NCBI RefSeq assembly: GCF_040939125.1
Contig: NZ_CP162495.1
Location: 3,286,001 to 3,350,000 of the forward strand
Direction of reading: 5' to 3'
Length of the DNA: 64,000 nt
DNA from: Clostridium sp. BJN0013
Lineage (GTDB): Bacteria; Bacillota; Clostridia; Clostridiales; Clostridiaceae
Part shown: positions 1 to 64,000 of the stretch, piece by piece
Layout of the letters: every line of letters starts with the position of its first letter
Numbering within the stretch: position 1 is the first letter of the stretch
The notes under the pieces: generated by a model
Told to the model about the DNA's origin: nothing
The model's database searches: none
What the model saw: the letters and a program-made list of their open reading frames with translations, nothing else
Program-made: the position numbers and the translations under genes

Positions 1-629
1 TATTCTCCACAGCAATCACATTTAACCATTTTAAACTTATTGCCCCATATTTTTCTTTGTTCATTTTTATCTATAATTTTTATGGCATTAGTTGGACATA
101 CATTAGCACAGGAACCACACCCTATACACTTTTGGGAAGCTTTATCCAAAATATTCAATTTCTTATATATACCCTTATTAACTAAAGAAAGTACTCCTAT
201 CCCCACTGCTTTACAGGCCTTTACACAAAGTCCACACAAAACGCAGTCTTCTCCTTTGCTTAACTTAAATCTATTTACTTTTCTCTTCTCCACTTTAAAA
301 GCTTTAGCAAACTTTTCTATTTCCTTATTATCAGGACATCTAGCTTGAAGTAACATAGCTATAGTTCTCCTCATCCTCTTTATCTTATTTGAATCAGTCA
401 TAACTTCTATTTCTTTATTTGCAGGATTTGCAGGAGATATACAAGAAGCTACAATTTTAGATTCTTCTCCATCCACGATCTCTACTATACAGAGTCTGCA
501 GCTTGCTAAGCCTGGCAAAGCATCACTGTGGCATAAGGTAGGTATATATATGTTATTTCTTCTAGCTACTTTTAATATAGTATCTCCTTTTTCAGTTTCA
601 TAATCTTTACCATTTATTACAATTTTCAT
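1..629 (-). CDS. NuoG/HydA-type iron-sulfur protein, cut by the left edge
   Basis: The frame begins with ATG at 629 behind a good site (AGAGGTG) and runs off the window, so about 209 residues are visible. The N-terminus is a plant-type [2Fe-2S] ferredoxin domain (CHSDALPGLASCRLC plus a later Cys), as in NuoG, HydA and some formate dehydrogenases. Further in are two [4Fe-4S] motifs, CVLCGLCVKAC and CIGCGSCANVCP. The His-Cys3 cluster motif normally found between these parts is missing; only one Cys (ARCPD) stands there. The gene lies 15 bp behind the NuoF-like gene and is surely co-transcribed with it. The role is likely electron transfer between a pyridine nucleotide or ferredoxin partner and a catalytic subunit not seen here. 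A free-standing subunit or the N-terminus of a larger enzyme are both possible. Confidence 0.75.
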   Translation of the reverse strand, partial: MKIVINGKDYETEKGDTILKVARRNNIYIPTLCHSDALPGLASCRLCIVEIVDGEESKIVASCISPANPANKEIEVMTDSNKIKRMRRTIAMLLQARCPDNKEIEKFAKAFKVEKRKVNRFKLSKGEDCVLCGLCVKACKAVGIGVLSLVNKGIYKKLNILDKASQKCIGCGSCANVCPTNAIKIIDKNEQRKIWGNKFKMVKCDCCGE

Positions 630-644
630 TTTAAATTCACCTCT

Positions 645-1607
645 TTATAAAATCTTAATAGCATCGAACCTACATATATCTATGCAGTTACCACATCTAA
701 TACATTTACTCTCATCTATTTCATGAGGCCTTTTAAATTCTCCTACAATACAATTATTATCACAGTTTTTTTTACACAAGTTACAACCCATACACTTGTC
801 TTTATCTATATAAAAAGTAGTAAGATTTTTACATATTCCTTGTCTACATCTTTTATTTTTTAAATGTTCTTCAAATTCGTCTCTAAAATATCTAATAGCA
901 ATCATTATCGGATTTTGTGCACGTTTACCAAGATTACATAAAGAAGCTTGACTAATAACATAAGACATTTGAAGCATATTCTCTATATCTCTTTCCTTTG
1001 CAGTGCCTTCACAAATATCAGTAGCCATCTCCAGCATCCTCTTTACCCCTTCTCTACAGGGCATACATTTTCCACAAAACTCTTTACTTAAAAAACTTAA
1101 GTAATCTTTAACCACATCTACCATACAATTTCTATCACCCATAACAATTTCTGGTTTCATTTCAAGTATTACTTCCTTTAAAGCTTCATATCCACCTTTT
1201 TCAATATATTGATCTATAGTAGTTGGATCTATATCATCTACATTTTTAAGTGCTACTTTATACTGTCTTTTATAAAATCCACTTTCATGATAATCTTTTA
1301 GTTTTTCCTTCATAGACGGAGTAGCTTTTATCAATCTGCTAACAATTTCATCATTTATAACTGTCCTTTGAATTATTTCTTCAACATCTTTAATCTTAAC
1401 TCCATAGTAGGTTATATTAGGATAGATTTTAACCACAGGGCCCTTATCACATATTCCACTGCATACACTAGATGTCAGTTTAGCTGACACCTCAGCATCA
1501 ATTTCCATCTGTTGTATTCTATCTCTGAATTCTTCAAAAATTGACATGCTATTTTTAGCTATACATCCTGTTCCACAGCATACATAAATTTTCTTTTTAT
1601 TGCCCAT
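645..1607 (-). CDS. NuoF/HymB-like iron-sulfur subunit lacking the NADH/FMN domain
   Basis: The gene encodes 320 residues and starts with ATG behind GAGGTG. Residues 1-90 form the thioredoxin-like [2Fe-2S] domain usual at the N-terminus of HymB/HndC proteins (Cys 10/11, 15, 49, 53). Residues 106-150 match the linker before the flavin domain. The protein then jumps near residue 155 to the segment that normally follows the NADH/FMN and SLBB domains: CGKCMPCREG at 178-187 plus a later Cys, the N3-type [4Fe-4S] site. It ends with a two-cluster ferredoxin tail (CMGCNLCKKNC, CIRCGNCIDIC). Full-length relatives are about 600 residues; the glycine-rich FMN/NADH site is absent, so it should not oxidise NADH itself. 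The frame is intact, so this looks like a functional short form and not debris. Confidence 0.8.
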   Translation of the reverse strand: MGNKKKIYVCCGTGCIAKNSMSIFEEFRDRIQQMEIDAEVSAKLTSSVCSGICDKGPVVKIYPNITYYGVKIKDVEEIIQRTVINDEIVSRLIKATPSMKEKLKDYHESGFYKRQYKVALKNVDDIDPTTIDQYIEKGGYEALKEVILEMKPEIVMGDRNCMVDVVKDYLSFLSKEFCGKCMPCREGVKRMLEMATDICEGTAKERDIENMLQMSYVISQASLCNLGKRAQNPIMIAIRYFRDEFEEHLKNKRCRQGICKNLTTFYIDKDKCMGCNLCKKNCDNNCIVGEFKRPHEIDESKCIRCGNCIDICRFDAIKIL

Positions 1608-2229
1608 AATTTTTCACCTCTATAATTTATCAATATTATTAATTAATTCCACTTAATACTCTCACTGATATACTCAATTAGCTATCTGTAAGTTTTAGTT
1701 TATATTATTTTAAAACTAGCATCACTATTTGTAAACGACTTCATTTTTATAACAATTACCACACTTAATAAAAATTAAAATATTAACAATAGATATAATT
1801 TTTATATAGTATATATGAAAATTATCCCTATTATACCTACTAAATTTATACCTATTAATATACTCCCCTTTCACATATTAAATTTTTTGTAAATACCTGA
1901 TTTTTATATTTATATACTTATATACATTGTTAATATGTAAACAATCTATTCGACTTCAGTATAACATGTTTTAAAACCAAATAAAAGAATAATCAAGTAA
2001 TTCAGAGGTTCAGATGAAATTTATTATCAGAAATATCTCTTCTCTATCTGGATCTAAAAAGAACTTATAAAAGGACGTATATCAGTACTTATCCCCATTT
2101 CAAAAAAGATAGATAATAGATTCCAGACAAATAAAAAAGCTTGATACAGAATCCTACATCAAACTTAAATTTCATATTACTAAATTACTATTCTTAATAT
2201 GGTATATAAGACATACACTTTTACATTAA
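1608..2229. other. Intergenic region between 23S rRNA and NuoF-like gene
   Basis: AT-rich and without a supportable gene. It holds one copy of the dispersed structured repeat (1991-2122). I looked here for the 5S rRNA that normally follows 23S and found no match to its conserved core on either strand. Confidence 0.6.
1991..2122 (+). repeat. Dispersed structured repeat, copy 1
   Basis: Starts AATCAAGTAATTCAGAGG and carries the family landmarks in order: GGTTCAGATG, a weak pairing partner CTGGATCTA, AGAACTTAT, AGTACTTATCCCC. Other copies are at about 7723 (minus), 8336 (minus, partial), 30585 (minus) and 50417 (plus). The more intact copies fold into a long first hairpin and a short second one. 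Confidence 0.65.
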
Positions 2230-2253
2230 TCCTCTGAAAATTGCACAGTAAAT
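2230..2253 (-). other. 23S processing stem, 3' arm
   Basis: Complementary over 24 nt, with one non-Watson-Crick position, to 5437-5460 on the other side of 23S. In the precursor the two arms pair and enclose the whole 23S, the usual RNase III target arrangement. Confidence 0.75.
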
Positions 2254-2259
2254 ATTATT

Positions 2260-5156
<2,897 letters not shown>

Positions 5157-5227
5157 GATAATTTAGTCCAAATCTTTGATTTGGTTCCTAAATTGCACTC
5201 CTCAGCCTTAGCTGAGTGAGTTTCATT

Positions 5228-5350
5228 AAAAAATTGCTACTAACTTCGTACAGCTGCGTCAAATGCCTCACTGCGGTGCTCATTTACATAAGTAAATTCC
5301 GCTCCTCATTCGGCCTTTTCCTTGCTGCACTCGTTATTACCAATTTTTAT
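5228..5350 (-). repeat. rRNA leader/spacer repeat, copy A
   Basis: About 120 nt. On the plus strand it reads CTAACTTCGTACAGCTGCGT, then AAATGCCTCACTGCGGTGCT and a small hairpin (ATTTAC-ATAA-GTAAAT). Diverged copies B and C lie head to tail in the leader before 16S (7193-7312 and 7313-7436), all in the same orientation. Confidence 0.75.
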
Positions 5351-5436
5351 CCTTAGTTATTTATTACAATGTAAACATAACTTTAATTATACTTACTACT
5401 ACAAAGGTTATTTCTAACCTTAGTTTTACTTCTTTT

Positions 5437-5460
5437 ATTTACTGTGCAATTTTCAAAGGA
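5437..5460 (-). other. 23S processing stem, 5' arm
   Basis: Plus-strand ATTTACTGTGCAATTTTCAA followed by AGGA. Its complement is at 2230-2253, flanking 23S. Confidence 0.75.
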
Positions 5461-5565
5461 CAAAATTCTTTCAATTCACAGTGCACAATTTACTATTACT
5501 GCTTACACCGTACAATTGGAATGGGAATCTAACTGTCAATTGTCAACTCTTAATTGTCAACTGAC

Positions 5566-5591
5566 TATGATCCCTCAAAATTAAACAGAAT
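5566..5591 (-). other. 16S processing stem, 3' arm
   Basis: Plus-strand TATGATCCCTCAAAATTAAA and onward. It is nearly the reverse complement of 7559-7584, so the two arms enclose 16S in the precursor RNA. Confidence 0.7.
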
Positions 5592-5652
5592 AAATGGTAA
5601 CTTACTTATCTATATTCCCCAGCTTTTAAGACAAGCTTTCCCTGCCTTTCGA

Positions 5653-7171
<1,519 letters not shown>

Positions 7172-7192
7172 AAAGTTTTATTGACTCTGTTA

Positions 7193-7312
7193 AAAAATTA
7201 ATACTAACTTCATATTTCTGCGTCAAGCCTTTCGCTGCGGTACTCATTTACCTAAAGTAAACTCTGTTCCTCACTCAAGTCTTTCCTTGAACTATTCATC
7301 ATTATTAATTTT
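7193..7312 (-). repeat. rRNA leader/spacer repeat, copy B
   Basis: Diverged copy of the unit at 5228-5350. Shared landmarks are CTAACTT, TGCGTCAA, GCGGTACTCATTTAC, AAAGTAAA and CCTCACTCA. Confidence 0.65.
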
Positions 7313-7436
7313 TTGAAAATTACTATTAGCTTCGCCCAGCTTCGTCAAATGCCTCATTCCGGTGCTCAATTACACAAGTAAGTTCCGCTCCTCATTCAGC
7401 CTTTTCCTCGCTGTACTCGCTACTAGTAATTTTAGT
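7313..7436 (-). repeat. rRNA leader/spacer repeat, copy C
   Basis: Directly adjacent to copy B and closer to copy A. Shared landmarks are TTCGTCAAATGCCTCA, CGGTGCTCA and TTCCGCTCCTCATTC. Confidence 0.7.
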
Positions 7437-7558
7437 ATATCTCTTTCAGCAAAATACTAAGTAAATATACTTAATTACGAAATTACTTCCTCTACTGCTC
7501 TCGCAGCTCAAAAGAATTGCTGGTTTATTCTTAATAAATAAGTTTACCTATGTTCTTC

Positions 7559-7584
7559 ATTCTGTTTAATTTTCAAGGATCACA
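7559..7584 (-). other. 16S processing stem, 5' arm
   Basis: Pairs with 5566-5591 on the far side of 16S; plus-strand core is TGTTTAATTTTCAAGGATCA. Confidence 0.7.
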
Positions 7585-7625
7585 TCTAATCTTTACTGCC
7601 GCCTGTTTTCCCAGACAGCTTTTAT

Positions 7626-7654
7626 AGTATATCATCTCATTTTCCCTTTGTCAA
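7626..7654 (-). promoter_or_regulatory. rRNA operon promoter
   Basis: On the minus strand TTGACA, exactly 17 nt, then TATACT: a near-consensus vegetative promoter. The start would be near 7619, giving a leader of about 450 nt before 16S. The upstream side is A/T-rich, as for an UP element. Confidence 0.85.
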
Positions 7655-7722
7655 CATCTTCTGTGACTTTTTTGTTTTATAAAATTTATCCATTTAATTT
7701 TATCCAAAGGCGGTAATTAGTC

Positions 7723-7853
7723 AAAGCCTCTAATTTTCTTCAAAATGAAGGATGAGTATTGCTACATACCCGGATAAATTCCTCTAAGATTCAGATGGAG
7801 AAAAGCATTTTTCATAAGTAAATTTCACCTGATCCTTAGAATCACTTAATAAT
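7723..7853 (-). repeat. Dispersed structured repeat, copy 2
   Basis: The minus strand reads AAGTGATTCTAAGGATCAGG, then AAATGCTTTTCTCC, CTGAATCTTAGAGG and CATTTTGAAG. It matches the copy at 30585-30712 landmark by landmark. It lies between the rRNA promoter and the Spo0E-like gene. Confidence 0.7.
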
Positions 7854-7976
7854 CTATAATAAAAAATCATTGCACTAATATGTCCTTGATTATATATTAT
7901 GTACTTTTATATAAATTTATATGCATAGCTTCTACTTTCAATATATATAAATAAACTTTACATTTAAAAGTACTGT

Positions 7977-8144
7977 TTACATATCATATTGAAAACTATC
8001 ATCATGTTCTTTACTCTTATTATATTGAATATATATCAACTCATCTAATTCCTGACTTAACTTCAACACTTCTCCTCTATATAATATATCACTTTTAGCA
8101 ACTAGTTCATTCAACTTTTCTCTAAGCTGCTCTATTTGTTTCAT
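7977..8144 (-). CDS. Spo0E-like sporulation regulatory protein
   Basis: A 55-residue frame starting with ATG at 8144 behind GGAGTGAGG. The sequence MKQIEQLREKLNELV is followed by SQELDELI, the S-x-E-L-D-x-L-I signature of Spo0E-type aspartyl-phosphate phosphatases, in a two-helix protein of the usual tiny size. Family members dephosphorylate Spo0A~P and delay sporulation; that role is inferred here. The gene stands alone between the rRNA operon and the divergent add gene. Confidence 0.85.
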   Translation of the reverse strand: MKQIEQLREKLNELVAKSDILYRGEVLKLSQELDELIYIQYNKSKEHDDSFQYDM

Positions 8145-8470
8145 AAATTCCTCACTCCATTTATTAATTTTTTACAACCTTTTTTATTGTATTACTTTAT
8201 TCTGTACATTGCAATAATTAACATAATACATTTATTTACTTTAAAATATAAATTATACTATGAAGTATTACATTTAGACAAATAATATATCAATATAAAT
8301 TAAGCCCTGTTTATTCAAACATTGAAATTAGCTAACGCCTGAACCTCTAAATCACTTGATTGTAAATGTATACTAATAATGGTACTATATTATCAAGTTC
8401 TTCTAAAAAACTATTAGATAAAATTTATATTAATAAAATATTTTTATCACATTAAATGAGGAGTGATATA
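8145..8470. other. Intergenic region before adenosine deaminase
   Basis: AT-rich. The only structure I see is a partial copy of the dispersed repeat (8336-8362); the add promoter cannot be picked with confidence. Confidence 0.5.
8336..8362 (-). repeat. Dispersed structured repeat, partial copy 3
   Basis: The minus strand reads AATCAAGTGATTTAGAGG then TTCAGGCG, the left end of the repeat family. The rest is not recognisable, so this is a truncated copy. Confidence 0.5.
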
Positions 8471-9517
8471 ATGGATTTTAATAAAATACTCAAGCTTATT
8501 CCTAAGACAGATCTGCACTGTCACCTAGATGGTAGTTTAAGACCAGAAACTATTTTAGATATTGCCTGTAAGGAGAACATACCTCTTCCAAATAAAAAAC
8601 TAGCTAACTTCCAAGAGGAAATTAAAGTTATTGGAAAATGTACTTCTTTAAAAGAATACTTAAATAAGTTCAACCTTCCCATACAAATCATGCAGAAGGA
8701 AGAACATATATATAGGGTAACTTTAGAACTATTAGAAGATGCTTTAAAACAAAATATAAAATATATAGAAATACGTTTTGCTCCTTTTAATCATTTAAAA
8801 GATGGGTTAACCTTAGATCAAGTTATAAATACTGTACTAACTGCTATGAATTACGGAAGAATTCATTTAAATATTATGTCTAACTTAATTTTATGTATAC
8901 TGAGACAAGAACCTATAGAAAAAGGAATAGAGCTTGTAAATACAGCCCAAAAATATATTGGCAAAGGCGTAGTTGCTATAGATCTTGCGGGAAATGAATC
9001 GGACTTCCCTCCTGAAATTCATGAAGAAGCTTTTACACTAGCCAGAGAATACGGGCTTCATCGAACAGTACACGCTGGAGAAACAGGTTTACCAGAAAAT
9101 ATAATAAAATCTATAAATATTTTAGGTGCGGAAAGAATAGGACACGGCACTTATGCATACAAAGACAGAGAAATAACAAACTACCTAAAAGAAAATAGAA
9201 TTCCCCTAGAAGTATGTATAACCAGTAATGTAAATACTTCAGCTGTAACTTCTTACCAAGAACATCCTATAAAAAAATATTTAGATGAAGATCTAGTCAT
9301 TACAGTAAATACCGATAATACAACTGTATCAAATACCAATTTAATTGAGGAATTCAATTATCTTATAAAATATCAAAACTTTAACTTCAATGATATGAAA
9401 AAAGTTATAAAAAATGGAATAGAATCTTCCTTTGCATCAAAAGAAGATATAAATAAACTGCGTGAAGAATATCTATCCACCATAAATGTGATAGAGTTAG
9501 CCAATCCTATTTTATAG
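8471..9517 (+). CDS. add: Adenosine deaminase
   Basis: A 348-residue protein. The start chosen is the ATG at 8471, seven nucleotides after GGAG; the longer frame from 8456 would include that site. It catalyses adenosine (or deoxyadenosine) + water to inosine + ammonia in purine salvage. Motifs include metal-binding DLHCHLDGS near the N-terminus, a central HAGE ([10 protein letters not shown]), ERIGHGTYA, and NTDN near the C-terminus. All the metal and catalytic residues expected for the family are present. Monocistronic, with a shared terminator at 9533-9572. Confidence 0.93.
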
Positions 9518-9532
9518 TTCACTTTTACTTAA

Positions 9533-9572
9533 AAATCTCCTGCCTAAGATACTTACTTTGGGTAGGAGATTT
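9533..9572. terminator. Bidirectional terminator between add and sufU
   Basis: Arms AAATCTCCTGCC and GGTAGGAGATTT (one G-U) around a 16-nt loop, with A/T runs on both sides. It serves the convergent add and suf transcripts. Confidence 0.85.
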
Positions 9573-9577
9573 ATTTT

Positions 9578-10018
9578 CTAAACTACTTTTCTATTTTTTA
9601 TAGCTTCTTCTAAAGTATGCCATGCAAGCACTGCACATTTTACCCTACCAGGCAAGGTAGATATATTTTTAAGGGCAATGGCATCTTCTAGTTTTTCTAA
9701 TTCTTTCTCATCAGTAACTTCTTTCTTTATCATTCCTATAAAGAGATTTACATAATCTATGGCTTCATCAATAGTTTTACCTTTTACCAAATCTATCATC
9801 ATAGATGTAGAAGCCTGAGATATGGCACATCCACTACCTTCATAAGCCAAATCACTTATTACATCTCCATTAAATTTTAATAAAAGAGTTATATCATCTC
9901 CACAACTGGGATTATGTCCTCTCTCTTTTACATCTGCATCTTTTATATATCTTTTATTTGTAGTATCTTGATTATGTTCTGTTATTATTTCCGAGTATAT
10001 CATACTAAGATCGTCCAT
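9578..10018 (-). CDS. sufU: SufU, IscU-like iron-sulfur scaffold / sulfur acceptor
   Basis: A 146-residue SufU/IscU-type protein with the three conserved Cys regions: NPSCGDD, GSGCAIS and VKCAVLAWHTL. In Firmicutes SufU takes sulfur from SufS through a zinc-bound cysteine. The start overlaps the end of sufS by 14 bp; an alternative ATG lies five codons in, and neither has a strong ribosome site. Last gene of the suf operon. Confidence 0.9.
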   Translation of the reverse strand: MDDLSMIYSEIITEHNQDTTNKRYIKDADVKERGHNPSCGDDITLLLKFNGDVISDLAYEGSGCAISQASTSMMIDLVKGKTIDEAIDYVNLFIGMIKKEVTDEKELEKLEDAIALKNISTLPGRVKCAVLAWHTLEEAIKNRKVV

Positions 10019-11270
10019 ATCCTAACCACTTCCTTACCTGCCTAAGACCCTCTATAAATTTATCTATTTCTTCATAGGTATTATAGAAATAAAAACTAGC
10101 TCTTGAAGATGACTGTATACCTAAATATTCCATAAGGGGCTGTGCACAGTGATGCCCTGCTCTTATTGCCACTCCATAAGTATTTAATATTGTTGACACA
10201 TCATGAGGATGCACATCTTTTACATTGAAGGAAATAATTCCTCCCCTATGTTCTGTATCTTTAGCTCCGTATACTGTAACATATTCTATTTCACTAATTT
10301 TTTTAAGTACATATTCTGTAAGTTCCCTTTCATATACTTCAATCTTATCAAGTCCTATTGAATTTAAATAATCAATAGCTGCTCCAATAGACACAGCTCC
10401 TTCTACATTTTGAGTCCCTGCTTCAAATTTATATGGAAGTTCTGCAAAAGTAGATTCCTGTTCTGTGACATATTCTATCATATCTCCTCCTCTTAAAAAA
10501 GGCGGCATTTTTAACAGAAGTTCTTCTTTTCCATAAAGCACTCCAATTCCCATGGAAGACAGCATTTTGTGACCTGAAAATACAAAAAAATCCGCATCAA
10601 TATCACACACATCTACTTTCATATGGGGGACACTCTGGGCTCCATCCACTATAACTACAGCTCCTTTTTTATGAGCATATTTTGCGATTTCTTTAACTGG
10701 ATATTTTGTTCCAAGTACATTGGACATCTGCGCAATAGAAACTAGCTTTGTTCTATCTGTAATCTTACTTTTATATTCCTCTTCATTTAATCTTCCATTT
10801 TTATCAGTATACATATATTTAAGTACTGCACCTTTGGCTTTTGATATCATTTGCCAGGGGAGTATGTTACTATGATGTTCTGATATAGGAATTACTATTT
10901 CATCTCCTTTATTTATAAAATTTACACCATAGGTATAAGCTATTAAATTAAGAGACTCTGTAGCATTTCTTGTAAATATTATTTCAGAGCACTTTTTTGC
11001 TCCTATAAATTCTCTTACTTTTTCACGAGCTCCCTCATAAGCCTCTGTAGATGTAATTCCTAAATAATGAGCACCTCTGTGAGGATTTCCATTATAATTT
11101 TCATTATAATTTTGCACTGCCTTTATAACAGATATTGGTTTTTGAGTTGTGGCGCCATTATCTAGATATACTAAATCATTTCCATTTACTTTTATAGATA
11201 GTATAGGAAAGTCTTTCCTTATTTTTTTTACATTTATATTTGTTATTTTGGCATCTAAACCATTCATCAT
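10005..11270 (-). CDS. sufS: SufS, group II cysteine desulfurase
   Basis: A 421-residue PLP enzyme taking sulfur from cysteine for Fe-S assembly. It has the PLP-lysine motif FSGHKMLSSMGIG and the catalytic loop RAGHHCAQPL, as in SufS-type desulfurases. The ATG overlaps the sufD stop (ATGA), so the two are translationally coupled; the site GGAGG lies in the sufD end. It works with SufU downstream. Confidence 0.95.
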   Translation of the reverse strand: MMNGLDAKITNINVKKIRKDFPILSIKVNGNDLVYLDNGATTQKPISVIKAVQNYNENYNGNPHRGAHYLGITSTEAYEGAREKVREFIGAKKCSEIIFTRNATESLNLIAYTYGVNFINKGDEIVIPISEHHSNILPWQMISKAKGAVLKYMYTDKNGRLNEEEYKSKITDRTKLVSIAQMSNVLGTKYPVKEIAKYAHKKGAVVIVDGAQSVPHMKVDVCDIDADFFVFSGHKMLSSMGIGVLYGKEELLLKMPPFLRGGDMIEYVTEQESTFAELPYKFEAGTQNVEGAVSIGAAIDYLNSIGLDKIEVYERELTEYVLKKISEIEYVTVYGAKDTEHRGGIISFNVKDVHPHDVSTILNTYGVAIRAGHHCAQPLMEYLGIQSSSRASFYFYNTYEEIDKFIEGLRQVRKWLGYGRS

Positions 11271-12436
11271 ATAATCCTCCTATTAAGTTCTTCAGATAAA
11301 AGTTCTCTCAAATCCTCTGCAGGAATTCTATCAAAAATAGGATTGAATCTGGCTTCTATTACAAGTTTTTGTGCTTCACTATAATTAAAACCTCTGCTCA
11401 TTAAATAAAAAAGTTCATCTTCGTCTATTTTACCAATACTGGCTGCATGTGCTCCATCTACATTCTCTTCTCTGCAAAGAAGCATTGGAACAGAATCTGT
11501 TTTCACTTCAGGATCTAAAAGAAGTACTTCTTCCATCTGAGATCCTTTAGATTCATAACATCCTTTTTTAAAATCTATGTTGCCTTTAAATACCTTTTTA
11601 GCTCTATCTTTTAATACCCCTTCTACCCACATATTGCTGATACTCTTTTTACCAAAATGATTATTAGTATAGTAAATATCCTGTTTTCTATCTCCATCTA
11701 CCATATATGCTGAATAAATATTAACCTCACTATGTTCTCCTATTAAATCAGAATTATAATTTGTAACACTTATACTACTTCCAATTTCTATAGTTATCCA
11801 ATTTATCTTGGCACTTCTCTCTACAAGTGCCATATTCCAATCAAAATGAAACGATTTATCATTCATCCTTTGAATTTTTACAACATTTACCTCGGACCCA
11901 TCTTTTGCAATTATTTTAGTTATCCCATTATGAAAAGCATTTATCTCCTCATTATCTGTATGATAATCTACTATAAAAGTAATTTTGCTGTTAGCCTCAG
12001 CCACAATTATATTATGATCTATAACCATAGTATTATCTTTATCCAAATTAAAATTAAGCCTTATATTTGAGTTCACAATCTTATTCGGAGGAACTTTTAC
12101 AAATACACCTGAATTAAATCCTTCTTCTCCAAGTTTTACAAAATCTCCACACACAAAAGATGCTTCTTTAAAATTAGGGTAATTATAGAAATACTCACTT
12201 TTTCTTTCTTTGTTTATAGGCACTACCTCCGCCTCTTTAAAATCTTCAACTTTAAAATTTATATAATCCTTATCATAAGGATTTATTTTTGAAAGTCTAC
12301 AGTCTTTAATAGGAAAATTATTTAATCCCAAACATTTCCATGTGGGAACATAGGTTGAGTTTACTTTAAAGTCCCTTTTACTTTCAAATATAACTTTCAT
12401 ATCTTTATTTTCATTGAAATTTTCTTCATTTAACAT
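11267..12436 (-). CDS. sufD: SufD, Fe-S assembly complex subunit
   Basis: A 389-residue SufB/SufD-family beta-helix protein. The end carries the paired family motif DGAHAASIGKIDEDELFYLMSRG, shown here in parts: DGAHAASIGKID and LFYLMSRGF. It acts with SufB and SufC as scaffold complex SufBCD. It follows sufB by 17 bp and is preceded by AAGGAGG. The N-terminus is more diverged than the C-terminal third, as is usual. Confidence 0.92.
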   Translation of the reverse strand: MLNEENFNENKDMKVIFESKRDFKVNSTYVPTWKCLGLNNFPIKDCRLSKINPYDKDYINFKVEDFKEAEVVPINKERKSEYFYNYPNFKEASFVCGDFVKLGEEGFNSGVFVKVPPNKIVNSNIRLNFNLDKDNTMVIDHNIIVAEANSKITFIVDYHTDNEEINAFHNGITKIIAKDGSEVNVVKIQRMNDKSFHFDWNMALVERSAKINWITIEIGSSISVTNYNSDLIGEHSEVNIYSAYMVDGDRKQDIYYTNNHFGKKSISNMWVEGVLKDRAKKVFKGNIDFKKGCYESKGSQMEEVLLLDPEVKTDSVPMLLCREENVDGAHAASIGKIDEDELFYLMSRGFNYSEAQKLVIEARFNPIFDRIPAEDLRELLSEELNRRII

Positions 12437-12453
12437 TATGCTATCCTACCTCC

Positions 12454-13860
12454 TTATCCTATAGTTCCCTTCAGCTCTAATTTAATCAAGTTATTCATCT
12501 CCACAGCATATTCAAGTGGAAGCTCTTTTGCTATAGGTTCTACAAAACCTGTAACTATCATACCTTTTGCTTCTTCCTCTGTAAGTCCTCTGCTCATAAG
12601 ATAAAAAATGGCATCCTCGCTTATTCTGCCTATCTTAGCTTCATGTCCTATATCTACATTGTTATTACATACACTTATAACAGGTATGGTATCTGATCTG
12701 GATTCGTTATCCAACATAAGTGATTCACAGGACACACTTGATTTTGAGTGAACTGCATTCTTTGTGGAACTTAAAAGTCCTCTATAAATAGCAACTCCTC
12801 CATCTTTAGATATTGATTTTGAATTTACAGTAGATGTAGTATTTGGTGCTGCATGAATTACTTTTGAACCTGTATCTAAATACTGATTGGCACCTGCAAA
12901 AGTTACCCCTGTAAAATCACATTTTGCTCCTTCCCCTTTTAATATACTCATGGGGTACAGCATTGATACTTTAGAGCCAAAAGACCCTGTTACCCATTCT
13001 ATATGACCATTTTTATCTACAACTGCTCTCTTTGTATTTAAATTATACATATTTCTAGACCAATTCTCTATAGTACTGTATTTTAATGAAGCTCCTTCTC
13101 TTATATAAACTTCCACACAACCTGCATGCAAGTTATTTACATAATATTTAGGTGCAGAACATCCCTCTATATAATGAATTTTTGCTCCTTTTTCAACTAT
13201 TATAAGGGTATGTTCAAATTGTCCCGCTCCTGGAGCATTTAATCTAAAATAAGATTGAATTGGAATATCAACCTGAACTCCCTCTGGAACATATACAAAG
13301 GATCCTCCAGACCATACTGCTCCATGAAGTGCAGCAAATTTATGATCCGTTGGAGGTACAAGTTTCATAAAATGAGGTCTCACTAATTCTTCATAGTCCC
13401 TTATGGCCGTTTCCATATCCATATATAGTACACCCTGTTTTTTCAGATCTTCACTTACATTATGGTAAACAACTTCAGAATCATATTGAGCACCTACTCC
13501 TGCTAGTGATTTTTGCTCTGCTTTAGGTATACCCAACAAATCAAAAGTATTTTTTATATCTTTAGGAACATCTCTCCAATTATGTTTTATGTCAGTATCT
13601 GGTCTTACATAGGTCACTATATTATCCATATTTAGATCTGTTAAATCAGGTCCCCATGAAGGCATTGGCATATTATCATATATTTCTAAGGCCTTAAGCC
13701 TAAACTCTTTCATCCAGGCCGGATCATTTTTTTCATAAGATATTTCCTCTATTATTTCTTTTGTAAGTCCTCTATCAGTTTTATAAATAGATTCATCTTT
13801 ATTTTTTACATCATAAATACTTCTTATTATATCTTTTATATAAGTTTTATTTTTTTTCAA
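12454..13860 (-). CDS. sufB: SufB, Fe-S assembly scaffold subunit
   Basis: About 468 residues. The best site (GAGAGGTG) lies six bases before a TTG, so I place the start there; a GTG three codons upstream is possible. The C-terminal region has the conserved DIGHEAKIGRIS and LMSRGLTEEEA. SufB is the main scaffold on which clusters are built, with SufC as ATPase. It follows sufC by about 29 bp. Confidence 0.95.
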   Translation of the reverse strand: MKKNKTYIKDIIRSIYDVKNKDESIYKTDRGLTKEIIEEISYEKNDPAWMKEFRLKALEIYDNMPMPSWGPDLTDLNMDNIVTYVRPDTDIKHNWRDVPKDIKNTFDLLGIPKAEQKSLAGVGAQYDSEVVYHNVSEDLKKQGVLYMDMETAIRDYEELVRPHFMKLVPPTDHKFAALHGAVWSGGSFVYVPEGVQVDIPIQSYFRLNAPGAGQFEHTLIIVEKGAKIHYIEGCSAPKYYVNNLHAGCVEVYIREGASLKYSTIENWSRNMYNLNTKRAVVDKNGHIEWVTGSFGSKVSMLYPMSILKGEGAKCDFTGVTFAGANQYLDTGSKVIHAAPNTTSTVNSKSISKDGGVAIYRGLLSSTKNAVHSKSSVSCESLMLDNESRSDTIPVISVCNNNVDIGHEAKIGRISEDAIFYLMSRGLTEEEAKGMIVTGFVEPIAKELPLEYAVEMNNLIKLELKGTIG

Positions 13861-13889
13861 CAGGAACACCTCTCTTATTAAACAGTATA

Positions 13890-14636
13890 TTATACCAGAG
13901 CCTTAAATTTATCATATCCGCTTTTCTCTATTTCTTCAGCTAAAGATGCATCCCCAGTCTCAACTATTTTTCCATCTACAAGTATATGGACATAATCCGG
14001 TTTTAAATACTCTAAAATACTATTATGATGGGTAATTATAAGTATAGAATTCTCCTTTGTTCTAAGCTTGCTTACTCCTTCTGATACTATTTTAACTGCA
14101 TCTATATCAAGTCCTGAATCTGTCTCATCTAGCATAGCAAGTTTTGGTTCAAGCACCGCCATCTGAAGTATTTCATTTTTTTTCTTTTCTCCACCAGAAA
14201 ACCCCACATTTAAGTACCTTTTAGTATAGCTTTCATCTATTTTTAGAAGTTCTAATTTTTCTTTTAAAATTTTTCTAAATGCCAAAATACCTATTTTCTT
14301 TTTAGAAACTGAAATTTTTGCGCTTCTTAAGAAATTTTCCACAGTTATACCTGGTATCTCCTGTGGATATTGAAAAGACATAAAGATTCCACATCTGGCC
14401 CTTTCATTTACTTTTAAGTCACTGACAGACTTTCCTTCAAATATTATATCTCCTGCTGTCATATTATATTTAGGGTGCCCCATAATAGTATTTACAAGTG
14501 TAGATTTTCCTGCACCATTTGGTCCCATTATGGCATGAACTTCACCTTTACCAACTTCCAAATTCACTCCTTTTAATATTTCTTTATCGCCAACTTTTGC
14601 TATTAAATTGTTTATTTTTAATAATTTATTTGACAT
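13890..14636 (-). CDS. sufC: SufC, Fe-S assembly ATPase
   Basis: A 248-residue ABC-type ATPase without membrane segments: Walker A GPNGAGKST, signature GFSGGEKKK (the Suf variant), Walker B LAMLDETDSGLD. First gene of sufCBDSU, behind AAAGGAG. A 25-bp imperfect palindrome at 14714-14738 lies in its promoter region. Confidence 0.95.
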   Translation of the reverse strand: MSNKLLKINNLIAKVGDKEILKGVNLEVGKGEVHAIMGPNGAGKSTLVNTIMGHPKYNMTAGDIIFEGKSVSDLKVNERARCGIFMSFQYPQEIPGITVENFLRSAKISVSKKKIGILAFRKILKEKLELLKIDESYTKRYLNVGFSGGEKKKNEILQMAVLEPKLAMLDETDSGLDIDAVKIVSEGVSKLRTKENSILIITHHNSILEYLKPDYVHILVDGKIVETGDASLAEEIEKSGYDKFKALV

Positions 14637-14713
14637 CGTATCTCTCCTTTAAATCCGAGTATTTAACTCATATTTAAATATAAAAAAAATCAGCTACAAA
14701 GTTACTTCAATAA

Positions 14714-14738
14714 TTAAGCAGGATGATATCCGACTTAA
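14714..14738 (-). promoter_or_regulatory. Candidate operator upstream of sufC
   Basis: The minus strand reads TTAAGTCGGAT - ATC - ATCCTGCTTAA, arms complementary at 10 of 11 positions. It lies about 78 bp before the sufC start. Size and place fit a site for an Rrf2-family (IscR/CymR-like) repressor of suf genes; the regulator is an inference. Confidence 0.45.
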
Positions 14739-14802
14739 ACACTCAACATTGTCTCTGATTATATTTTACTCTTTATTTAAAAGATAATCAATAATAAACT
14801 CT

Positions 14803-14961
14803 CTATTTAAGTCTTATTTTTTCATTAGTTTCCACTTGAATTACTATTCCATCTTGAATTACCAAAGTTATTGATCCGTAGCTTATATTCTTTAATGATT
14901 CAACTATTTTTTTTATATATTCTTCTGAAATCTGATTTTTTCTTTCAATTCTTCTCTCCAT
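14803..14961 (-). CDS. yezD: YezD-family small protein (DUF2292)
   Basis: A 52-residue protein starting at the ATG at 14961 behind AAGGGGG; a longer frame upstream includes leader RNA and is not credible. The sequence (ISEEYIKKIVESLKNISYGS, then TLVIQDGIVIQVE) matches the YezD/DUF2292 family, found near sulfur genes in Firmicutes; no biochemical role is known to me. A SAM-I riboswitch with terminator sits directly upstream, so it should be expressed when SAM is low. sufC follows after 166 bp. Confidence 0.8.
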   Translation of the reverse strand: MERRIERKNQISEEYIKKIVESLKNISYGSITLVIQDGIVIQVETNEKIRLK

Positions 14962-15010
14962 TTTTATATTATACCCCCTTTTATAAAATCTTACTAATAT
15001 AAAAATTAAA

Positions 15011-15193
15011 AACCCTCTTCCAAACAAGAAGAGGGTTTTATATCATTCCTAAGATACAAAAGAATCAACCTTAAAGGTATTTTCTTTACCTCATCTTCCA
15101 GAACTATGTTCTGATGGACTTAGCACCTTACATAAAATTTAAATGTGGTTGCTGAAACTTCATCGGGCCATTCCCTAAGTTTCTCTTGATAAG
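15011..15193 (-). promoter_or_regulatory. SAM-I (S-box) riboswitch with terminator, upstream of yezD
   Basis: The minus strand shows the S-box core in order: CTTATCAAGAG, ACTTAGGGAATGGCCC, GATGAAGTTTCAGCAACC, GGTGCTAAGTCC and GATGAGG. It is followed by a strong intrinsic terminator (AAACCCTCTTC-N8-GAAGAGGGTTT with a T run) at 15011-15038. Transcription is expected to stop when SAM is bound. Confidence 0.93.
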
Positions 15194-15324
15194 GATATTC
15201 ATTAAATTTTTGAATTATTACTTTTATTAAGTTTCATTATATTATATTAAACTTTACAATGTCAATAAAATTGAAATAATTTTTTAATAAATCATATTTG
15301 TGCTACAGAAATTTTTATATACTA

Positions 15325-16653
15325 TTATTTATAAGTCTCCAGTATATTACTATATATATCTTCTGTCAAAGTTAGCCCGCCATTATATCCCACATAAGTT
15401 CTATTGAGCACTAACCTGTGTTTGACCGGTAGTGATATATTTATTCCAAATCCATTTAATTCTGACACTATATCTCTATCCCATGAACTTCCCAAAATCA
15501 GAGGAGTATGATTGCCATGTCCATATTTTCTCAAGCTTTGATGTATTTTTCCTCCATCTATTTCAAATATTACTTTAGCAGAAGTGCTATTTGAGAGATG
15601 TTCAAATTCATACTCTATGCTTTTTCTATATTGTTCAGGAGTATCATCTGTAATATATTGTTCTCCTGGAACAATCCCCAGTTCATTGGTTAAAAACTTA
15701 CTAATCCCAAGGGCATAAAAAGAATCTGTTATATTAAAAAATCTATCTGCCACACTATATCTGAATTCTATAAAAAAGTCTATTGATCTATCAATATAAT
15801 AATAAAATCTCTCTTCTTCTTCATTTATAAAAGTTTCCACCTTTTCTTTATTAAGCTTAGCAAAATCCCCCACAGTTCTTAAAAATTTACTGGTTTCTTT
15901 TGCACCTATGGGCAAAATTGGATAATGCAAATAAGGAGTACCATACTTTTTCTTCAATAATTCAGCAGTACTTAAACCTACCCAAGGTGATAAAACTAAA
16001 TTAAATTGTGCTTGTGGAATTGTTTTCCATTCATCAGCACCACCAGATTCTGTACCAAAAAGTATATTCACTTTTAATCCTATTCCTTCAAGTAACTTTT
16101 TTATCTCACCTAAATTCCCAGACCAAAATGTATCCTGATAGGGAATCACAGACCATACATTTACCAATCCCACTTCTTTTTTTATTGATTTTTCACTTAC
16201 AAACTGATTTATAATAGCTTCAATAACTAATTCATGACCTTTAAAATTGCTTCCTTTAAAACCTGCTGTCTCTGCATAAACTATGGGAATGCCTTTATCT
16301 TTATATTCACTTACTACTTGCCCTACATCATCCCCTATTATATCAGAAGTACATCCTGTTAAAACTACAAATAAATCTCCTTTTAAAACCTTAAGGGTTC
16401 CATCTATCACCTGTTTTAATCTCTGCTCTCCCCCAAATACTACTTCTCTTTCTGTAGTATTGGTACATGGTACAGAACTTCCACCAGAATAACCTACTCC
16501 TTGATATCCTGAATCAACACTAAGCCCATCAAAAAGTTTAATTCCGCAGCCTGGTCCTGAATGAAGTATAGGAATAGCTCCTTTTATAGCTAATACTGAT
16601 TGTTGTGCACCTAATGCACAATAATGTCTAGGTTGCTCTATTATTTCATCCAT
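15325..16653 (-). CDS. Nitrogenase-like component 1, K (beta-type) subunit
   Basis: A 442-residue protein whose ATG at 16653 overlaps the stop of the D-like gene (TGATG), behind GGAGGTG. It belongs to the NifK/NifN oxidoreductase family: YCALGAQ (Cys12), HSGPGCG (Cys36) and LTGCTSDIIGDDV (Cys101) line up with the three P-cluster cysteines. The linked D gene and the absence of nifH, nifE/N or nifB nearby argue against true nitrogenase. The methionine/SAM context suggests a group IV enzyme such as methylthio-alkane reductase (MarDK-like), but assignment to that clade needs a tree. Alternatives are a cofactor-assembly pair or an unknown reductase. Confidence 0.75.
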   Translation of the reverse strand: MDEIIEQPRHYCALGAQQSVLAIKGAIPILHSGPGCGIKLFDGLSVDSGYQGVGYSGGSSVPCTNTTEREVVFGGEQRLKQVIDGTLKVLKGDLFVVLTGCTSDIIGDDVGQVVSEYKDKGIPIVYAETAGFKGSNFKGHELVIEAIINQFVSEKSIKKEVGLVNVWSVIPYQDTFWSGNLGEIKKLLEGIGLKVNILFGTESGGADEWKTIPQAQFNLVLSPWVGLSTAELLKKKYGTPYLHYPILPIGAKETSKFLRTVGDFAKLNKEKVETFINEEEERFYYYIDRSIDFFIEFRYSVADRFFNITDSFYALGISKFLTNELGIVPGEQYITDDTPEQYRKSIEYEFEHLSNSTSAKVIFEIDGGKIHQSLRKYGHGNHTPLILGSSWDRDIVSELNGFGINISLPVKHRLVLNRTYVGYNGGLTLTEDIYSNILETYK

Positions 16654-18119
16654 CAAATATCACCTCCTAGAAAAGTATAAGGATCCTGTTTAAGCCACCA
16701 ATCAGTATATGGCAGCTTGGAGTGTGCTGCAATATTAGTTACAAACTCTTTAGTTAAAAGTACATCTATGATTTTATCACCATAATTAAGCAATCCTTGA
16801 TATCCTAATCCAAATTGTTCATCTCCCATTAAAAACGTAGGTATTCCAAGCTTTGGACCCCATGCAGACATACCTCCATGCCTTGCTATAAACAGATCTG
16901 GTTTCAGCTTGTTTAGTACATTTACTAACTCAAAAGGTTGTTTATTGCAGACGTTAAAATTCTTAACATCTCCATAATTCTTCACTACATGAGGCAGACT
17001 TTCACTTCTAGGATCTTTATTATCACAGCAAGGATCATGATGAAATATTGCTGCACCTACCACTTCCATATGAAGTTCCTTTAAAAGTGCTATTAAACTA
17101 TGTCCATGAGCTGCACCTGCAGTAATATATACTCTTTTTCCCTTTAATTTACTTCTCAGTTCCTTAAGCTTAGGGGCAATTCTTTCTCTTTCAGATTTTA
17201 TCAATTCTTCAACTTCCTTTTCTTTTCCCGTTACTCTGCCAAGTTCCCTAAACCAGAGATCTGTACCTTTAAGTCCATAAGCAGGTGGTGCTTTTACTTC
17301 TGGTACTCCGTACTCCTGCTCCAATCCTGCTGCTAAATATGTTCCCAGTGTAGGACATATTTGTACTGTAGCTGCAGCTTCAGATATCTTTTCCAACTGC
17401 CCTATAGTAGAAAATGGCACAATATAATTAGGCTTTAACCCAATTCGTCCAAATAATTCTGTAAATATATCAGTTCCCCAAAAATTGATTACATTTACTA
17501 AATCTTTTCTTTTATTAACAGGAGGTTTAACAATTTTTTTTAAAATAGCATGATATGCTGCATCAAAACCTGTTGTCCAAATTCTTGATCTAAAACCTTC
17601 ACAAGCTACAAAAACTATAGGTATTCCCAATTCCTTTTCTGCTTCATTAGTTACTACTTCTACATCATCTCCTATAATTCCCGAGGCACAGGAAGTAGTT
17701 ACAAAAATTGCTTTAGGCTTAAACCTTTCATAAGCCTCTTTTATAGTTTTTCTTAGTTTTTCTTCTCCTCCGTATATAGTATCCTTTTCCTTTAAATTTG
17801 TGTTCAATAGTCTTGCATTCCTTAATGGAAGATTTCTCTTAATCTGTCCTACTCTGTTGGTAAAATTAAAATCAGGTAAATCCGCACAACACCCTATGGG
17901 AGCATGATTTATTACCACAGAATCCTGTATCATAATAAGCTGACACAGTGAATAACCTGAATTACATCCTAAACATTGACTAAAAGAGCGCCTTCTTTCA
18001 CATAATCTTTTCCCCTTAGATTTATTACAAAGCTCTCTAGCAGTTCCTGCAAAGCCAGTAATAGAACCTAATCTAGATTCTCTAATTTCAACTTCCGGGG
18101 ACTTTATATTAATACCCAA
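16653..18119 (-). CDS. Nitrogenase-like component 1, D (alpha-type) subunit
   Basis: A 488-residue protein starting with TTG at 18119, seven bases after a perfect AGGAGG. It is NifD/NifE-like: a Cys cluster at 49, 52 and 59 (QCLGCNSGYSLC), INHAPIGCC (77/78) and TTSCASGIIGDDVE (Cys144), corresponding to the P-cluster region. A second Cys-rich stretch, FHHDPCCDN, lies in the C-terminal half, followed by FIARHGGMSAWG. The doublet Cys77-78 and the extra N-terminal cysteines differ from NifD. It is first of a two-gene unit, with a palindromic element (18228-18258) upstream that is shared with metN. The reductase partner (NifH-like) must be elsewhere. Confidence 0.78.
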   Translation of the reverse strand: MGINIKSPEVEIRESRLGSITGFAGTARELCNKSKGKRLCERRRSFSQCLGCNSGYSLCQLIMIQDSVVINHAPIGCCADLPDFNFTNRVGQIKRNLPLRNARLLNTNLKEKDTIYGGEEKLRKTIKEAYERFKPKAIFVTTSCASGIIGDDVEVVTNEAEKELGIPIVFVACEGFRSRIWTTGFDAAYHAILKKIVKPPVNKRKDLVNVINFWGTDIFTELFGRIGLKPNYIVPFSTIGQLEKISEAAATVQICPTLGTYLAAGLEQEYGVPEVKAPPAYGLKGTDLWFRELGRVTGKEKEVEELIKSERERIAPKLKELRSKLKGKRVYITAGAAHGHSLIALLKELHMEVVGAAIFHHDPCCDNKDPRSESLPHVVKNYGDVKNFNVCNKQPFELVNVLNKLKPDLFIARHGGMSAWGPKLGIPTFLMGDEQFGLGYQGLLNYGDKIIDVLLTKEFVTNIAAHSKLPYTDWWLKQDPYTFLGGDI

Positions 18120-18227
18120 AAATATACCTCCTTTATAATTATCATTTAACTTTTTATCAACTATACAATATGAAACTTTTTATATAAATCCAGATATAAT
18201 GAGGTGATTTTACTTTGCAAAACATAA

Positions 18228-18258
18228 AGTTTAGTCTCCAGTATACTGGTCAACTAAA
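18228..18258 (-). promoter_or_regulatory. Palindromic element shared with the metN leader (copy 1)
   Basis: The minus strand reads TTTAGTTGACCAG - TATA - CTGGAGACTAAA, an imperfect inverted repeat about 110 bp before the nitrogenase-like D gene. The same words recur at 20779-20810 before metN with a five-base centre. Operator or RNA hairpin; the factor is unknown. Confidence 0.6.
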
Positions 18259-18374
18259 CATTTAAATTATACATACTCTTTAAACAATATATTCTCTACT
18301 CATAAATTGCATTGATACATAGAATATGAAAAAATATAAATTCTTTTCAAGCTACATCTCCCTTTCTAATTATT

Positions 18375-19199
18375 CTAAAAAGCCGGTACTACTGCAACTC
18401 CATATTTGCTCTTTATAAAGTTTTTTACATCCTCTGAATTCAGCTTTGCCACTATGGTCTTAATTTCTTTTTTATTTTCATCACCCTTTCTTACAACAAT
18501 TACATTTGCATAAGGTGAATTGCTGTCTTCTCTAAATAGTGCTTTATTTGGATCCATTTTAGCTTCTAATACAAGATTTGTATTTATTATGGAGCCATCT
18601 ACATCCGGCAATACCCTTGGAAGCTGAGCTGCATCAACTTCTACAAATTGAAGATTTTTAGGATTATCTGCAATATCTGAAGGCGTAGCATTATAATTAG
18701 ATATTCCAGATTTTAATTTAATAAGTTTTTGGGCTTCAAGAAGAGCTAAAGCTCTGTATTCATTTGAAGGATTATTGGGTATAGCAATCTTGGCGCCATC
18801 TTTAAGTTCATCTTTAGATTTAATTTTATCAGAATAAAAACCTATGGGTTCCACATGAACTTTTCCAGCCACTGCAAAATTATATCCTTTTTCTTTAGTT
18901 ACAGACTCTAAATAAGGTACATGTTGAAAATAATTGGCATCTATTTGTTTTTCCTGTAAAGCTGGATTTAACTCATCTTCGCTATCTAAAACAATAACTT
19001 GTAAATCTATCCCCTCTTTTGCCAGTGCAGGTTTTATATGATTCAATATTTCTGCATGTGGCACTGCCGCTGCTCCTATTTTCACCACAACCTTGTCATT
19101 TTTACTGTCTGCACTTTTTGAGTCATTCCCATTGCTGCAACCTGAAAATAATCCTACAACCAACGCCAAAACTAAAAATATTATACTTTTTCTCTTCAT
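18375..19199 (-). CDS. metQ: MetQ, methionine-binding lipoprotein (NlpA family)
   Basis: A 274-residue protein with a lipoprotein signal: basic start, hydrophobic stretch and lipobox LFSGC (Cys21). The body is typical NlpA/MetQ, with KIGAAAVPHAEIL, the ligand region and AIPNNPSNEYRAL. It delivers D/L-methionine or related sulfur compounds to MetNI. It follows metI by 25 bp. Some NlpA relatives bind other ligands, so methionine is inferred from family and riboswitch. Confidence 0.9.
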   Translation of the reverse strand: MKRKSIIFLVLALVVGLFSGCSNGNDSKSADSKNDKVVVKIGAAAVPHAEILNHIKPALAKEGIDLQVIVLDSEDELNPALQEKQIDANYFQHVPYLESVTKEKGYNFAVAGKVHVEPIGFYSDKIKSKDELKDGAKIAIPNNPSNEYRALALLEAQKLIKLKSGISNYNATPSDIADNPKNLQFVEVDAAQLPRVLPDVDGSIINTNLVLEAKMDPNKALFREDSNSPYANVIVVRKGDENKKEIKTIVAKLNSEDVKNFIKSKYGVAVVPAF

Positions 19200-19224
19200 A
19201 TTGATTTATCCCCCTTAAAAATAA

Positions 19225-19893
19225 TCAATCAAATTTATATCTCTTTTTATTTACATGTTTAGAAATGCGATCTCCTGAAAACTGTATAAACTGTACTAAA
19301 AAAATTAATAATATTACTGTAGCTATCATTATATCCTCACGAAATCTCTGATAACCAAAACGTATTGCCAGACTTCCTAATCCCCCTGCACCTATGACCC
19401 CAGCTATAGTGGTAAATTCAATAATAGATATAATTGAAATTGTAATTCCCTTTATAAGGGAAGGAAGTGCCTCCGGTATTAAGACCTTTGATATAATCTG
19501 AAATGGTTTTGCTCCCATAGATAATGCTGCTTCAATTTTTCCCCATTCTACTTGTTCTATGGATGTCTCAATAATTCTAGCCAAAAGAGGTGATATTCCT
19601 ATGGATATAGGTACAATAGCCGCCTTCATACCAAGTGTAGTCCCTACAATTGACCTAGATAAGGGCAGTAAAACTACAATTAATATTATAGAAGGAAGAG
19701 ATCTTATTGCATTTACTATAGTAGCTAATATCTTATTTAACCTTTCATTCTCCAAAATATGTCCTTTTTTAGTAACAACAAGAATAATTCCAAGTGGCAT
19801 CCCTATAAGTAAAGCTATACTGCCAGCTATAATCACCATTTCTATAGTTTCTGATAATCCCTTTAGAACAAATATTTTAAAATCATCAGTCAT
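19225..19893 (-). CDS. metI: MetI, methionine ABC transporter permease
   Basis: A 222-residue membrane protein with about five membrane segments and the permease loop (EAALSMGAKPFQII). The ATG at 19893 overlaps the metN stop (ATGA) and has GGGGAGG before it; the longer upstream frame is not needed. Partner of MetN and MetQ. Confidence 0.92.
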   Translation of the reverse strand: MTDDFKIFVLKGLSETIEMVIIAGSIALLIGMPLGIILVVTKKGHILENERLNKILATIVNAIRSLPSIILIVVLLPLSRSIVGTTLGMKAAIVPISIGISPLLARIIETSIEQVEWGKIEAALSMGAKPFQIISKVLIPEALPSLIKGITISIISIIEFTTIAGVIGAGGLGSLAIRFGYQRFREDIMIATVILLIFLVQFIQFSGDRISKHVNKKRYKFD

Positions 19894-20669
19894 ATTACCT
19901 CCCCTCCAACACATTCCGAATTCACACTGAGATTTGCCATTATTTTAACAAATTTTTTTGCAGTGTTACTTTTAGGATTTAAAAATACTGAATTTGTGCT
20001 TCCTGCTTCTACGATACTACCATCTTCAATTACTGCCATATTATTGCATATATATTTAATAACATCTAATTCATGAGTTATAAGTAATATAGTTAAATTC
20101 AGTTTCTTATTTATATCTCTTAAAAGTTCCAATATAGAATAAGTGGTTTGTGGATCTAGGGCAGAAGTAGCTTCATCACTTAACAAAACATCTGGTTCAT
20201 TGGCTAGAGCCCTTGCTATACCTACTCTTTGCTTTTGACCTCCACTTAGTTGTGCAGGATAAAAGTCCACTTTATCACTTAGTTCCACTAAATTCAATAT
20301 TTCATACACTCTATTTTTTATTTTTTCTTCAGAATAACCAGCTATTTTTAAAGGAAAAGCTACATTTTTATATACATTCATTGAATCAAATAAATTAAAA
20401 TCTTGAAATATCATTCCAATTTTTTTTCTGGCTTCTCTAAGCTCAGCTTTATTCATAGCTGTAATATCATTATTTCCAATAAATATACTTCCAGAAGTAG
20501 GTTCTTCAAGTCTGTTCAAATATCGTATCATAGTAGACTTTCCAGCTCCGCTAAATCCTATGATGCCAAAAATATCTCCTTTTTCAACTTTAAGATTTAT
20601 ATCCTTCAAAACTTCAACTTTACCCCTAGGTGTATTAAATGTTTTATTTAAATTTCTTATATCTATCAT
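19890..20669 (-). CDS. metN: MetN, methionine ABC transporter ATPase, short form
   Basis: About 259 residues from the ATG at 20669 (AAGGGGGT upstream); an ATG ten codons earlier is possible. It has Walker A GFSGAGKST, signature LSGGQKQR, Walker B LLSDEATSALDP and the His switch. Usual MetN proteins are about 320-345 residues and carry a C-terminal NIL (ACT-like) domain that binds methionine and inhibits transport. This one stops shortly after the ATPase domain, so that feedback site is missing. The gene heads metNIQ under a SAM-I riboswitch. Confidence 0.9.
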   Translation of the reverse strand: MIDIRNLNKTFNTPRGKVEVLKDINLKVEKGDIFGIIGFSGAGKSTMIRYLNRLEEPTSGSIFIGNNDITAMNKAELREARKKIGMIFQDFNLFDSMNVYKNVAFPLKIAGYSEEKIKNRVYEILNLVELSDKVDFYPAQLSGGQKQRVGIARALANEPDVLLSDEATSALDPQTTYSILELLRDINKKLNLTILLITHELDVIKYICNNMAVIEDGSIVEAGSTNSVFLNPKSNTAKKFVKIMANLSVNSECVGGEVI

Positions 20670-20778
20670 ATAATTGGTCTTTACCCCCTTACCCAGCATT
20701 TACCTATATACTTCTTATTTTAATTTAAATAAATATATCAAAACAAAAAAGACTAAATCTTATACTTATAAAGTTAAG

Positions 20779-20810
20779 ATTTAGTCTCCAGTTTTTCTGG
20801 TCAACTTTTA
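20779..20810 (-). promoter_or_regulatory. Palindromic element shared with the nitrogenase-like operon (copy 2)
   Basis: The minus strand reads AGTTGACCAG - AAAAA - CTGGAGACTAAA. It lies between the riboswitch terminator and metN, where a plain riboswitch leader needs nothing more. It points to a second control point or a second promoter. Confidence 0.6.
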
Positions 20811-20830
20811 GATTGATTAAATTATAAAAA

Positions 20831-20974
20831 CTCAGGGGGGTAAATCCCTGAGTTTACATCCTCAATGATTACCTCATCTTTCAGCTACAATGCTGCAGGA
20901 TTTAGCACCAATGCATTACATAATGCTGGTTGCCGGGCTTCATAGGGCCTTTCCCTCCGCCTCTCTTAATAAGT
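20831..20974 (-). promoter_or_regulatory. SAM-I (S-box) riboswitch with terminator, upstream of metNIQ
   Basis: The minus strand core reads CTTATTAAGAGAGGCGGAGG, AAAGGCCC, TGAAGCCCGGCAACC, GGTGCTAAATCCTGCAG and GATGAGG. The terminator (CTCAGGG-N8-CCCTGAG then T5) is at 20831-20852. It ties methionine uptake to SAM level. Confidence 0.95.
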
Positions 20975-21127
20975 TATGATATTTAATTATTTAATATTGT
21001 AGTAATTAGTATATCAGTGCTCAGGTATATTGTCAATATTTTTATAATATAAAATTTAACAACTTTTAATTTACTGAAAATAGAATAATTTTATTTATCT
21101 TTGGGCAGAAAAAATTAAATTCAATAC

Positions 21128-21313
21128 ATTAAAATCGCTAACTGCAATCCATCTGCATTGGGGCTATTTGGACTTGCTGTTGTAACTTTAGTAGCTTCCT
21201 CTCAGAAACTTGGCATCACTGAAGGCACTTCTTTCGTAATTCCCTGAGCAATATTTTTAGGTGGTTTTGCTCAACTATTTGCTTGTATTAATGATTCTAA
21301 AAGACAAAATACA
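21128..21313 (+). pseudogene. Decayed 5' fragment of a SatP/YaaH acetate transporter gene
   Basis: The plus strand translates as IKIANCNPSALGLFGLAVVT and onward to about residue 70. It matches the N-terminal part of the intact transporter at 28602-29231 almost residue for residue. A TGA replaces the Trp codon in VLPWAIF, there is no start codon, and homology stops at about 21313. It is a partial duplication, lying opposite in strand to the intact copy. Confidence 0.85.
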
Positions 21314-21319
21314 TCCCTT

Positions 21320-22480
21320 TTAAATATATTCTTCTATTTTCTCTGTTTCCAAATTGAATCCATCTATAATCATATCCTCTTTAAGTTCTATCAGCAAACA
21401 CTTCTTTCCAAATTTGTTAACTACCTGCTTTACAGCACTTAAATCTTTTGGACTTATGGTTATATTGGTATTTTCATTTTCTATCTTTATAGATTTACTC
21501 TTAAAATCTGGCATTACATTTCTAACCTTAAATTCATAATCTCCTCCACACACTTCCTCAAAAGCACTCTTAACTACTCCTGTATTTTCCACTCCGCTTT
21601 CCTCTAATACTCTAGTTACTTCATTTATATCTAAAATAAGTTCTTCTTCCTTCTGACTTTCAAATTTTTCGTTTATTCTTTCATATATATCCTGAACTAT
21701 GTCAGGTTTTATTTTTCCTCCCAATGCAGTTCCTAAAATAACATTAAAGTTTTCCTTTTCTTCTAAAGCTGTAGGTTTAATATTACACTCTAATATCTCT
21801 TCTACAAAAATATTATTTATGTTCTTTGATTTTGAAGAATAATAAATTATCTTATTTACATCTACATACTGAAATGTAAAACTTGGAAACATAAATCCCT
21901 CTAAGGGCGAATTTAAATTTATAACCATGTCTAATGCAGAATTAGGTTTAAATTTCATTTCCGTATAATCAAATTTTAACATCTTCTTAGGTATTTCAAC
22001 CTTATTTACACTACATAATATAATTTCTATAGTTCGTATATATTCATCTAAAGATTCCTTTTTCCCTTTATCAGAACTGTAGTATTCTGCTTTTGCAAAA
22101 CTTATAACTATATCTGTATCATAAGTATAGTTTTCAGAAATTTTATTTACTATTTTATCCGCATATTCATTTATTCTTTCCTTTGAATTTAAAGCTTCAT
22201 ATAATATATGCTGTGTATTTTTCTCTAATTTTTCCTCACCTACATTTTTAAAATCCAATTCAAATATTTTAGAATCCAAAGTTCCCGTAAGCACTTTCTT
22301 GAAATTATTTAAATAAAGTTCTCTCTTTTCCACTTCCATCATTTCAAAATATTCCAGTTCTCCTGTTATTATTTCTCCAATATCCTTTTTTAAATAAACA
22401 CTATAAATTTCTTTAATCTTAAGCATATAACTTCCTAACTTAAATTCTTTTCTTATGTCTGATAAATCTTTTTTATTCAT
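21320..22480 (-). CDS. DUF4317 family protein
   Basis: A 386-residue soluble protein starting with ATG behind GGGGAGA. The opening (MNKKDLSDIRKEFK) and the acidic, Lys/Glu-rich body fit the DUF4317 family of Firmicutes, which has no known function. No membrane segment, signal or catalytic motif is visible. It lies alone, divergent from the zinc-ribbon gene at 22725. Confidence 0.65.
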   Translation of the reverse strand: MNKKDLSDIRKEFKLGSYMLKIKEIYSVYLKKDIGEIITGELEYFEMMEVEKRELYLNNFKKVLTGTLDSKIFELDFKNVGEEKLEKNTQHILYEALNSKERINEYADKIVNKISENYTYDTDIVISFAKAEYYSSDKGKKESLDEYIRTIEIILCSVNKVEIPKKMLKFDYTEMKFKPNSALDMVINLNSPLEGFMFPSFTFQYVDVNKIIYYSSKSKNINNIFVEEILECNIKPTALEEKENFNVILGTALGGKIKPDIVQDIYERINEKFESQKEEELILDINEVTRVLEESGVENTGVVKSAFEEVCGGDYEFKVRNVMPDFKSKSIKIENENTNITISPKDLSAVKQVVNKFGKKCLLIELKEDMIIDGFNLETEKIEEYI

Positions 22481-22724
22481 AAACTATCTCCCCACTCTAC
22501 TTAAATAAAATAATATCTATTTTAACCTTTGTATTTTTATACATATTTTACTATATAACAATTTATTTTACCAATACATTTTATCATAATATTACATTAA
22601 AAATACAATATAATAAACATTATTGTAAAGAATTACTATAGTCCAAACATAGAATTTTTGGTACAATATACATACACTAGATAAAATTTTATATATTAAT
22701 ACAAAATTTAAGGAGAATAATACT

Positions 22725-24014
22725 ATGTTTTGTTATAATTGTAAAATGGAGGTATCTGATAACGCTATTTTTTGTGAAAAATGCGGTGCTAAATTAAAAA
22801 AAGAAGATTCTATAGGAAATTCAGACAGTGATACCATTCAAGTTTATAAAATTAATCAAATTTTAAAAAATACCGTAGAAAAGGACCAAGTAAAAACTTT
22901 AACCCCTGCTAAAACTACTTTGAAAAAAACTGACTCTAAAAATGGTAATAAAACATATACCAAATTTTCTTTTTATAAAAACCGAAATATAATGATTCCT
23001 CTTGTATCAACAATACTTACGATATTTATAACTATAGGTTATTATCTCTATGAAATAACTGTTTCAAAGAATACAGAAAAAAATAGAGTAAATGCCGAAA
23101 ATATGGCTCTTCAAGGTAATATATCAGAAGCCTATGCCAAAGTAGACAAAGCTTTGAGTTTACGCCCAAATAATAAGACTTTACAGGCAGATAAAAAAAT
23201 TTTACAAGATGGTGAAAATGTAAATTTACATATAAGTATAGTGGACAACTATATTAAAAAGAAAAACTACATACAAGCTTTTAATGAATTAGATAAAGCT
23301 AACGATTTAATATATAATAAACAGGGAGCTTTTTACTCTCTATTAAACAAAACTATAGAAAATAAAAGAATGGCTGTAACTGTAATTCAAATAAAAAGTG
23401 AGATGAATAATAAAAGCAGTATAGACGATTTGGCAAATCTGCTTACTAAAATATCAAATTACACTATAGAAGAAGCAAAAGATACTGCAAAAGAACTGAG
23501 AAATAGAATAAGTAGTGTAGCTTATGATACTGCAAATGAATATCTTAAAAAAAATAATTTTACTTCTGCTCTTGATACCGTAAACAAGGGAATAACCTAT
23601 AATCCAAAAGATGAAAAATTACTTAATTTTAAAGAAACCATAGTGGCTAAAAAAAATTCCTTTGAAAAAGCTGAGCAAAATAGAATCCAACAAGCACTGA
23701 CTTCAGCTGCTACGGAAGATAAAAATAATAAAACCAATGCCGTAGAAGTAACTTCTACCTCTAACAATATAAATAAGTATGGTGATTTTGTTATCAAAGG
23801 AACTGTTAAAAATATAGCTACCAGACCTATAAGTTCCATAAAAATATACTACAACATATTTGATTCAAATAACAAAAATCTTGGCAGCGGTTCTACTTAT
23901 GTATACCCTAATTATTTGGATATAGGTGCCACAGGAAAATTTGAAAATACAGAATATGATATGTTAAAAGGACATCATATTAAAATTACAAATATAGCCT
24001 GGTTTTTACAATAG
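22725..24014 (+). CDS. Zinc-ribbon, membrane-anchored TPR-like protein with FxLYD-type C-terminus
   Basis: A 429-residue protein behind AAGGAG. Residues 1-25 form a zinc ribbon (CYNC and CEKCG), followed by a polar linker, one membrane segment at about 88-108, helical TPR-like repeats (for example NISEAYAKVDKALSLRPNN), and a beta-rich end (FVIKGTVKNIATRPISSIKI) resembling FxLYD domains. The N-terminus is inside and the rest outside. The downstream protease starts 9 bp later, so the two may work together at the cell surface; the function is unknown. Confidence 0.75.
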   Translation: MFCYNCKMEVSDNAIFCEKCGAKLKKEDSIGNSDSDTIQVYKINQILKNTVEKDQVKTLTPAKTTLKKTDSKNGNKTYTKFSFYKNRNIMIPLVSTILTIFITIGYYLYEITVSKNTEKNRVNAENMALQGNISEAYAKVDKALSLRPNNKTLQADKKILQDGENVNLHISIVDNYIKKKNYIQAFNELDKANDLIYNKQGAFYSLLNKTIENKRMAVTVIQIKSEMNNKSSIDDLANLLTKISNYTIEEAKDTAKELRNRISSVAYDTANEYLKKNNFTSALDTVNKGITYNPKDEKLLNFKETIVAKKNSFEKAEQNRIQQALTSAATEDKNNKTNAVEVTSTSNNINKYGDFVIKGTVKNIATRPISSIKIYYNIFDSNNKNLGSGSTYVYPNYLDIGATGKFENTEYDMLKGHHIKITNIAWFLQ

Positions 24015-24023
24015 GAGGTTAAC

Positions 24024-25172
24024 ATGAAAAAAGATAAAAACTTTGTAATCTCTCTCATTATAACAATTATTGTTATATGTTGCGGGATAACATTATGTTT
24101 TTTAATACATAAAAATATAAGTCTTAAAACATCTTCAAATCCTTCTAAACTGGCAGATATACAAGATGTTGTAAGTATCCCTAAATCTAAAGACTTAAAG
24201 ACAACAATACATGAAAATCAAAAACTGGTTGTATCTCTTGAAATAGAAAAAAGTGCTGGAAAAGTTGCAGGTTCTGGATTTTTATATAATACTAAAGGAG
24301 ATATAATAACCAATGCCCATGTAGTAGAAGGAGCTTCTTCTATAACAGTAAAAATGTCTGATACTACTACCTATAAAGGTATTCTTATAGGTAAAAGTAA
24401 CGTTACAGATGTGGCTTTGGTCCGAGTTGACAAATTAAAAGGAAAAACTCCTATGAAAATTTCAAAAACCGGCAATGTAGATATAGGAGATGAAATAATA
24501 GCGCTAGGAAGTCCTTTAGGTCTTCAAAACACAGCTACCATAGGTATAATAAGTGGTCTAAACAGAGATTTTAATATAGAAAATTATGAATATAAAGGAG
24601 CATATCAAATTTCTGCTCCTATATCCTCTGGCAACAGTGGTGGCCCTCTTTTAAATAAAGCTACAGGTGAAGTCATAGGTATAAATTCTGCAAAATCAGG
24701 AAATGAATCCATAGGTTTTAGTATACCAATAACTCAAGTTCTTCCTCTTGTAAATACTTGGGCTAATAATCCTATTACATATACAACTTCCTCCGATAAT
24801 ACAGATGACTCTTATACCGATGAACACTTAAACTTATCTACAGAAGATGCAGCTTACTTAATTTCCTATTTCTACAACAATATTAATTCACAAGATTATG
24901 TAACTGCCTATTCACTGCTGAGTTCCAGTTGGCAGGAAAGTATACCATATGATAATTTCAGAAAAGATTATATAGAAACCATATCTGTAAAAATAGATAC
25001 TATGACCTGCGGTAAGCTAGATAATGGAAATATACAGGTATCTACCATAATACAGGCCACCCAGGGAACCAAATCAAGTCCCAATGTAAATACCTACAAT
25101 ATTACCTATACTGTAGGATATGAAAATAACATACTTAAAATTTTAAGTGGAAAAACCAATAACACTGAATGA
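24024..25172 (+). CDS. HtrA/DegP-like membrane-anchored serine protease without PDZ domain
   Basis: A 382-residue protein with an N-terminal membrane anchor (about 8-28) and a trypsin-like domain with a complete triad: His in TNAHVV, Asp in TDVALVRVD, Ser in SGNSGGPLL. Instead of the PDZ domain usual in HtrA, the last 110 residues resemble an NTF2-like/DUF4878-type fold. The start has AGGAGG. It is co-transcribed with the zinc-ribbon/TPR protein, its likely partner. It acts outside the membrane, probably in stress or envelope protein quality control. Confidence 0.85.
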   Translation: MKKDKNFVISLIITIIVICCGITLCFLIHKNISLKTSSNPSKLADIQDVVSIPKSKDLKTTIHENQKLVVSLEIEKSAGKVAGSGFLYNTKGDIITNAHVVEGASSITVKMSDTTTYKGILIGKSNVTDVALVRVDKLKGKTPMKISKTGNVDIGDEIIALGSPLGLQNTATIGIISGLNRDFNIENYEYKGAYQISAPISSGNSGGPLLNKATGEVIGINSAKSGNESIGFSIPITQVLPLVNTWANNPITYTTSSDNTDDSYTDEHLNLSTEDAAYLISYFYNNINSQDYVTAYSLLSSSWQESIPYDNFRKDYIETISVKIDTMTCGKLDNGNIQVSTIIQATQGTKSSPNVNTYNITYTVGYENNILKILSGKTNNTE

Positions 25173-25190
25173 CAAGTGTTTAAATGCTTA

Positions 25191-25219
25191 AAAATGCAGC
25201 TATAAATAGGCTGCATTTT
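25191..25219. terminator. Bidirectional terminator
   Basis: AAAATGCAGC and GCTGCATTTT around a 9-nt loop, between the convergent protease and thiI genes. Confidence 0.8.
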
Positions 25220-25230
25220 CTTATTGAAAT

Positions 25231-26376
25231 TTATATTAATAAAAATTCAGTACTACTAATGGCTTCTTCTACCAAAGTGTTTATATCTAAGATCTCTTCC
25301 GATTTTTTTATTTCCTGAGGTCTTGGTTTAGTTTTAGGATGTTTTGGAACAAATATAGTGCAGCAATCTTCATAAGGCAATATGGAAGTTTCATATGTAC
25401 CAATTTCTCTTGCAATTTCCATTATATCTGTTTTATCCATGGCAATTAAAGGCCTAAACACAGGTCTATCTGCTACCTGATTACTTACAATTAAACCCTC
25501 CATAGTTTGACTTGCAACTTGCCCTATACTTTCACCTGTAGTTACAGAATTTATATTATATTTATCAGCTATGCTGCAGGATATTCTCATCATAAATCTT
25601 CTCATTATTATGGTTAATTCATCTTTTCTGCATTTCTCAATTATCTGCATCTGTATTTCTGTAAAAGGTGTTATATAAAGATTTATATTCCCTGTATATC
25701 CTTTTAATATTCTGGCTAATTCTTTAACTTTTTCTTTCGCCCTTTCACTAGTATAGGGATGACTGTGAAAATATATACAATTTAATTGAACTCCCCTCCT
25801 TGCCATCATATATCCTGCCACCGGTGAATCTATTCCTCCTGAGAGCATAAGCATGGTATTTCCATTAGTACCATAGGGCATTCCTCCTACTGCTTTTATT
25901 TTTTTTGAATATATATAGGCCCTATTTCTTATTTCTATATTGATAAAAAAATCCGGATTTTTTATATCTACAGTTAAATTTTCAGTATTTTGTAAAATAT
26001 AAGCCCCTATTTCTCTACTTATATCCATGGATGTTCCTGGAAAACTTTTATCAGCCCTTTTAGTAAGTACCTTAAAAGTGCTGCCCTTACTTTCAAAGAC
26101 ACTTTTAAGTGCCTGCTCCTTTATTTTTTCCATATCAGCTTCCACTTCATCTACTATACAAATTTCTGATACTCCAAATACTGATTTTAATTTTTGTATA
26201 CCTTTTTCAATATCATCACATTCTATAAACCATCTACCTTGATCCACTACAAAATTATACTGTATACCTTTTAGAACAGTTTTTATATTATCTTTTAACT
26301 TCTTTTCAAATTTACCTTTATTTAGTCCCTTTAAAAATATTTCTGATGCATACTTTACCAGCAACAATCTTCTCAT
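25231..26376 (-). CDS. thiI: ThiI, tRNA 4-thiouridine synthase
   Basis: A 381-residue protein: N-terminal ferredoxin-like and THUMP domains, then a PP-loop ATPase with SGGIDSPVAGYMMARRGV. It transfers sulfur to U8 of tRNA (s4U) and in some bacteria supplies sulfur for thiamine. There is no rhodanese extension, so persulfide relay must use the PP-loop domain Cys. The ATG overlaps the desulfurase stop (ATGA), so NifS-like enzyme and ThiI are a dedicated pair. Confidence 0.95.
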   Translation of the reverse strand: MRRLLLVKYASEIFLKGLNKGKFEKKLKDNIKTVLKGIQYNFVVDQGRWFIECDDIEKGIQKLKSVFGVSEICIVDEVEADMEKIKEQALKSVFESKGSTFKVLTKRADKSFPGTSMDISREIGAYILQNTENLTVDIKNPDFFINIEIRNRAYIYSKKIKAVGGMPYGTNGNTMLMLSGGIDSPVAGYMMARRGVQLNCIYFHSHPYTSERAKEKVKELARILKGYTGNINLYITPFTEIQMQIIEKCRKDELTIIMRRFMMRISCSIADKYNINSVTTGESIGQVASQTMEGLIVSNQVADRPVFRPLIAMDKTDIMEIAREIGTYETSILPYEDCCTIFVPKHPKTKPRPQEIKKSEEILDINTLVEEAISSTEFLLI

Positions 26377-27509
26377 TTATCAACTCTCCTCAAAAATTTA
26401 AAAGATCTAATTAATACATCTAAAGTATAATCTATCTCCTCTAGTGAATTATCTTCTGTAAAACTAAACCTTATAGTTCCATCTAGTTCTTCTTTTTTCA
26501 ATCCTATAGCCTTCAATACATGACTATCTTTATTACTTCTTGCAGAACATGCAGATCCTGTAGAAACATATATATTTTCTTCTTCTAACAGATGAAGCAG
26601 TACCTCTCCCTTAATTCCTATAAAAGATACACTAAGCACATAAGGAGAATAGTTATCTCCTTCACTATTTATCTTAACTTTAGGCATATCCTTTAGCTTA
26701 TCTATAAAATATTTTTTCAAATTATTTACTTTATTGAAATTTTTTTCTCTATTCTTATATACTTTTTCAGCTGCTTTTGTAAATCCTACAATAGATGCCA
26801 GATTTTCAGTACCTGATCTAAAACCTTTTTCCTGTCCCCCTCCACATATTAAAGGCACCGGAACAAGTCCTTTTCTAACATAAGCAATGCCAATTCCCCG
26901 GGGACCATGTATTTTATGTCCACTGGCAGATAACAAATCTATATTGCTTTTTTTTACATCTATATTATACTTTCCATATCCTTGAACTGCATCTACATGG
27001 AACTTTATTCTACTATTTCTTTCTTTTATATACTTGCCTATATATTCAATATCTTGAACAATTCCAATTTCATTATTAGTATGCATTATACTTACTATTT
27101 GAGTTTCCCTGGTAATACTTGCAGCCAGTTCTTCCAAATTTATTTCTCCCCTGTTATTTACATTTAAATAGGTAACCTTTACCCCTTGATTTTCTAACTG
27201 TCTACAGGTATTTAAAAGGCTGGGATGCTCTATTTTAGTTGTTATAAGGTGTTTACCAGGTTTTATAAAACCTTTTATTAAAAAATTATTACTTTCACTT
27301 CCTCCAGAAGTAAATATTATTTCATCCCTGCTGCAATTTATAGTACGAGCTATTATATCTCTACTCTCATTCATCTTTAATTCTGCCTTTAAACCTAAAG
27401 AATATGCAGAAGAAGGGTTACCATAATATTTCCTCATAGTATCCGCTATAGAATCTATAACTTCATCATAAGGCTTAGTAGTAGCACTGTTGTCAAGATA
27501 AACTTCCAC
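26373..27509 (-). CDS. Cysteine desulfurase, NifS/IscS family, paired with ThiI
   Basis: About 378 residues. The start is a GTG at 27509 after GGGAGTG, giving MEVYLDNSATT; the longer frame adds an unlikely hydrophobic tail. Motifs are SGHKIHGPRGIG (PLP Lys) and STGSACSARSN (catalytic Cys). It is group I type, distinct from SufS in this window. It gives sulfur to ThiI, encoded directly downstream. Confidence 0.93.
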   Translation of the reverse strand: MEVYLDNSATTKPYDEVIDSIADTMRKYYGNPSSAYSLGLKAELKMNESRDIIARTINCSRDEIIFTSGGSESNNFLIKGFIKPGKHLITTKIEHPSLLNTCRQLENQGVKVTYLNVNNRGEINLEELAASITRETQIVSIMHTNNEIGIVQDIEYIGKYIKERNSRIKFHVDAVQGYGKYNIDVKKSNIDLLSASGHKIHGPRGIGIAYVRKGLVPVPLICGGGQEKGFRSGTENLASIVGFTKAAEKVYKNREKNFNKVNNLKKYFIDKLKDMPKVKINSEGDNYSPYVLSVSFIGIKGEVLLHLLEEENIYVSTGSACSARSNKDSHVLKAIGLKKEELDGTIRFSFTEDNSLEEIDYTLDVLIRSFKFLRRVDK

Positions 27510-27686
27510 TGTTTTCACTCCCTTTTTATATGCCAAAATAATTAAACAATATAACATATATTATCATACTTATATAAAACATAGCAAAACCTATTTTTAA
27601 AGGTTTTTATTTAGACACTTATAAATTAAATATAAAAGTAAATACTAATAGGGACAAAATCCTAAAAGCAAAGGAGATATCTTTAA

Positions 27687-28430
27687 ATGAAGATTAAACA
27701 TTTTTTATTAACTACAATATGTATTTTTTTATACATTATGATATATTATACCTCTCCTGCAAAAGCCTTTTCAGAAGACTTATTATATACAGAAAATATA
27801 AACTCCACTTCCCCTAATAAAGTAATATATCTTACCTTTGATGATGGCCCCAGTAGTACAGTTACAGGTAAAATATTGGATATCTTGAAGGAACAAAATG
27901 TAAAAGCCTCTTTTTTTATAATAGGTTATAAAATTCAAGGTAGAGAAGATTTATTACAAAGAATGTATAATGAAGGTCACAGCATAGGCCTACATACATA
28001 CACCCATAAATGTAATGTAATATATTCCAGTGAAAATTCTTTTTTAGATGAGATGATAAGAACTGAAAATGAAGTAAAAAATGTTTTAGGATTTTCTCCT
28101 AAAATAATACGCTTTCCCACAGGAAGCAAAAATCATCTTACTACTTCTCTTTTAGAAAAACTACACACTGAAGGATATAAAATATATGACTGGAATCTTT
28201 CTTTGTCAGATGGTATAAACTATAGGACATCAGTTGATAAACTTTACAATGAAGCTACAAAAAAATGTGTTAATCCTGGAAAAATATTTCTATTGGCACA
28301 CTGTGATGGCACTAATGAAAATACCTGCAAGGTACTTCCTAAAATAATCAAATATTATAAAAATTGCGGTTATGAATTTAAAACAATTACAAAAAATACC
28401 CCAGAATATTATTTTAGAGTGTCAAAATAA
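27687..28430 (+). CDS. Polysaccharide deacetylase (NodB/PdaA type)
   Basis: A 247-residue secreted protein: signal peptide or anchor at 1-27, then a carbohydrate esterase 4 domain. Motifs are YLTFDDGPS, SIGLHTYTHK (metal-binding His pair) and RFPTGSKNH (the usual Arg-Pro motif). It removes N-acetyl (or N-acetylmuramic) groups from peptidoglycan. It could take part in spore cortex or vegetative wall modification. Behind AAAGGAG, single gene. Confidence 0.88.
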   Translation: MKIKHFLLTTICIFLYIMIYYTSPAKAFSEDLLYTENINSTSPNKVIYLTFDDGPSSTVTGKILDILKEQNVKASFFIIGYKIQGREDLLQRMYNEGHSIGLHTYTHKCNVIYSSENSFLDEMIRTENEVKNVLGFSPKIIRFPTGSKNHLTTSLLEKLHTEGYKIYDWNLSLSDGINYRTSVDKLYNEATKKCVNPGKIFLLAHCDGTNENTCKVLPKIIKYYKNCGYEFKTITKNTPEYYFRVSK

Positions 28431-28450
28431 GAAGAAATTTATTTCATATT

Positions 28451-28498
28451 TAAAGGTTTATCTATACATTCATTTATATAGCATTAGATAAACCTTTA
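28451..28498. terminator. Hairpin after the deacetylase gene
   Basis: Perfect 14-bp arms TAAAGGTTTATCTA and TAGATAAACCTTTA. The T tract is weak, so termination is probable but not certain. Confidence 0.55.
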
Positions 28499-28601
28499 GA
28501 TCTGTAAATGCACAAGAGTTATAAAATTAATTAATAAAATAATAGCTCAATTATTACAAAAGTCAGCGTCATGCTCTTCCTTTTCATATCCTCATATGCA
28601 T

Positions 28602-29231
28602 TTAATTATAGTCTTCTTTTTTAAATATACCGAATGGTTTTCCTATAGGTAAAAATTCTCTTTCAAAGTGAGGATTTAATACAGTAGCCGCAGAACCATA
28701 AAAGGCTACAAGAGATGCTATTAATTCAGAAAATCCTGCTAATTTAATAGAAAATTGAGGCGCAACTCCAAAAGAATTAAGCATCAATCCAATAAACAGA
28801 AAGTTTAAAAAGAAAAAAACCGCAAATAATACTCTGTTAGCTTCAGCCGCTCCTATTGTCATAAACACAGTAAATATTAAGTATGCTAGAAATGCCACTC
28901 CTAGCTGTTTTTGATCTACTGCTCCTGCAAGACCTTGTCCAAATGTACCTGCGTCAATCATCCATGATACACCTACTGCGAACCAGAAAAATGCAAATCC
29001 ACCAAATGCTGTTGCACCAAAAGTATTCTGTCTTTTAGTATCATTGATACAAGCAAATAATTGAGCAAAACCTCCTAAAAATATTGCCCAGGGAAGCACA
29101 AAAGAAGTTCCTTCAGTGATACCAAGCTTCTGCGAAGAAGCTACCAACGTTACAACAGCAAGTCCAAATAATCCTATCGCAGACGGATCACAATTGGCAA
29201 TTTTAATGCTTTGTGTTTCATTTGAATTCAT
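28602..29231 (-). CDS. Acetate/succinate transporter, GPR1/FUN34/YaaH (SatP) family
   Basis: A 209-residue protein with six predicted membrane segments and the family signature near the N-terminus (NCDPSAIGLFGLAV, a variant of NPAPLGL). It is expected to move acetate or related short acids across the membrane, which fits an anaerobe living on acids and ethanol. The ATG is behind AAGGAGG. A palindrome in the promoter region (29258-29272) suggests regulation. A decayed partial copy is at 21128-21313. Confidence 0.88.
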   Translation of the reverse strand: MNSNETQSIKIANCDPSAIGLFGLAVVTLVASSQKLGITEGTSFVLPWAIFLGGFAQLFACINDTKRQNTFGATAFGGFAFFWFAVGVSWMIDAGTFGQGLAGAVDQKQLGVAFLAYLIFTVFMTIGAAEANRVLFAVFFFLNFLFIGLMLNSFGVAPQFSIKLAGFSELIASLVAFYGSAATVLNPHFEREFLPIGKPFGIFKKEDYN

Positions 29232-29536
29232 GATAAGTCCTCCTTATAAGTTATATTTGTAAACCGGTTACATGTTATTACCATACCATAAAATATTAAA
29301 TTTGTAAAGTAATTTAGACAATTTTCAGAAATTTAGCATATAAATTTCAATAAATTCTATTTAAGCCTGTAAAAAGTTTTATGTTATGTAAAGTGAACAA
29401 AAAGTTTAAAACCCGTGATGAAATTTTAGCACTATGAAGTAAACGTTTAAAGATATATTTTAAAAAGCATTAGAATTAGAAATGAACTCAACTTGGATAT
29501 GACAAAAATGAAATCTCAAATATTACAAACTATGCT
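29232..29536. other. Intergenic region upstream of the acetate transporter
   Basis: Contains a plausible minus-strand promoter (TTTACA and TATGGT), the operator-like palindrome below, and AT-rich sequence that may include more of the IS982-type remnant. Confidence 0.4.
29258..29272 (-). promoter_or_regulatory. Operator-like palindrome upstream of the acetate transporter
   Basis: Plus-strand TGTAAACCGGTTACA, just 3' of the likely -10 region and about 27 bp before the start codon. It resembles sites of LacI-family regulators (CcpA cre-like) and could act as a roadblock. Confidence 0.4.
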
Positions 29537-29836
29537 TTGCAGTCATACAGGATTGTAGATAGTATTCCCATACCTGTATGCAAGTTTGGGAGGGCACATT
29601 TTCATAAAACCCTTAGAGGTTTTGGAGCTGCTTATGGTAAATATGCTTCTAAAAAGGAAACCCATCTTGGCTACAAGCTGCACATGCTGACTACACTAAA
29701 TGGATTGATTTATAACCGATTTTGTTCTTACTCCTGCCAATATAGATGTGATGGTATTTGGGACCTTTTAGATCCATTCTATCAGATTGCTTTAATTAGA
29801 GATAAAGAATTAAAGAACTGGTATTTGGTTAATTAA
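29537..29836 (+). mobile_element. IS982-type transposase remnant
   Basis: The 99-residue frame contains SIPIPVCKFGRAHFHKTL and KKETHLGYKLHMLTTLNGL, typical of the core of IS982-family transposases. The next stretch (expected LTPANIDVRDGIWDLL) is spread over two frames, so there are frameshifts, and both ends are missing. Inactive. Confidence 0.75.
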
Positions 29837-29955
29837 TCCAAGTATATTTTATGCCAAGGATACTCTGAACATTTTCGTTACCATAATATCCCTGATAGCT
29901 AAAATTTTTATTTAGCACAACGGGTTAAGCTAAATATTATCATTATAATAACTTA

Positions 29956-30534
29956 CTAATTCACTGGAATAAGTTTATTCTCTCCTAAATCCCACTCATA
30001 TACCTGACCACTTTTCTTATTAACATAATACCATCCTGCTGTAGCAGAATGATCTTCCATACTGTCAAATACTTGTATAACATAATAAGTTTCGTTATCC
30101 CGTATATCTTCATGATCAAATACAAATTTAGTATTTTCATTTTTAGTCTTATAATATTTAGCTGTTAACTCCACTGCTTTTTCTTTAGTAATAGTGTTGC
30201 TTTCACTATTTAAATAATCACTATTTTTACGTTCAGTATTTTTCTTATCTGCAGTATCTTCTTCTTTATCCTTAAGCTGACTTTTCAAACTTTCATCTAG
30301 TTTTTTCCTAGCCTGTTTTATATTTTTTTTTACATTATCATTATTTTTATACTTAAGAGCTTCCTCATAGGTATCTACAGCTTTTTTATACTCACTGTTT
30401 TTCATATAGCTGTTAGCTTTATCTACAAGCCTATTATATATCTTATTATGATAATATCTATAGCCACCATAGCCTATAGAACATACCAAAATAAATAAAA
30501 CAATCACACATATCTTAATATATTTTCTATTCAA
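29956..30534 (-). CDS. Membrane-anchored protein of unknown function
   Basis: About 192 residues if a TTG at 30534 (after AGGGGAAG) is the start; an ATG at 30561 is the alternative. One membrane segment near the N-terminus, a TPR-like helical pair (AVDTYEEALKYKNN), a charged Lys/Glu linker, and a C-terminal region ending with WYYVNKKSGQVYEWDLG, a motif seen in small secreted domains of Firmicutes. Outside-facing. Not further identified. Confidence 0.6.
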   Translation of the reverse strand: MNRKYIKICVIVLFILVCSIGYGGYRYYHNKIYNRLVDKANSYMKNSEYKKAVDTYEEALKYKNNDNVKKNIKQARKKLDESLKSQLKDKEEDTADKKNTERKNSDYLNSESNTITKEKAVELTAKYYKTKNENTKFVFDHEDIRDNETYYVIQVFDSMEDHSATAGWYYVNKKSGQVYEWDLGENKLIPVN

Positions 30535-30584
30535 AATATCATCTTCCCCTAAGTATTGCATTTTATCTGAAGACTATAAGTAAC

Positions 30585-30712
30585 TAATACTCCCATCTCC
30601 TTCAAAATGGGAGATACGTACTCCTATGCCCCTAAATAAGTTCTTCTAAGGTTCAGAAAAAGCATTCCTCATGTGCAAACTCCACCTGAACCTAAGAATC
30701 ACTTGATTAAAA
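30585..30712 (-). repeat. Dispersed structured repeat, copy 4 (best copy)
   Basis: The minus strand starts AATCAAGTGATTCTTAGG. The first hairpin has arms TTCTTAGGTTCAG and CTGAACCTTAGAA (one mismatch); a second hairpin has arms CTCCCAT and ATGGGAG. It lies directly upstream of the membrane-anchored gene, so it could also act as its leader. Confidence 0.75.
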
Positions 30713-30780
30713 TATTATCAGACATAAAGCTTATTTACAATCATATTATTGAATATTTCAAAATTAAAAAGTGCTAAATT

Positions 30781-31395
30781 TTACTTTAATCTAACACTTT
30801 TCAATTCCTTACAAAGTGAGCTAAATAATTTTTCATTCTTATTATCCAAAGCTCCATCTATAAGAGTATATAAAATTTCAGTATAAAGTTTTTCCCTTTC
30901 TTTTTTCATTAAAGGCTCTATTATATAATTCATATAATAAATGGATGACTTGCCCACATTATCTAAATTCATATTTTTTAACATACCTATATAAAATTCC
31001 AATTCTGTTATTGATATACTGAAAAACAATCTAGTTGAATCTTTTTCCACAGATATTTTTATCATTTCTTTATTAAGAAAAGTCAATTCTATACTGTTAA
31101 AGTTTTCTACTTGAAATTTTTCACTTTTATTATTTGAAGTTTTAAAGTTAGTTAAAAACTTTATATAATTTAAAAAATCTTTCTCCTCAAGTTCAAAATC
31201 ATTTAATATGGTTTTAAAACCACATCTCTTTTTAAAAGAAATTTTATATTTACTATGTCCATTTATATTTTTTCTAGCTAAAATTAAAATGCTGTCTACA
31301 AACTTATCCATGGCTCTTTTAGGAATCAGCTTTATTCCATACTTAAATCCATTATGCTCTTTTCTATCAGAAACAATAAAATCACTTATATCCAT
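30781..31395 (-). CDS. Hypothetical protein
   Basis: A 204-residue soluble, Lys/Asn-rich protein behind AAAAGGAG (plus-strand CTCCTTTT at about 31405). No signal peptide, membrane segment or motif I recognise. Single gene, divergent from the MBL-fold gene. Intact frame and normal codon use for this genome. Confidence 0.6.
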   Translation of the reverse strand: MDISDFIVSDRKEHNGFKYGIKLIPKRAMDKFVDSILILARKNINGHSKYKISFKKRCGFKTILNDFELEEKDFLNYIKFLTNFKTSNNKSEKFQVENFNSIELTFLNKEMIKISVEKDSTRLFFSISITELEFYIGMLKNMNLDNVGKSSIYYMNYIIEPLMKKEREKLYTEILYTLIDGALDNKNEKLFSSLCKELKSVRLK

Positions 31396-31620
31396 AAATT
31401 TATCTCCTTTTTAAGTAATATCCGTATTTTAAATCATACTTTTCTATTATAAACGAAAAAAATCGCTTTTTGCGTTTATGCACAATATTAAAAAAGTTTA
31501 AAAAATAATCCCTTAAAACTATATTATTCTACTTATATACTTTTTTTATATTCTTTTATATTATATAATTTACTTGTAAACTTTAAGTTAATAATATTTT
31601 AAATATAAGAAGGTGGCATT

Positions 31621-32472
31621 TTGAAAATAACTACTTTAATAGAAGATTCTTTAGAACATAATAAAAACTTGACAAGAGAACATGGACTTTCATTTTTTAT
31701 ACAATATTCAAAACTCAATATACTATTTGATACAGGTAAAAGTGAAAATTTTATAAAAAACGCTAAAGATATGGATATTGATTTAAATAAAACAAATTAC
31801 ATTATAATAAGTCACGCCCATTATGATCATGGTAATGGATTAAAAAGTTTCACCCAAAATTTTACTATAAGGCCTAAAATAATATTAAGCAAATATTTTT
31901 TCTCCAACGGCAAAAAATACTATTATAATAAAGATAGTGTTAAAAGTGATAAAAAACTTCACTATATAGGAGTAAATTTTGATGAAAAATTTTTAAAAGA
32001 AAATTCCTTTAAAGTACAATATATAACTTCAGATGAAACAGAAATAGAAAAAGGTATTTATGTGTTTACAAATTTTAAGTCCTACTATGATTTTGAAAAA
32101 CTAAATTCCAATATGAGAGTAAAGACAGATGAAAATTTTCAGATTGATAACTTTAAAGATGAAATATGTATAGGGATGGATACTCCAAAAGGACTTTTAA
32201 TACTTTTAGGCTGTTCTCACCCTGGAATATTAAATATGATAAAATCCATTGAAATTAAGTCAAATAAAAATATATTTGGAATAATTGGAGGAACTCATTT
32301 AATGGAAGCTTCCAGGGATAGAATAGAAAAAACTATAGAAGAATTTAAAAAAATGAATATAGAAATATTAGGAGCTTCCCACTGTACAGGTGCTGTTGCA
32401 TATTCGCAATTAAAAACCTCATGTGACAACTTTTTTGTAAATTCTACCGGTTCTTCTCTATCAATTCCTTAA
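31621..32472 (+). CDS. MBL-fold metallohydrolase
   Basis: A 283-residue protein starting with TTG behind AAGGTGG. It has the metallo-beta-lactamase core SHAHYDHGNGL (H-x-H-x-D-H) plus later metal ligands GCSHPGI, GGTHLM and ASHCTG. The layout resembles the archaeal/bacterial group related to the RFA-P synthase-like (pterin) hydrolases. The substrate cannot be told from sequence. Single gene with a strong terminator. Confidence 0.82.
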   Translation: MKITTLIEDSLEHNKNLTREHGLSFFIQYSKLNILFDTGKSENFIKNAKDMDIDLNKTNYIIISHAHYDHGNGLKSFTQNFTIRPKIILSKYFFSNGKKYYYNKDSVKSDKKLHYIGVNFDEKFLKENSFKVQYITSDETEIEKGIYVFTNFKSYYDFEKLNSNMRVKTDENFQIDNFKDEICIGMDTPKGLLILLGCSHPGILNMIKSIEIKSNKNIFGIIGGTHLMEASRDRIEKTIEEFKKMNIEILGASHCTGAVAYSQLKTSCDNFFVNSTGSSLSIP

Positions 32473-32505
32473 TCACTTATGGAATTTACTATTTACATTC
32501 CAATT

Positions 32506-32536
32506 AAAAAAATCAAGGTATCTGCCTTGATTTTTT
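32506..32536. terminator. Bidirectional terminator
   Basis: AAAAAATCAAGG and CCTTGATTTTTT around a 7-nt loop, between the convergent MBL and cfa genes. Confidence 0.88.
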
Positions 32537-32543
32537 AACATAA

Positions 32544-33728
32544 CTAACCTTCATATAAATAATCTCTAGTCATAGGGATATCATTATTAAGTCCCTTTGT
32601 AAATAAAAACTGATGTATATCCATTACTCCATAATGAAAAGAAGCGGAACAAGCATTCAGATAAAGTCTCCACATTCTTATGAAACTATCGTCTTTAAGT
32701 TTTTTAATTTCCTCTACCTTATTCTCAAAATTTTCAGCCCAACATTTTAATGTCTTAAAATAATGTAATCTTAAACTCTCTGCATCTATGAGATGTAGAT
32801 CATTATCTGCCATTAAACTTACTAATTGTCTTATAGATGGTATATAACCCCCCGGAAATATGTATTTCTTAATCCATTGATTTACTTCTCCCTCTTTTTG
32901 TGCTGTAATACAGTGAAGAAGTGATATACCTCTTTCTTTTAACATGGCTTTTACATCTTCCATATAAGAAGATAAATTCTGCCTCCCTACATGTTCAATC
33001 ATTCCTACACTAACTATTCTGTCAAATTTACATTTTTCTTTAACTAATTCTCTATAATCCACTAATTTTACTTGAACTTTTCTCTGCAAATTATTTTCTA
33101 ATATTTCCTTATTTGTCTTTTCAAATTGTTTTTTACTTAAAGTTATACCTAACGCATCTACTCCATATTTTAGGGCAGCTGTAATAATTAATTTTCCCCA
33201 ACCACAGCCTATATCTAAAAGCTTTTGACCTGGTTTCAATTGAAGTTTTTTCAATATATAATTTACCTTATTTACTTGAGCCTGATGAAGTGAATCTTCT
33301 TCACTCTTAAAATATGCACAGGAATAAGTCATGGTTTCATCTAGCCAGAGACTGTAAAAATCATCACCTAAATCATAATGATATTGTACATCTTCTTTGC
33401 TTTTTTTAACATTATTTGGAAGTACTTTGTAAAGCTTTGAAAATATTTCAGCTTTATGTAAGAAACTATCTTTATTCTTATATACCGATTCTATTACTTC
33501 TCTAATATTTCCTTCAAAATCAATTAGATTATTCATATAGGCTTCTCCTATTGCAAGGAAAGGATCCGTCAAAATATCTTTTTTAGAAATATGTCCATTT
33601 ATATATATCTTAAATTTTGCTTTTCCATCTCCATATTTGTCTTCCGTACCATCCCAATACCTGACCTCTACTGTATCTGAAAAAGCATTTTGTAGAAATT
33701 TCTTGAAAAATACTTTGTCTAATGCCAT
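32544..33728 (-). CDS. cfa: Cyclopropane-fatty-acyl-phospholipid synthase
   Basis: A 394-residue SAM-dependent methyltransferase: DIGCGWGKL SAM-binding loop, then GITLSKKQ and the C-terminal substrate region with GGYIPS. It methylenates cis double bonds of membrane lipids, typically in stationary phase. Full family length. Single gene behind a GGAGG site. Confidence 0.93.
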   Translation of the reverse strand: MALDKVFFKKFLQNAFSDTVEVRYWDGTEDKYGDGKAKFKIYINGHISKKDILTDPFLAIGEAYMNNLIDFEGNIREVIESVYKNKDSFLHKAEIFSKLYKVLPNNVKKSKEDVQYHYDLGDDFYSLWLDETMTYSCAYFKSEEDSLHQAQVNKVNYILKKLQLKPGQKLLDIGCGWGKLIITAALKYGVDALGITLSKKQFEKTNKEILENNLQRKVQVKLVDYRELVKEKCKFDRIVSVGMIEHVGRQNLSSYMEDVKAMLKERGISLLHCITAQKEGEVNQWIKKYIFPGGYIPSIRQLVSLMADNDLHLIDAESLRLHYFKTLKCWAENFENKVEEIKKLKDDSFIRMWRLYLNACSASFHYGVMDIHQFLFTKGLNNDIPMTRDYLYEG

Positions 33729-33903
33729 ATTACTCCTCCTATTCTAAATACGAACATGAAAATAAATCCAATATATTTATGATAAGTTATCTGAAAATTT
33801 ATATCAATTTACAAAAACTCTTAAATTTCAAGAAAAATTAAATTATACTATAAAAATACGCCTATATACCACTTATATCTTACATAACCGTAAAAATTTA
33901 ATT

Positions 33904-35241
33904 TTATTCATCTAATTCCTGGTTTTTCTTCCTATCAGATATGTATATTTTCAAAACTTCTATTCTCTTTTCATCTATCTTTTCTACTTTGAAAATTATA
34001 TTTTCATACTCTACAGTATTCTCCTCACCTTCCTTTGGAATACTTCCCAGAAGCTCTATTACAAAACCACCTATAGTATCTGAATTATCTGATTTTAATT
34101 CTAAATCTAAGAACTCATTTACCTCATATATGGATAGAAGTCCACTAACCAAATAAGTATTTTCATCCAGCTTACTTATATACTGTTCATTATCATCATA
34201 TTCGTCAAATATATTACCCATTACTTCCTCAATTAAATCTTCTATGGTTACAATACCTGAAAATCCGCCATATTCATCAATTAAAATTGCCATGTGATTT
34301 TTAGTACTTTGAAGTTCCTTAAAAAGTACACCTATATTTTTATTTTCCGGCACAAAATAAGGTGTTCTAAGCAAAGGTCTTATATCTATATTATCTATAG
34401 AAGTCTTCATAATCTCCACAAATAAGTCTTTAATATAAAGTATACCTATTATATTATCTGTATCATCTTTATAGACAGGTATTCTAGAATATTTTTCTTC
34501 CATTATATCTTTAACACTATGAGAAAACACATTATCTATATCCATGCCAAATACCTCTGTTCTGGGAGTCATCACTTCCTTAGCCACTTTATCATCAAAT
34601 TCAAATATCCTTTCTATCATACGCAGCTCGGACTGATTAAAAATTCCATTTTCCTGTCCAAGTTCTATAATGGATCTTATTTCTTCTTCAGATACCTTAT
34701 TTTCTACATTCTCTGTACTTAAACTAAATAATTTCATAATTAAATTGGTAGAACCTGAAAGTAATTTTACAAAAGGAATCATAATCTTGTTTACAAATAA
34801 AATAGGTTTTATGAATGCCATTGCTATTATTTCTGAATGCTGCAGTGCAATCCTTTTTGGAAATAATTCTCCAAGCACAAGAGTAATATAGGATAACAAT
34901 ATAGTTATGACAATTACAGCTACTTTACTGCTGTATGGAATATTTATCTTATCTAAATAAACTGCAAATCTTGTTGACAGGGTAGTAGCTGCATATGCAC
35001 TGGCAAAAAATCCTGCGAGAGTTATACCCACTTGTATTGTGGCTAAAAAATTACTAGGGTCATCCAATAGATTCAATATTATACGTGCCTTCTTATTTCC
35101 TTCCTCTGCCAGATAGGAAATTCTTCTTTTATTTAAAGCAACTATAGCCATTTCTACTGCTGAAAAAAATGCATTGATTACTGTAAGAATTAATATTAAA
35201 ATAAGTTCTAATATTACGTTATTTTGCCAGCTCATACCCAT
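33904..35241 (-). CDS. CorC/HlyC-type membrane protein with CBS pair
   Basis: A 445-residue protein: N-terminal CNNM/DUF21 membrane domain (about 1-190, three to four segments), the linker motif MTPRTEVFG, two CBS domains (about 205-335, IPVYKDDTDNIIGILYIKDL and DEYGGFSGIVTIEDLIEEV), and a C-terminal CorC_HlyC domain. Family members are linked to Mg2+/metal export. Single gene at the left flank of the GC-rich island. Confidence 0.88.
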   Translation of the reverse strand: MGMSWQNNVILELILILILTVINAFFSAVEMAIVALNKRRISYLAEEGNKKARIILNLLDDPSNFLATIQVGITLAGFFASAYAATTLSTRFAVYLDKINIPYSSKVAVIVITILLSYITLVLGELFPKRIALQHSEIIAMAFIKPILFVNKIMIPFVKLLSGSTNLIMKLFSLSTENVENKVSEEEIRSIIELGQENGIFNQSELRMIERIFEFDDKVAKEVMTPRTEVFGMDIDNVFSHSVKDIMEEKYSRIPVYKDDTDNIIGILYIKDLFVEIMKTSIDNIDIRPLLRTPYFVPENKNIGVLFKELQSTKNHMAILIDEYGGFSGIVTIEDLIEEVMGNIFDEYDDNEQYISKLDENTYLVSGLLSIYEVNEFLDLELKSDNSDTIGGFVIELLGSIPKEGEENTVEYENIIFKVEKIDEKRIEVLKIYISDRKKNQELDE

Positions 35242-35353
35242 AAACTAATGTATAACTCCCTTCATTTATTTTTAAAGGTTACATTCTTCTATTATGCCTG
35301 TTAAGCTGTAAGTTATTCTTATAATTTTATAGATTTTCAATTCACACTGCTAT

Positions 35354-35497
35354 CTACCAATCTCCACCTTCCAGCCCTGTTCTGTTCTTCCCAAAGATAG
35401 GCATACAGTTATGTTCCGCTGATAATGCTTTTGCCACGGTAGCAGCCAAAGCCCCGTTATTTCCGGTAAGAGAATAAGTAACAACTGCAATATTCAT
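35354..35497 (-). pseudogene. Truncated flavodoxin-like gene
   Basis: A 47-residue frame with a perfect site (GGAGGTTACC) and ATG. MNIAVVTYSLTGNNGALAAT is a flavodoxin phosphate-loop start, but the sequence stops near residue 35-47 while a flavodoxin needs about 140-170. The base composition changes from GC-rich to AT-rich at the stop, so the gene is cut by the island boundary. Last gene of the flavin cassette. Confidence 0.7.
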
Positions 35498-35518
35498 GGT
35501 AACCTCCAAATCGTTTAA

Positions 35519-35977
35519 TCACTTAACTTCTGCCTGCTCCAGAGCGTTTTCCACCGCCTTAAGATGTGCATTGGATGTCAGGGTCGCACCGCTGATTACG
35601 TCCACTTTTAAAGACTGGGATTTAATTACTCTGTTAAACAAATCATTAATGGAAAGCCCGTTTCTTACCTCAGATGTCTGTTTTTCATCGGCCAATGCGC
35701 CCTCAGTTACCTTGATTTTCGTAACAGCTCCCGAGGCTACGGTTACCTCAACCGCGGCGTTTCTGAAGCTGTCTTTCGTTCCGTGGTAAGCACCCGTATA
35801 GACACCGTCGCGCAGCTTTTTAAAATCTACATCAGTGATGGCCATATTTTGAAGCTCATTGCGCCCTGGAGCCGTCAAGACAACTGCTGCACCCAGTCCC
35901 AATGCAATCACACCGACAATTGACAGTATTACAATCCACACTCTAATCTTCCCCTTTCTCTTTTTGACAGTTTTCAT
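35519..35977 (-). CDS. FMN-binding (FMN_bind) membrane-anchored protein
   Basis: A 152-residue protein: basic N-terminus, one membrane segment (about 12-34), then an FMN_bind domain starting DGVYTGAYHG. VISGATLTS matches the flavin-transferase target [D/S]-G-A-T-x-[S/T], so a Thr should carry covalent FMN placed by ApbE, encoded directly upstream. The domain faces outward. Likely a one-electron carrier of a flavin-based electron transfer chain. Behind GAAAGGAAAG. Confidence 0.9.
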   Translation of the reverse strand: MKTVKKRKGKIRVWIVILSIVGVIALGLGAAVVLTAPGRNELQNMAITDVDFKKLRDGVYTGAYHGTKDSFRNAAVEVTVASGAVTKIKVTEGALADEKQTSEVRNGLSINDLFNRVIKSQSLKVDVISGATLTSNAHLKAVENALEQAEVK

Positions 35978-35995
35978 GATATAATCTTTCCTTTC

Positions 35996-36952
35996 CTAAA
36001 TATAGTTTACATTAATTTCGACAGAAGCCTGGAAACGCTGCCGCAATCCCTGCGTGACATATACTCTCAGCTTTTCGTCCACTAAAACTGCCTCTGCTCC
36101 CGAATATTTTTTTATCAGGGCAGTCCCTCTCTCCAGGCCGGCAACAAAGATGGCAGTGGACAATGCATCGGCGGTCATAGCACTGTTTGCCACTACTGTT
36201 ACACTGACAAGTCCGGACTCTGCCGGATACCCGGTAATCGGATTCAAGATATGATGGAACCGTCTGCCTTCCTTGTCGATAAAATACCGTTCATAGTCTC
36301 CAGAAGTAACCACAGCCTTTTCGGTTACTTCGACCGCACCGAGCAGACCATTCAAACGAGGATGCCGAATACCAACAAGCCATGGCGAACCGTCAGGCTT
36401 ATTGCCTAATGTTGAAACATTCCCTCCGATATTGGAAAAGGCAGATGTGACGCCATATTCTTTGAATATCTCCATGAAACGATCGCTGGCAAAGCCTTTG
36501 CCGATACCGCCCAAATCAACAGACTGTCCGGACTTTTTCAACCCTGTCGTTTTTTGAACAGTATTTAATTCCAAATCTTTGTAATTGACAAGGGGGAGAG
36601 CCATCTCTATCTTATTATTTGCAGGAGGCTCCAACGCATGCTTATAGTCCCACAAGTCCACCAGCGGGCCGACGGTAACATCGAATAACCCCTGAGAAAT
36701 AACAGAACATTCAATTGCATGTAAAAGAATTTCATAAGTTTCAGGGCTGACATTTTCACATTTTATGCCTGCAGAACGGTTGATGCGGCTGATATCGCTT
36801 TCCTGCTGAAAACGGCTGAGCAAACGTTCCAGCCTTTGAGACTCATTTTGGACAGCTTTTAATGCTTCAATTGCATGCCTACCAAAAGCCTTGTGAGCCA
36901 TTTCCGTGCCCATGCCTGTATGCGCGGCTTCAACCGCAGCACTTTTATCCAC
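35996..36952 (-). CDS. apbE: ApbE, FAD:protein FMN transferase
   Basis: A 318-residue protein starting with GTG behind GGAGGG. It has family motifs VDLGGIGKGFASDR, SNIGGNVSTLG and the metal-site region MTADALSTAIFVAGLE. It splits FAD and links FMN to Thr in SGAT motifs. Unlike most ApbE proteins it shows no lipoprotein signal, although its presumed target domain is outside the membrane; export or an internal target is unresolved. More GC-rich than the core genes. Confidence 0.9.
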   Translation of the reverse strand: MDKSAAVEAAHTGMGTEMAHKAFGRHAIEALKAVQNESQRLERLLSRFQQESDISRINRSAGIKCENVSPETYEILLHAIECSVISQGLFDVTVGPLVDLWDYKHALEPPANNKIEMALPLVNYKDLELNTVQKTTGLKKSGQSVDLGGIGKGFASDRFMEIFKEYGVTSAFSNIGGNVSTLGNKPDGSPWLVGIRHPRLNGLLGAVEVTEKAVVTSGDYERYFIDKEGRRFHHILNPITGYPAESGLVSVTVVANSAMTADALSTAIFVAGLERGTALIKKYSGAEAVLVDEKLRVYVTQGLRQRFQASVEINVNYI

Positions 36953-37008
36953 GAACTATCCCTCCTTCTTAAGGCTGTTACTTTCACATGTAAAGCTCAG
37001 CTTTTTGT

Positions 37009-37620
37009 TTATGACAATCGATAAGCTTTCTTGAAATACAAATAAGAAAGTACACATACAGGAGTAAAATAGGCACACCAAATTTCTAATACCATAACAC
37101 CTAATAAATCACCGCCTGTCATATCTGCATTAAACAACCCCAGTATTGGAATTATCACGCAAGATACTGCAAAAATACCATGAATCATTAAAAGTGCTTT
37201 TAACCATTTATCCATTTTTGTTGTTACACGAATAGTAAATGCAATAAAAAATGTAGCCAAAGCCATAAAAACGTATCCTAACAAATCATAACTGAAAAAC
37301 AGCCCGAAATTCTTATAATCCAATATTTGAGATGCCTGTTGGCTAAGCTGTGAAAGACGAACAGCAGTCAGCTGTGCAAAATACACCACCATGATCAATA
37401 CAGCATAAACGGAAGCAAAAGCGATTGCTGAATAACTCAAGGCTTTTGTTTTTTTCTCACTATATGAGGCAAAGGAGCAGATCATCGGTACAAATCCCCA
37501 AGCTATAAACATGCTTGAAATATAGCTGCCGAAATCGCTACCGATCATCATTGACAGCGCAAATCCAAGCACAGCAGCTAACGTAATAATGGACGAGTAT
37601 AGTCCTAATTTCCTGTTCAA
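37009..37620 (-). CDS. Multi-span membrane protein of the flavin cassette
   Basis: A 203-residue hydrophobic protein with about six membrane segments, starting with TTG behind GGGAGA. No family is recognised. Between the tetR-like and apbE genes and in the same direction. It may be the membrane partner of the FMN-binding protein; this is only contextual. Confidence 0.6.
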   Translation of the reverse strand: MNRKLGLYSSIITLAAVLGFALSMMIGSDFGSYISSMFIAWGFVPMICSFASYSEKKTKALSYSAIAFASVYAVLIMVVYFAQLTAVRLSQLSQQASQILDYKNFGLFFSYDLLGYVFMALATFFIAFTIRVTTKMDKWLKALLMIHGIFAVSCVIIPILGLFNADMTGGDLLGVMVLEIWCAYFTPVCVLSYLYFKKAYRLS

Positions 37621-37674
37621 AGATTATCTCCCTTCATATTACAAAATGAATTATTCTACTTTTAAATCACTGCA

Positions 37675-38256
37675 TTATTTTTTACAATCGGTCAGACTTC
37701 TAATTGTAAACTCCGTGAGGTAATCCAAAACCTGCGGAAAATACTGCAGTCCGATTTCCTCTTTATGGGTTTCAACAGTAATGATTGCCGTGAAAATGGC
37801 CATAATCAACTCACAGTCAATATCACTCCTCATTTTTCCTTCAGCCTGCCATTTTTTTATTATCTCCAAAAAATCGCTATACATGAAATCAAGACGCTCC
37901 AGCCCTTTTTCTTCACGGAAATGCTGCTCTATTTTACTGAACACGTCCTTGTTATACCATTCCTTCAGGATCGGATTTGAATTCATGCCTTGTAAATTCA
38001 ATGACATTATTTCTTTCACTAAACTCAGCGGATCTTGATTTAGATTAATTGATTTTAAAATACTTTTCTTAAGCTTTTCGTTTTCTTCCATGTATATCGC
38101 CATGAATAATTCCTCTTTAGAGGAGTAGTAATTATAAAACGTGCCTGTACCTATTCCCGCAGCTTTTGTAATATCGGATACATTGGTATCCTTGAAGCCT
38201 TTTGTACTGAACAGTTTCTTCCCACAATCAAATAAATCCTTTTTCGTATTTTTCAA
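37675..38256 (-). CDS. TetR/AcrR family regulator
   Basis: A 193-residue protein starting with TTG behind GGAGG. The N-terminal helix-turn-helix has the family pattern KGFKDTNVSDITKAAGIGTG, then TFYNYYSSKEELF. The C-terminal ligand domain is diverged. It lies second in the cassette, so it likely represses its own operon, perhaps through the inverted repeat at 39108-39123. Confidence 0.9.
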   Translation of the reverse strand: MKNTKKDLFDCGKKLFSTKGFKDTNVSDITKAAGIGTGTFYNYYSSKEELFMAIYMEENEKLKKSILKSINLNQDPLSLVKEIMSLNLQGMNSNPILKEWYNKDVFSKIEQHFREEKGLERLDFMYSDFLEIIKKWQAEGKMRSDIDCELIMAIFTAIITVETHKEEIGLQYFPQVLDYLTEFTIRSLTDCKK

Positions 38257-38301
38257 TGAATAATCCTCCAGTATGTTCTTCTATTAGTTAACGCCATTTT
38301 G

Positions 38302-39072
38302 CTAATTCTGTCTGGACATCAAGCGCCCCAAAAAGTCAAAAATCCGGCCTGCCAGCTTTTTAACGGGGTTCAGGGATACATTGTAATAATAATGGGACTC
38401 AAACCAGCCTTTTTCTTCGTAATGCCGATAGTCGCAATATTCATCATTGAGCATTGCTTTCATGCTTGTCCGGGACATTCTGAACATCATCAGTCTGAAA
38501 AAAGAAGGGGATGGAGGGGCTGTACGCATAAGCTCTCTGTAAAACCTTGCGGCGGTCTTTTTGATTTCATGTGAATTCTTTTCCTGCGCAGCTTTTGTGA
38601 TCGGTTCCAACGTCTTTAGAACGCAGCCTTTCGTAACGCTGAATCCAAAATTTTCTCCCATACTGTCAAGGTACTTCACAATAGAGCTTCCACCGAAAAT
38701 ACCCTGAGTGACAATGGACGTGAAAGCCTTGCCGAAAAAACGCGGCCGATGAAAAACAAACGCAAGCCGGTCTAACAGGTTCTTCATTGACGCTGAAATA
38801 TGAAAGGAATAATTAGGGGTGGCGAAAATGACTCCGTCGGAATTAGTAATTTTATCAATCAGCAAATCCCGGTCGTCCTGTATAGGACAAAATTCTTCTC
38901 CTTTATCAAAACACAGCTTGCAGCCCCTGCAGTAATCAAGCCGACAGTCCTTTAAGAAAACATACTCGAAGTTGATTTCCATGTACGCTTTCAAATTTTT
39001 CTCAAATTCACATACTGCTTCGTAAGTTGCCTGCTTACGAGCACTTCCGATAAATGCGGTAACCTTTCTCAT
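38302..39072 (-). CDS. NADPH-dependent FMN reductase / flavodoxin-fold oxidoreductase with Cys motif
   Basis: A 256-residue protein behind AAGGAGG. Flavodoxin fold: FIGSARKQATYEAV phosphate loop and FATPNYSFHISASMKNLLDR. A C-x2-C-x2-C-type region (DYCRGCKLCFDKGEEFCPI) near residue 48 is typical of iron-sulfur flavoprotein-like NAD(P)H:FMN reductases. First gene of the cassette, with a clear promoter 58 bp upstream. Likely supplies electrons or reduced flavin to the downstream products. Confidence 0.85.
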   Translation of the reverse strand: MRKVTAFIGSARKQATYEAVCEFEKNLKAYMEINFEYVFLKDCRLDYCRGCKLCFDKGEEFCPIQDDRDLLIDKITNSDGVIFATPNYSFHISASMKNLLDRLAFVFHRPRFFGKAFTSIVTQGIFGGSSIVKYLDSMGENFGFSVTKGCVLKTLEPITKAAQEKNSHEIKKTAARFYRELMRTAPPSPSFFRLMMFRMSRTSMKAMLNDEYCDYRHYEEKGWFESHYYYNVSLNPVKKLAGRIFDFLGRLMSRQN

Positions 39073-39107
39073 CGCAGGCCTCCTTCCTAATCAGCAATAA
39101 GATAAAC

Positions 39108-39123
39108 GAATATTTTATTATTC
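39108..39123 (-). promoter_or_regulatory. Candidate TetR operator
   Basis: GAATA-N6-TATTC inverted repeat just downstream of the -10 box of the cassette promoter, a usual place for TetR-type repression. Confidence 0.4.
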
Positions 39124-39129
39124 ATTCAT

Positions 39130-39158
39130 ATTTTAGCATCACCTTGTTTGCCCGTCAA
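39130..39158 (-). promoter_or_regulatory. Promoter of the flavin cassette
   Basis: The minus strand has TTGACG, 17 nt, TAAAAT; about 58 bp from the -10 box to the first ATG. Confidence 0.75.
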
Positions 39159-39248
39159 GCTCTATTAGGAGTTTTTAAATAACACAATTATTGATGAAAG
39201 AAGTAGACTAACATAGCTTGTATAACGTTGTTCAGAGAACTTAAAGCG

Positions 39249-39863
39249 TTACAAGTAGTTATACTCAAAAGAGATAGATCCAGAATGGTCAATCAGGATT
39301 TGGTTCAGCGAATTTCTAACATGCTTTACATCAAAAGTATTCATGCCAAGCTTTTTGCAAATCAACTGAATCATATCATGCTCAGTAACCGATGGAGAAT
39401 GTGCACAGATTCCGTGCTCCACTCTGTTTGCGCAGCGCCACACTACTTCACCGGTTGGCCGCGTAATTCTACGATAATTGGCACCGCACCCCGCACAAAC
39501 CAAAAGGCCGCTTAGTACATTTTGGAAATTGTACCGGGCAGCCTTTCTCTGTGTGGTTCCGTCGTTATTCAGTTGTTGATTTGAGCGCGCTGCTTTTTCA
39601 AACTGGACATCGGTATATTGCTCCAAGCTAATGATGTATGGAACATACTTTGAACGAGACAATATCTTGTCAATCGCTGAGCACCCCCATTTAGCATTTC
39701 CTGTTGGGGAGGATATCTGCTTGCTTTCCAGCATTTTTGCCAGCCCTCCTAAACTATTACCAGCGAGATATTCACTGAAAATCATTTGGATAACATTGGC
39801 TTGGACATTTTCTATAATAATCCTACCAGAGCTATCTGCTATATAACCATAAGGAATTTTCAT
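39249..39863 (-). CDS. Serine recombinase lacking the catalytic domain
   Basis: A 204-residue protein with its own strong site (AAAGGAGGATATCATCA before ATG). It starts exactly at the recombinase domain that follows the catalytic domain in large serine recombinases (IPYGYIADSSGRIIIENVQA). It goes on to the zinc-ribbon domain (LVCAGCGANYRR with WRCANR and HGIC) and ends without the long coiled-coil tail. The catalytic Ser domain is absent, so it cannot cut DNA alone. It could be a fragment, or an accessory DNA-binding protein. Lies between the flavin cassette and the tRNA cluster. Confidence 0.7.
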   Translation of the reverse strand: MKIPYGYIADSSGRIIIENVQANVIQMIFSEYLAGNSLGGLAKMLESKQISSPTGNAKWGCSAIDKILSRSKYVPYIISLEQYTDVQFEKAARSNQQLNNDGTTQRKAARYNFQNVLSGLLVCAGCGANYRRITRPTGEVVWRCANRVEHGICAHSPSVTEHDMIQLICKKLGMNTFDVKHVRNSLNQILIDHSGSISFEYNYL

Positions 39864-40024
39864 TGATGATATCCTCCTTTTAAATATTATCTGTGGGATT
39901 ATAATTGTTAAATTTTTGCTTGGTAGGCCAAACTCCTACGGTAAAGCAAATTCTAAACTGAATTTTCAAAGTTTAATTTTTATCTATAGTTCTCTGTAAG
40001 AGTTATACATTATAGGCGTAAAAA

Positions 40025-40065
40025 AGACAAACCTACTTTTAACTATGCTAAAAATAGGTTTGTCT
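40025..40065 (-). terminator. Terminator of the tRNA cluster
   Basis: Perfect 11-bp arms AGACAAACCTA and TAGGTTTGTCT followed on the minus strand by a T run. Confidence 0.9.
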
Positions 40066-40069
40066 ACTA

Positions 40070-40153
40070 TGGTGCAGGTGAAGGGAGTCGAACCCCCACG
40101 CCATAGGCGCTAGATCCTAAGTCTAGTGCGTCTGCCAATTCCGCCACACCTGC
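40070..40153 (-). tRNA. tRNA-Leu (anticodon TAG)
   Basis: Acceptor GCAGGTG pairs with CACCTGC. The anticodon loop is in CTAGA-CTTAGGAT-CTAG, reading leucine codon CUA. It has a long variable arm as in class II tRNAs, T-loop GTTCGAC (complement of plus-strand GTCGAAC), and encoded ACCA end. Last of a Gln-Lys-Leu unit. Confidence 0.93.
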
Positions 40154-40231
40154 ATATATAAAAACAAATATTAGCCTTTCTAATTTATTATACACCATAG
40201 TTCATTAAAAATCTACAATATTCTTTCAAAT

Positions 40232-40307
40232 TGGTGGCTTACCGGGGAATCGAACCCCGGACACCATGATTAAAAGTCATGTGCTCTACCAACTGAGCTA
40301 GTAAACC
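40232..40307 (-). tRNA. tRNA-Lys (anticodon TTT)
   Basis: 76 nt with encoded CCA; acceptor GGTTTAC, D arm AGCTCAGTTGGTAGAGC, anticodon stem CATGA and loop with TTT, T arm CCGGGGTTCGATTCCCCGG. All stems form. Confidence 0.96.
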
Positions 40308-40314
40308 ATTATCT

Positions 40315-40389
40315 TGGCTGGGATGGCAGGATTTGAACCTACGAATGGTGGAGTCAAAGTTCACTGCCTTACCACTTGGCTACACCCCA
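40315..40389 (-). tRNA. tRNA-Gln (anticodon TTG)
   Basis: 75 nt with encoded CCA; acceptor TGGGGTG, loop CTTTGAC with anticodon TTG. The anticodon stem is GTGAA against TCCAC, leaving an A-C mismatch in its fourth pair, which is unusual. The other stems form with some G-U pairs. First in the three-tRNA unit. Confidence 0.9.
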
Positions 40390-40533
40390 ATATAAATACT
40401 ATCAACTATAAATGTAACCTTTTTATTTAAACAAATTATCCCCTACCTATAAAAAATAGGGGACTTTTACAACTGTAAAATAAATTATAGGACAGAACAC
40501 TTATAATGTCAACATTTCCTTTCATTTTAAGAA

Positions 40534-42435
40534 TTATATTACAGATTGTTTTTTAAATAAAGTTTCTATATGTTCTGAAGGCATAGGTTTTCCAAAGTAA
40601 TATCCTTGAATTTTATTACAATTTTTCCCTTGTAAAGATTGTATTTGTTCCTCTCCCTCTACACCTTCTGCTACTACTTCTAGCTCCATCCTATGGGCTA
40701 ATTTTATTATTTCTTCGGTTATAATATCTTTATAAGAATCTTTACATATTCCATCTATAAACGTTTTATCAATCTTAAGAGTATTTATGGGAATACTCTT
40801 TAAATAATTTAAAGAAGAATATCCACTTCCAAAATCATCTAGTGCTACTCTTATGCCCATACTTTTAAGTTCATTTATAACTTTTAAATTTACCTCAAGA
40901 GATTCCATCATAACACTTTCAGTTATCTCTATTTCCAAATGTTGTGACTCTAACTGAGTCTCTTCTAGAATCTTCTTTACTATACTTAAAAAATTTTTAT
41001 CCTTCAATTGTATAGGAGAAACATTTATGGATATAAAATCATAGGGGTATCCTTTACTCTTCCACACTTTATTTTGTATACATGCAGTTTTAAGAACCCA
41101 TTCTCCTATAGGTACTATAAGTCCTGTTTCTTCAGCTAGACTTATAAAGTCTAAGGGCATAACCCATCCTAACTTTGGATTTTTCCACCTGATTAAAGCT
41201 TCAAAGCTTACGGCCTTTCTGGTCTTTAAGTCTACCTGGGGTTGATAGTATAAAATAAATTCATTATTCTGTACTGCTTTTCTTAATTCTTTTTCCATTT
41301 CTGCCTTTTTTAAAATTTCATCATACATGGATTTTTCAAATAGCTTATATGAATTTTTCCCTAGTAATTTAGTTTTATTTAAAGCTATATCTGTATTTCT
41401 AATCAATGTAGTAAACTTATCTCCATGCTTGGGATAAACTGTTATACCTATACTAACTGATATCAATACTTCATTTCCATCTAAATTCCAAAATCCACTT
41501 ATGGCGTTCAAAATATACTGGGCTGTATTATTTAAACTCTCTACACTTTCACGTCTATCCTTTAAAATCAAAAATTCATTTCCAGAGGATCTTGAAACTA
41601 TTCCCATATGTAATGAATTTAAAGTATTTCCTATTTCCCTTAGTAATTTATCTCCACATTCATATCCAAATATATCATTTACATTTTTAAAATTATCTAA
41701 ATCTATTTGAAATATAGAGAAGCCTTTCTTAGGATTTTCTTTAATTCTATTTTCAACTTCTATACCGAAAAAATTCCAATTTGGTAGTCCTGTTAACTGA
41801 TCATAATAGGCTATCTTTTCAATTTCGTCATATTGAGATCTTAATTCATTTTGTGCTATACTCAACCGTTTATATACATTTGAAAGCTTTCTATAACTTT
41901 GATTTAGCATTTCATTTTTATCTAAATCCTTAATAAGCCTATCTCCTATTTTGCCTAATATTAAAGAAGAACTGCAAAAAAATTTAATAATTTTTTTTAA
42001 CTTTCTCCATCCTATAACAGGTATTTTTTCTATATTCACTAGATACTCTTGTTTACTAAAATTATTGAGTTTTAGTTGTTTTTTAAAAGATTTTTTATGA
42101 CTTTCTTTAAAAAATACGGGACTTAAAAATATGGTTCCAACGTGTTTTTTTATCATAAATATAGGTATGCCTATATAGACTAATCCATTATTACATTTAT
42201 AAACTGCTACCTTTTTTCCCATACTAATTTGTTCAAGTATATTTAAATGACACTTATTACTTTCTAAGTTATCAAACATATCATACTGGGAGACCACATT
42301 TATTATTTCTCCTTGAAGGTCTTTAATAACACATGCTACCCCTGTTATGTCATAGATACTTTCCATAAAATCTTTAAGTTCAGATATATTTAGCATATCT
42401 GAAACTCTATAATCCATATTAACACCAACTTTCAT
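40534..42435 (-). CDS. PocR-GGDEF-EAL protein, likely c-di-GMP phosphodiesterase
   Basis: A 633-residue cytoplasmic protein. Residues 10-150 resemble the PocR ligand-binding domain (CHLNILEQI, VYKCNNGLVYIGIPI). A coiled segment follows, then a GGDEF domain at about 215-370 whose signature is SGNEF, so cyclase activity should be lost. An EAL domain fills about 385-630 with FEALIRW and DDFGSGYSSLNYL intact, so it should hydrolyse c-di-GMP. The start could also be the ATG six codons in. Single gene. Confidence 0.88.
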   Translation of the reverse strand: MKVGVNMDYRVSDMLNISELKDFMESIYDITGVACVIKDLQGEIINVVSQYDMFDNLESNKCHLNILEQISMGKKVAVYKCNNGLVYIGIPIFMIKKHVGTIFLSPVFFKESHKKSFKKQLKLNNFSKQEYLVNIEKIPVIGWRKLKKIIKFFCSSSLILGKIGDRLIKDLDKNEMLNQSYRKLSNVYKRLSIAQNELRSQYDEIEKIAYYDQLTGLPNWNFFGIEVENRIKENPKKGFSIFQIDLDNFKNVNDIFGYECGDKLLREIGNTLNSLHMGIVSRSSGNEFLILKDRRESVESLNNTAQYILNAISGFWNLDGNEVLISVSIGITVYPKHGDKFTTLIRNTDIALNKTKLLGKNSYKLFEKSMYDEILKKAEMEKELRKAVQNNEFILYYQPQVDLKTRKAVSFEALIRWKNPKLGWVMPLDFISLAEETGLIVPIGEWVLKTACIQNKVWKSKGYPYDFISINVSPIQLKDKNFLSIVKKILEETQLESQHLEIEITESVMMESLEVNLKVINELKSMGIRVALDDFGSGYSSLNYLKSIPINTLKIDKTFIDGICKDSYKDIITEEIIKLAHRMELEVVAEGVEGEEQIQSLQGKNCNKIQGYYFGKPMPSEHIETLFKKQSVI

Positions 42436-42608
42436 CTATCACTACACTTTTTTCTATTCAATAATACATATAAAACTATATATCTTACAACATTTTATTA
42501 CATAATTATTCACTTATTATTCATCTATTCTAAATTTTTTATTCTAAACTTTAAGCATTAATATTTATCATAGATTATATAATTAATTTGAAAAAGTCAA
42601 GTATCCTT

Positions 42609-43562
42609 TTAATTAAATTTCATATCTTTTAATTTATCTTTAAATAAATCCCCTAATGTAATTTTATCATCATCTTTATCTAAATATTCTTTATATTCTT
42701 TAGAATTTTTGAGGAATTTATCTTTAGCTTCTTTTATGCTCAATGATATTCTATTAGCTTTTGCATCTATACTAAGTATTTTAACCTTTACCTTATCTCC
42801 TACTTTTAATACTTCTTCAGGTGTAGTAACATGTTCTCGTGATATTTCAGATATGTGGACCAAACCCTCAAGTCCTGGTTCAATTTCTACAAAAGCACCT
42901 ATATTTATAATTTTACTTACTATTCCATCTACTATATTATTTAATTTATACTTTTCACCTATGTTTTTCCAAGGACTATTTAAAATTCTCTTTATGGAAA
43001 GAGAAATTCTGTTTCTATCTTGATTTAAATTTAATACATAAACCTTTACTTTGTCTCCTACAGCCACAACTTCTGAAGGATTTTTTATTCTTTTCCAGGA
43101 CAATTCAGATATATGCACAAGCCCTTCTACACCACCCAAATCTACAAAAACTCCAAAATTTGCTATTCTACTTACTATACCTTCTATTTTATCTCCTTTT
43201 GATATAGTGCTCCAAAATTTTTTAGACATTTGTTCAAGTTCTAATTTTTCCACCTCTTTTGCTGATAATACAATTTTGTTTTTACCTTTATCTAACTGTA
43301 TCAACTTCACCCTTAAAGTTTTACCAATAAATTTTTGCAAGTCATCTGTATATTTTACCGAAATATGAGAAGCAGGTATAAAAGCCTTAAAACCATATAA
43401 ATCTGTTATAACGCCTCCTTTAACTACCTCTTTTATAATTACTTCAAAAATACCTTCATTTTTAAATTCATTTTCAAGTTTACTCCATACAGACTTTGTA
43501 TCAGTTTCATTTATTATTCCATCTACTGAATTTATCTGATCATTATTTATCAAAAATCCCAT
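42609..43562 (-). CDS. S1-domain RNA-binding protein (ribosomal protein S1-like)
   Basis: A 317-residue protein with three S1 repeats: one diverged (about 35-105, [20 protein letters not shown]) and two strong ones (about 120-190, [20 protein letters not shown], and 208-280, [20 protein letters not shown]). Each strong repeat ends with GLVHISE. It probably helps mRNA binding at the ribosome. Short compared with the six-domain proteobacterial S1, usual for Firmicutes. Single gene. Confidence 0.85.
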
Positions 43563-43714
43563 CTCCTTTTATCTATATTAATGCAATTATAAGTTATATT
43601 TTATCATAAATATAGGGTTTCCTGTTCAAAAGTTAACTTATATACATTTTTTGTTTTCCATCAGCAATATTTAGCTAAAAAGTTACAATTAAAAGTTACA
43701 AAATATAGTACAAA

Positions 43715-44674
43715 TTAAATATCTTTACAACTTTTATAACCTAAAATAGATTCAGAATTTTTTACAGCATTTATAATAGCTGTTTCCATAACTTGTGCAG
43801 ATAAAAAACCCACCACACTCAAATCTGCTTCTATTTTTCCTGTAGACATAGAAAAAATAGTATCTCCGTCAAATATAGAATGGGCAGGTCTCATGGCTCT
43901 CGCATAGCCGTTATGTGCCATGGAGGCAATTTTATTCATTTCTGATTTTGTAAATTTTCCGTTATTTACAATAATTCCAATAGTAGTATTTCTGTTAAAT
44001 AAATTTTTCTTTTCATAATACGTTTCAAGCATTATATTTTCTGTATTTGCAAAAGATTTTCCATCTTCATTTAAAACTCCTGCTATTATATTTCCAGTTT
44101 TACTATCTACCACATCTCCAAGACAATTTACCGCCACCACAGCTCCAACTTTCAAATCTCCTACTTGAACTGCGAAGGATCCAAGTCCTCCTTTCATTGA
44201 ATATTTACTCCCCTTTATTTTCCCCACAGTTGCTCCAGCACCAGCTCCAATATTACCATTTTCACACAAATTTAATTCAGAATTCTTACAAGCTTCATAT
44301 CCCATAATTTTATCTGGTCTTATAGTAAAATCTCCTATAGTAAGATCAAATAAAACAGCTCCACAAACTATGGGAACTTTTGTAACCGTTACATCAAATC
44401 CTATATTTCTTTCTTCTAAATACTGCATTACACCACTTGATGCATCCAACCCAAAGGCACTTCCTCCCGCAAGAACTACTGCATGAATTTTATCCACTAG
44501 ATTTACCGGATTTAAAAGATCTGTTTCTCTGGTGCCTGGCGAACCTCCTCTTACATCAACTCCAGCTGTTGCCCCCTCTTCGCATATAACCACAGTGCAT
44601 CCTGTAGGTCCATCTAAATTTTGTGCATTACCCATTTTAATTCCTTCTATACTGTTAAATAAAATATTCTTCAT
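43715..44674 (-). CDS. P1 family peptidase (DmpA/S58-like)
   Basis: A 319-residue self-processing N-terminal nucleophile-type peptidase: GPTGCTVVICEEGATAGVDV at the start, GGSAFGLDASSGVM, and a central GGLGSFAVQVGDLKVGAVVA region near the expected autocleavage point. Family members are aminopeptidases; the substrate is unknown. Single gene behind GGAGG. Confidence 0.85.
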   Translation of the reverse strand: MKNILFNSIEGIKMGNAQNLDGPTGCTVVICEEGATAGVDVRGGSPGTRETDLLNPVNLVDKIHAVVLAGGSAFGLDASSGVMQYLEERNIGFDVTVTKVPIVCGAVLFDLTIGDFTIRPDKIMGYEACKNSELNLCENGNIGAGAGATVGKIKGSKYSMKGGLGSFAVQVGDLKVGAVVAVNCLGDVVDSKTGNIIAGVLNEDGKSFANTENIMLETYYEKKNLFNRNTTIGIIVNNGKFTKSEMNKIASMAHNGYARAMRPAHSIFDGDTIFSMSTGKIEADLSVVGFLSAQVMETAIINAVKNSESILGYKSCKDI

Positions 44675-44694
44675 TTTTACCTCCTACTATTAAA

Positions 44695-44720
44695 ACCCTA
44701 AGCCTATTCAGACTTAGGGT
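44695..44720. terminator. Terminator-like hairpin
   Basis: ACCCTAAG and CTTAGGGT arms with a 10-nt loop, T run on the plus strand and four Ts on the minus strand. It lies after the ECF S-component gene. Confidence 0.7.
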
Positions 44721-44764
44721 AATTTTTTTTAACCTAACTTTCAATTTAATCATAAACTACTTAA

Positions 44765-45358
44765 TTATTTATGTCTAATCTTATTGACTGCAGTAATAAC
44801 GGATACCGTAATAATTACAGATAAGATCATCTCCGGTATACCATTAGTAAAAGCTACCGCCAATATACCTTTTTTGGCAGCACTTAAACTTATATTTAAA
44901 GCCTTGGAATAAGGTTCTAAATATATAAGGTATATCATTCCTAAAACCCCTACAGTATTTACTAGGGAACCAACTGCCGCAGCTATTCCCATAGGTATAA
45001 TTCTTCTATTTTTACTGCTAATAGCCTTATATAAATAATAAGATACTAGTCCTATTAATATCCTTGGTAAAACTGATACCAATGGATTTATAAAGACAAA
45101 AGAAACTGGTGTTGGTGCTGTTATAGACTGAATTATACTAAATATACCAAAAATAAGTCCAACCATAGCCCCTACTAAAGGGCCTTCTAAAATAGCTCCT
45201 ATTATTACAGGAACATGCATTATAGTAGCCTTAATTGGAGGAATAGGTATAAAACCCAATCCAGTTAACCCAAGTACAATAGAAATTGAAGACAACATAC
45301 CAATTACTGTAATCTGCTTAATATTAAACTTTAATCTTGTTCTTATTTGTCTTTCCAT
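44765..45358 (-). CDS. ECF transporter substrate-binding (S) component
   Basis: A 197-residue protein with about six membrane segments. IPPIKATIMHVPVIIGAIL and FVFINPLVSVLPRILIG match S components of energy-coupling-factor vitamin transporters, most like the pantothenate group, though the ligand is not certain. It needs the shared EcfA/A'/T module from elsewhere. Its own GGAG lies in a hairpin arm, and a leader peptide ends on its start codon. Confidence 0.85.
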   Translation of the reverse strand: MERQIRTRLKFNIKQITVIGMLSSISIVLGLTGLGFIPIPPIKATIMHVPVIIGAILEGPLVGAMVGLIFGIFSIIQSITAPTPVSFVFINPLVSVLPRILIGLVSYYLYKAISSKNRRIIPMGIAAAVGSLVNTVGVLGMIYLIYLEPYSKALNISLSAAKKGILAVAFTNGIPEMILSVIITVSVITAVNKIRHK

Positions 45359-45396
45359 CAGTTTTCTCCGTTGTTATTCTCTTTGAGATACAACAC
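45358..45396 (-). CDS. Candidate leader peptide for the ECF S component
   Basis: AGGAGG at 45401-45406 is followed by GTG (or TTG one codon later) opening MLYLKENNNGEN. Its TGA overlaps the ATG of the S-component gene (TGATG). A hairpin (45367-45399) covers both the leader frame and the inner GGAG. It suggests translational coupling; no data show that the peptide is made. Confidence 0.45.
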   Translation of the reverse strand: MLYLKENNNGEN

Positions 45397-45659
45397 GGAA
45401 CCTCCTTCATAAATTTAGTTCAGTTTTTCTAGAAATACTGACAATTTTATTTTATCACTTTTAAAAAAAAGTTCAATATATTAGTTAAAAAAAACACAAT
45501 TATTTTATATGTAAAGTCATAATTATCTATATTTTTTACTTTATTAGGGAGTGAAATCGTTATTATTTTTTAATTAAAGCATTACATATTATTGATGGAA
45601 ACAATATATTTGTGTATTAATTAACAATTTCCTTTAAGTATCAATCTAATCCATATCAT
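45397..45659. other. Intergenic region between the ECF S gene and SIR2-like gene
   Basis: AT-rich; apart from the leader at its left end I see no structure or gene. Confidence 0.5.
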
Positions 45660-47177
45660 CTAATCTCTTTTTATGGGAAATCCTTCCTTAAAATAATCTT
45701 TAGGATATAGTACTTCTATTACTTTCTCCCTGCTTACCTTTCCATCTTTCATAAATATATCTGGTATTCCTTTAAGGCATACTCTTATATTTTTTTCTGA
45801 AAATATGTCAAATACATTCTTTATACATTCTACTACAGAGTTATTTCTTGATCTTCTCATGTATTTATATATATTTTGTCCTATCAGCCAGTCTTCTCCT
45901 TTATATTTTTCATCATAATTTATTACAGTACATTTTAATTTGTTTTTGTCATTTCCAGATATGGAAGACATAAAAAATGTTTTAACCATTATATCATCCA
46001 AAGGTAAACTATATCCTGCAAATACTATATGTTTTGCATTTTTCATAAGTAGTCCCATCTCAGTTTTTAATTCTTCCAAAGCCGCCACATTTCTTTGCCT
46101 TGAGAGACTCTGTATTATAAGTGTCATATCATAGGGATAAGTTATCTGTCCACAATAAGGGCATTCTATGGCACCTTTCCTATATTTATTCTCCTTATAT
46201 GTCTTATATTTCCAATTTTTCTGTAAATCTTGTAGAATAGAAGGTCCAAAAATTTCTGTGGATAACCTATCCCATTTTTCTTCAAAGGTGATTATAGATT
46301 TACCGCACTCCGGGCAAATTCTAGAGCCAAACATACCATGTGGAAATAATACTTTGCCTATTCTGGCTATTCTAGACGGATAATTATAATCATTAATACT
46401 TCTACATTGAGATTCATCTGAAGTATACCATATCTCAGATTCATCTCCATCTAAATAGTTCGAGGCTACTTTCGTGCCAAAATCATCATATAATTGTAGT
46501 TCCAACCCATCTTTAAGACATATAGGATTTTTATTTTTTTCTTTATGTACATTAAATATATTCCAGAGTATCAAAGGATCCCAGTTAAATGATATTATGG
46601 CATAGGAATAAAGATAAAATCTTCTGGTATCTCTTTTATATCCCCTATCTTCAAAAGCCCTTGCTTCTTCCACCATAAGTTCTGTGAGAATTTTAGCAAA
46701 TTCATAATAAGGTTCTATTTTATTTTTGTCTACATATCCTGGTATTTTCTGTATACTTAATCTTTCCAATTCTTCAATAAGCAATATAAGACATCTCTTC
46801 GCAGCTTTTACCCTTTCTACCCTTAAAAATTGTCTCTTACCATTACAAAATGCATTGAATCCCATATTATTCTCAATAAGTTGATCTAACATAGTAAAAA
46901 GATCATGCATATTAAATTTATCATTAGTACTTATTATAATATCAAGTGCCTTTAAATCGTATATTCTAGAAAGCATTGGATCTTTTATTAAGTCTTCTGT
47001 TACCAATCTTTTAAATGCATCAGCTAATTTTTTATCTTTATCTTTTAAAAATGAAAAATCATTATTGCTAATATTTAAAATTAATTTTATCAATTCTTTT
47101 GTTGCATGAAGTCCTAAATTTTTAGTAGCACCAGCTCCCCAAAGTATAACTGTTTCAGGCCAATATTTTTCAGGCAT
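45660..47177 (-). CDS. SIR2-like NAD-binding protein with zinc ribbon
   Basis: About 505 residues; the start is the second ATG (47177), 9 bases after GGAG. The pieces of a SIR2 core appear in order: WGAGATKNLG (NAD loop), then a helical insert of about 170 residues, SFNWDP (the N-x-D step), FPHG (catalytic His position), a zinc site CPECG about 50 residues before CPYCG, and FAGYSLPLDD near the end. This arrangement is far from protein-deacetylase sirtuins and closer to the SIR2-like domains of NADases. No partner gene is adjacent. A role in defence or NAD metabolism is inference. Confidence 0.7.
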   Translation of the reverse strand: MPEKYWPETVILWGAGATKNLGLHATKELIKLILNISNNDFSFLKDKDKKLADAFKRLVTEDLIKDPMLSRIYDLKALDIIISTNDKFNMHDLFTMLDQLIENNMGFNAFCNGKRQFLRVERVKAAKRCLILLIEELERLSIQKIPGYVDKNKIEPYYEFAKILTELMVEEARAFEDRGYKRDTRRFYLYSYAIISFNWDPLILWNIFNVHKEKNKNPICLKDGLELQLYDDFGTKVASNYLDGDESEIWYTSDESQCRSINDYNYPSRIARIGKVLFPHGMFGSRICPECGKSIITFEEKWDRLSTEIFGPSILQDLQKNWKYKTYKENKYRKGAIECPYCGQITYPYDMTLIIQSLSRQRNVAALEELKTEMGLLMKNAKHIVFAGYSLPLDDIMVKTFFMSSISGNDKNKLKCTVINYDEKYKGEDWLIGQNIYKYMRRSRNNSVVECIKNVFDIFSEKNIRVCLKGIPDIFMKDGKVSREKVIEVLYPKDYFKEGFPIKRD

Positions 47178-47183
47178 AATCAT

Positions 47184-47644
47184 ATTCTCCTTCCAATAAT
47201 AAAGTTTGTATCTATTTAATATATAATAAATATATTTTATATATATGTAAATATATATATATATAAATTAAGACCAGGTGTTAAATTCCACCCAGCCATT
47301 TTTATCATAATAATTATATTACTTTAAATCACGTTCATAAGCCTCTATCATCTTTTTACCATCTGTCCTCGGAGTCTGCTTCCTTTGATGTAATATCTCC
47401 ATTATAGCCCTCTTTTAAGTTTACTCCAACTTTTTGCTGATTTCATTTTAGATCTATCTATAGTTACTTTTAATCCTGGAACTAATACTCTATTTCTTCC
47501 TCTTGCCATTATTAATCACTCTTAATAATTAGATAGATTTTGTTTAATTATTTGTACTTGTACAAATAAAGTTTATGCAGTTTGAAAATTAATACTCTAT
47601 AAAATTAATGCCAGAAAAATTAACATAAATCGAATAAATTATAA
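47184..47644. other. Intergenic region with SASP relic
   Basis: Holds the broken SASP gene (47319-47509); the rest is AT-rich without clear features. Confidence 0.6.
47319..47509 (-). pseudogene. Broken alpha/beta-type small acid-soluble spore protein gene
   Basis: The ATG at 47509 opens MARGRNRVLVPGLKV. A second frame gives VGVNLKEGYNGDITSKEA and a third QMVKKMIEAYERDLK with a stop at 47319. Joined, these are the N-terminus, core and C-terminus of an alpha/beta SASP of about 65 residues. At least two small deletions break the frame. SASPs coat and protect spore DNA; other copies surely exist in the genome. Confidence 0.85.
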
Positions 47645-48160
47645 TTATACCTGTTTAATAGCTCCTCTTTTTAAAGCTAAATTTATAATGTTAAATAAAA
47701 TTGAACCTACTATAGTATTTATAACTGCTGCTGGTAAAACCACCGAGAAAAACATTACACTAAAGCCAGCGCTAAGTCCTACTGTAAGTAGAACTACCGT
47801 TAAAAATACAGAGCCGCTAATTATAGTTCCAAGGGCAGTAACTATTATAATATTTATTTGATTGTTCAATTTATCTCTAAATGGTTTAAAAAGCAGAAAC
47901 ATTACATTTATAGTTATAATTTTATCTATTACATTGGCAAATTGTCCACCTGGAAGAGTTGTTGTTGCTGCAGCTAAAATGCCAGCTACAATACCCGCGG
48001 CAAGGCAAGTTTTATATTCTTTATTAAATATAAGTATTACAAAAAGCATTGCCAATGAAATATCTGGTTTCATTCCTAGTACAATAGGTGGCACAATCTG
48101 ATGTAATATAGCCCCTATAGCAAGTAATATAGAATTTATAATCATCCTTTTTAAATTCAT
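47645..48160 (-). CDS. trpP: Tryptophan transporter (TrpP family)
   Basis: A 171-residue membrane protein with about five segments. The ATG at 48160 is preceded by AAGGAGAG at the right distance; a GTG three codons earlier is less likely. LLAIGAILHQIVPPIVLGMK and KPDISLAMLFV match the TrpP/YhaG tryptophan-transport family. A T-box leader with a candidate TGG specifier sits upstream, so it should be induced when charged tRNA-Trp is scarce, which supports tryptophan as substrate. Confidence 0.87.
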   Translation of the reverse strand: MNLKRMIINSILLAIGAILHQIVPPIVLGMKPDISLAMLFVILIFNKEYKTCLAAGIVAGILAAATTTLPGGQFANVIDKIITINVMFLLFKPFRDKLNNQINIIIVTALGTIISGSVFLTVVLLTVGLSAGFSVMFFSVVLPAAVINTIVGSILFNIINLALKRGAIKQV

Positions 48161-48347
48161 AAATAACACTCTCCTTAAATTATAATCTTAAATACAAATT
48201 TTCTTAAATCAATATGATTATTTATATTATAGCTACCATGATGCTTTCATAACATAATGGGCACCCCCCTATATACTGCTTTTTAATAGTGAAAGAGATT
48301 AAGCTAAAGTTTTTTTTATTAAACCACAGATTAAATTTAAATAAAAT

Positions 48348-48605
48348 AAAAAATCCCCATCCTAAAAACTAGGACGGAGACATTACCCGCGGTACCACCT
48401 AAATTGTGTTCTTTAAAACACCTCTTTTTCAGACACTAACATGTCCTATCCGTTATAACATACGGCTAACGTTAACCACTACTCTCTATATACATAGATT
48501 TCAATTTACTCCTCTTAGGCCCATTCACTACATGCTGTAATATTGAGATTCCACCATCCTCAACTCTCTAAAACTCAACAACATAGCTACTATTCCTCGT
48601 CAAAG
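48348..48605 (-). promoter_or_regulatory. T-box leader upstream of trpP, probably tRNA-Trp specific
   Basis: The minus strand has the T-box core AATTTAGGTGGTACCGCGG followed by a terminator (CCGTCCTAG-TTTTT-AGGATGG then T run). At the 5' side is the stem I base AGAGAGTTGAGGATGGTGGA. A TGG in the context GAA-TGG-GCC (48521-48523) is the best specifier candidate and fits the downstream gene. Confidence 0.9.
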
Positions 48606-48685
48606 GATTTACTAATTAAATTATTTACATAATATCACTTAAATATCATGCTGTCAATAAATATAACTGATTAAATTAAAAATAT

Positions 48686-49120
48686 TTATCTTACATTTCC
48701 AATAAAATTACAATTTTTATTAAACAACTCCCTGTAACAATAATTTATTATATCACTTCGTTTGATAATTCCTATGAAAACATCATTGTCATCTATCACT
48801 GGTACAAAATTTTGATTCACAGCTAAAGATACCAAGTCCTCCATGTTGGAATTAATTCTGACAGGTTTGTTATTCATATGCCTCGGTATTTCTTTTAACA
48901 ATATCTTACTTGTATTTTTAAAATTAAACTCTGGAGTATTTTTTAGCTTCCACAATAAATCTCCTTCTGTGAGAGTCCCCACATACTTACCTTTATTATC
49001 AATAAGCGGAATAGCTGTATATCTGTACTTCTCCATCCTCTCAAGTGCTTGTCTCATGGATGAATTAGGAGTTTCACAAACTACATCCTCTTTAGGTGTG
49101 AGAAAAAATGCTATATTCAT
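48686..49120 (-). CDS. CBS-pair domain protein
   Basis: A 144-residue protein made only of two CBS domains (about 5-65, TAIPLIDNKGKYVGTLTEGD; about 75-130, FVPVIDDNDVFIGIIKRSDI). These bind adenine nucleotides and regulate partners; the partner is unknown. Single gene. Confidence 0.85.
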   Translation of the reverse strand: MNIAFFLTPKEDVVCETPNSSMRQALERMEKYRYTAIPLIDNKGKYVGTLTEGDLLWKLKNTPEFNFKNTSKILLKEIPRHMNNKPVRINSNMEDLVSLAVNQNFVPVIDDNDVFIGIIKRSDIINYCYRELFNKNCNFIGNVR

Positions 49121-49316
49121 ATATTTTCTACTCCTTAATATTACATAATTTTATATATTTAAGGCTAAATATTTTATTTAACCTATCTCAACAAATAAAA
49201 TATACCCTTAAAATTAGAAAATTATTCATTAAATACATAACTTAAGCTCCATCAACCAGACCAATTATTTACTTTAAATTATAAATCAAGAACTTTAATT
49301 AACCCAGTCCTCAATA

Positions 49317-49496
49317 TTACCTGGAGCATTCAGCCTCTACTTGAAGTAATTTTCTAAGTACGTCTTCTATATTATCTTCCAATTCTTCATCAATGTTTAA
49401 ATTGTCTTCATTGACAGCCTCTATTGCAAGTTTTAAACCCTTAGTTATATTACTTATTTCCTCTAGTGTTAACAACATAAGTATATTCTCTTTCAT
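49317..49496 (-). CDS. Small hypothetical protein
   Basis: A 59-residue frame with AAGGGGG nine bases before its ATG. MKENILMLLTLEEISNITKG opens an acidic helical protein (two helices expected), ending LLQVEAECSR. No family recognised. Good ribosome site and coding-like codon use support it. Confidence 0.6.
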   Translation of the reverse strand: MKENILMLLTLEEISNITKGLKLAIEAVNEDNLNIDEELEDNIEDVLRKLLQVEAECSR

Positions 49497-49741
49497 GTTA
49501 ATAACCCCCTTATCTAACTTAATCTTTTAGAAAGTGACCTGTATTCATTATCCCTTTTATTACATTTCGTAAAATTTAAGTTAATATAGAGTGCCTATTC
49601 AGAGATAATTTTATTAAATAGTACTGATAGTCATAAATTTTATAATAACCAACCCCTCTAAAAGGGATTATTTGTTATTTATATTCAAGCTCTACTTAAT
49701 AATAATATAACAATTTATAAAATAAATTTTCAAAGAACTGT

Positions 49742-50137
49742 TTAAAAATTAGCTGTAAAATCATAATATTCTTCCATCATATATTCTGCGTATGTCTTAT
49801 TACCCATAAGCCTATATATAACATCAATACTTTTATATCCTTCTTTATACAGCTTATAATCCTTTAAAAGCTTTTTTAACATTCTTTTATTAATTTGGAG
49901 AAGGGTAGTTAACTCATCCAGCCTGTAAAACTTCTTACAAAGTAATTTTTGAAGCTGCTTTTGCATTTCTAGCTTATATTCCAAATCTATTTTTTTATTT
50001 TTATGAGGTCCGTTTTTCCCTCTATGGTGTTCTGAACAAAGATATTTAAAATTCAAAGGAAAATCTAACCCTCCCTGACTTCTATAAACTATATGATGTT
50101 TGTCTGCCGGTTTCCCACATGTTTGGCATTTTAGCAA
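49742..50137 (-). CDS. HNH-type nuclease domain protein
   Basis: About 131 residues from a TTG at 50137 behind GGGAGGGG; an ATG at 50170 lies upstream of that site. N-terminal HNH finger: CQTCGKPADKHHIVYRSQGG then LCSEHH. The C-terminal part is helical and Lys-rich, perhaps DNA-binding. Such stand-alone HNH proteins occur in mobile and core contexts; function not known. Single gene. Confidence 0.75.
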   Translation of the reverse strand: MLKCQTCGKPADKHHIVYRSQGGLDFPLNFKYLCSEHHRGKNGPHKNKKIDLEYKLEMQKQLQKLLCKKFYRLDELTTLLQINKRMLKKLLKDYKLYKEGYKSIDVIYRLMGNKTYAEYMMEEYYDFTANF

Positions 50138-50170
50138 TTTTTCCCCTCCCAATTTATATTGGATTTTCAT

Positions 50171-50651
50171 TATAATTTATATTATTATTATATCACAGCT
50201 TTTGCTCTATTACACTTATAAAAAATCATGAATTTTATTTAAATTTTTATAAAAATTTATGATAATTTTACACTTTATAGCAATTATTTTTCACTAACAT
50301 TATATTATAAAGTTTATATCTCTAATATTTCATTAAAACTACTATTAATTTTATATTAATAGTGTATATTATTAATTAGATGACAATATATTAAATTCTT
50401 AATATATTATAAATACAATCAAGTAATTTTTAGATTTAGATGGATTTTACTATAATTAACACTTTAATACTTTTCTTCACCTAAATCTTAGAAGAACTTA
50501 TCTAGGCTCATAGCAGTTCTTATCCCCTATTTTAAAAAAGCTGGGATATTAGCAGAGTGATAGCCTTTGGATAAAAACCAATATAGATATTTTTTTATAG
50601 TATTTATTCAAATTTAAAATAGCCTGTTTTCTAGAAAGAGGTGATAAAAAT
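50171..50651. other. Intergenic region before cls
   Basis: AT-rich; holds copy 5 of the dispersed repeat (50417-50552), nothing else supportable. Confidence 0.6.
50417..50552 (+). repeat. Dispersed structured repeat, copy 5
   Basis: Begins AATCAAGTAATTTTTAGA. The first hairpin arms GATTTAG and CTAAATC replace GGTTCAG and CTGAACC of copy 4, so pairing is kept by double changes. Second hairpin arms are TATCCC and GGGATA. Confidence 0.7.
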
Positions 50652-52082
50652 ATGAGAAATATCTTCTATTTTGTAATTATAATAAATGCCCTATTGTCTG
50701 TAACAGTTATAATTTTAGAGAGAAAAAATCCTGAAAAAACAATTGCATGGTTGTCGGTTTTTATAGTACTGCCAGTTTTGGGATTAATAATTTATATATT
50801 TTTAGGTCGTAATTGGAAAAAACATAAACTCCATGAAGAAACAAATATAAATATAGAAGAATTAATATATGAAGCCATAAAAGACATAAAGGACAACACC
50901 TACACTCCTTTAATTGAACTTCTTTCTAAAAATAGCGAATCTCCTTTATTTACAAATAATTCTATAAAAATATTCAAAAATGGAATAGAAAAATTCAAAT
51001 ACCTGAAAGAAGAACTTTTAAAGGCACAGCATCATATTCATATAGAATACTTTATAATTAAAAATGATAATATAGGAAATGAAATAAAAGATATTTTAAT
51101 AGAAAAGTCTTTAGGTGGTGTAAGTATAAGACTTATTTTGGACAGAGTAGGTTGTATAAGATTAGGTAGAAAATATATAAAGGATTTAAAAGACGCAGGG
51201 GTAGACGTAGTTCAATATTCCTACTTTTTAGCTCCAATTTTAAGACATATAAATACCCAAATAAATTATAGAAATCATAGAAAAACAGTAGTAATTGACG
51301 GTAAAATAGGATTTGTTGGAGGAATAAACATAGGAGATGAATACCTTGGTCATAGCAAATATGGATACTGGCGTGATACACATATAATGGTAGAAGGTGA
51401 TTTTGTCTTTGGACTGCAGGCAGTTTTTATAGATGACTTTGCCACTATAAAATCCGCCAATAAAGACTACTTCTTCTATGATGGAAATTTTGAGGAGTTT
51501 TTTCCTCAACTATCAAATAATACTACAGGAAATAAATTAATGCAGCTTGTAAAAAGCGGCCCTGATTCTCAATTTCCTGCTATTGAACAGGCAGTTTTAA
51601 AAATGATAAGTATGGCAAAAGACCATATTTATATAACAACACCTTATTTTGTACCTACGGAAAGTATATTAAATGCACTTAAAATTTCATCTTTAAGCGG
51701 CGTGGATGTGCGTATTATATTTCCTGGCAGATTTGACCACATACTGGTATATTATGCTTCCCGAACTTATTTAGAAGAGGTACTCAAAAATGGAGTAAAA
51801 GTTTACTTTTATGATAAAAATTGCTTTATACATTCTAAAACCACCTCCATAGATGGTAAGGTGTGTACCATTGGTACCGCCAACATGGATATAAGAAGCT
51901 ATGAATTAAATTATGAAATAAATGCAATGATTTATGATGAAGAAACTACAGAAGAACTTGAAAATTTATTTTTTGAGGATATTCGAAACAGCAAAAGAAT
52001 TACTCAGGAATATTTTGATAATTTATCACCTTTTGTTAAATTCTTTGAAGCTTTTTGCAGGATATTTTCTTCACTACTATAA
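50652..52082 (+). CDS. cls: Cardiolipin synthase
   Basis: A 476-residue protein: two N-terminal membrane segments, then two phospholipase D motifs, HRKTVVIDGKIGFVGGINIG (about 217) and HSKTTSIDGKVCTIGTANMD (about 397). It joins two phosphatidylglycerol molecules into cardiolipin plus glycerol at the membrane. Behind GAAAGAGGTG. Single gene. Confidence 0.94.
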   Translation: MRNIFYFVIIINALLSVTVIILERKNPEKTIAWLSVFIVLPVLGLIIYIFLGRNWKKHKLHEETNINIEELIYEAIKDIKDNTYTPLIELLSKNSESPLFTNNSIKIFKNGIEKFKYLKEELLKAQHHIHIEYFIIKNDNIGNEIKDILIEKSLGGVSIRLILDRVGCIRLGRKYIKDLKDAGVDVVQYSYFLAPILRHINTQINYRNHRKTVVIDGKIGFVGGINIGDEYLGHSKYGYWRDTHIMVEGDFVFGLQAVFIDDFATIKSANKDYFFYDGNFEEFFPQLSNNTTGNKLMQLVKSGPDSQFPAIEQAVLKMISMAKDHIYITTPYFVPTESILNALKISSLSGVDVRIIFPGRFDHILVYYASRTYLEEVLKNGVKVYFYDKNCFIHSKTTSIDGKVCTIGTANMDIRSYELNYEINAMIYDEETTEELENLFFEDIRNSKRITQEYFDNLSPFVKFFEAFCRIFSSLL

Positions 52083-52091
52083 TAGATCAAA

Positions 52092-52134
52092 AGTGGTAAA
52101 ATTATTCTTTTTGAAAAATTATAATTTTACCACT
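52092..52134. terminator. Bidirectional terminator between cls and fbp
   Basis: Perfect 14-bp arms AGTGGTAAAATTAT and ATAATTTTACCACT. Confidence 0.85.
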
Positions 52135-52161
52135 GACTACAGGATCATATTTTATAACTTT

Positions 52162-54168
52162 TTATTCCGATTCATTATTGTCTTCCTTAATTAATCCCTT
52201 TCTATAGGCAATTAAAAGTTTTTCAAGATCAGCTACCTGTCTTCTGATTTTCGCCCCCACATCTGTATCCATTACCCTCTTTCTTCTGGCAGCATGTTCT
52301 AAAATTATTGTAGAAGATAATATATCCTTGTCCTCCTCTATAGCATTTTTTATAGCAGAAAAAGGTTCATGGGAGGTAAGTAGCAATCCATAGGAATTAT
52401 ATATAAGAGTATATCCCGCAATACCCGTTTCAGGTTGATATGCCTTACAAAATCCTCCATCTATTACAAGCAGCCTTCCATTTGCTTTTATAGGACTTTC
52501 TCCCTCTTTAGTCTTTACAGGAATATGACCATTTATAATATGGGAACTATCTGGAGATAGATTGAATTCTTTTAATATATTTCTGCAAACTTTTTCATCA
52601 TCTCTATATTTATAATAATAATTTTTTTGTTCATAATGTGAGGCTTTGTCACTAATAAAATACCTTTCAAAAGTTGTCATTCTTATTTTGCCAAATACAG
52701 GTGAGTCTTCTCCACACCACATATACCACATCATATCCATTCCATATTTCTTATTATAGGTATTATGTTTAAAGAAAAATGCGTCTCTAGCCACACGATC
52801 ATATCTATCAAGAAGTTCTTTTCCGCTATAATTTATTTTTCCTATTTTAACTTCTTTAAGACTTCCATCTTCATTTAATGGTATACAGCCATGATATAAA
52901 AGATTGGAATTATAGACCAAATACATACTTCCTTTACTATATAAAAATCTAATATGTCTTTGAAGCTTTTCACTGTTTACAAAAGAATTAGTCAACTTAT
53001 CAATAATCTCTTCTTCCCTAGCTGTAAGTTTGTAAGGATCATTCCAATCTATTGTAGGAAAATTGATATCATTCAATTTATAAGTATTTCCATATACATT
53101 TATTTCCCACTTTTCCACATCTATTTTATCTAATAAAAGCCTGTCTTCCATTTTAAATTCAGGTCGTCTTTTTATTATCTGACCCTCTAATTTAAATTGA
53201 ATTATAGCTATAGCCTTGTGCATTTTTGCCAGTAGATACAGTTCATTTTCATTTACTTCTTTATCTAAGGTTTTAGGAATAAATCTTTTACAAGGATCAT
53301 CCTGATAAAATTCTAAAGCAAAAGTTGCGAGAGGCAACAAATTTATTCCATACCCATCTTCAATAGTCTTTAAATTAGCATATCTTAATGATATTCTCAG
53401 TACATTAGCCACACAAGCTTCACATCCAGAAGCTGCTCCCATCCAGAGCACATCATGGTTTCCCCATTGTATATCTACAGAATGATGTTTCATAAGGGCA
53501 TCCATTATAATTTCCGCACCTGGTCCCCTGTCATATATATCTCCAATAATATGAAGTCTGTCTACCACCAACCTTCGTATTACATTTGACATAGCTATAA
53601 TAACTTCAGGTGCCCTATCTATCTCTATTATAGTTTTTATTATTCCACTATAATAGGCTTGTTTATCTGATCTATCATCCTGTTTATTGAGCAGTTCTTC
53701 TATTATATAAGAAAAGTCCTTTGGAAAAGCTTTTCTCACTTTAGATCTAGTATATTTAGATGCTACATCTCTACATACTTCAATTAACTGATACAAAGTT
53801 ATCCTATACCAATCCTCTAAATTTTCTTCTTTTTCTTTAATAATTTCTATTTTTTTCTCTGGATAATATATTAATGTAGCTAAAGCAGCCTTTTGTTCTT
53901 CTCTAAGTGAATCTCCAAATACATCATCTATTTTTCTTTTTATCACTCCAGATGCATTTCTTAACATATGGGTAAAAGATCCATATTCCCCATGAACATC
54001 ACTTATGAAATGTTCCGTAGCCTTAGGTAAATTTAATATAGCCTGAAGATTTATAATTTCCGTACTTGCACTAGATATTGTAGAATATTCTTTAGATAAT
54101 AATTTAAGATATCTCAAATCTTTTTCTATTACATCTAAATTATTCTCATCATAGAAAATCATTCTCAT
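52162..54168 (-). CDS. fbp: Fructose-1,6-bisphosphatase, class III
   Basis: A 668-residue Firmicutes-type FBPase of the metallophosphoesterase fold: [36 protein letters not shown] and a late INGHIPVKT supply the metal ligands. It removes the 1-phosphate in gluconeogenesis, needed for growth on C2 compounds. Full length, behind AAGGAGAAA. A perfect 30-bp palindrome sits 30 bp upstream of the start (54198-54227). Confidence 0.95.
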
Positions 54169-54197
54169 TTTCTCCTTTTTATTTTTATAAATATAAG

Positions 54198-54227
54198 TGA
54201 TATACTATAATATATTATAGTATATCA
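54198..54227. promoter_or_regulatory. Perfect 30-bp palindrome upstream of fbp
   Basis: TGATATACTATAATA followed by its exact reverse complement. It lies between promoter region and start codon. It could be an operator or a 5' stabilising hairpin; the sequence also contains TATAAT-like boxes on both strands. Confidence 0.5.
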
Positions 54228-54329
54228 TTATTAGCCTGTATAGTATAATATGTATAAATTAATATACCATGTATCTACATAATAAAACAATTTTATTCTT
54301 CAATGAACTTAGATATATATACAAATGTT

Positions 54330-55853
54330 CTACTTGATTTCAATGGGTCTTAAACCTGTAATATCAAGCTCTTTATAATCTATTAAAAAAGATTTTAACT
54401 TATCTATAACTATATTTGAAGAACCTGATAAATCACATTCGATATTTAAACACAGCACAGGTTCATGAAGAGATAACCTAAGTAAAAACCAACCGGCTCC
54501 TCTGGATTCACAGCAATTTACCCTGACATAATTACGAGATGCTATAGACCATCCTTCAACTTTTTTTATATATAATTTTAATTCTTCCAATATTTTATTC
54601 CCATACTCTTTAAAGTTTCCATTTAAAATATTGAATCTAAATTCCAAACTTTCAACAGGTGTTTTCATATTTTGTATTAGATTTTCTATACTTTTGCCTT
54701 CTAAATTCAGCCTAGCCATTTTTATTAACACCTTAGCTATTAAATAAGCTCCATCATCTAAGAAATAATTTTCTTTAAAGGCTGCATGTCCCGAAGTTTC
54801 CATTGCCAAATAACATTCTTCATTTTGATTATTTAATCTTATTCCTTCATTTATTACATTTCTATATCCTCTTTTAAATCTATGATGTTTTCCTCCCAAT
54901 TCTTCAATAAATTCACTTAATCCATTAGAAGTTACTGAATCCGTTACTATAGTAGTATTTGGATGTTCTTCTAAAACTATTGCAGAAATTAAGGCTATCA
55001 GTGCATTTCTATTTATTTCTCTTCCTCTGCCATCTACAATAGCTGCCCTATCTACATCCGCATCAAATATTATGCCAAGATCAGCTTTATTTTTAACAAC
55101 CGCCTCTTTAATAGAATACATAGCTTCTTTAGCTTCAGGATTTGGAACATGATTTGGAAATCTGCCATCAGGAACAATAAACTGACTTCCCTCAGTTTCT
55201 GCTCCTAAAGGTTCTAAAACCTTATTTGTAAAGAAATCTCCCACTCCATTTCCTGCATCTACAATAATCTTAAACCCTAAAAACGGTTTATTGTAATTTA
55301 CCTTGGAATTTATACCTTCTCTAATTTTTTTAACCAATATACCAGAGTATTCATCAATAAAATCTATCTTATAAATATTTCCTCTACTATGTGCGCTTTC
55401 ATCCCATTTATCCAAAGCTCCATTTAATATATATTTTATATCTTCTTTTTCACATCCCCCACTTTCAGTAAAAAACTTTAATCCATTATAGTAATAAGGC
55501 AAGTGACTACCTGTTACCATAATAGCTCCATGACACCTGTAATTCCCGGTCACTGTAGTCATAAACATAGCTGGAGTTGTGCAAAGCCCACAATCGTATA
55601 CATAACATCCTAAATTTAAAAGTTCCTCACAAATACATTGCTTGAATTCAGGCCCTGATAACCTAGAATCCATGCCTATGGCAATTTTTATTTTGTTGTT
55701 TTCCAAATTTTTTTTATTCTTAATCTATTTTATAAAACCTCTAGTTATAAGCCTTACTCTTTCCACGGTTAAATTAACCTCTTTTTCTGGATTTTTAGTT
55801 GCAACTCCCCTTATATCCGTACCATTTTGTAATTTATATAATTGCTCTACCAT
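54330..55853 (-). pseudogene. Phosphomannomutase/phosphoglucomutase gene with in-frame amber codon
   Basis: An ATG at 55853 with a good site (AGGAGAA) opens MVEQLYKLQNGTDIRGVATK, the conserved N-terminus of alpha-phosphohexomutases. Codon 43 is TAG (55725-55727), after which the same frame continues without a shift to the stop at 54330 (IKIAIGMDSRLSG, MVTGSHLPY with the phosphoserine, FDADVDRAAIVD metal loop, ETSGHAAF). Without the stop the protein would be 507 residues. A TTG six codons after the stop (55706) could restart 458 residues lacking the first strand. Recent inactivation, readthrough, reinitiation or a sequence error are all possible. Confidence 0.75.
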
Positions 55854-55904
55854 ATTATCTTCTCCTATATTTTAATTTTCATATATATTATACACCTAAA
55901 TAAA

Positions 55905-55936
55905 AATTAGGCCGGTAATAAATTACCGACCCAATT
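55905..55936 (-). terminator. Terminator of the copper operon
   Basis: The minus strand has AATTGGGTCGGTAATT and its partner ending ACCGGCCTAATT, then a T-rich tail. Confidence 0.8.
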
Positions 55937-55986
55937 CCATTCATTAAAACTCTACATCTGCCTGGCAAGTACCGGCTAAACACATA

Positions 55987-56220
55987 TTAGGCTTTTTCTA
56001 TGCCTTTCACTTCATACCCTGCTTCTTTAATAACTTCTTCTATATTGGAATCAGAAATTTCAGTAGAAGATTTTATTACAGCAGTGTTACTATCTAAATT
56101 CACATTAACATTTGAAACTCCCTTTATAGACTCCAAAGCTGACTTAACATGGCTAACACAATGCTGGCAAGTCATTCCCTCTACATGTATTACTTTTTTT
56201 ATTTTTCCTTTGAATAACAT
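55987..56220 (-). CDS. copZ: CopZ-like copper chaperone
   Basis: About 77 residues from the ATG at 56220 behind GGAG. One heavy-metal-associated domain with VEGMTCQHCVSHV, the Cu(I)-binding C-x2-C loop. It carries copper to CopA or CsoR. Third gene of csoR-copA-copZ. Confidence 0.92.
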   Translation of the reverse strand: MLFKGKIKKVIHVEGMTCQHCVSHVKSALESIKGVSNVNVNLDSNTAVIKSSTEISDSNIEEVIKEAGYEVKGIEKA

Positions 56221-56287
56221 GTTCAATACACTCCTTATATTTTATTTAAAATTGATTTAAAACAATTTAGTAATCAATTATTACCCC

Positions 56288-58543
56288 TTAATCACTTGAT
56301 ATGCTGGGCTTGAATCTTTTTAATCTAAGTGCATTTAAAAGAACTGACACTGAACTAAAACTCATAGCAAGAGCCGCCAGCATAGGATTTAGAAGAGGGC
56401 CTCCAAATATGAAAAGTACTCCCATAGCCACTGGTATACCAAGTGAATTATATCCAAAAGCCCAGAAAAGATTTTCTTTTATATTCTTTATTGTTTTCCT
56501 GCTTAAATCTATTGCGGTAACCACATCCATCAAATCACTTTTCATAAGTACAATATCTGCTGACTCCATGGCCACATCTGTTCCAGACCCTATTGCAATT
56601 CCAACATCTGCCTGTGCCAGGGCCGGTGCATCATTTATTCCATCCCCTACCATGGCAACTTTTTTATTTTCCCCTTGAAGCTTTTTTATTTCATTGGCTT
56701 TATCCTGTGGAAGAACTTCCGCAAGTACTCTATGAATTCCCACCTGAGATGCTATAGCCTCAGCTGTGTTTTTATTATCGCCAGTTATCATGGCCACTTC
56801 TATGCCTAAAGAATTAAGTCTTCTTATAGCTTTTTTGCTGCTTTCTTTCACTGTATCCGCCACAGCTATTATACCTATCAATTTATTCTGAAGTGCTATA
56901 TACATAGGAGTTTTACCTTCATTAGAAAGCGTATGTGATATATCCTCCACACTTTTCAAGGAAATATTTTTTTCAATCATTAATTTTTTATTTCCTAAAA
57001 ACACTTTACTATCTTTTATAGATACTTCAATACCCTGTCCTGGTATAGCCATGAAGGAGTCTATCTTTAAAAACTGAATACTCTTATTTTCAGCTTCTCT
57101 TACAATAGCTTCTCCCAATGAATGTTCTGAGGATTTTTCTGCAGATGCAGCTATTTGAAGTAAATAGTTTTCTTCTATATCCCCTGATACTATTATGTCC
57201 GTAACCTTAGGTTTTCCTTCAGTTATAGTACCCGTCTTATCGAAAACTATAGTTTGTATCTTATGGGAAATTTCTAAAGCTACTCCACTTTTTATAAGAA
57301 CACCATATTCCGCTCCTTTTCCAGTACCTACCATTATAGCAGTAGGTGTAGCCAGTCCCAATGCACATGGGCAGGCTATCACAAGTACGGATATAAATAT
57401 GGTCACTGCAAATACCAAGGATTGACCAGACACATACCATCCCACTGATGCTATTAAAGCCAATATTATAACTACAGGTACAAAATACCCTGCTATTATA
57501 TCTGCCATCTTTGCTATAGGAGCCTTTGAACCTTGAGCTTCTTCAACTAATTTTATTATACGTGAAAGTACAGTATCTTTTCCTACTTTAGTAGCTTTAT
57601 ATTTTATAGAACCATTCTTATTTATAGTAGCACCAATAATTTTACTGCCAACAGTCTTTTCCACAGGTATGCTTTCTCCTGTAAGCATGGATTCGTCCAC
57701 AGAAGTAAGTCCTTCTATAACTTCTCCATCTACAGGAATTTTTTCTCCAGGCTTTACTACAACCACATCTCCTACTTCCACTTCATCGATTGCGATTTCA
57801 ACCTGTTTTCCATTCTTTACTATGTTGGCAGTTTTAGGTGTAAGATTCATAAGCTTTTTTATGGCTTCACAGGTCTTTCCTTTAGCTATACTCTCAAGAT
57901 ATTTACCTAAAGTTATAAGAGTAAGTATAACTCCCGCAGATTCAAAATATAGATGATAATGATAATGGCTTTCATTATAGAACATACTTACTATGGAAGA
58001 AAAACTGTACAAAAATGCTGCAGAGGTTCCTATGGCTATAAGAGAATCCATATTAGGATTTTTTCTAAATAAAGATTTGAAACCTATTATAAAATAACTT
58101 CTTCCTATTATCATTACAGGTAGTACCAACAACAACTGAATTATTGCAAATATTTTTTGATGTACCATGGGATCTATAATAGAAGGAGGCATTGTATTCA
58201 ACTGCTGAGCTATCATAGGTCCCATGGCTACGATAAGCAGTGGAACTGTAAATACAGCAGATATTACAACTCGCTGTTTTAATTTCTGAATTTCTTTCTG
58301 TTTACTTTCCTCATGAACATCCAAACTTTCAATTTCACCCAATGCTTTATATCCTGCCTTTTCTACGGCAGTTTTTATATCTGAAAGTGTGGTTTTTGAT
58401 TGATCAAAACTTACAGTTAACTTTTCAGTAGCAAAGTTAACACCTGCACTTTCAACTCCATCCACTTTTTTTACTGCCCTTTCTACCGCTCTTACACAAG
58501 CCGCACAGCTCATTCCTTCTATCTTTAATATTTCATCCTTCAT
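56288..58543 (-). CDS. copA: CopA, Cu(+)-exporting P1B-type ATPase
   Basis: A 751-residue protein with one N-terminal metal-binding domain ([10 protein letters not shown]), eight membrane segments, the transport motif [11 protein letters not shown], phosphorylation site [17 protein letters not shown], and [16 protein letters not shown]. The CPC motif marks monovalent copper/silver export. It follows csoR by 11 bp. Confidence 0.96.
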
Positions 58544-58554
58544 TCTTTACCCTC

Positions 58555-58827
58555 CTATCCATTTTTATCTAATAATTTTCCTAATAAGTCAACTATTTCT
58601 TCCACTTTTTCTTCTCCAGTATTTTGTAGAAAAGCTTCTTTTACGCAGTGATTTAAATGTTGTTTTAATATAAGCAAATTAGCTCTTTTTAAAAGCGCCT
58701 GAGCCGCTATTATTTGATTTGATATGTCAATACAGTACCTTCCATTTTCTATCATTTTCATTATGCCTTCAATCTGACCTTTTGAAGTCTTTAATGCCTG
58801 AAATGCTTTCTTTTTTTCTTCATTCAT
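58555..58827 (-). CDS. csoR: CsoR-family copper-sensing repressor
   Basis: A 90-residue all-helical protein with Cu(I) ligands in the CsoR pattern: Cys in GRYCID, then His and Cys in LKQHLNHC. It binds DNA without metal and lets go when Cu(I) binds. The likely operator overlaps its own ribosome site (58838-58853). First gene of the operon. Confidence 0.93.
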   Translation of the reverse strand: MNEEKKKAFQALKTSKGQIEGIMKMIENGRYCIDISNQIIAAQALLKRANLLILKQHLNHCVKEAFLQNTGEEKVEEIVDLLGKLLDKNG

Positions 58828-58837
58828 ATTTACCTCC

Positions 58838-58853
58838 CCCCACCCTGGTGGGG
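58838..58853 (-). promoter_or_regulatory. Candidate CsoR operator
   Basis: CCCCACC-CT-GGTGGGG inverted repeat in an otherwise AT-rich stretch, directly upstream of the csoR ATG and contiguous with its GGAGG. The G/C tracts fit known CsoR sites. Confidence 0.7.
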
Positions 58854-58993
58854 TGGGTATTTTATAAAAATATAAAATTTAAACATTTAATATTACGTTT
58901 AAATTTTATTGTATCTTTTATTACTATACATTCATTATAAACCCTATAAGAAACTTTTCATAGTATTTTTTAAAAATTAAACTGGAAAAATAT

Positions 58994-59761
58994 TTAATTA
59001 CAAATACTTGTTGGACTATTATGCAAACTTACTTTTTGAATATCTTCTGTATGAGGATTTATGAGAGCTACGGACTTCTCCTTACTTAAAGTTACCATTA
59101 TATTTCCATTATCCTTGTTTAATAAAATATCTGTAGGATACCTTCCTACCCTTATTTTTTTTATACTTTTAAATATTGTCATATCCAATACACTTACAGT
59201 ATCTTCCCCAGTATTTGCCACATAGCAATAATTACCATCTTTTGATATACAAAATCCCTGTGGTTCTCTCCCCACTGCTATAGACTGCAGTATTGTATAA
59301 TTTTTACCATCAATTAAAGATATATTATTACTTTCAGTATTACTCACCATTATATATTTTTTATTAGTAGTGAATGCAACCCGAGATGGATGTTTCCCAA
59401 CCTGGATTTTTCTTATAAATTTGCTGTCTTTGATATTATAAAATAGAATATACCCTTCATCATTTTCATCTTTAGCATTTAACACAATTACCACTAATGT
59501 ACTTCCATCTGCTGAAACTTTTATATCCTGTGGCTGACCTTCTACTTTGATTTCATTTACAATTTGATTGGTAACTGAATCCATCTTATAAATAGTATCT
59601 TTTCCTCCTATTATAAAATAATAGCTTCTGGAATCATTTGCATCTTTAGCCAGTGATCTAGTTCTATATTCCATAGTTATAAATGCTCCGCTGAAAAATA
59701 GTATAAATAAAACCAATATAAATGAGACTCTATATAATTTATGCTTTATCATAAGCACCAC
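58994..59761 (-). CDS. YncE/YVTN-type beta-propeller protein
   Basis: A 255-residue protein with an N-terminal membrane anchor (about 8-27) and about five propeller repeats of the YVTN type (for example YCYVANTGEDTVSVLDM, YIMVSNTESNNISLIDG). Exported. Function unknown; such proteins can bind DNA or wall polymers. It lies upstream of copper genes and after envelope genes, with no clear operon. Confidence 0.82.
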   Translation of the reverse strand: MVLMIKHKLYRVSFILVLFILFFSGAFITMEYRTRSLAKDANDSRSYYFIIGGKDTIYKMDSVTNQIVNEIKVEGQPQDIKVSADGSTLVVIVLNAKDENDEGYILFYNIKDSKFIRKIQVGKHPSRVAFTTNKKYIMVSNTESNNISLIDGKNYTILQSIAVGREPQGFCISKDGNYCYVANTGEDTVSVLDMTIFKSIKKIRVGRYPTDILLNKDNGNIMVTLSKEKSVALINPHTEDIQKVSLHNSPTSICN

Positions 59762-59854
59762 CTTTTTTAAATATTCTTCTTTTTTTATTTTGTGCCTTTT
59801 TTACCGTATATATTCTTATTTTCATACATAAATAAAAAATTTTACAAATCAAAA

Positions 59855-60520
59855 TTACTTATATATTTGTACAAGAGTCTTAACAAAGACATACTGTTTT
59901 AATATATCCATATCATTATCTGATAGGGCAATACAGCCATAGGTCCAATTATATTCTGCACCCCCTCCATGTATACCTATGGTTCCTCCAAGAGGAGTAT
60001 TCCAGGGTGGTTGCTCCTTATTCTCTATAGCCTTTTTAATTCTTTCAAAGGTATTTTTATCTATGATACCTTCATTTAACCCCCTTCGTGCATCCTCAAT
60101 ATTAGGATAACTTATTCCTAAAAAATAATTATACTTAGTTTCGGAATTTATATAGCATATGTAATAATTCCCTTCAGGAGTCTTATTATCTCCTTCTTTT
60201 TGCTTTTTACCTTCAGGAACCCTTCCCAATGCCATTTTAAATCTCCCTATTAACTCATTATCACCGTAAAGTTCCATTACTCTTCTCTCTTTATATATTT
60301 TTATTGAAGTTGTACCTGGAAACTTTTCAGGTTTTTTAAAAAATAACTTTTTCTCATCATTATTTTCTTCTGCTTTTTCCTTTAAAAGAACATTTTTAAA
60401 ATTATTTTCACTTTTACTCTGTTTAATATATCTTTTTACAGATACTAAAGATATAGTTAATATTAGAATTATACCAAAAATTAAAAATACAAAAGGAAAA
60501 AATCTGTTTTTATCTTTCAT
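59855..60520 (-). CDS. L,D-transpeptidase (YkuD domain)
   Basis: A 221-residue protein with an N-terminal membrane anchor (about 8-28) and a YkuD domain ending GIHGGGAEYNWTYGCIALSD, where the Cys of YGCIAL is the nucleophile and the His of IHGG supports it. It forms 3-3 peptidoglycan links or modifies muropeptides outside the membrane. It follows the coiled-coil gene by 31 bp, likely co-transcribed. Confidence 0.88.
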   Translation of the reverse strand: MKDKNRFFPFVFLIFGIILILTISLVSVKRYIKQSKSENNFKNVLLKEKAEENNDEKKLFFKKPEKFPGTTSIKIYKERRVMELYGDNELIGRFKMALGRVPEGKKQKEGDNKTPEGNYYICYINSETKYNYFLGISYPNIEDARRGLNEGIIDKNTFERIKKAIENKEQPPWNTPLGGTIGIHGGGAEYNWTYGCIALSDNDMDILKQYVFVKTLVQIYK

Positions 60521-60551
60521 ATGCCCACTTCACTTTTTATTTATATTTTTA

Positions 60552-60983
60552 TCAATCTATTCCAATTAGTGTTTTAAACCATTTTATTATATTTTCATTT
60601 TTTTGTTTCATTTTCTCATACTGCTCATGTCCTTCATCATACTTTTTTACTTTTTCACTATATTCATTTATTTTCTTATTATATTCATTTAATTTACTAT
60701 TATATTCTATCACCAAATCATTCCATTCATCTCCTCCACTTGACTTTACATTATTCATTTTATACTTTAAATTTTTTAGCTCCTCACCCTTCTTTTTTAT
60801 ATCATCCCCTAAATAAGTTATTTCTTTTTTTTGCTGTTCAAGGCTAGTATACATATCTCCTACTGCCTCTGAAGTTGAATTAGAATCTTTTAACCTAAAA
60901 TCCACAAGAGCTGCTATAGATATAATAAATAATATGACAATTATAACTACAATCTCAGTTAAAATACCCTTTAACTTTTCCAT
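60552..60983 (-). CDS. Membrane-anchored coiled-coil protein
   Basis: A 143-residue protein with one membrane segment (about 10-28) and a long Lys/Glu-rich coiled coil. The first gene of a pair with the L,D-transpeptidase; perhaps a wall-associated partner. No family recognised. Confidence 0.65.
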   Translation of the reverse strand: MEKLKGILTEIVVIIVILFIISIAALVDFRLKDSNSTSEAVGDMYTSLEQQKKEITYLGDDIKKKGEELKNLKYKMNNVKSSGGDEWNDLVIEYNSKLNEYNKKINEYSEKVKKYDEGHEQYEKMKQKNENIIKWFKTLIGID

Positions 60984-61089
60984 AAATATCCTCTCCTAGT
61001 TCAAACCCTTAACTGTTCAAGTGACTTTTATCCTCCTCATAACAATATTATATATTATCATATTACTCTTTTTATAAAAATTATGATAA

Positions 61090-61125
61090 AAAGCCAACAA
61101 CAAAATTTATTGTCATTAGCTTTTA
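61090..61125 (-). terminator. Terminator of the aro operon
   Basis: The minus strand has AAAAGCTAATGACAA paired, with several G-U pairs, to TTGTTGTTGGCTTTT, then a T run. Confidence 0.8.
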
Positions 61126-61132
61126 TCTATAC

Positions 61133-61642
61133 CTACATACAATTTTTATAAATTTCCACTATATCATCTGCAACTTTTTCAATATCACATATATTATCTA
61201 CTGAAAAGTCACAGCAACTATTGTATATTTCATATCTATCTTTAAAAAGTTTTTCTATTTCCCCCGTACCATTTTTCAAGAGAGGTCTAGTTGAAATATC
61301 CACATCATTAACTATATTTTCTAAAGGCCTATCCACAAAAAACACAACCCCATTTTTTTTAAGATTTACAATATTTTTCTGCCTTTTTATTACTCCTCCA
61401 CCGGTAGATATTACCATATCCTCTTCCATGCTGACTTCTCCTACCACTTCCGATTCTATATTTCTAAAATGTTCTTCTCCCTTTTGAAAAATTTCTGGAA
61501 TAGTACATTCTGCCTTATCTACTATATAATCATCTAAATCTACAAACTTTTTATTTAACTTAGATGATATCAACTTTCCAATTGTGGTTTTGCCACAACC
61601 TGGCATCCCTATAATAACTATATTTTTAATTTGTTTTTTCAT
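61133..61642 (-). CDS. aroK: Shikimate kinase
   Basis: A 169-residue P-loop kinase: GMPGCGKTTIGK (Walker A), DLDDYI (shikimate site), FRNIESEV and STGGGVI. It makes shikimate 3-phosphate from ATP. Last gene of the visible aro operon, 82 bp after aroE, with a terminator behind it. Confidence 0.94.
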   Translation of the reverse strand: MKKQIKNIVIIGMPGCGKTTIGKLISSKLNKKFVDLDDYIVDKAECTIPEIFQKGEEHFRNIESEVVGEVSMEEDMVISTGGGVIKRQKNIVNLKKNGVVFFVDRPLENIVNDVDISTRPLLKNGTGEIEKLFKDRYEIYNSCCDFSVDNICDIEKVADDIVEIYKNCM

Positions 61643-61724
61643 AAAATAAGCTCCTCCTCAATTCTAAATCATAAAATTTATCGAATTTTCAAAAACAAGT
61701 TAATTATTTTAATATTCTGATTCA

Positions 61725-62531
61725 TCACTGTATATTTAATAATTTATAATATATCTCGTCTAAAGTTTCCAGGGATACCTCTCTACCCTGCCAAATCTGT
61801 TGGGCAGCCACTGCCTGAGCTACCAGCATATATAATCCATTGGCTGCCTTCAGACCTAACTTTTTTCCTATTTTCAAAAACATAGTTTCCTGTGGATTGT
61901 ACACTAAATCCACAGCTGTATTAAACTTACTTAAAATTTCTCTATCTACAGCACAAGTATCTATCTGGGGATACATTCCACAGGGAGTAGAATTTATTAT
62001 AATGTCTCCATCTTTTATGTGATGCAACTGTTCATAAGAAATAACATCTACTTCAGCATTGGATATATTCTTAGGTTTTCTGCTTACATATATAATAGAT
62101 TTTGCACCCTTATCCATGCTATATCTTAGTACAGCTTTAGAAGCCCCACCCGTTCCCAATATCACTACATCTTTATTAAACACATTTATTTTATATCTTT
62201 TTAAAGTCATTCCAAATCCATAATAATCTGTATTGTATGCCTTTAACTTATTATCTACAAATTGTACAGTGTTTACTGATCCTATCTTTAATGCTTCTTC
62301 AGATACATAATCCATGTACTTCATAATTTTAATTTTATAAGGTATAGTTATATTTATACCCCTGCATCCCAGAATCTTTAGTGCTGCAATTGCTCCTCCT
62401 AAATTCTGTGATTCTATTTCGAACAAATTATATTTACCCTGTAAATTTATTTTATTTAATATCATTTCGTGTATTAACGGAGAGAAACTATGCCCTAACT
62501 TGGCACCTATAAGTCCATAAAAATTACTCAT
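61725..62531 (-). CDS. aroE: Shikimate 5-dehydrogenase
   Basis: A 268-residue NADPH enzyme: GLIGAKLGHSFSPLIHE (shikimate site), NITIPYK, NTDYYGF and GTGGASKAVL (nucleotide loop). It reduces 3-dehydroshikimate. 31 bp after pheA in the same direction. Confidence 0.95.
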   Translation of the reverse strand: MSNFYGLIGAKLGHSFSPLIHEMILNKINLQGKYNLFEIESQNLGGAIAALKILGCRGINITIPYKIKIMKYMDYVSEEALKIGSVNTVQFVDNKLKAYNTDYYGFGMTLKRYKINVFNKDVVILGTGGASKAVLRYSMDKGAKSIIYVSRKPKNISNAEVDVISYEQLHHIKDGDIIINSTPCGMYPQIDTCAVDREILSKFNTAVDLVYNPQETMFLKIGKKLGLKAANGLYMLVAQAVAAQQIWQGREVSLETLDEIYYKLLNIQ

Positions 62532-62562
62532 ATTAAAACACCGCCTAATTTAAAATACAATA

Positions 62563-63705
62563 TTAGATTATACAATCTCCTTTATACTTACCCAATAATT
62601 TAAAATAAACACTTTCATTTTCTATTCCTCTTAAAGCTTCTTGAGTATTTTGCTCTAAAATATTGCCATAGAAATCAATATAGAAAAAATACTGCCATGA
62701 TCTATCTACCATAGGTCTAGACTCAATTTTAGTCATGTTCAGATTGTTTTCTTCAAAATATTTAAGCACTTTATATAGACTTCCAGGTTCATGAGGCAAA
62801 GTAATCAATATACTAATTTTGTTTTCATTCTTATTACATTCTTCATTTCTACTTATTATTATGAATCTGGTATAATTGTTAGTATTATAATTTATATTTT
62901 CACTTAATATTTCTAAGCCATAAAGTTCAGCTGCTTTCTTACTGGCTATAGATGCCCTACTTTTATCATTTTCTTCACTTACATATTTAGCACTTCTAGC
63001 TGTATTAAGATAAGGTATGAGACGCCAGTTTTTATGTTTATCCAAAAATCTACTGCTTTGCATAAAAGCTTGACTATGGGAATAAACCTCTTTTATATCA
63101 TTAAGAGAAGCTCCTTTTACTCCCAATAAATTATGATTAACCTTAATACATTTTTCTCCTACTATATAAAATCCATAATCACGGAGTAAATCATATACCT
63201 CTAAAATTCCTCCCGTAGAAGAATTCTCGATAGGTAGCACACCATAATTTATTTTTCCATCCTTTAATCCTTGAAATACATCTTTAAAGGTGTCAAAATT
63301 TAAAGCTTCAGCTTCATGTCCGAAATAGTCAATTAGAGCCTCATGACTAAATGAAGCCAATACCCCTTGAAATCCTACTTTACATGATTTATCATATTTT
63401 TTTACATTTAAACATTCCTTATTTGTATAACATGAACTTCCAAAACTTTTCTTTTGAAAATTTCTACTTATTTTCATAATTTCTTTTAGAAAAATTTTCG
63501 TTTCTTTTTCTATGGATTTATTCTCAAGCCTTTTTAATTGAGTTTGTATTACATTTTCTTCCCGACTTTTGTCCATTATATCCATATCATTCTTTTTTTT
63601 ATACTCTGCTACTTTACAGACTATATCCATTCTTTCCTGAAAAAGCTTAATCATTTCACCATCAATCTTATCTATTTTATCTCTCAAATAATCTAAACTT
63701 TCCAA
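62563..63705 (-). CDS. pheA: Bifunctional chorismate mutase / prephenate dehydratase
   Basis: A 380-residue fusion: AroQ-type chorismate mutase at about 1-85 (LRDKIDKIDGEMIKLFQERM), prephenate dehydratase at about 110-285 (GVLPIENSSTGGI, catalytic TRF in NNYTRFIII), and a C-terminal ACT domain (LPHEPGSLYKVL, IESRP) that senses phenylalanine. It takes chorismate to phenylpyruvate. Confidence 0.95.
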   Translation of the reverse strand: MESLDYLRDKIDKIDGEMIKLFQERMDIVCKVAEYKKKNDMDIMDKSREENVIQTQLKRLENKSIEKETKIFLKEIMKISRNFQKKSFGSSCYTNKECLNVKKYDKSCKVGFQGVLASFSHEALIDYFGHEAEALNFDTFKDVFQGLKDGKINYGVLPIENSSTGGILEVYDLLRDYGFYIVGEKCIKVNHNLLGVKGASLNDIKEVYSHSQAFMQSSRFLDKHKNWRLIPYLNTARSAKYVSEENDKSRASIASKKAAELYGLEILSENINYNTNNYTRFIIISRNEECNKNENKISILITLPHEPGSLYKVLKYFEENNLNMTKIESRPMVDRSWQYFFYIDFYGNILEQNTQEALRGIENESVYFKLLGKYKGDCII

Positions 63706-63733
63706 AATACTACCTCCATAAATAATGTAAAAT

Positions 63734-64000
63734 TCAATATTCCATTAAACTCAATATTCCTATAGCCGCCACTGCTTCAACCACAGGTACAGCCCTAGGT
63801 ACAATACATGGATCATGCCTTCCTTCTATTTTTAGAAATGTATTTTGTTTTTTATTTATATCTACAGTTTTTTGGGTTTTTGATATAGAAGGAGTGGGCT
63901 TTATAGCTGTTCTAAATATAACAGGCATTCCATTTGTAATTCCCCCTAAAATTCCCCCGTTATTATTTGTGTAAGTTTTCATTATATCATCTTCTGACAG
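63734..64000 (-). CDS. aroC: Chorismate synthase, C-terminal part (cut by right edge)
   Basis: The last 88 residues are visible; the frame is open to the edge. [19 protein letters not shown] and [20 protein letters not shown] are the C-terminal hallmarks of the FMN-dependent enzyme that makes chorismate. First visible gene of aroC-pheA-aroE-aroK, 28 bp before pheA. Confidence 0.95.

Follow-up and report, generated by a model that had tools for sequence, protein, structure and literature searches.

The stretch of DNA analysed here (hereafter the window; 64 kb, C1:3286001-3350000 in genome coordinates) carries a two-gene nitrogenase-like pair, DK, whose sequence, predicted fold and gene context make it reasonably likely to be the catalytic component of a C-S reductase that resembles methylthio-alkane reductase (MAR) and feeds methanethiol or sulfide to methionine synthesis. 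MAR-type enzymes convert organic sulfur compounds to methanethiol and small hydrocarbons without oxygen. The pair is preceded by a hairpin element that is new here, covaries and usually overlaps a terminator, and that also precedes the mar, metNIQ and sulfonate-type ABC operons of the same genome.

The locus lies entirely on the minus strand, and profile and Rfam matches bear out the layout given in the original prediction, with DK between metNIQ and yezD-suf and a SAM-I riboswitch ahead of each block. In the order of transcription, the features are:

20871-20975, minus strand: SAM-I riboswitch aptamer (RF00162, 85.4 bits) ahead of metNIQ-DK
20775-20809, minus strand: hairpin between the SAM-I riboswitch and metN (E 8.0e-7 with model R1)
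19890-20699, minus strand: metN, methionine-type ABC ATPase (PF00005)
19225-19914, minus strand: metI, permease (PF00528)
18375-19199, minus strand: metQ, NlpA-type lipoprotein (PF03180)
18225-18258, minus strand: hairpin before D (E 3.7e-6 with model R1)
16653-18119, minus strand: gene of the D subunit, a MAR-like catalytic alpha subunit (488 aa, PF00148)
15325-16656, minus strand: gene of the K subunit (443 aa, PF00148), overlapping that of D by 4 bases
15088-15195, minus strand: second SAM-I riboswitch (RF00162, 91.5 bits) ahead of yezD-suf
14803-14961, minus strand: yezD (52 aa, DUF2292)
9578-14636, minus strand: suf genes (sufC, two SufBD-core genes, sufS-type, sufU-type)

Both riboswitches reach the Rfam gathering score and each goes with a terminator-like stem, at 20855-20828 on the metN side and at 15039-15009 on the yezD side. 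The suf block encodes an ABC ATPase (sufC), two SufBD-core proteins, an aminotransferase-V protein and a NifU-N protein. SUF may supply clusters to the enzyme and MetNIQ may import its substrate, although shared methionine control accounts equally well for metNIQ lying beside MetY-type genes. As had been predicted, nifH, nifB and nifEN are absent: the window contains no nifB, nifEN, marB or marH and no match to the NifH family (PF00142), and the closest other PF00148 genes lie ~345 kb from the pair.

The DK pair is genuine. Both reading frames match PF00148 over nearly its full length (280 bits for D and 202 bits for K, at a cut-off of 28.6 bits), which upholds the two-gene nitrogenase-like unit originally read from the letters. 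The closest solved structures are MAR for D (E 2.1e-153; next non-MAR entry 2e-36) as well as for K (E 3e-149; next non-MAR entry 1.6e-21), and an AlphaFold model of D reaches a TM score of 0.93 against the MAR structure 9fmg, compared with 0.67 against the best nitrogenase. With MAR residues numbered as in PMC12552129, the P-cluster cysteines Cys52, Cys77 and Cys144 of D align to MarD Cys66, Cys91 and Cys158, and Cys13, Cys37 and Cys102 of K align to MarK Cys32, Cys56 and Cys121, confirming the P-cluster-type cysteines that had been noted in both subunits. The ligands of the [Fe8S9C] cofactor in D are Cys255 and His414 (MAR Cys270 and His429), and the subunit keeps Arg413-His414 of loop I (MAR Arg428-His429), where Arg428 has been named as a possible hallmark of MAR (PMC12552129). 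Trp181, Phe185 and His360 are likewise found, and equivalents of MAR Trp195, Phe199, His375, Cys73 and Gln74 are all present. Within the S2B-site trio Trp181 and His360 are retained and MarD His194 is replaced by Ile180, a position that is histidine in all five canonical MarD rows and in none of the 70 window-type pairs. Isoleucine at the His194 position, next to the proposed substrate site, suggests a substrate other than that of canonical MAR.

Placement by phylogeny, proposed earlier as a check, gave a divided answer. The nearest solved kin are MAR enzymes, but in a tree that left out 23 of the 87 DK pairs (mostly near-copies) the window pair falls outside the canonical MAR clade, which comprises five rows with support of 100/100. 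The AU test does not reject a union of this clade with the 10 rows of the window's group (p 0.378); it rejects the window-type pairs as a single clade (42-row core, p 0.002). Two proxies for Nfa, from Heliophilum (L040) and an Endomicrobium MAG (L074), are placed among the window-type rows, and the relatives of DK appear to include the “Nfa” proteins of group IV-A, for which a nitrogenase function has been reported. The organosulfur role envisaged in the original prediction is thus favored by structure, hallmark residues, the context of kin and the hairpin held in common with mar, but since the pair lies outside the canonical clade and carries isoleucine for His194, its assignment as MAR proper is not supported.

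The same data bear on whether DK is simply a second MAR isoenzyme that acts on MAR substrates and differs only in regulation. Its complete set of cofactor ligands and MAR-type residues, the unrejected union with canonical MAR and the hairpin regulon that includes both mar and DK would fit this reading, yet it is rated unlikely, given the position outside the canonical clade, the consistent replacement of His194 and an identity to R. rubrum MarD and MarK of 47% and 52%, whereas the canonical MAR pair of the same genome reaches 70% and 75%. As a canonical MAR is already encoded, a second enzyme would require a different substrate or condition. DK might instead be a sulfonate reductase like IsrBHDK, the isethionate reductase of R. 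capsulatus, a reading judged quite improbable. PMC11423573 describes IsrD as a clade adjoining MarD and NfaD. SsuA-type ABC genes flank other pairs of this genome (L017) as well as some relatives, and one ABC operon of this genome that bears the hairpin encodes an SBP sharing 36% identity with its L017 counterpart. The window pair, however, adjoins metNIQ rather than an Ssu-type ABC operon, and IsrB is described as BciD-like in PMC11423573, whereas the B proteins neighbouring the relatives are NifB-like, as are those of this genome (TIGR01290).

Nitrogen fixation by DK as a group IV-A nitrogenase can be considered very improbable. According to PMC9147875, which cites Zheng et al. 2016, E. proavitum incorporates 15N2; the paper also predicts N2 fixation for Heliophilum NflDK1, and the Heliophilum and Endomicrobium MAG proteins are 64% and 56% identical to window D. 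Against this, window D lacks equivalents of NifD Val70, Gln191, His195 and the cofactor ligand His442 of the nitrogenase loop, the nitrogenase substrate residues compared here being those named in PMC12552129; their positions are occupied by Cys/Gln, Trp, Phe and the MAR-type loop I His, and MAR with the same residue set does not reduce N2 (PMC12552129). Furthermore, the SAM-I and methionine context and the complete nifHDK-EN genes elsewhere in the genome speak against this function. A NifEN-like scaffold was set low among the readings of the pair.

As a MAR-like reductase, DK would depend on partners encoded elsewhere. The genome contains eight further PF00148 pairs, one of which is the canonical mar pair, accompanied by an H and a B of its own, and two full-length PF00142 matches (C1:1087601 and C1:1824412). 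The mar cluster with marB and marH spans C1:1080533-1088416, is preceded at marB by another SAM-I riboswitch at gathering score, and also holds a D2/K2 pair that is 74% and 71% identical to window D and K. Its two candidate partners are:

C1:1087550-1088416: mar-cluster iron protein (H)
C1:1080533-1081804: mar-cluster NifB-type protein (B)

The search for the cognate NifH-like reductase therefore yielded none in the window and a candidate ~2.2 Mb away, and the mar-cluster iron protein and maturase probably serve DK in trans. Gene neighbourhoods of relatives point the same way. Among 79 related loci, the neighbours are a Cys/Met-PLP enzyme (54 loci; representative TIGR01326 above cut-off), an iron protein (53), B (49), CysK (37; representative TIGR01136 above cut-off), MetI (26) and MetQ (26), so that relatives of DK adjoin O-acetylhomoserine sulfhydrylase, CysK, MetNIQ, MarH and MarB. 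All 53 neighbouring iron proteins are closer to the mar-cluster H of this genome than to its NifH, 37 of them at 70% or more. In locus L034 a mar D-K-H set is directly followed by the hairpin, metNIQ and DK, and in C. luticellarii (L033) DK is followed by sufC, sufB, SufBD and sufS in the same order as in the window over the extent compared; D starts 15 nt past metQ in both.

The hairpin forms a separate hairpin-terminator element that comes second, after the SAM-I riboswitch, before both metN and marB. In the metN copy, AGACUAA opens a 13-pair terminator stem ending near 20750 with a T-run, and in the copy before D the fold is conserved without a clear terminator (best stem 5 pairs). Of 206 family genomes, 20 contain the exact pattern, and MAR-like D genes are present in 19 of these; one site (L132, G193) without GTT was judged a chance match by eye and removed, and three-mismatch matches in the own genome were dropped as they numbered three, against three in the reversed control. 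At E<=0.01 the hairpin was not seen in 53 of 81 related loci, and a SAM-I riboswitch lies near only 10 of 79 (own model R2); neither control is therefore family-wide.

The repeated motif was first read as a shared DNA operator, which was dropped on the overlapping terminators and the covariation. A palindromic operator in place of an RNA element would suit the palindromic core and the copies that, like the one before D, have no clear terminator, but it is doubtful indeed on several counts. The loop varies between lengths 4 and 5, and double changes occur at all seven pairs (24 cells versus 3.8 in shuffles) in a 50-copy alignment whose count leans towards the modelled structure because it was fitted to it, slid controls staying far lower. 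The first alignment of 29 exact-pattern sites had no covariation (140 of 500 shuffles as high), because choosing sites by the exact pattern had left the core invariant. Moreover, a terminator stem of at least 9 pairs begins with the 3' side in 22 of 30 sites versus 17% of shuffles (30 of 31 sites kept, L098 being dropped beforehand as chance), and 48 of 52 copies at related loci share the strand of the DK genes. No Rfam family covers the element at gathering score, and at E up to 10 two sites gave only sub-threshold overlaps with the element or terminator, the best being a microRNA model at E 0.11. By-eye comparison with the consensus sequences of K-turn, BglG/LicT-type and ANTAR-type targets gave no fit, and searches of open-licence PMC papers for the hairpin or for SAM-controlled nitrogenase-like genes turned up no description of the element.

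In the proposed MAR-like pathway, low SAM would permit transcription through the riboswitch into metNIQ-DK, and a second signal would act via the hairpin, which may compete with its terminator. DK would receive electrons from the mar-cluster iron protein and its cofactor from the mar-cluster NifB-type protein, both in trans; it would then cleave a C-S bond in an organosulfur substrate, and the resulting methanethiol or sulfide would be taken up by O-acetylhomoserine sulfhydrylase. More tentatively, the hairpin may be an undescribed cis-regulatory antiterminator RNA that acts with SAM-I over an organosulfur regulon in which several nitrogenase-like enzymes take part; on this reading, the group IV-A “nitrogenases” of E. 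proavitum and Heliophilum (NflDK1) may instead be C-S reductases linked to methionine, acting on a different substrate from MAR. In anaerobes of the gut, the rumen and soil, a sister group with a changed residue at the active site would broaden MAR-type chemistry, and it touches on the question of whether the “nitrogenases” of group IV-A are N2 fixers at all. Should the hairpin prove to be a new RNA switch, it would provide a sequence marker for the regulon and a direct route to its signal.

A methionine-salvage role of IV-A genes, tied to MetY and CysK, has already been proposed, and MarHDK-like group IV-A genes were located close to type I mlp gene clusters (PMC10418091); the sections of that work used here describe neither a metNIQ-DK operon nor the hairpin, and the word riboswitch does not occur in its version 4. 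As described in PMC11423573, IsrBHDK is likewise a nitrogenase-like sulfur-assimilation enzyme, set apart by its BciD-like maturase from the NifB-like B of DK kin. R. rubrum MarDK (9FMG, 9D9U; PMC12552129) and DK are alike in fold, the six P-cluster cysteines, the cofactor Cys and His, the loop I Arg-His, the Trp and Phe near the cluster and the sulfur context, whereas DK differs in its identity of 47% and 52%, the isoleucine at His194, its place outside the canonical clade, the absence of local marB and marH and its control by SAM-I and hairpin. Among named genomes whose pair has a function claimed in print, the greatest identity is to group IV-A Nfa (PMC9147875; L040, with E. proavitum represented by the MAG L074), which probably belongs to the same broad group; Nfa is reported or predicted to be a nitrogenase, whereas the context and residues of DK point to sulfur.

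The original prediction placed the nitrogenase-like DK pair between metNIQ with a SAM-I riboswitch and a second SAM-I riboswitch with yezD and suf genes, and this layout is borne out:

15325-16656, minus strand, K, full PF00148 protein
16653-18119, minus strand, D, full PF00148 protein
upstream of D, metQ, metI and metN
20871-20975, SAM-I riboswitch upstream of metNIQ-DK
15088-15195, second SAM-I riboswitch, downstream of DK, then yezD and suf genes

As also predicted, the window lacks a local nifH, with zero NifH-family matches, and the closest other PF00148 genes are found ~345 kb away. A T-box leader match is located at 48367-48612 (minus strand). The demonstrated steps are sequence, predicted fold, gene context and RNA structure. 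The best-supported reading is that the pair would be a methylthio-alkane reductase (MAR)-like organosulfur reductase under methionine control, which would have its iron protein (H) and NifB-type maturase (B) in common with the mar cluster of the same genome.

Among solved structures, both subunits match MAR best (D, E 2.1e-153, next non-MAR entry 2e-36; K, E 3e-149, next 1.6e-21). An AlphaFold model of D built with 26 D sequences (pLDDT 88.4, pTM 0.88) retrieves 9fmg_A as the top Foldseek match (TM 0.93, rmsd 1.4), with the best nitrogenase at TM 0.67. Judged by the ligand residues named in the accessible part of the MAR structure paper (PMC12552129), the window pair keeps all six P-cluster cysteines, as expected from the earlier claim of such cysteines in both subunits, as well as the [Fe8S9C] cluster ligands Cys255 and His414; Arg413, Trp181, Phe185, His360, Cys59 and Gln60 are also kept in D, and the NifD residues named for N2 reduction are absent from it. 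MarD His194, which the same part of that paper lists with the residues surrounding the proposed substrate site, corresponds to Ile180. Across 87 pairs, this position is His in 5/5 canonical MAR and 0/70 window-type pairs (those like the window's), which carry Ile (36), Met (26), Val (6) or Leu (2). These 70 pairs all have Arg428, and 68/70 have His429, the two exceptions being a separate type. The substrate is predicted to differ, probably, from that of MAR. A further DK type (L048:6566 and L051:3700), on a long branch in the tree, has Asp in place of the cofactor His, and the Trp, Phe and His near the cluster are replaced by Ile, Tyr and Asp.

In a tree of 64 rows with D and K joined, canonical MAR forms a clade (100/100) which excludes the window pair. 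The proposed MAR-like or new organosulfur reductase is supported by predicted fold, ligands and context, but MAR proper is not, with the pair outside the canonical clade and without His194. The window pair, C. luticellarii and two further Clostridium-type loci form one group (100/99), within a 10-row clade that also holds D2K2, a pair of the own mar cluster (100/99). A single clade for the 42-row window-type core was rejected (p 0.002) and one uniting the window's 10 rows with canonical MAR was not (p 0.378), so the deeper branching order in the suggested phylogeny with MarDK is provisional. Window D is 64% identical to Heliophilum L040 and 56% to the Endomicrobium MAG L074, as opposed to 47% for R. 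rubrum MarD. In the accessible part of PMC9147875, the only nifH-like gene of Heliophilum is said to adjoin NflDK1, which is placed with E. proavitum NfaDK and predicted to fix N2. Since an iron protein follows the window-type K of L040, this locus is probably NflDK1, and the window type thus probably overlaps group IV-A, whose Nfa proteins are reported or predicted as nitrogenases.

The closed 4.10 Mb genome, in which the window spans C1:3286001-3350000, encodes nine PF00148 pairs, including the window pair, and two lone or partial matches, as opposed to only two full-length NifH proteins. Along the mar cluster (L016, C1:1080000-1096000), a NifB-type gene (above the TIGR01290 cut-off) is followed by ABC transporter genes, then D1K1, then a gene of NifH type (above the TIGR01287 cut-off), and finally D2K2. 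Because D1 and K1 are 70/75% identical to R. rubrum MarD and MarK, D1K1 is by sequence the organism's canonical MAR. D2 and K2 share 74/71% identity with the window pair; the value is 48/50% for the L017 pair, behind which lies an ABC transporter whose SsuA-family binding protein scores below the family cut-off, and 33/37% for the L018 pair, which adjoins a cysteine synthase. Complete nifHDK-EN genes are located at L023, and L019 (C1:538000-551000) contains an alternative-nitrogenase-like D-G-K set lacking its own iron protein; these names are given by resemblance. A same-genus genome encodes a D 97% identical to that of the window. K2 ends early within L016:11400-13500 of the mar cluster (C1:1091399-1093499), followed by a match to a group I intron (11528-11854) and an ORF that by eye is of transposon type (12175-13344), beyond which a K-like C-terminal peptide is readable. 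The interruption looks like an IStron-type insertion, and a RAGATH-18 RNA match lies just downstream (L016:13396-13469).

One scan found 266 relatives, and gene context was counted at the 79 loci listed. Here, neighbour clusters include an iron protein (53), NifB-type (49), NifX-type (50) and cysteine-synthase-type (37) proteins, MetI (26) and MetQ (26), and a Cys/Met-metabolism PLP enzyme lies near DK in 54/79, its representative being an O-acetylhomoserine aminocarboxypropyltransferase (TIGR01326 above cut-off); these counts are not independent events, because contigs are cut to differing extents and closely related rumen loci are numerous. An independently annotated Chloroflexota plasmid carries nifB-nifX-nifH-D-K with an O-acetylhomoserine aminocarboxypropyltransferase nearby. 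The order metNIQ-DK-SAM-I-suf recurs in L033. D starts 15 nt past metQ in L033 and L034 and 255 nt past it in the window, and L034 has mar D-K-H immediately before metNIQ-DK, its H being read in two overlapping frames. All 53 iron proteins are closer to the own mar-cluster H than to the own NifH (at least 70% identity to the former in 37/53), which is why this H is proposed as the partner in trans. The search for a cognate reductase thus yielded none in the window and one candidate elsewhere; mar-cluster H and B would both serve the window DK in trans.

A hairpin element, TTGACCAG-N3..8-CTGGAGACT, occurs three times in the 4.1 Mb genome, before marB, metN and D (reversed control, 0). Two imperfect sites, one with a single mismatch and one with two, lie before a sulfonate-type ABC operon and the L017 pair; three-mismatch hits were discarded, equalling the control in number. 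The loop is 4 or 5 long with several nearly invariant adenines. In an alignment of 50 copies (covariance model R1), 99% of cells pair and every one of the 7 pairs varies on both sides, with 24 double-change cells versus 3.8 ± 1.6 in shuffles (0/500 shuffles), a count leaning towards structure as the copies were gathered by a pairing-rewarding model. The element's 3' end opens a terminator with a stem of at least 9 pairs at 22/30 sites versus 17% of shuffles; the site before D is among the 8/30 without one. At E<=0.01, the wider model R3 finds nine sites in the genome, with neither the nif cluster nor the L019 set containing any, and 52 copies in 28/81 related loci (48/52 on the DK strand), with no copy in 53/81, including the Endomicrobium locus. 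Rfam scans gave no family at gathering score over the element. A diverged copy with a strong terminator (L018:9418-9451, minus strand) precedes NifX-type, CysK, K5 and D5 genes.

The hairpin accompanies MAR-like D across genomes. In an independent test, the exact pattern, derived from the own genome only, was found in 20/206 family genomes (with none in the reversed control of any genome listed). D (E<=1e-60) is present in 41/206 genomes and in 19/20 with the pattern (p 1.4e-14); by genus, 6/7 with the pattern have D versus 10/46 overall (p 1.4e-4). At class level, which is less independent since DK loci formed part of the R3 training set, D occurs in 13/17 R3-bearing genomes versus 24/391 overall, and 11/24 D-bearing genomes lack R3 at the threshold used. 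One genome without D at E<=1e-60 has a strong copy with terminator (G510:C1:2721472-2721505, minus strand).

For 92/103 hairpin copies the first ORF downstream could be identified; 68/92 match mar/nfl, met, ssu-type, CysK or Cys/Met-PLP genes and 24/92 do not, with at least 6 sites double-counted (same locus by two routes) and many loci chosen for D. Pfam scans of ten such ORFs revealed SAM synthetase, Cys/Met-PLP enzyme, B12-binding and URO-D-family proteins and amino-acid permeases, and, unexpectedly, heavy-metal proteins. In the own genome, the hairpin precedes a heavy-metal P-type ATPase (L151:5769-8304, minus strand, near C1:1462270), with a second R3 copy on the opposite strand at C1:1462441; heavy-metal genes also follow it in L124 and L128, and an HMA-domain protein is among those found downstream, an unexpected metal link for a sulfur regulon. 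SAM synthetase genes follow the hairpin in L114 (Pfam) and L115 (by eye); in neither is there a clear terminator after it. A SAM-I riboswitch lies just upstream of the hairpin at metN, marB, the own ABC operon, L125, L127 and L133, and both occur together in 4/20 scanned loci, counting the own ABC locus. Our own SAM-I model finds 19 strong copies in 10/79 related loci listed.

A literature search of open-licence PMC papers found no account of the hairpin element or of a metNIQ-DK operon under SAM-I. A methionine-salvage role of group IV-A genes was proposed earlier, according to the accessible part of PMC10418091, and nitrogenase-like enzymes for sulfur are already known, namely MAR (PMC12552129) and Isr (PMC11423573), as described in the available portions of these papers.
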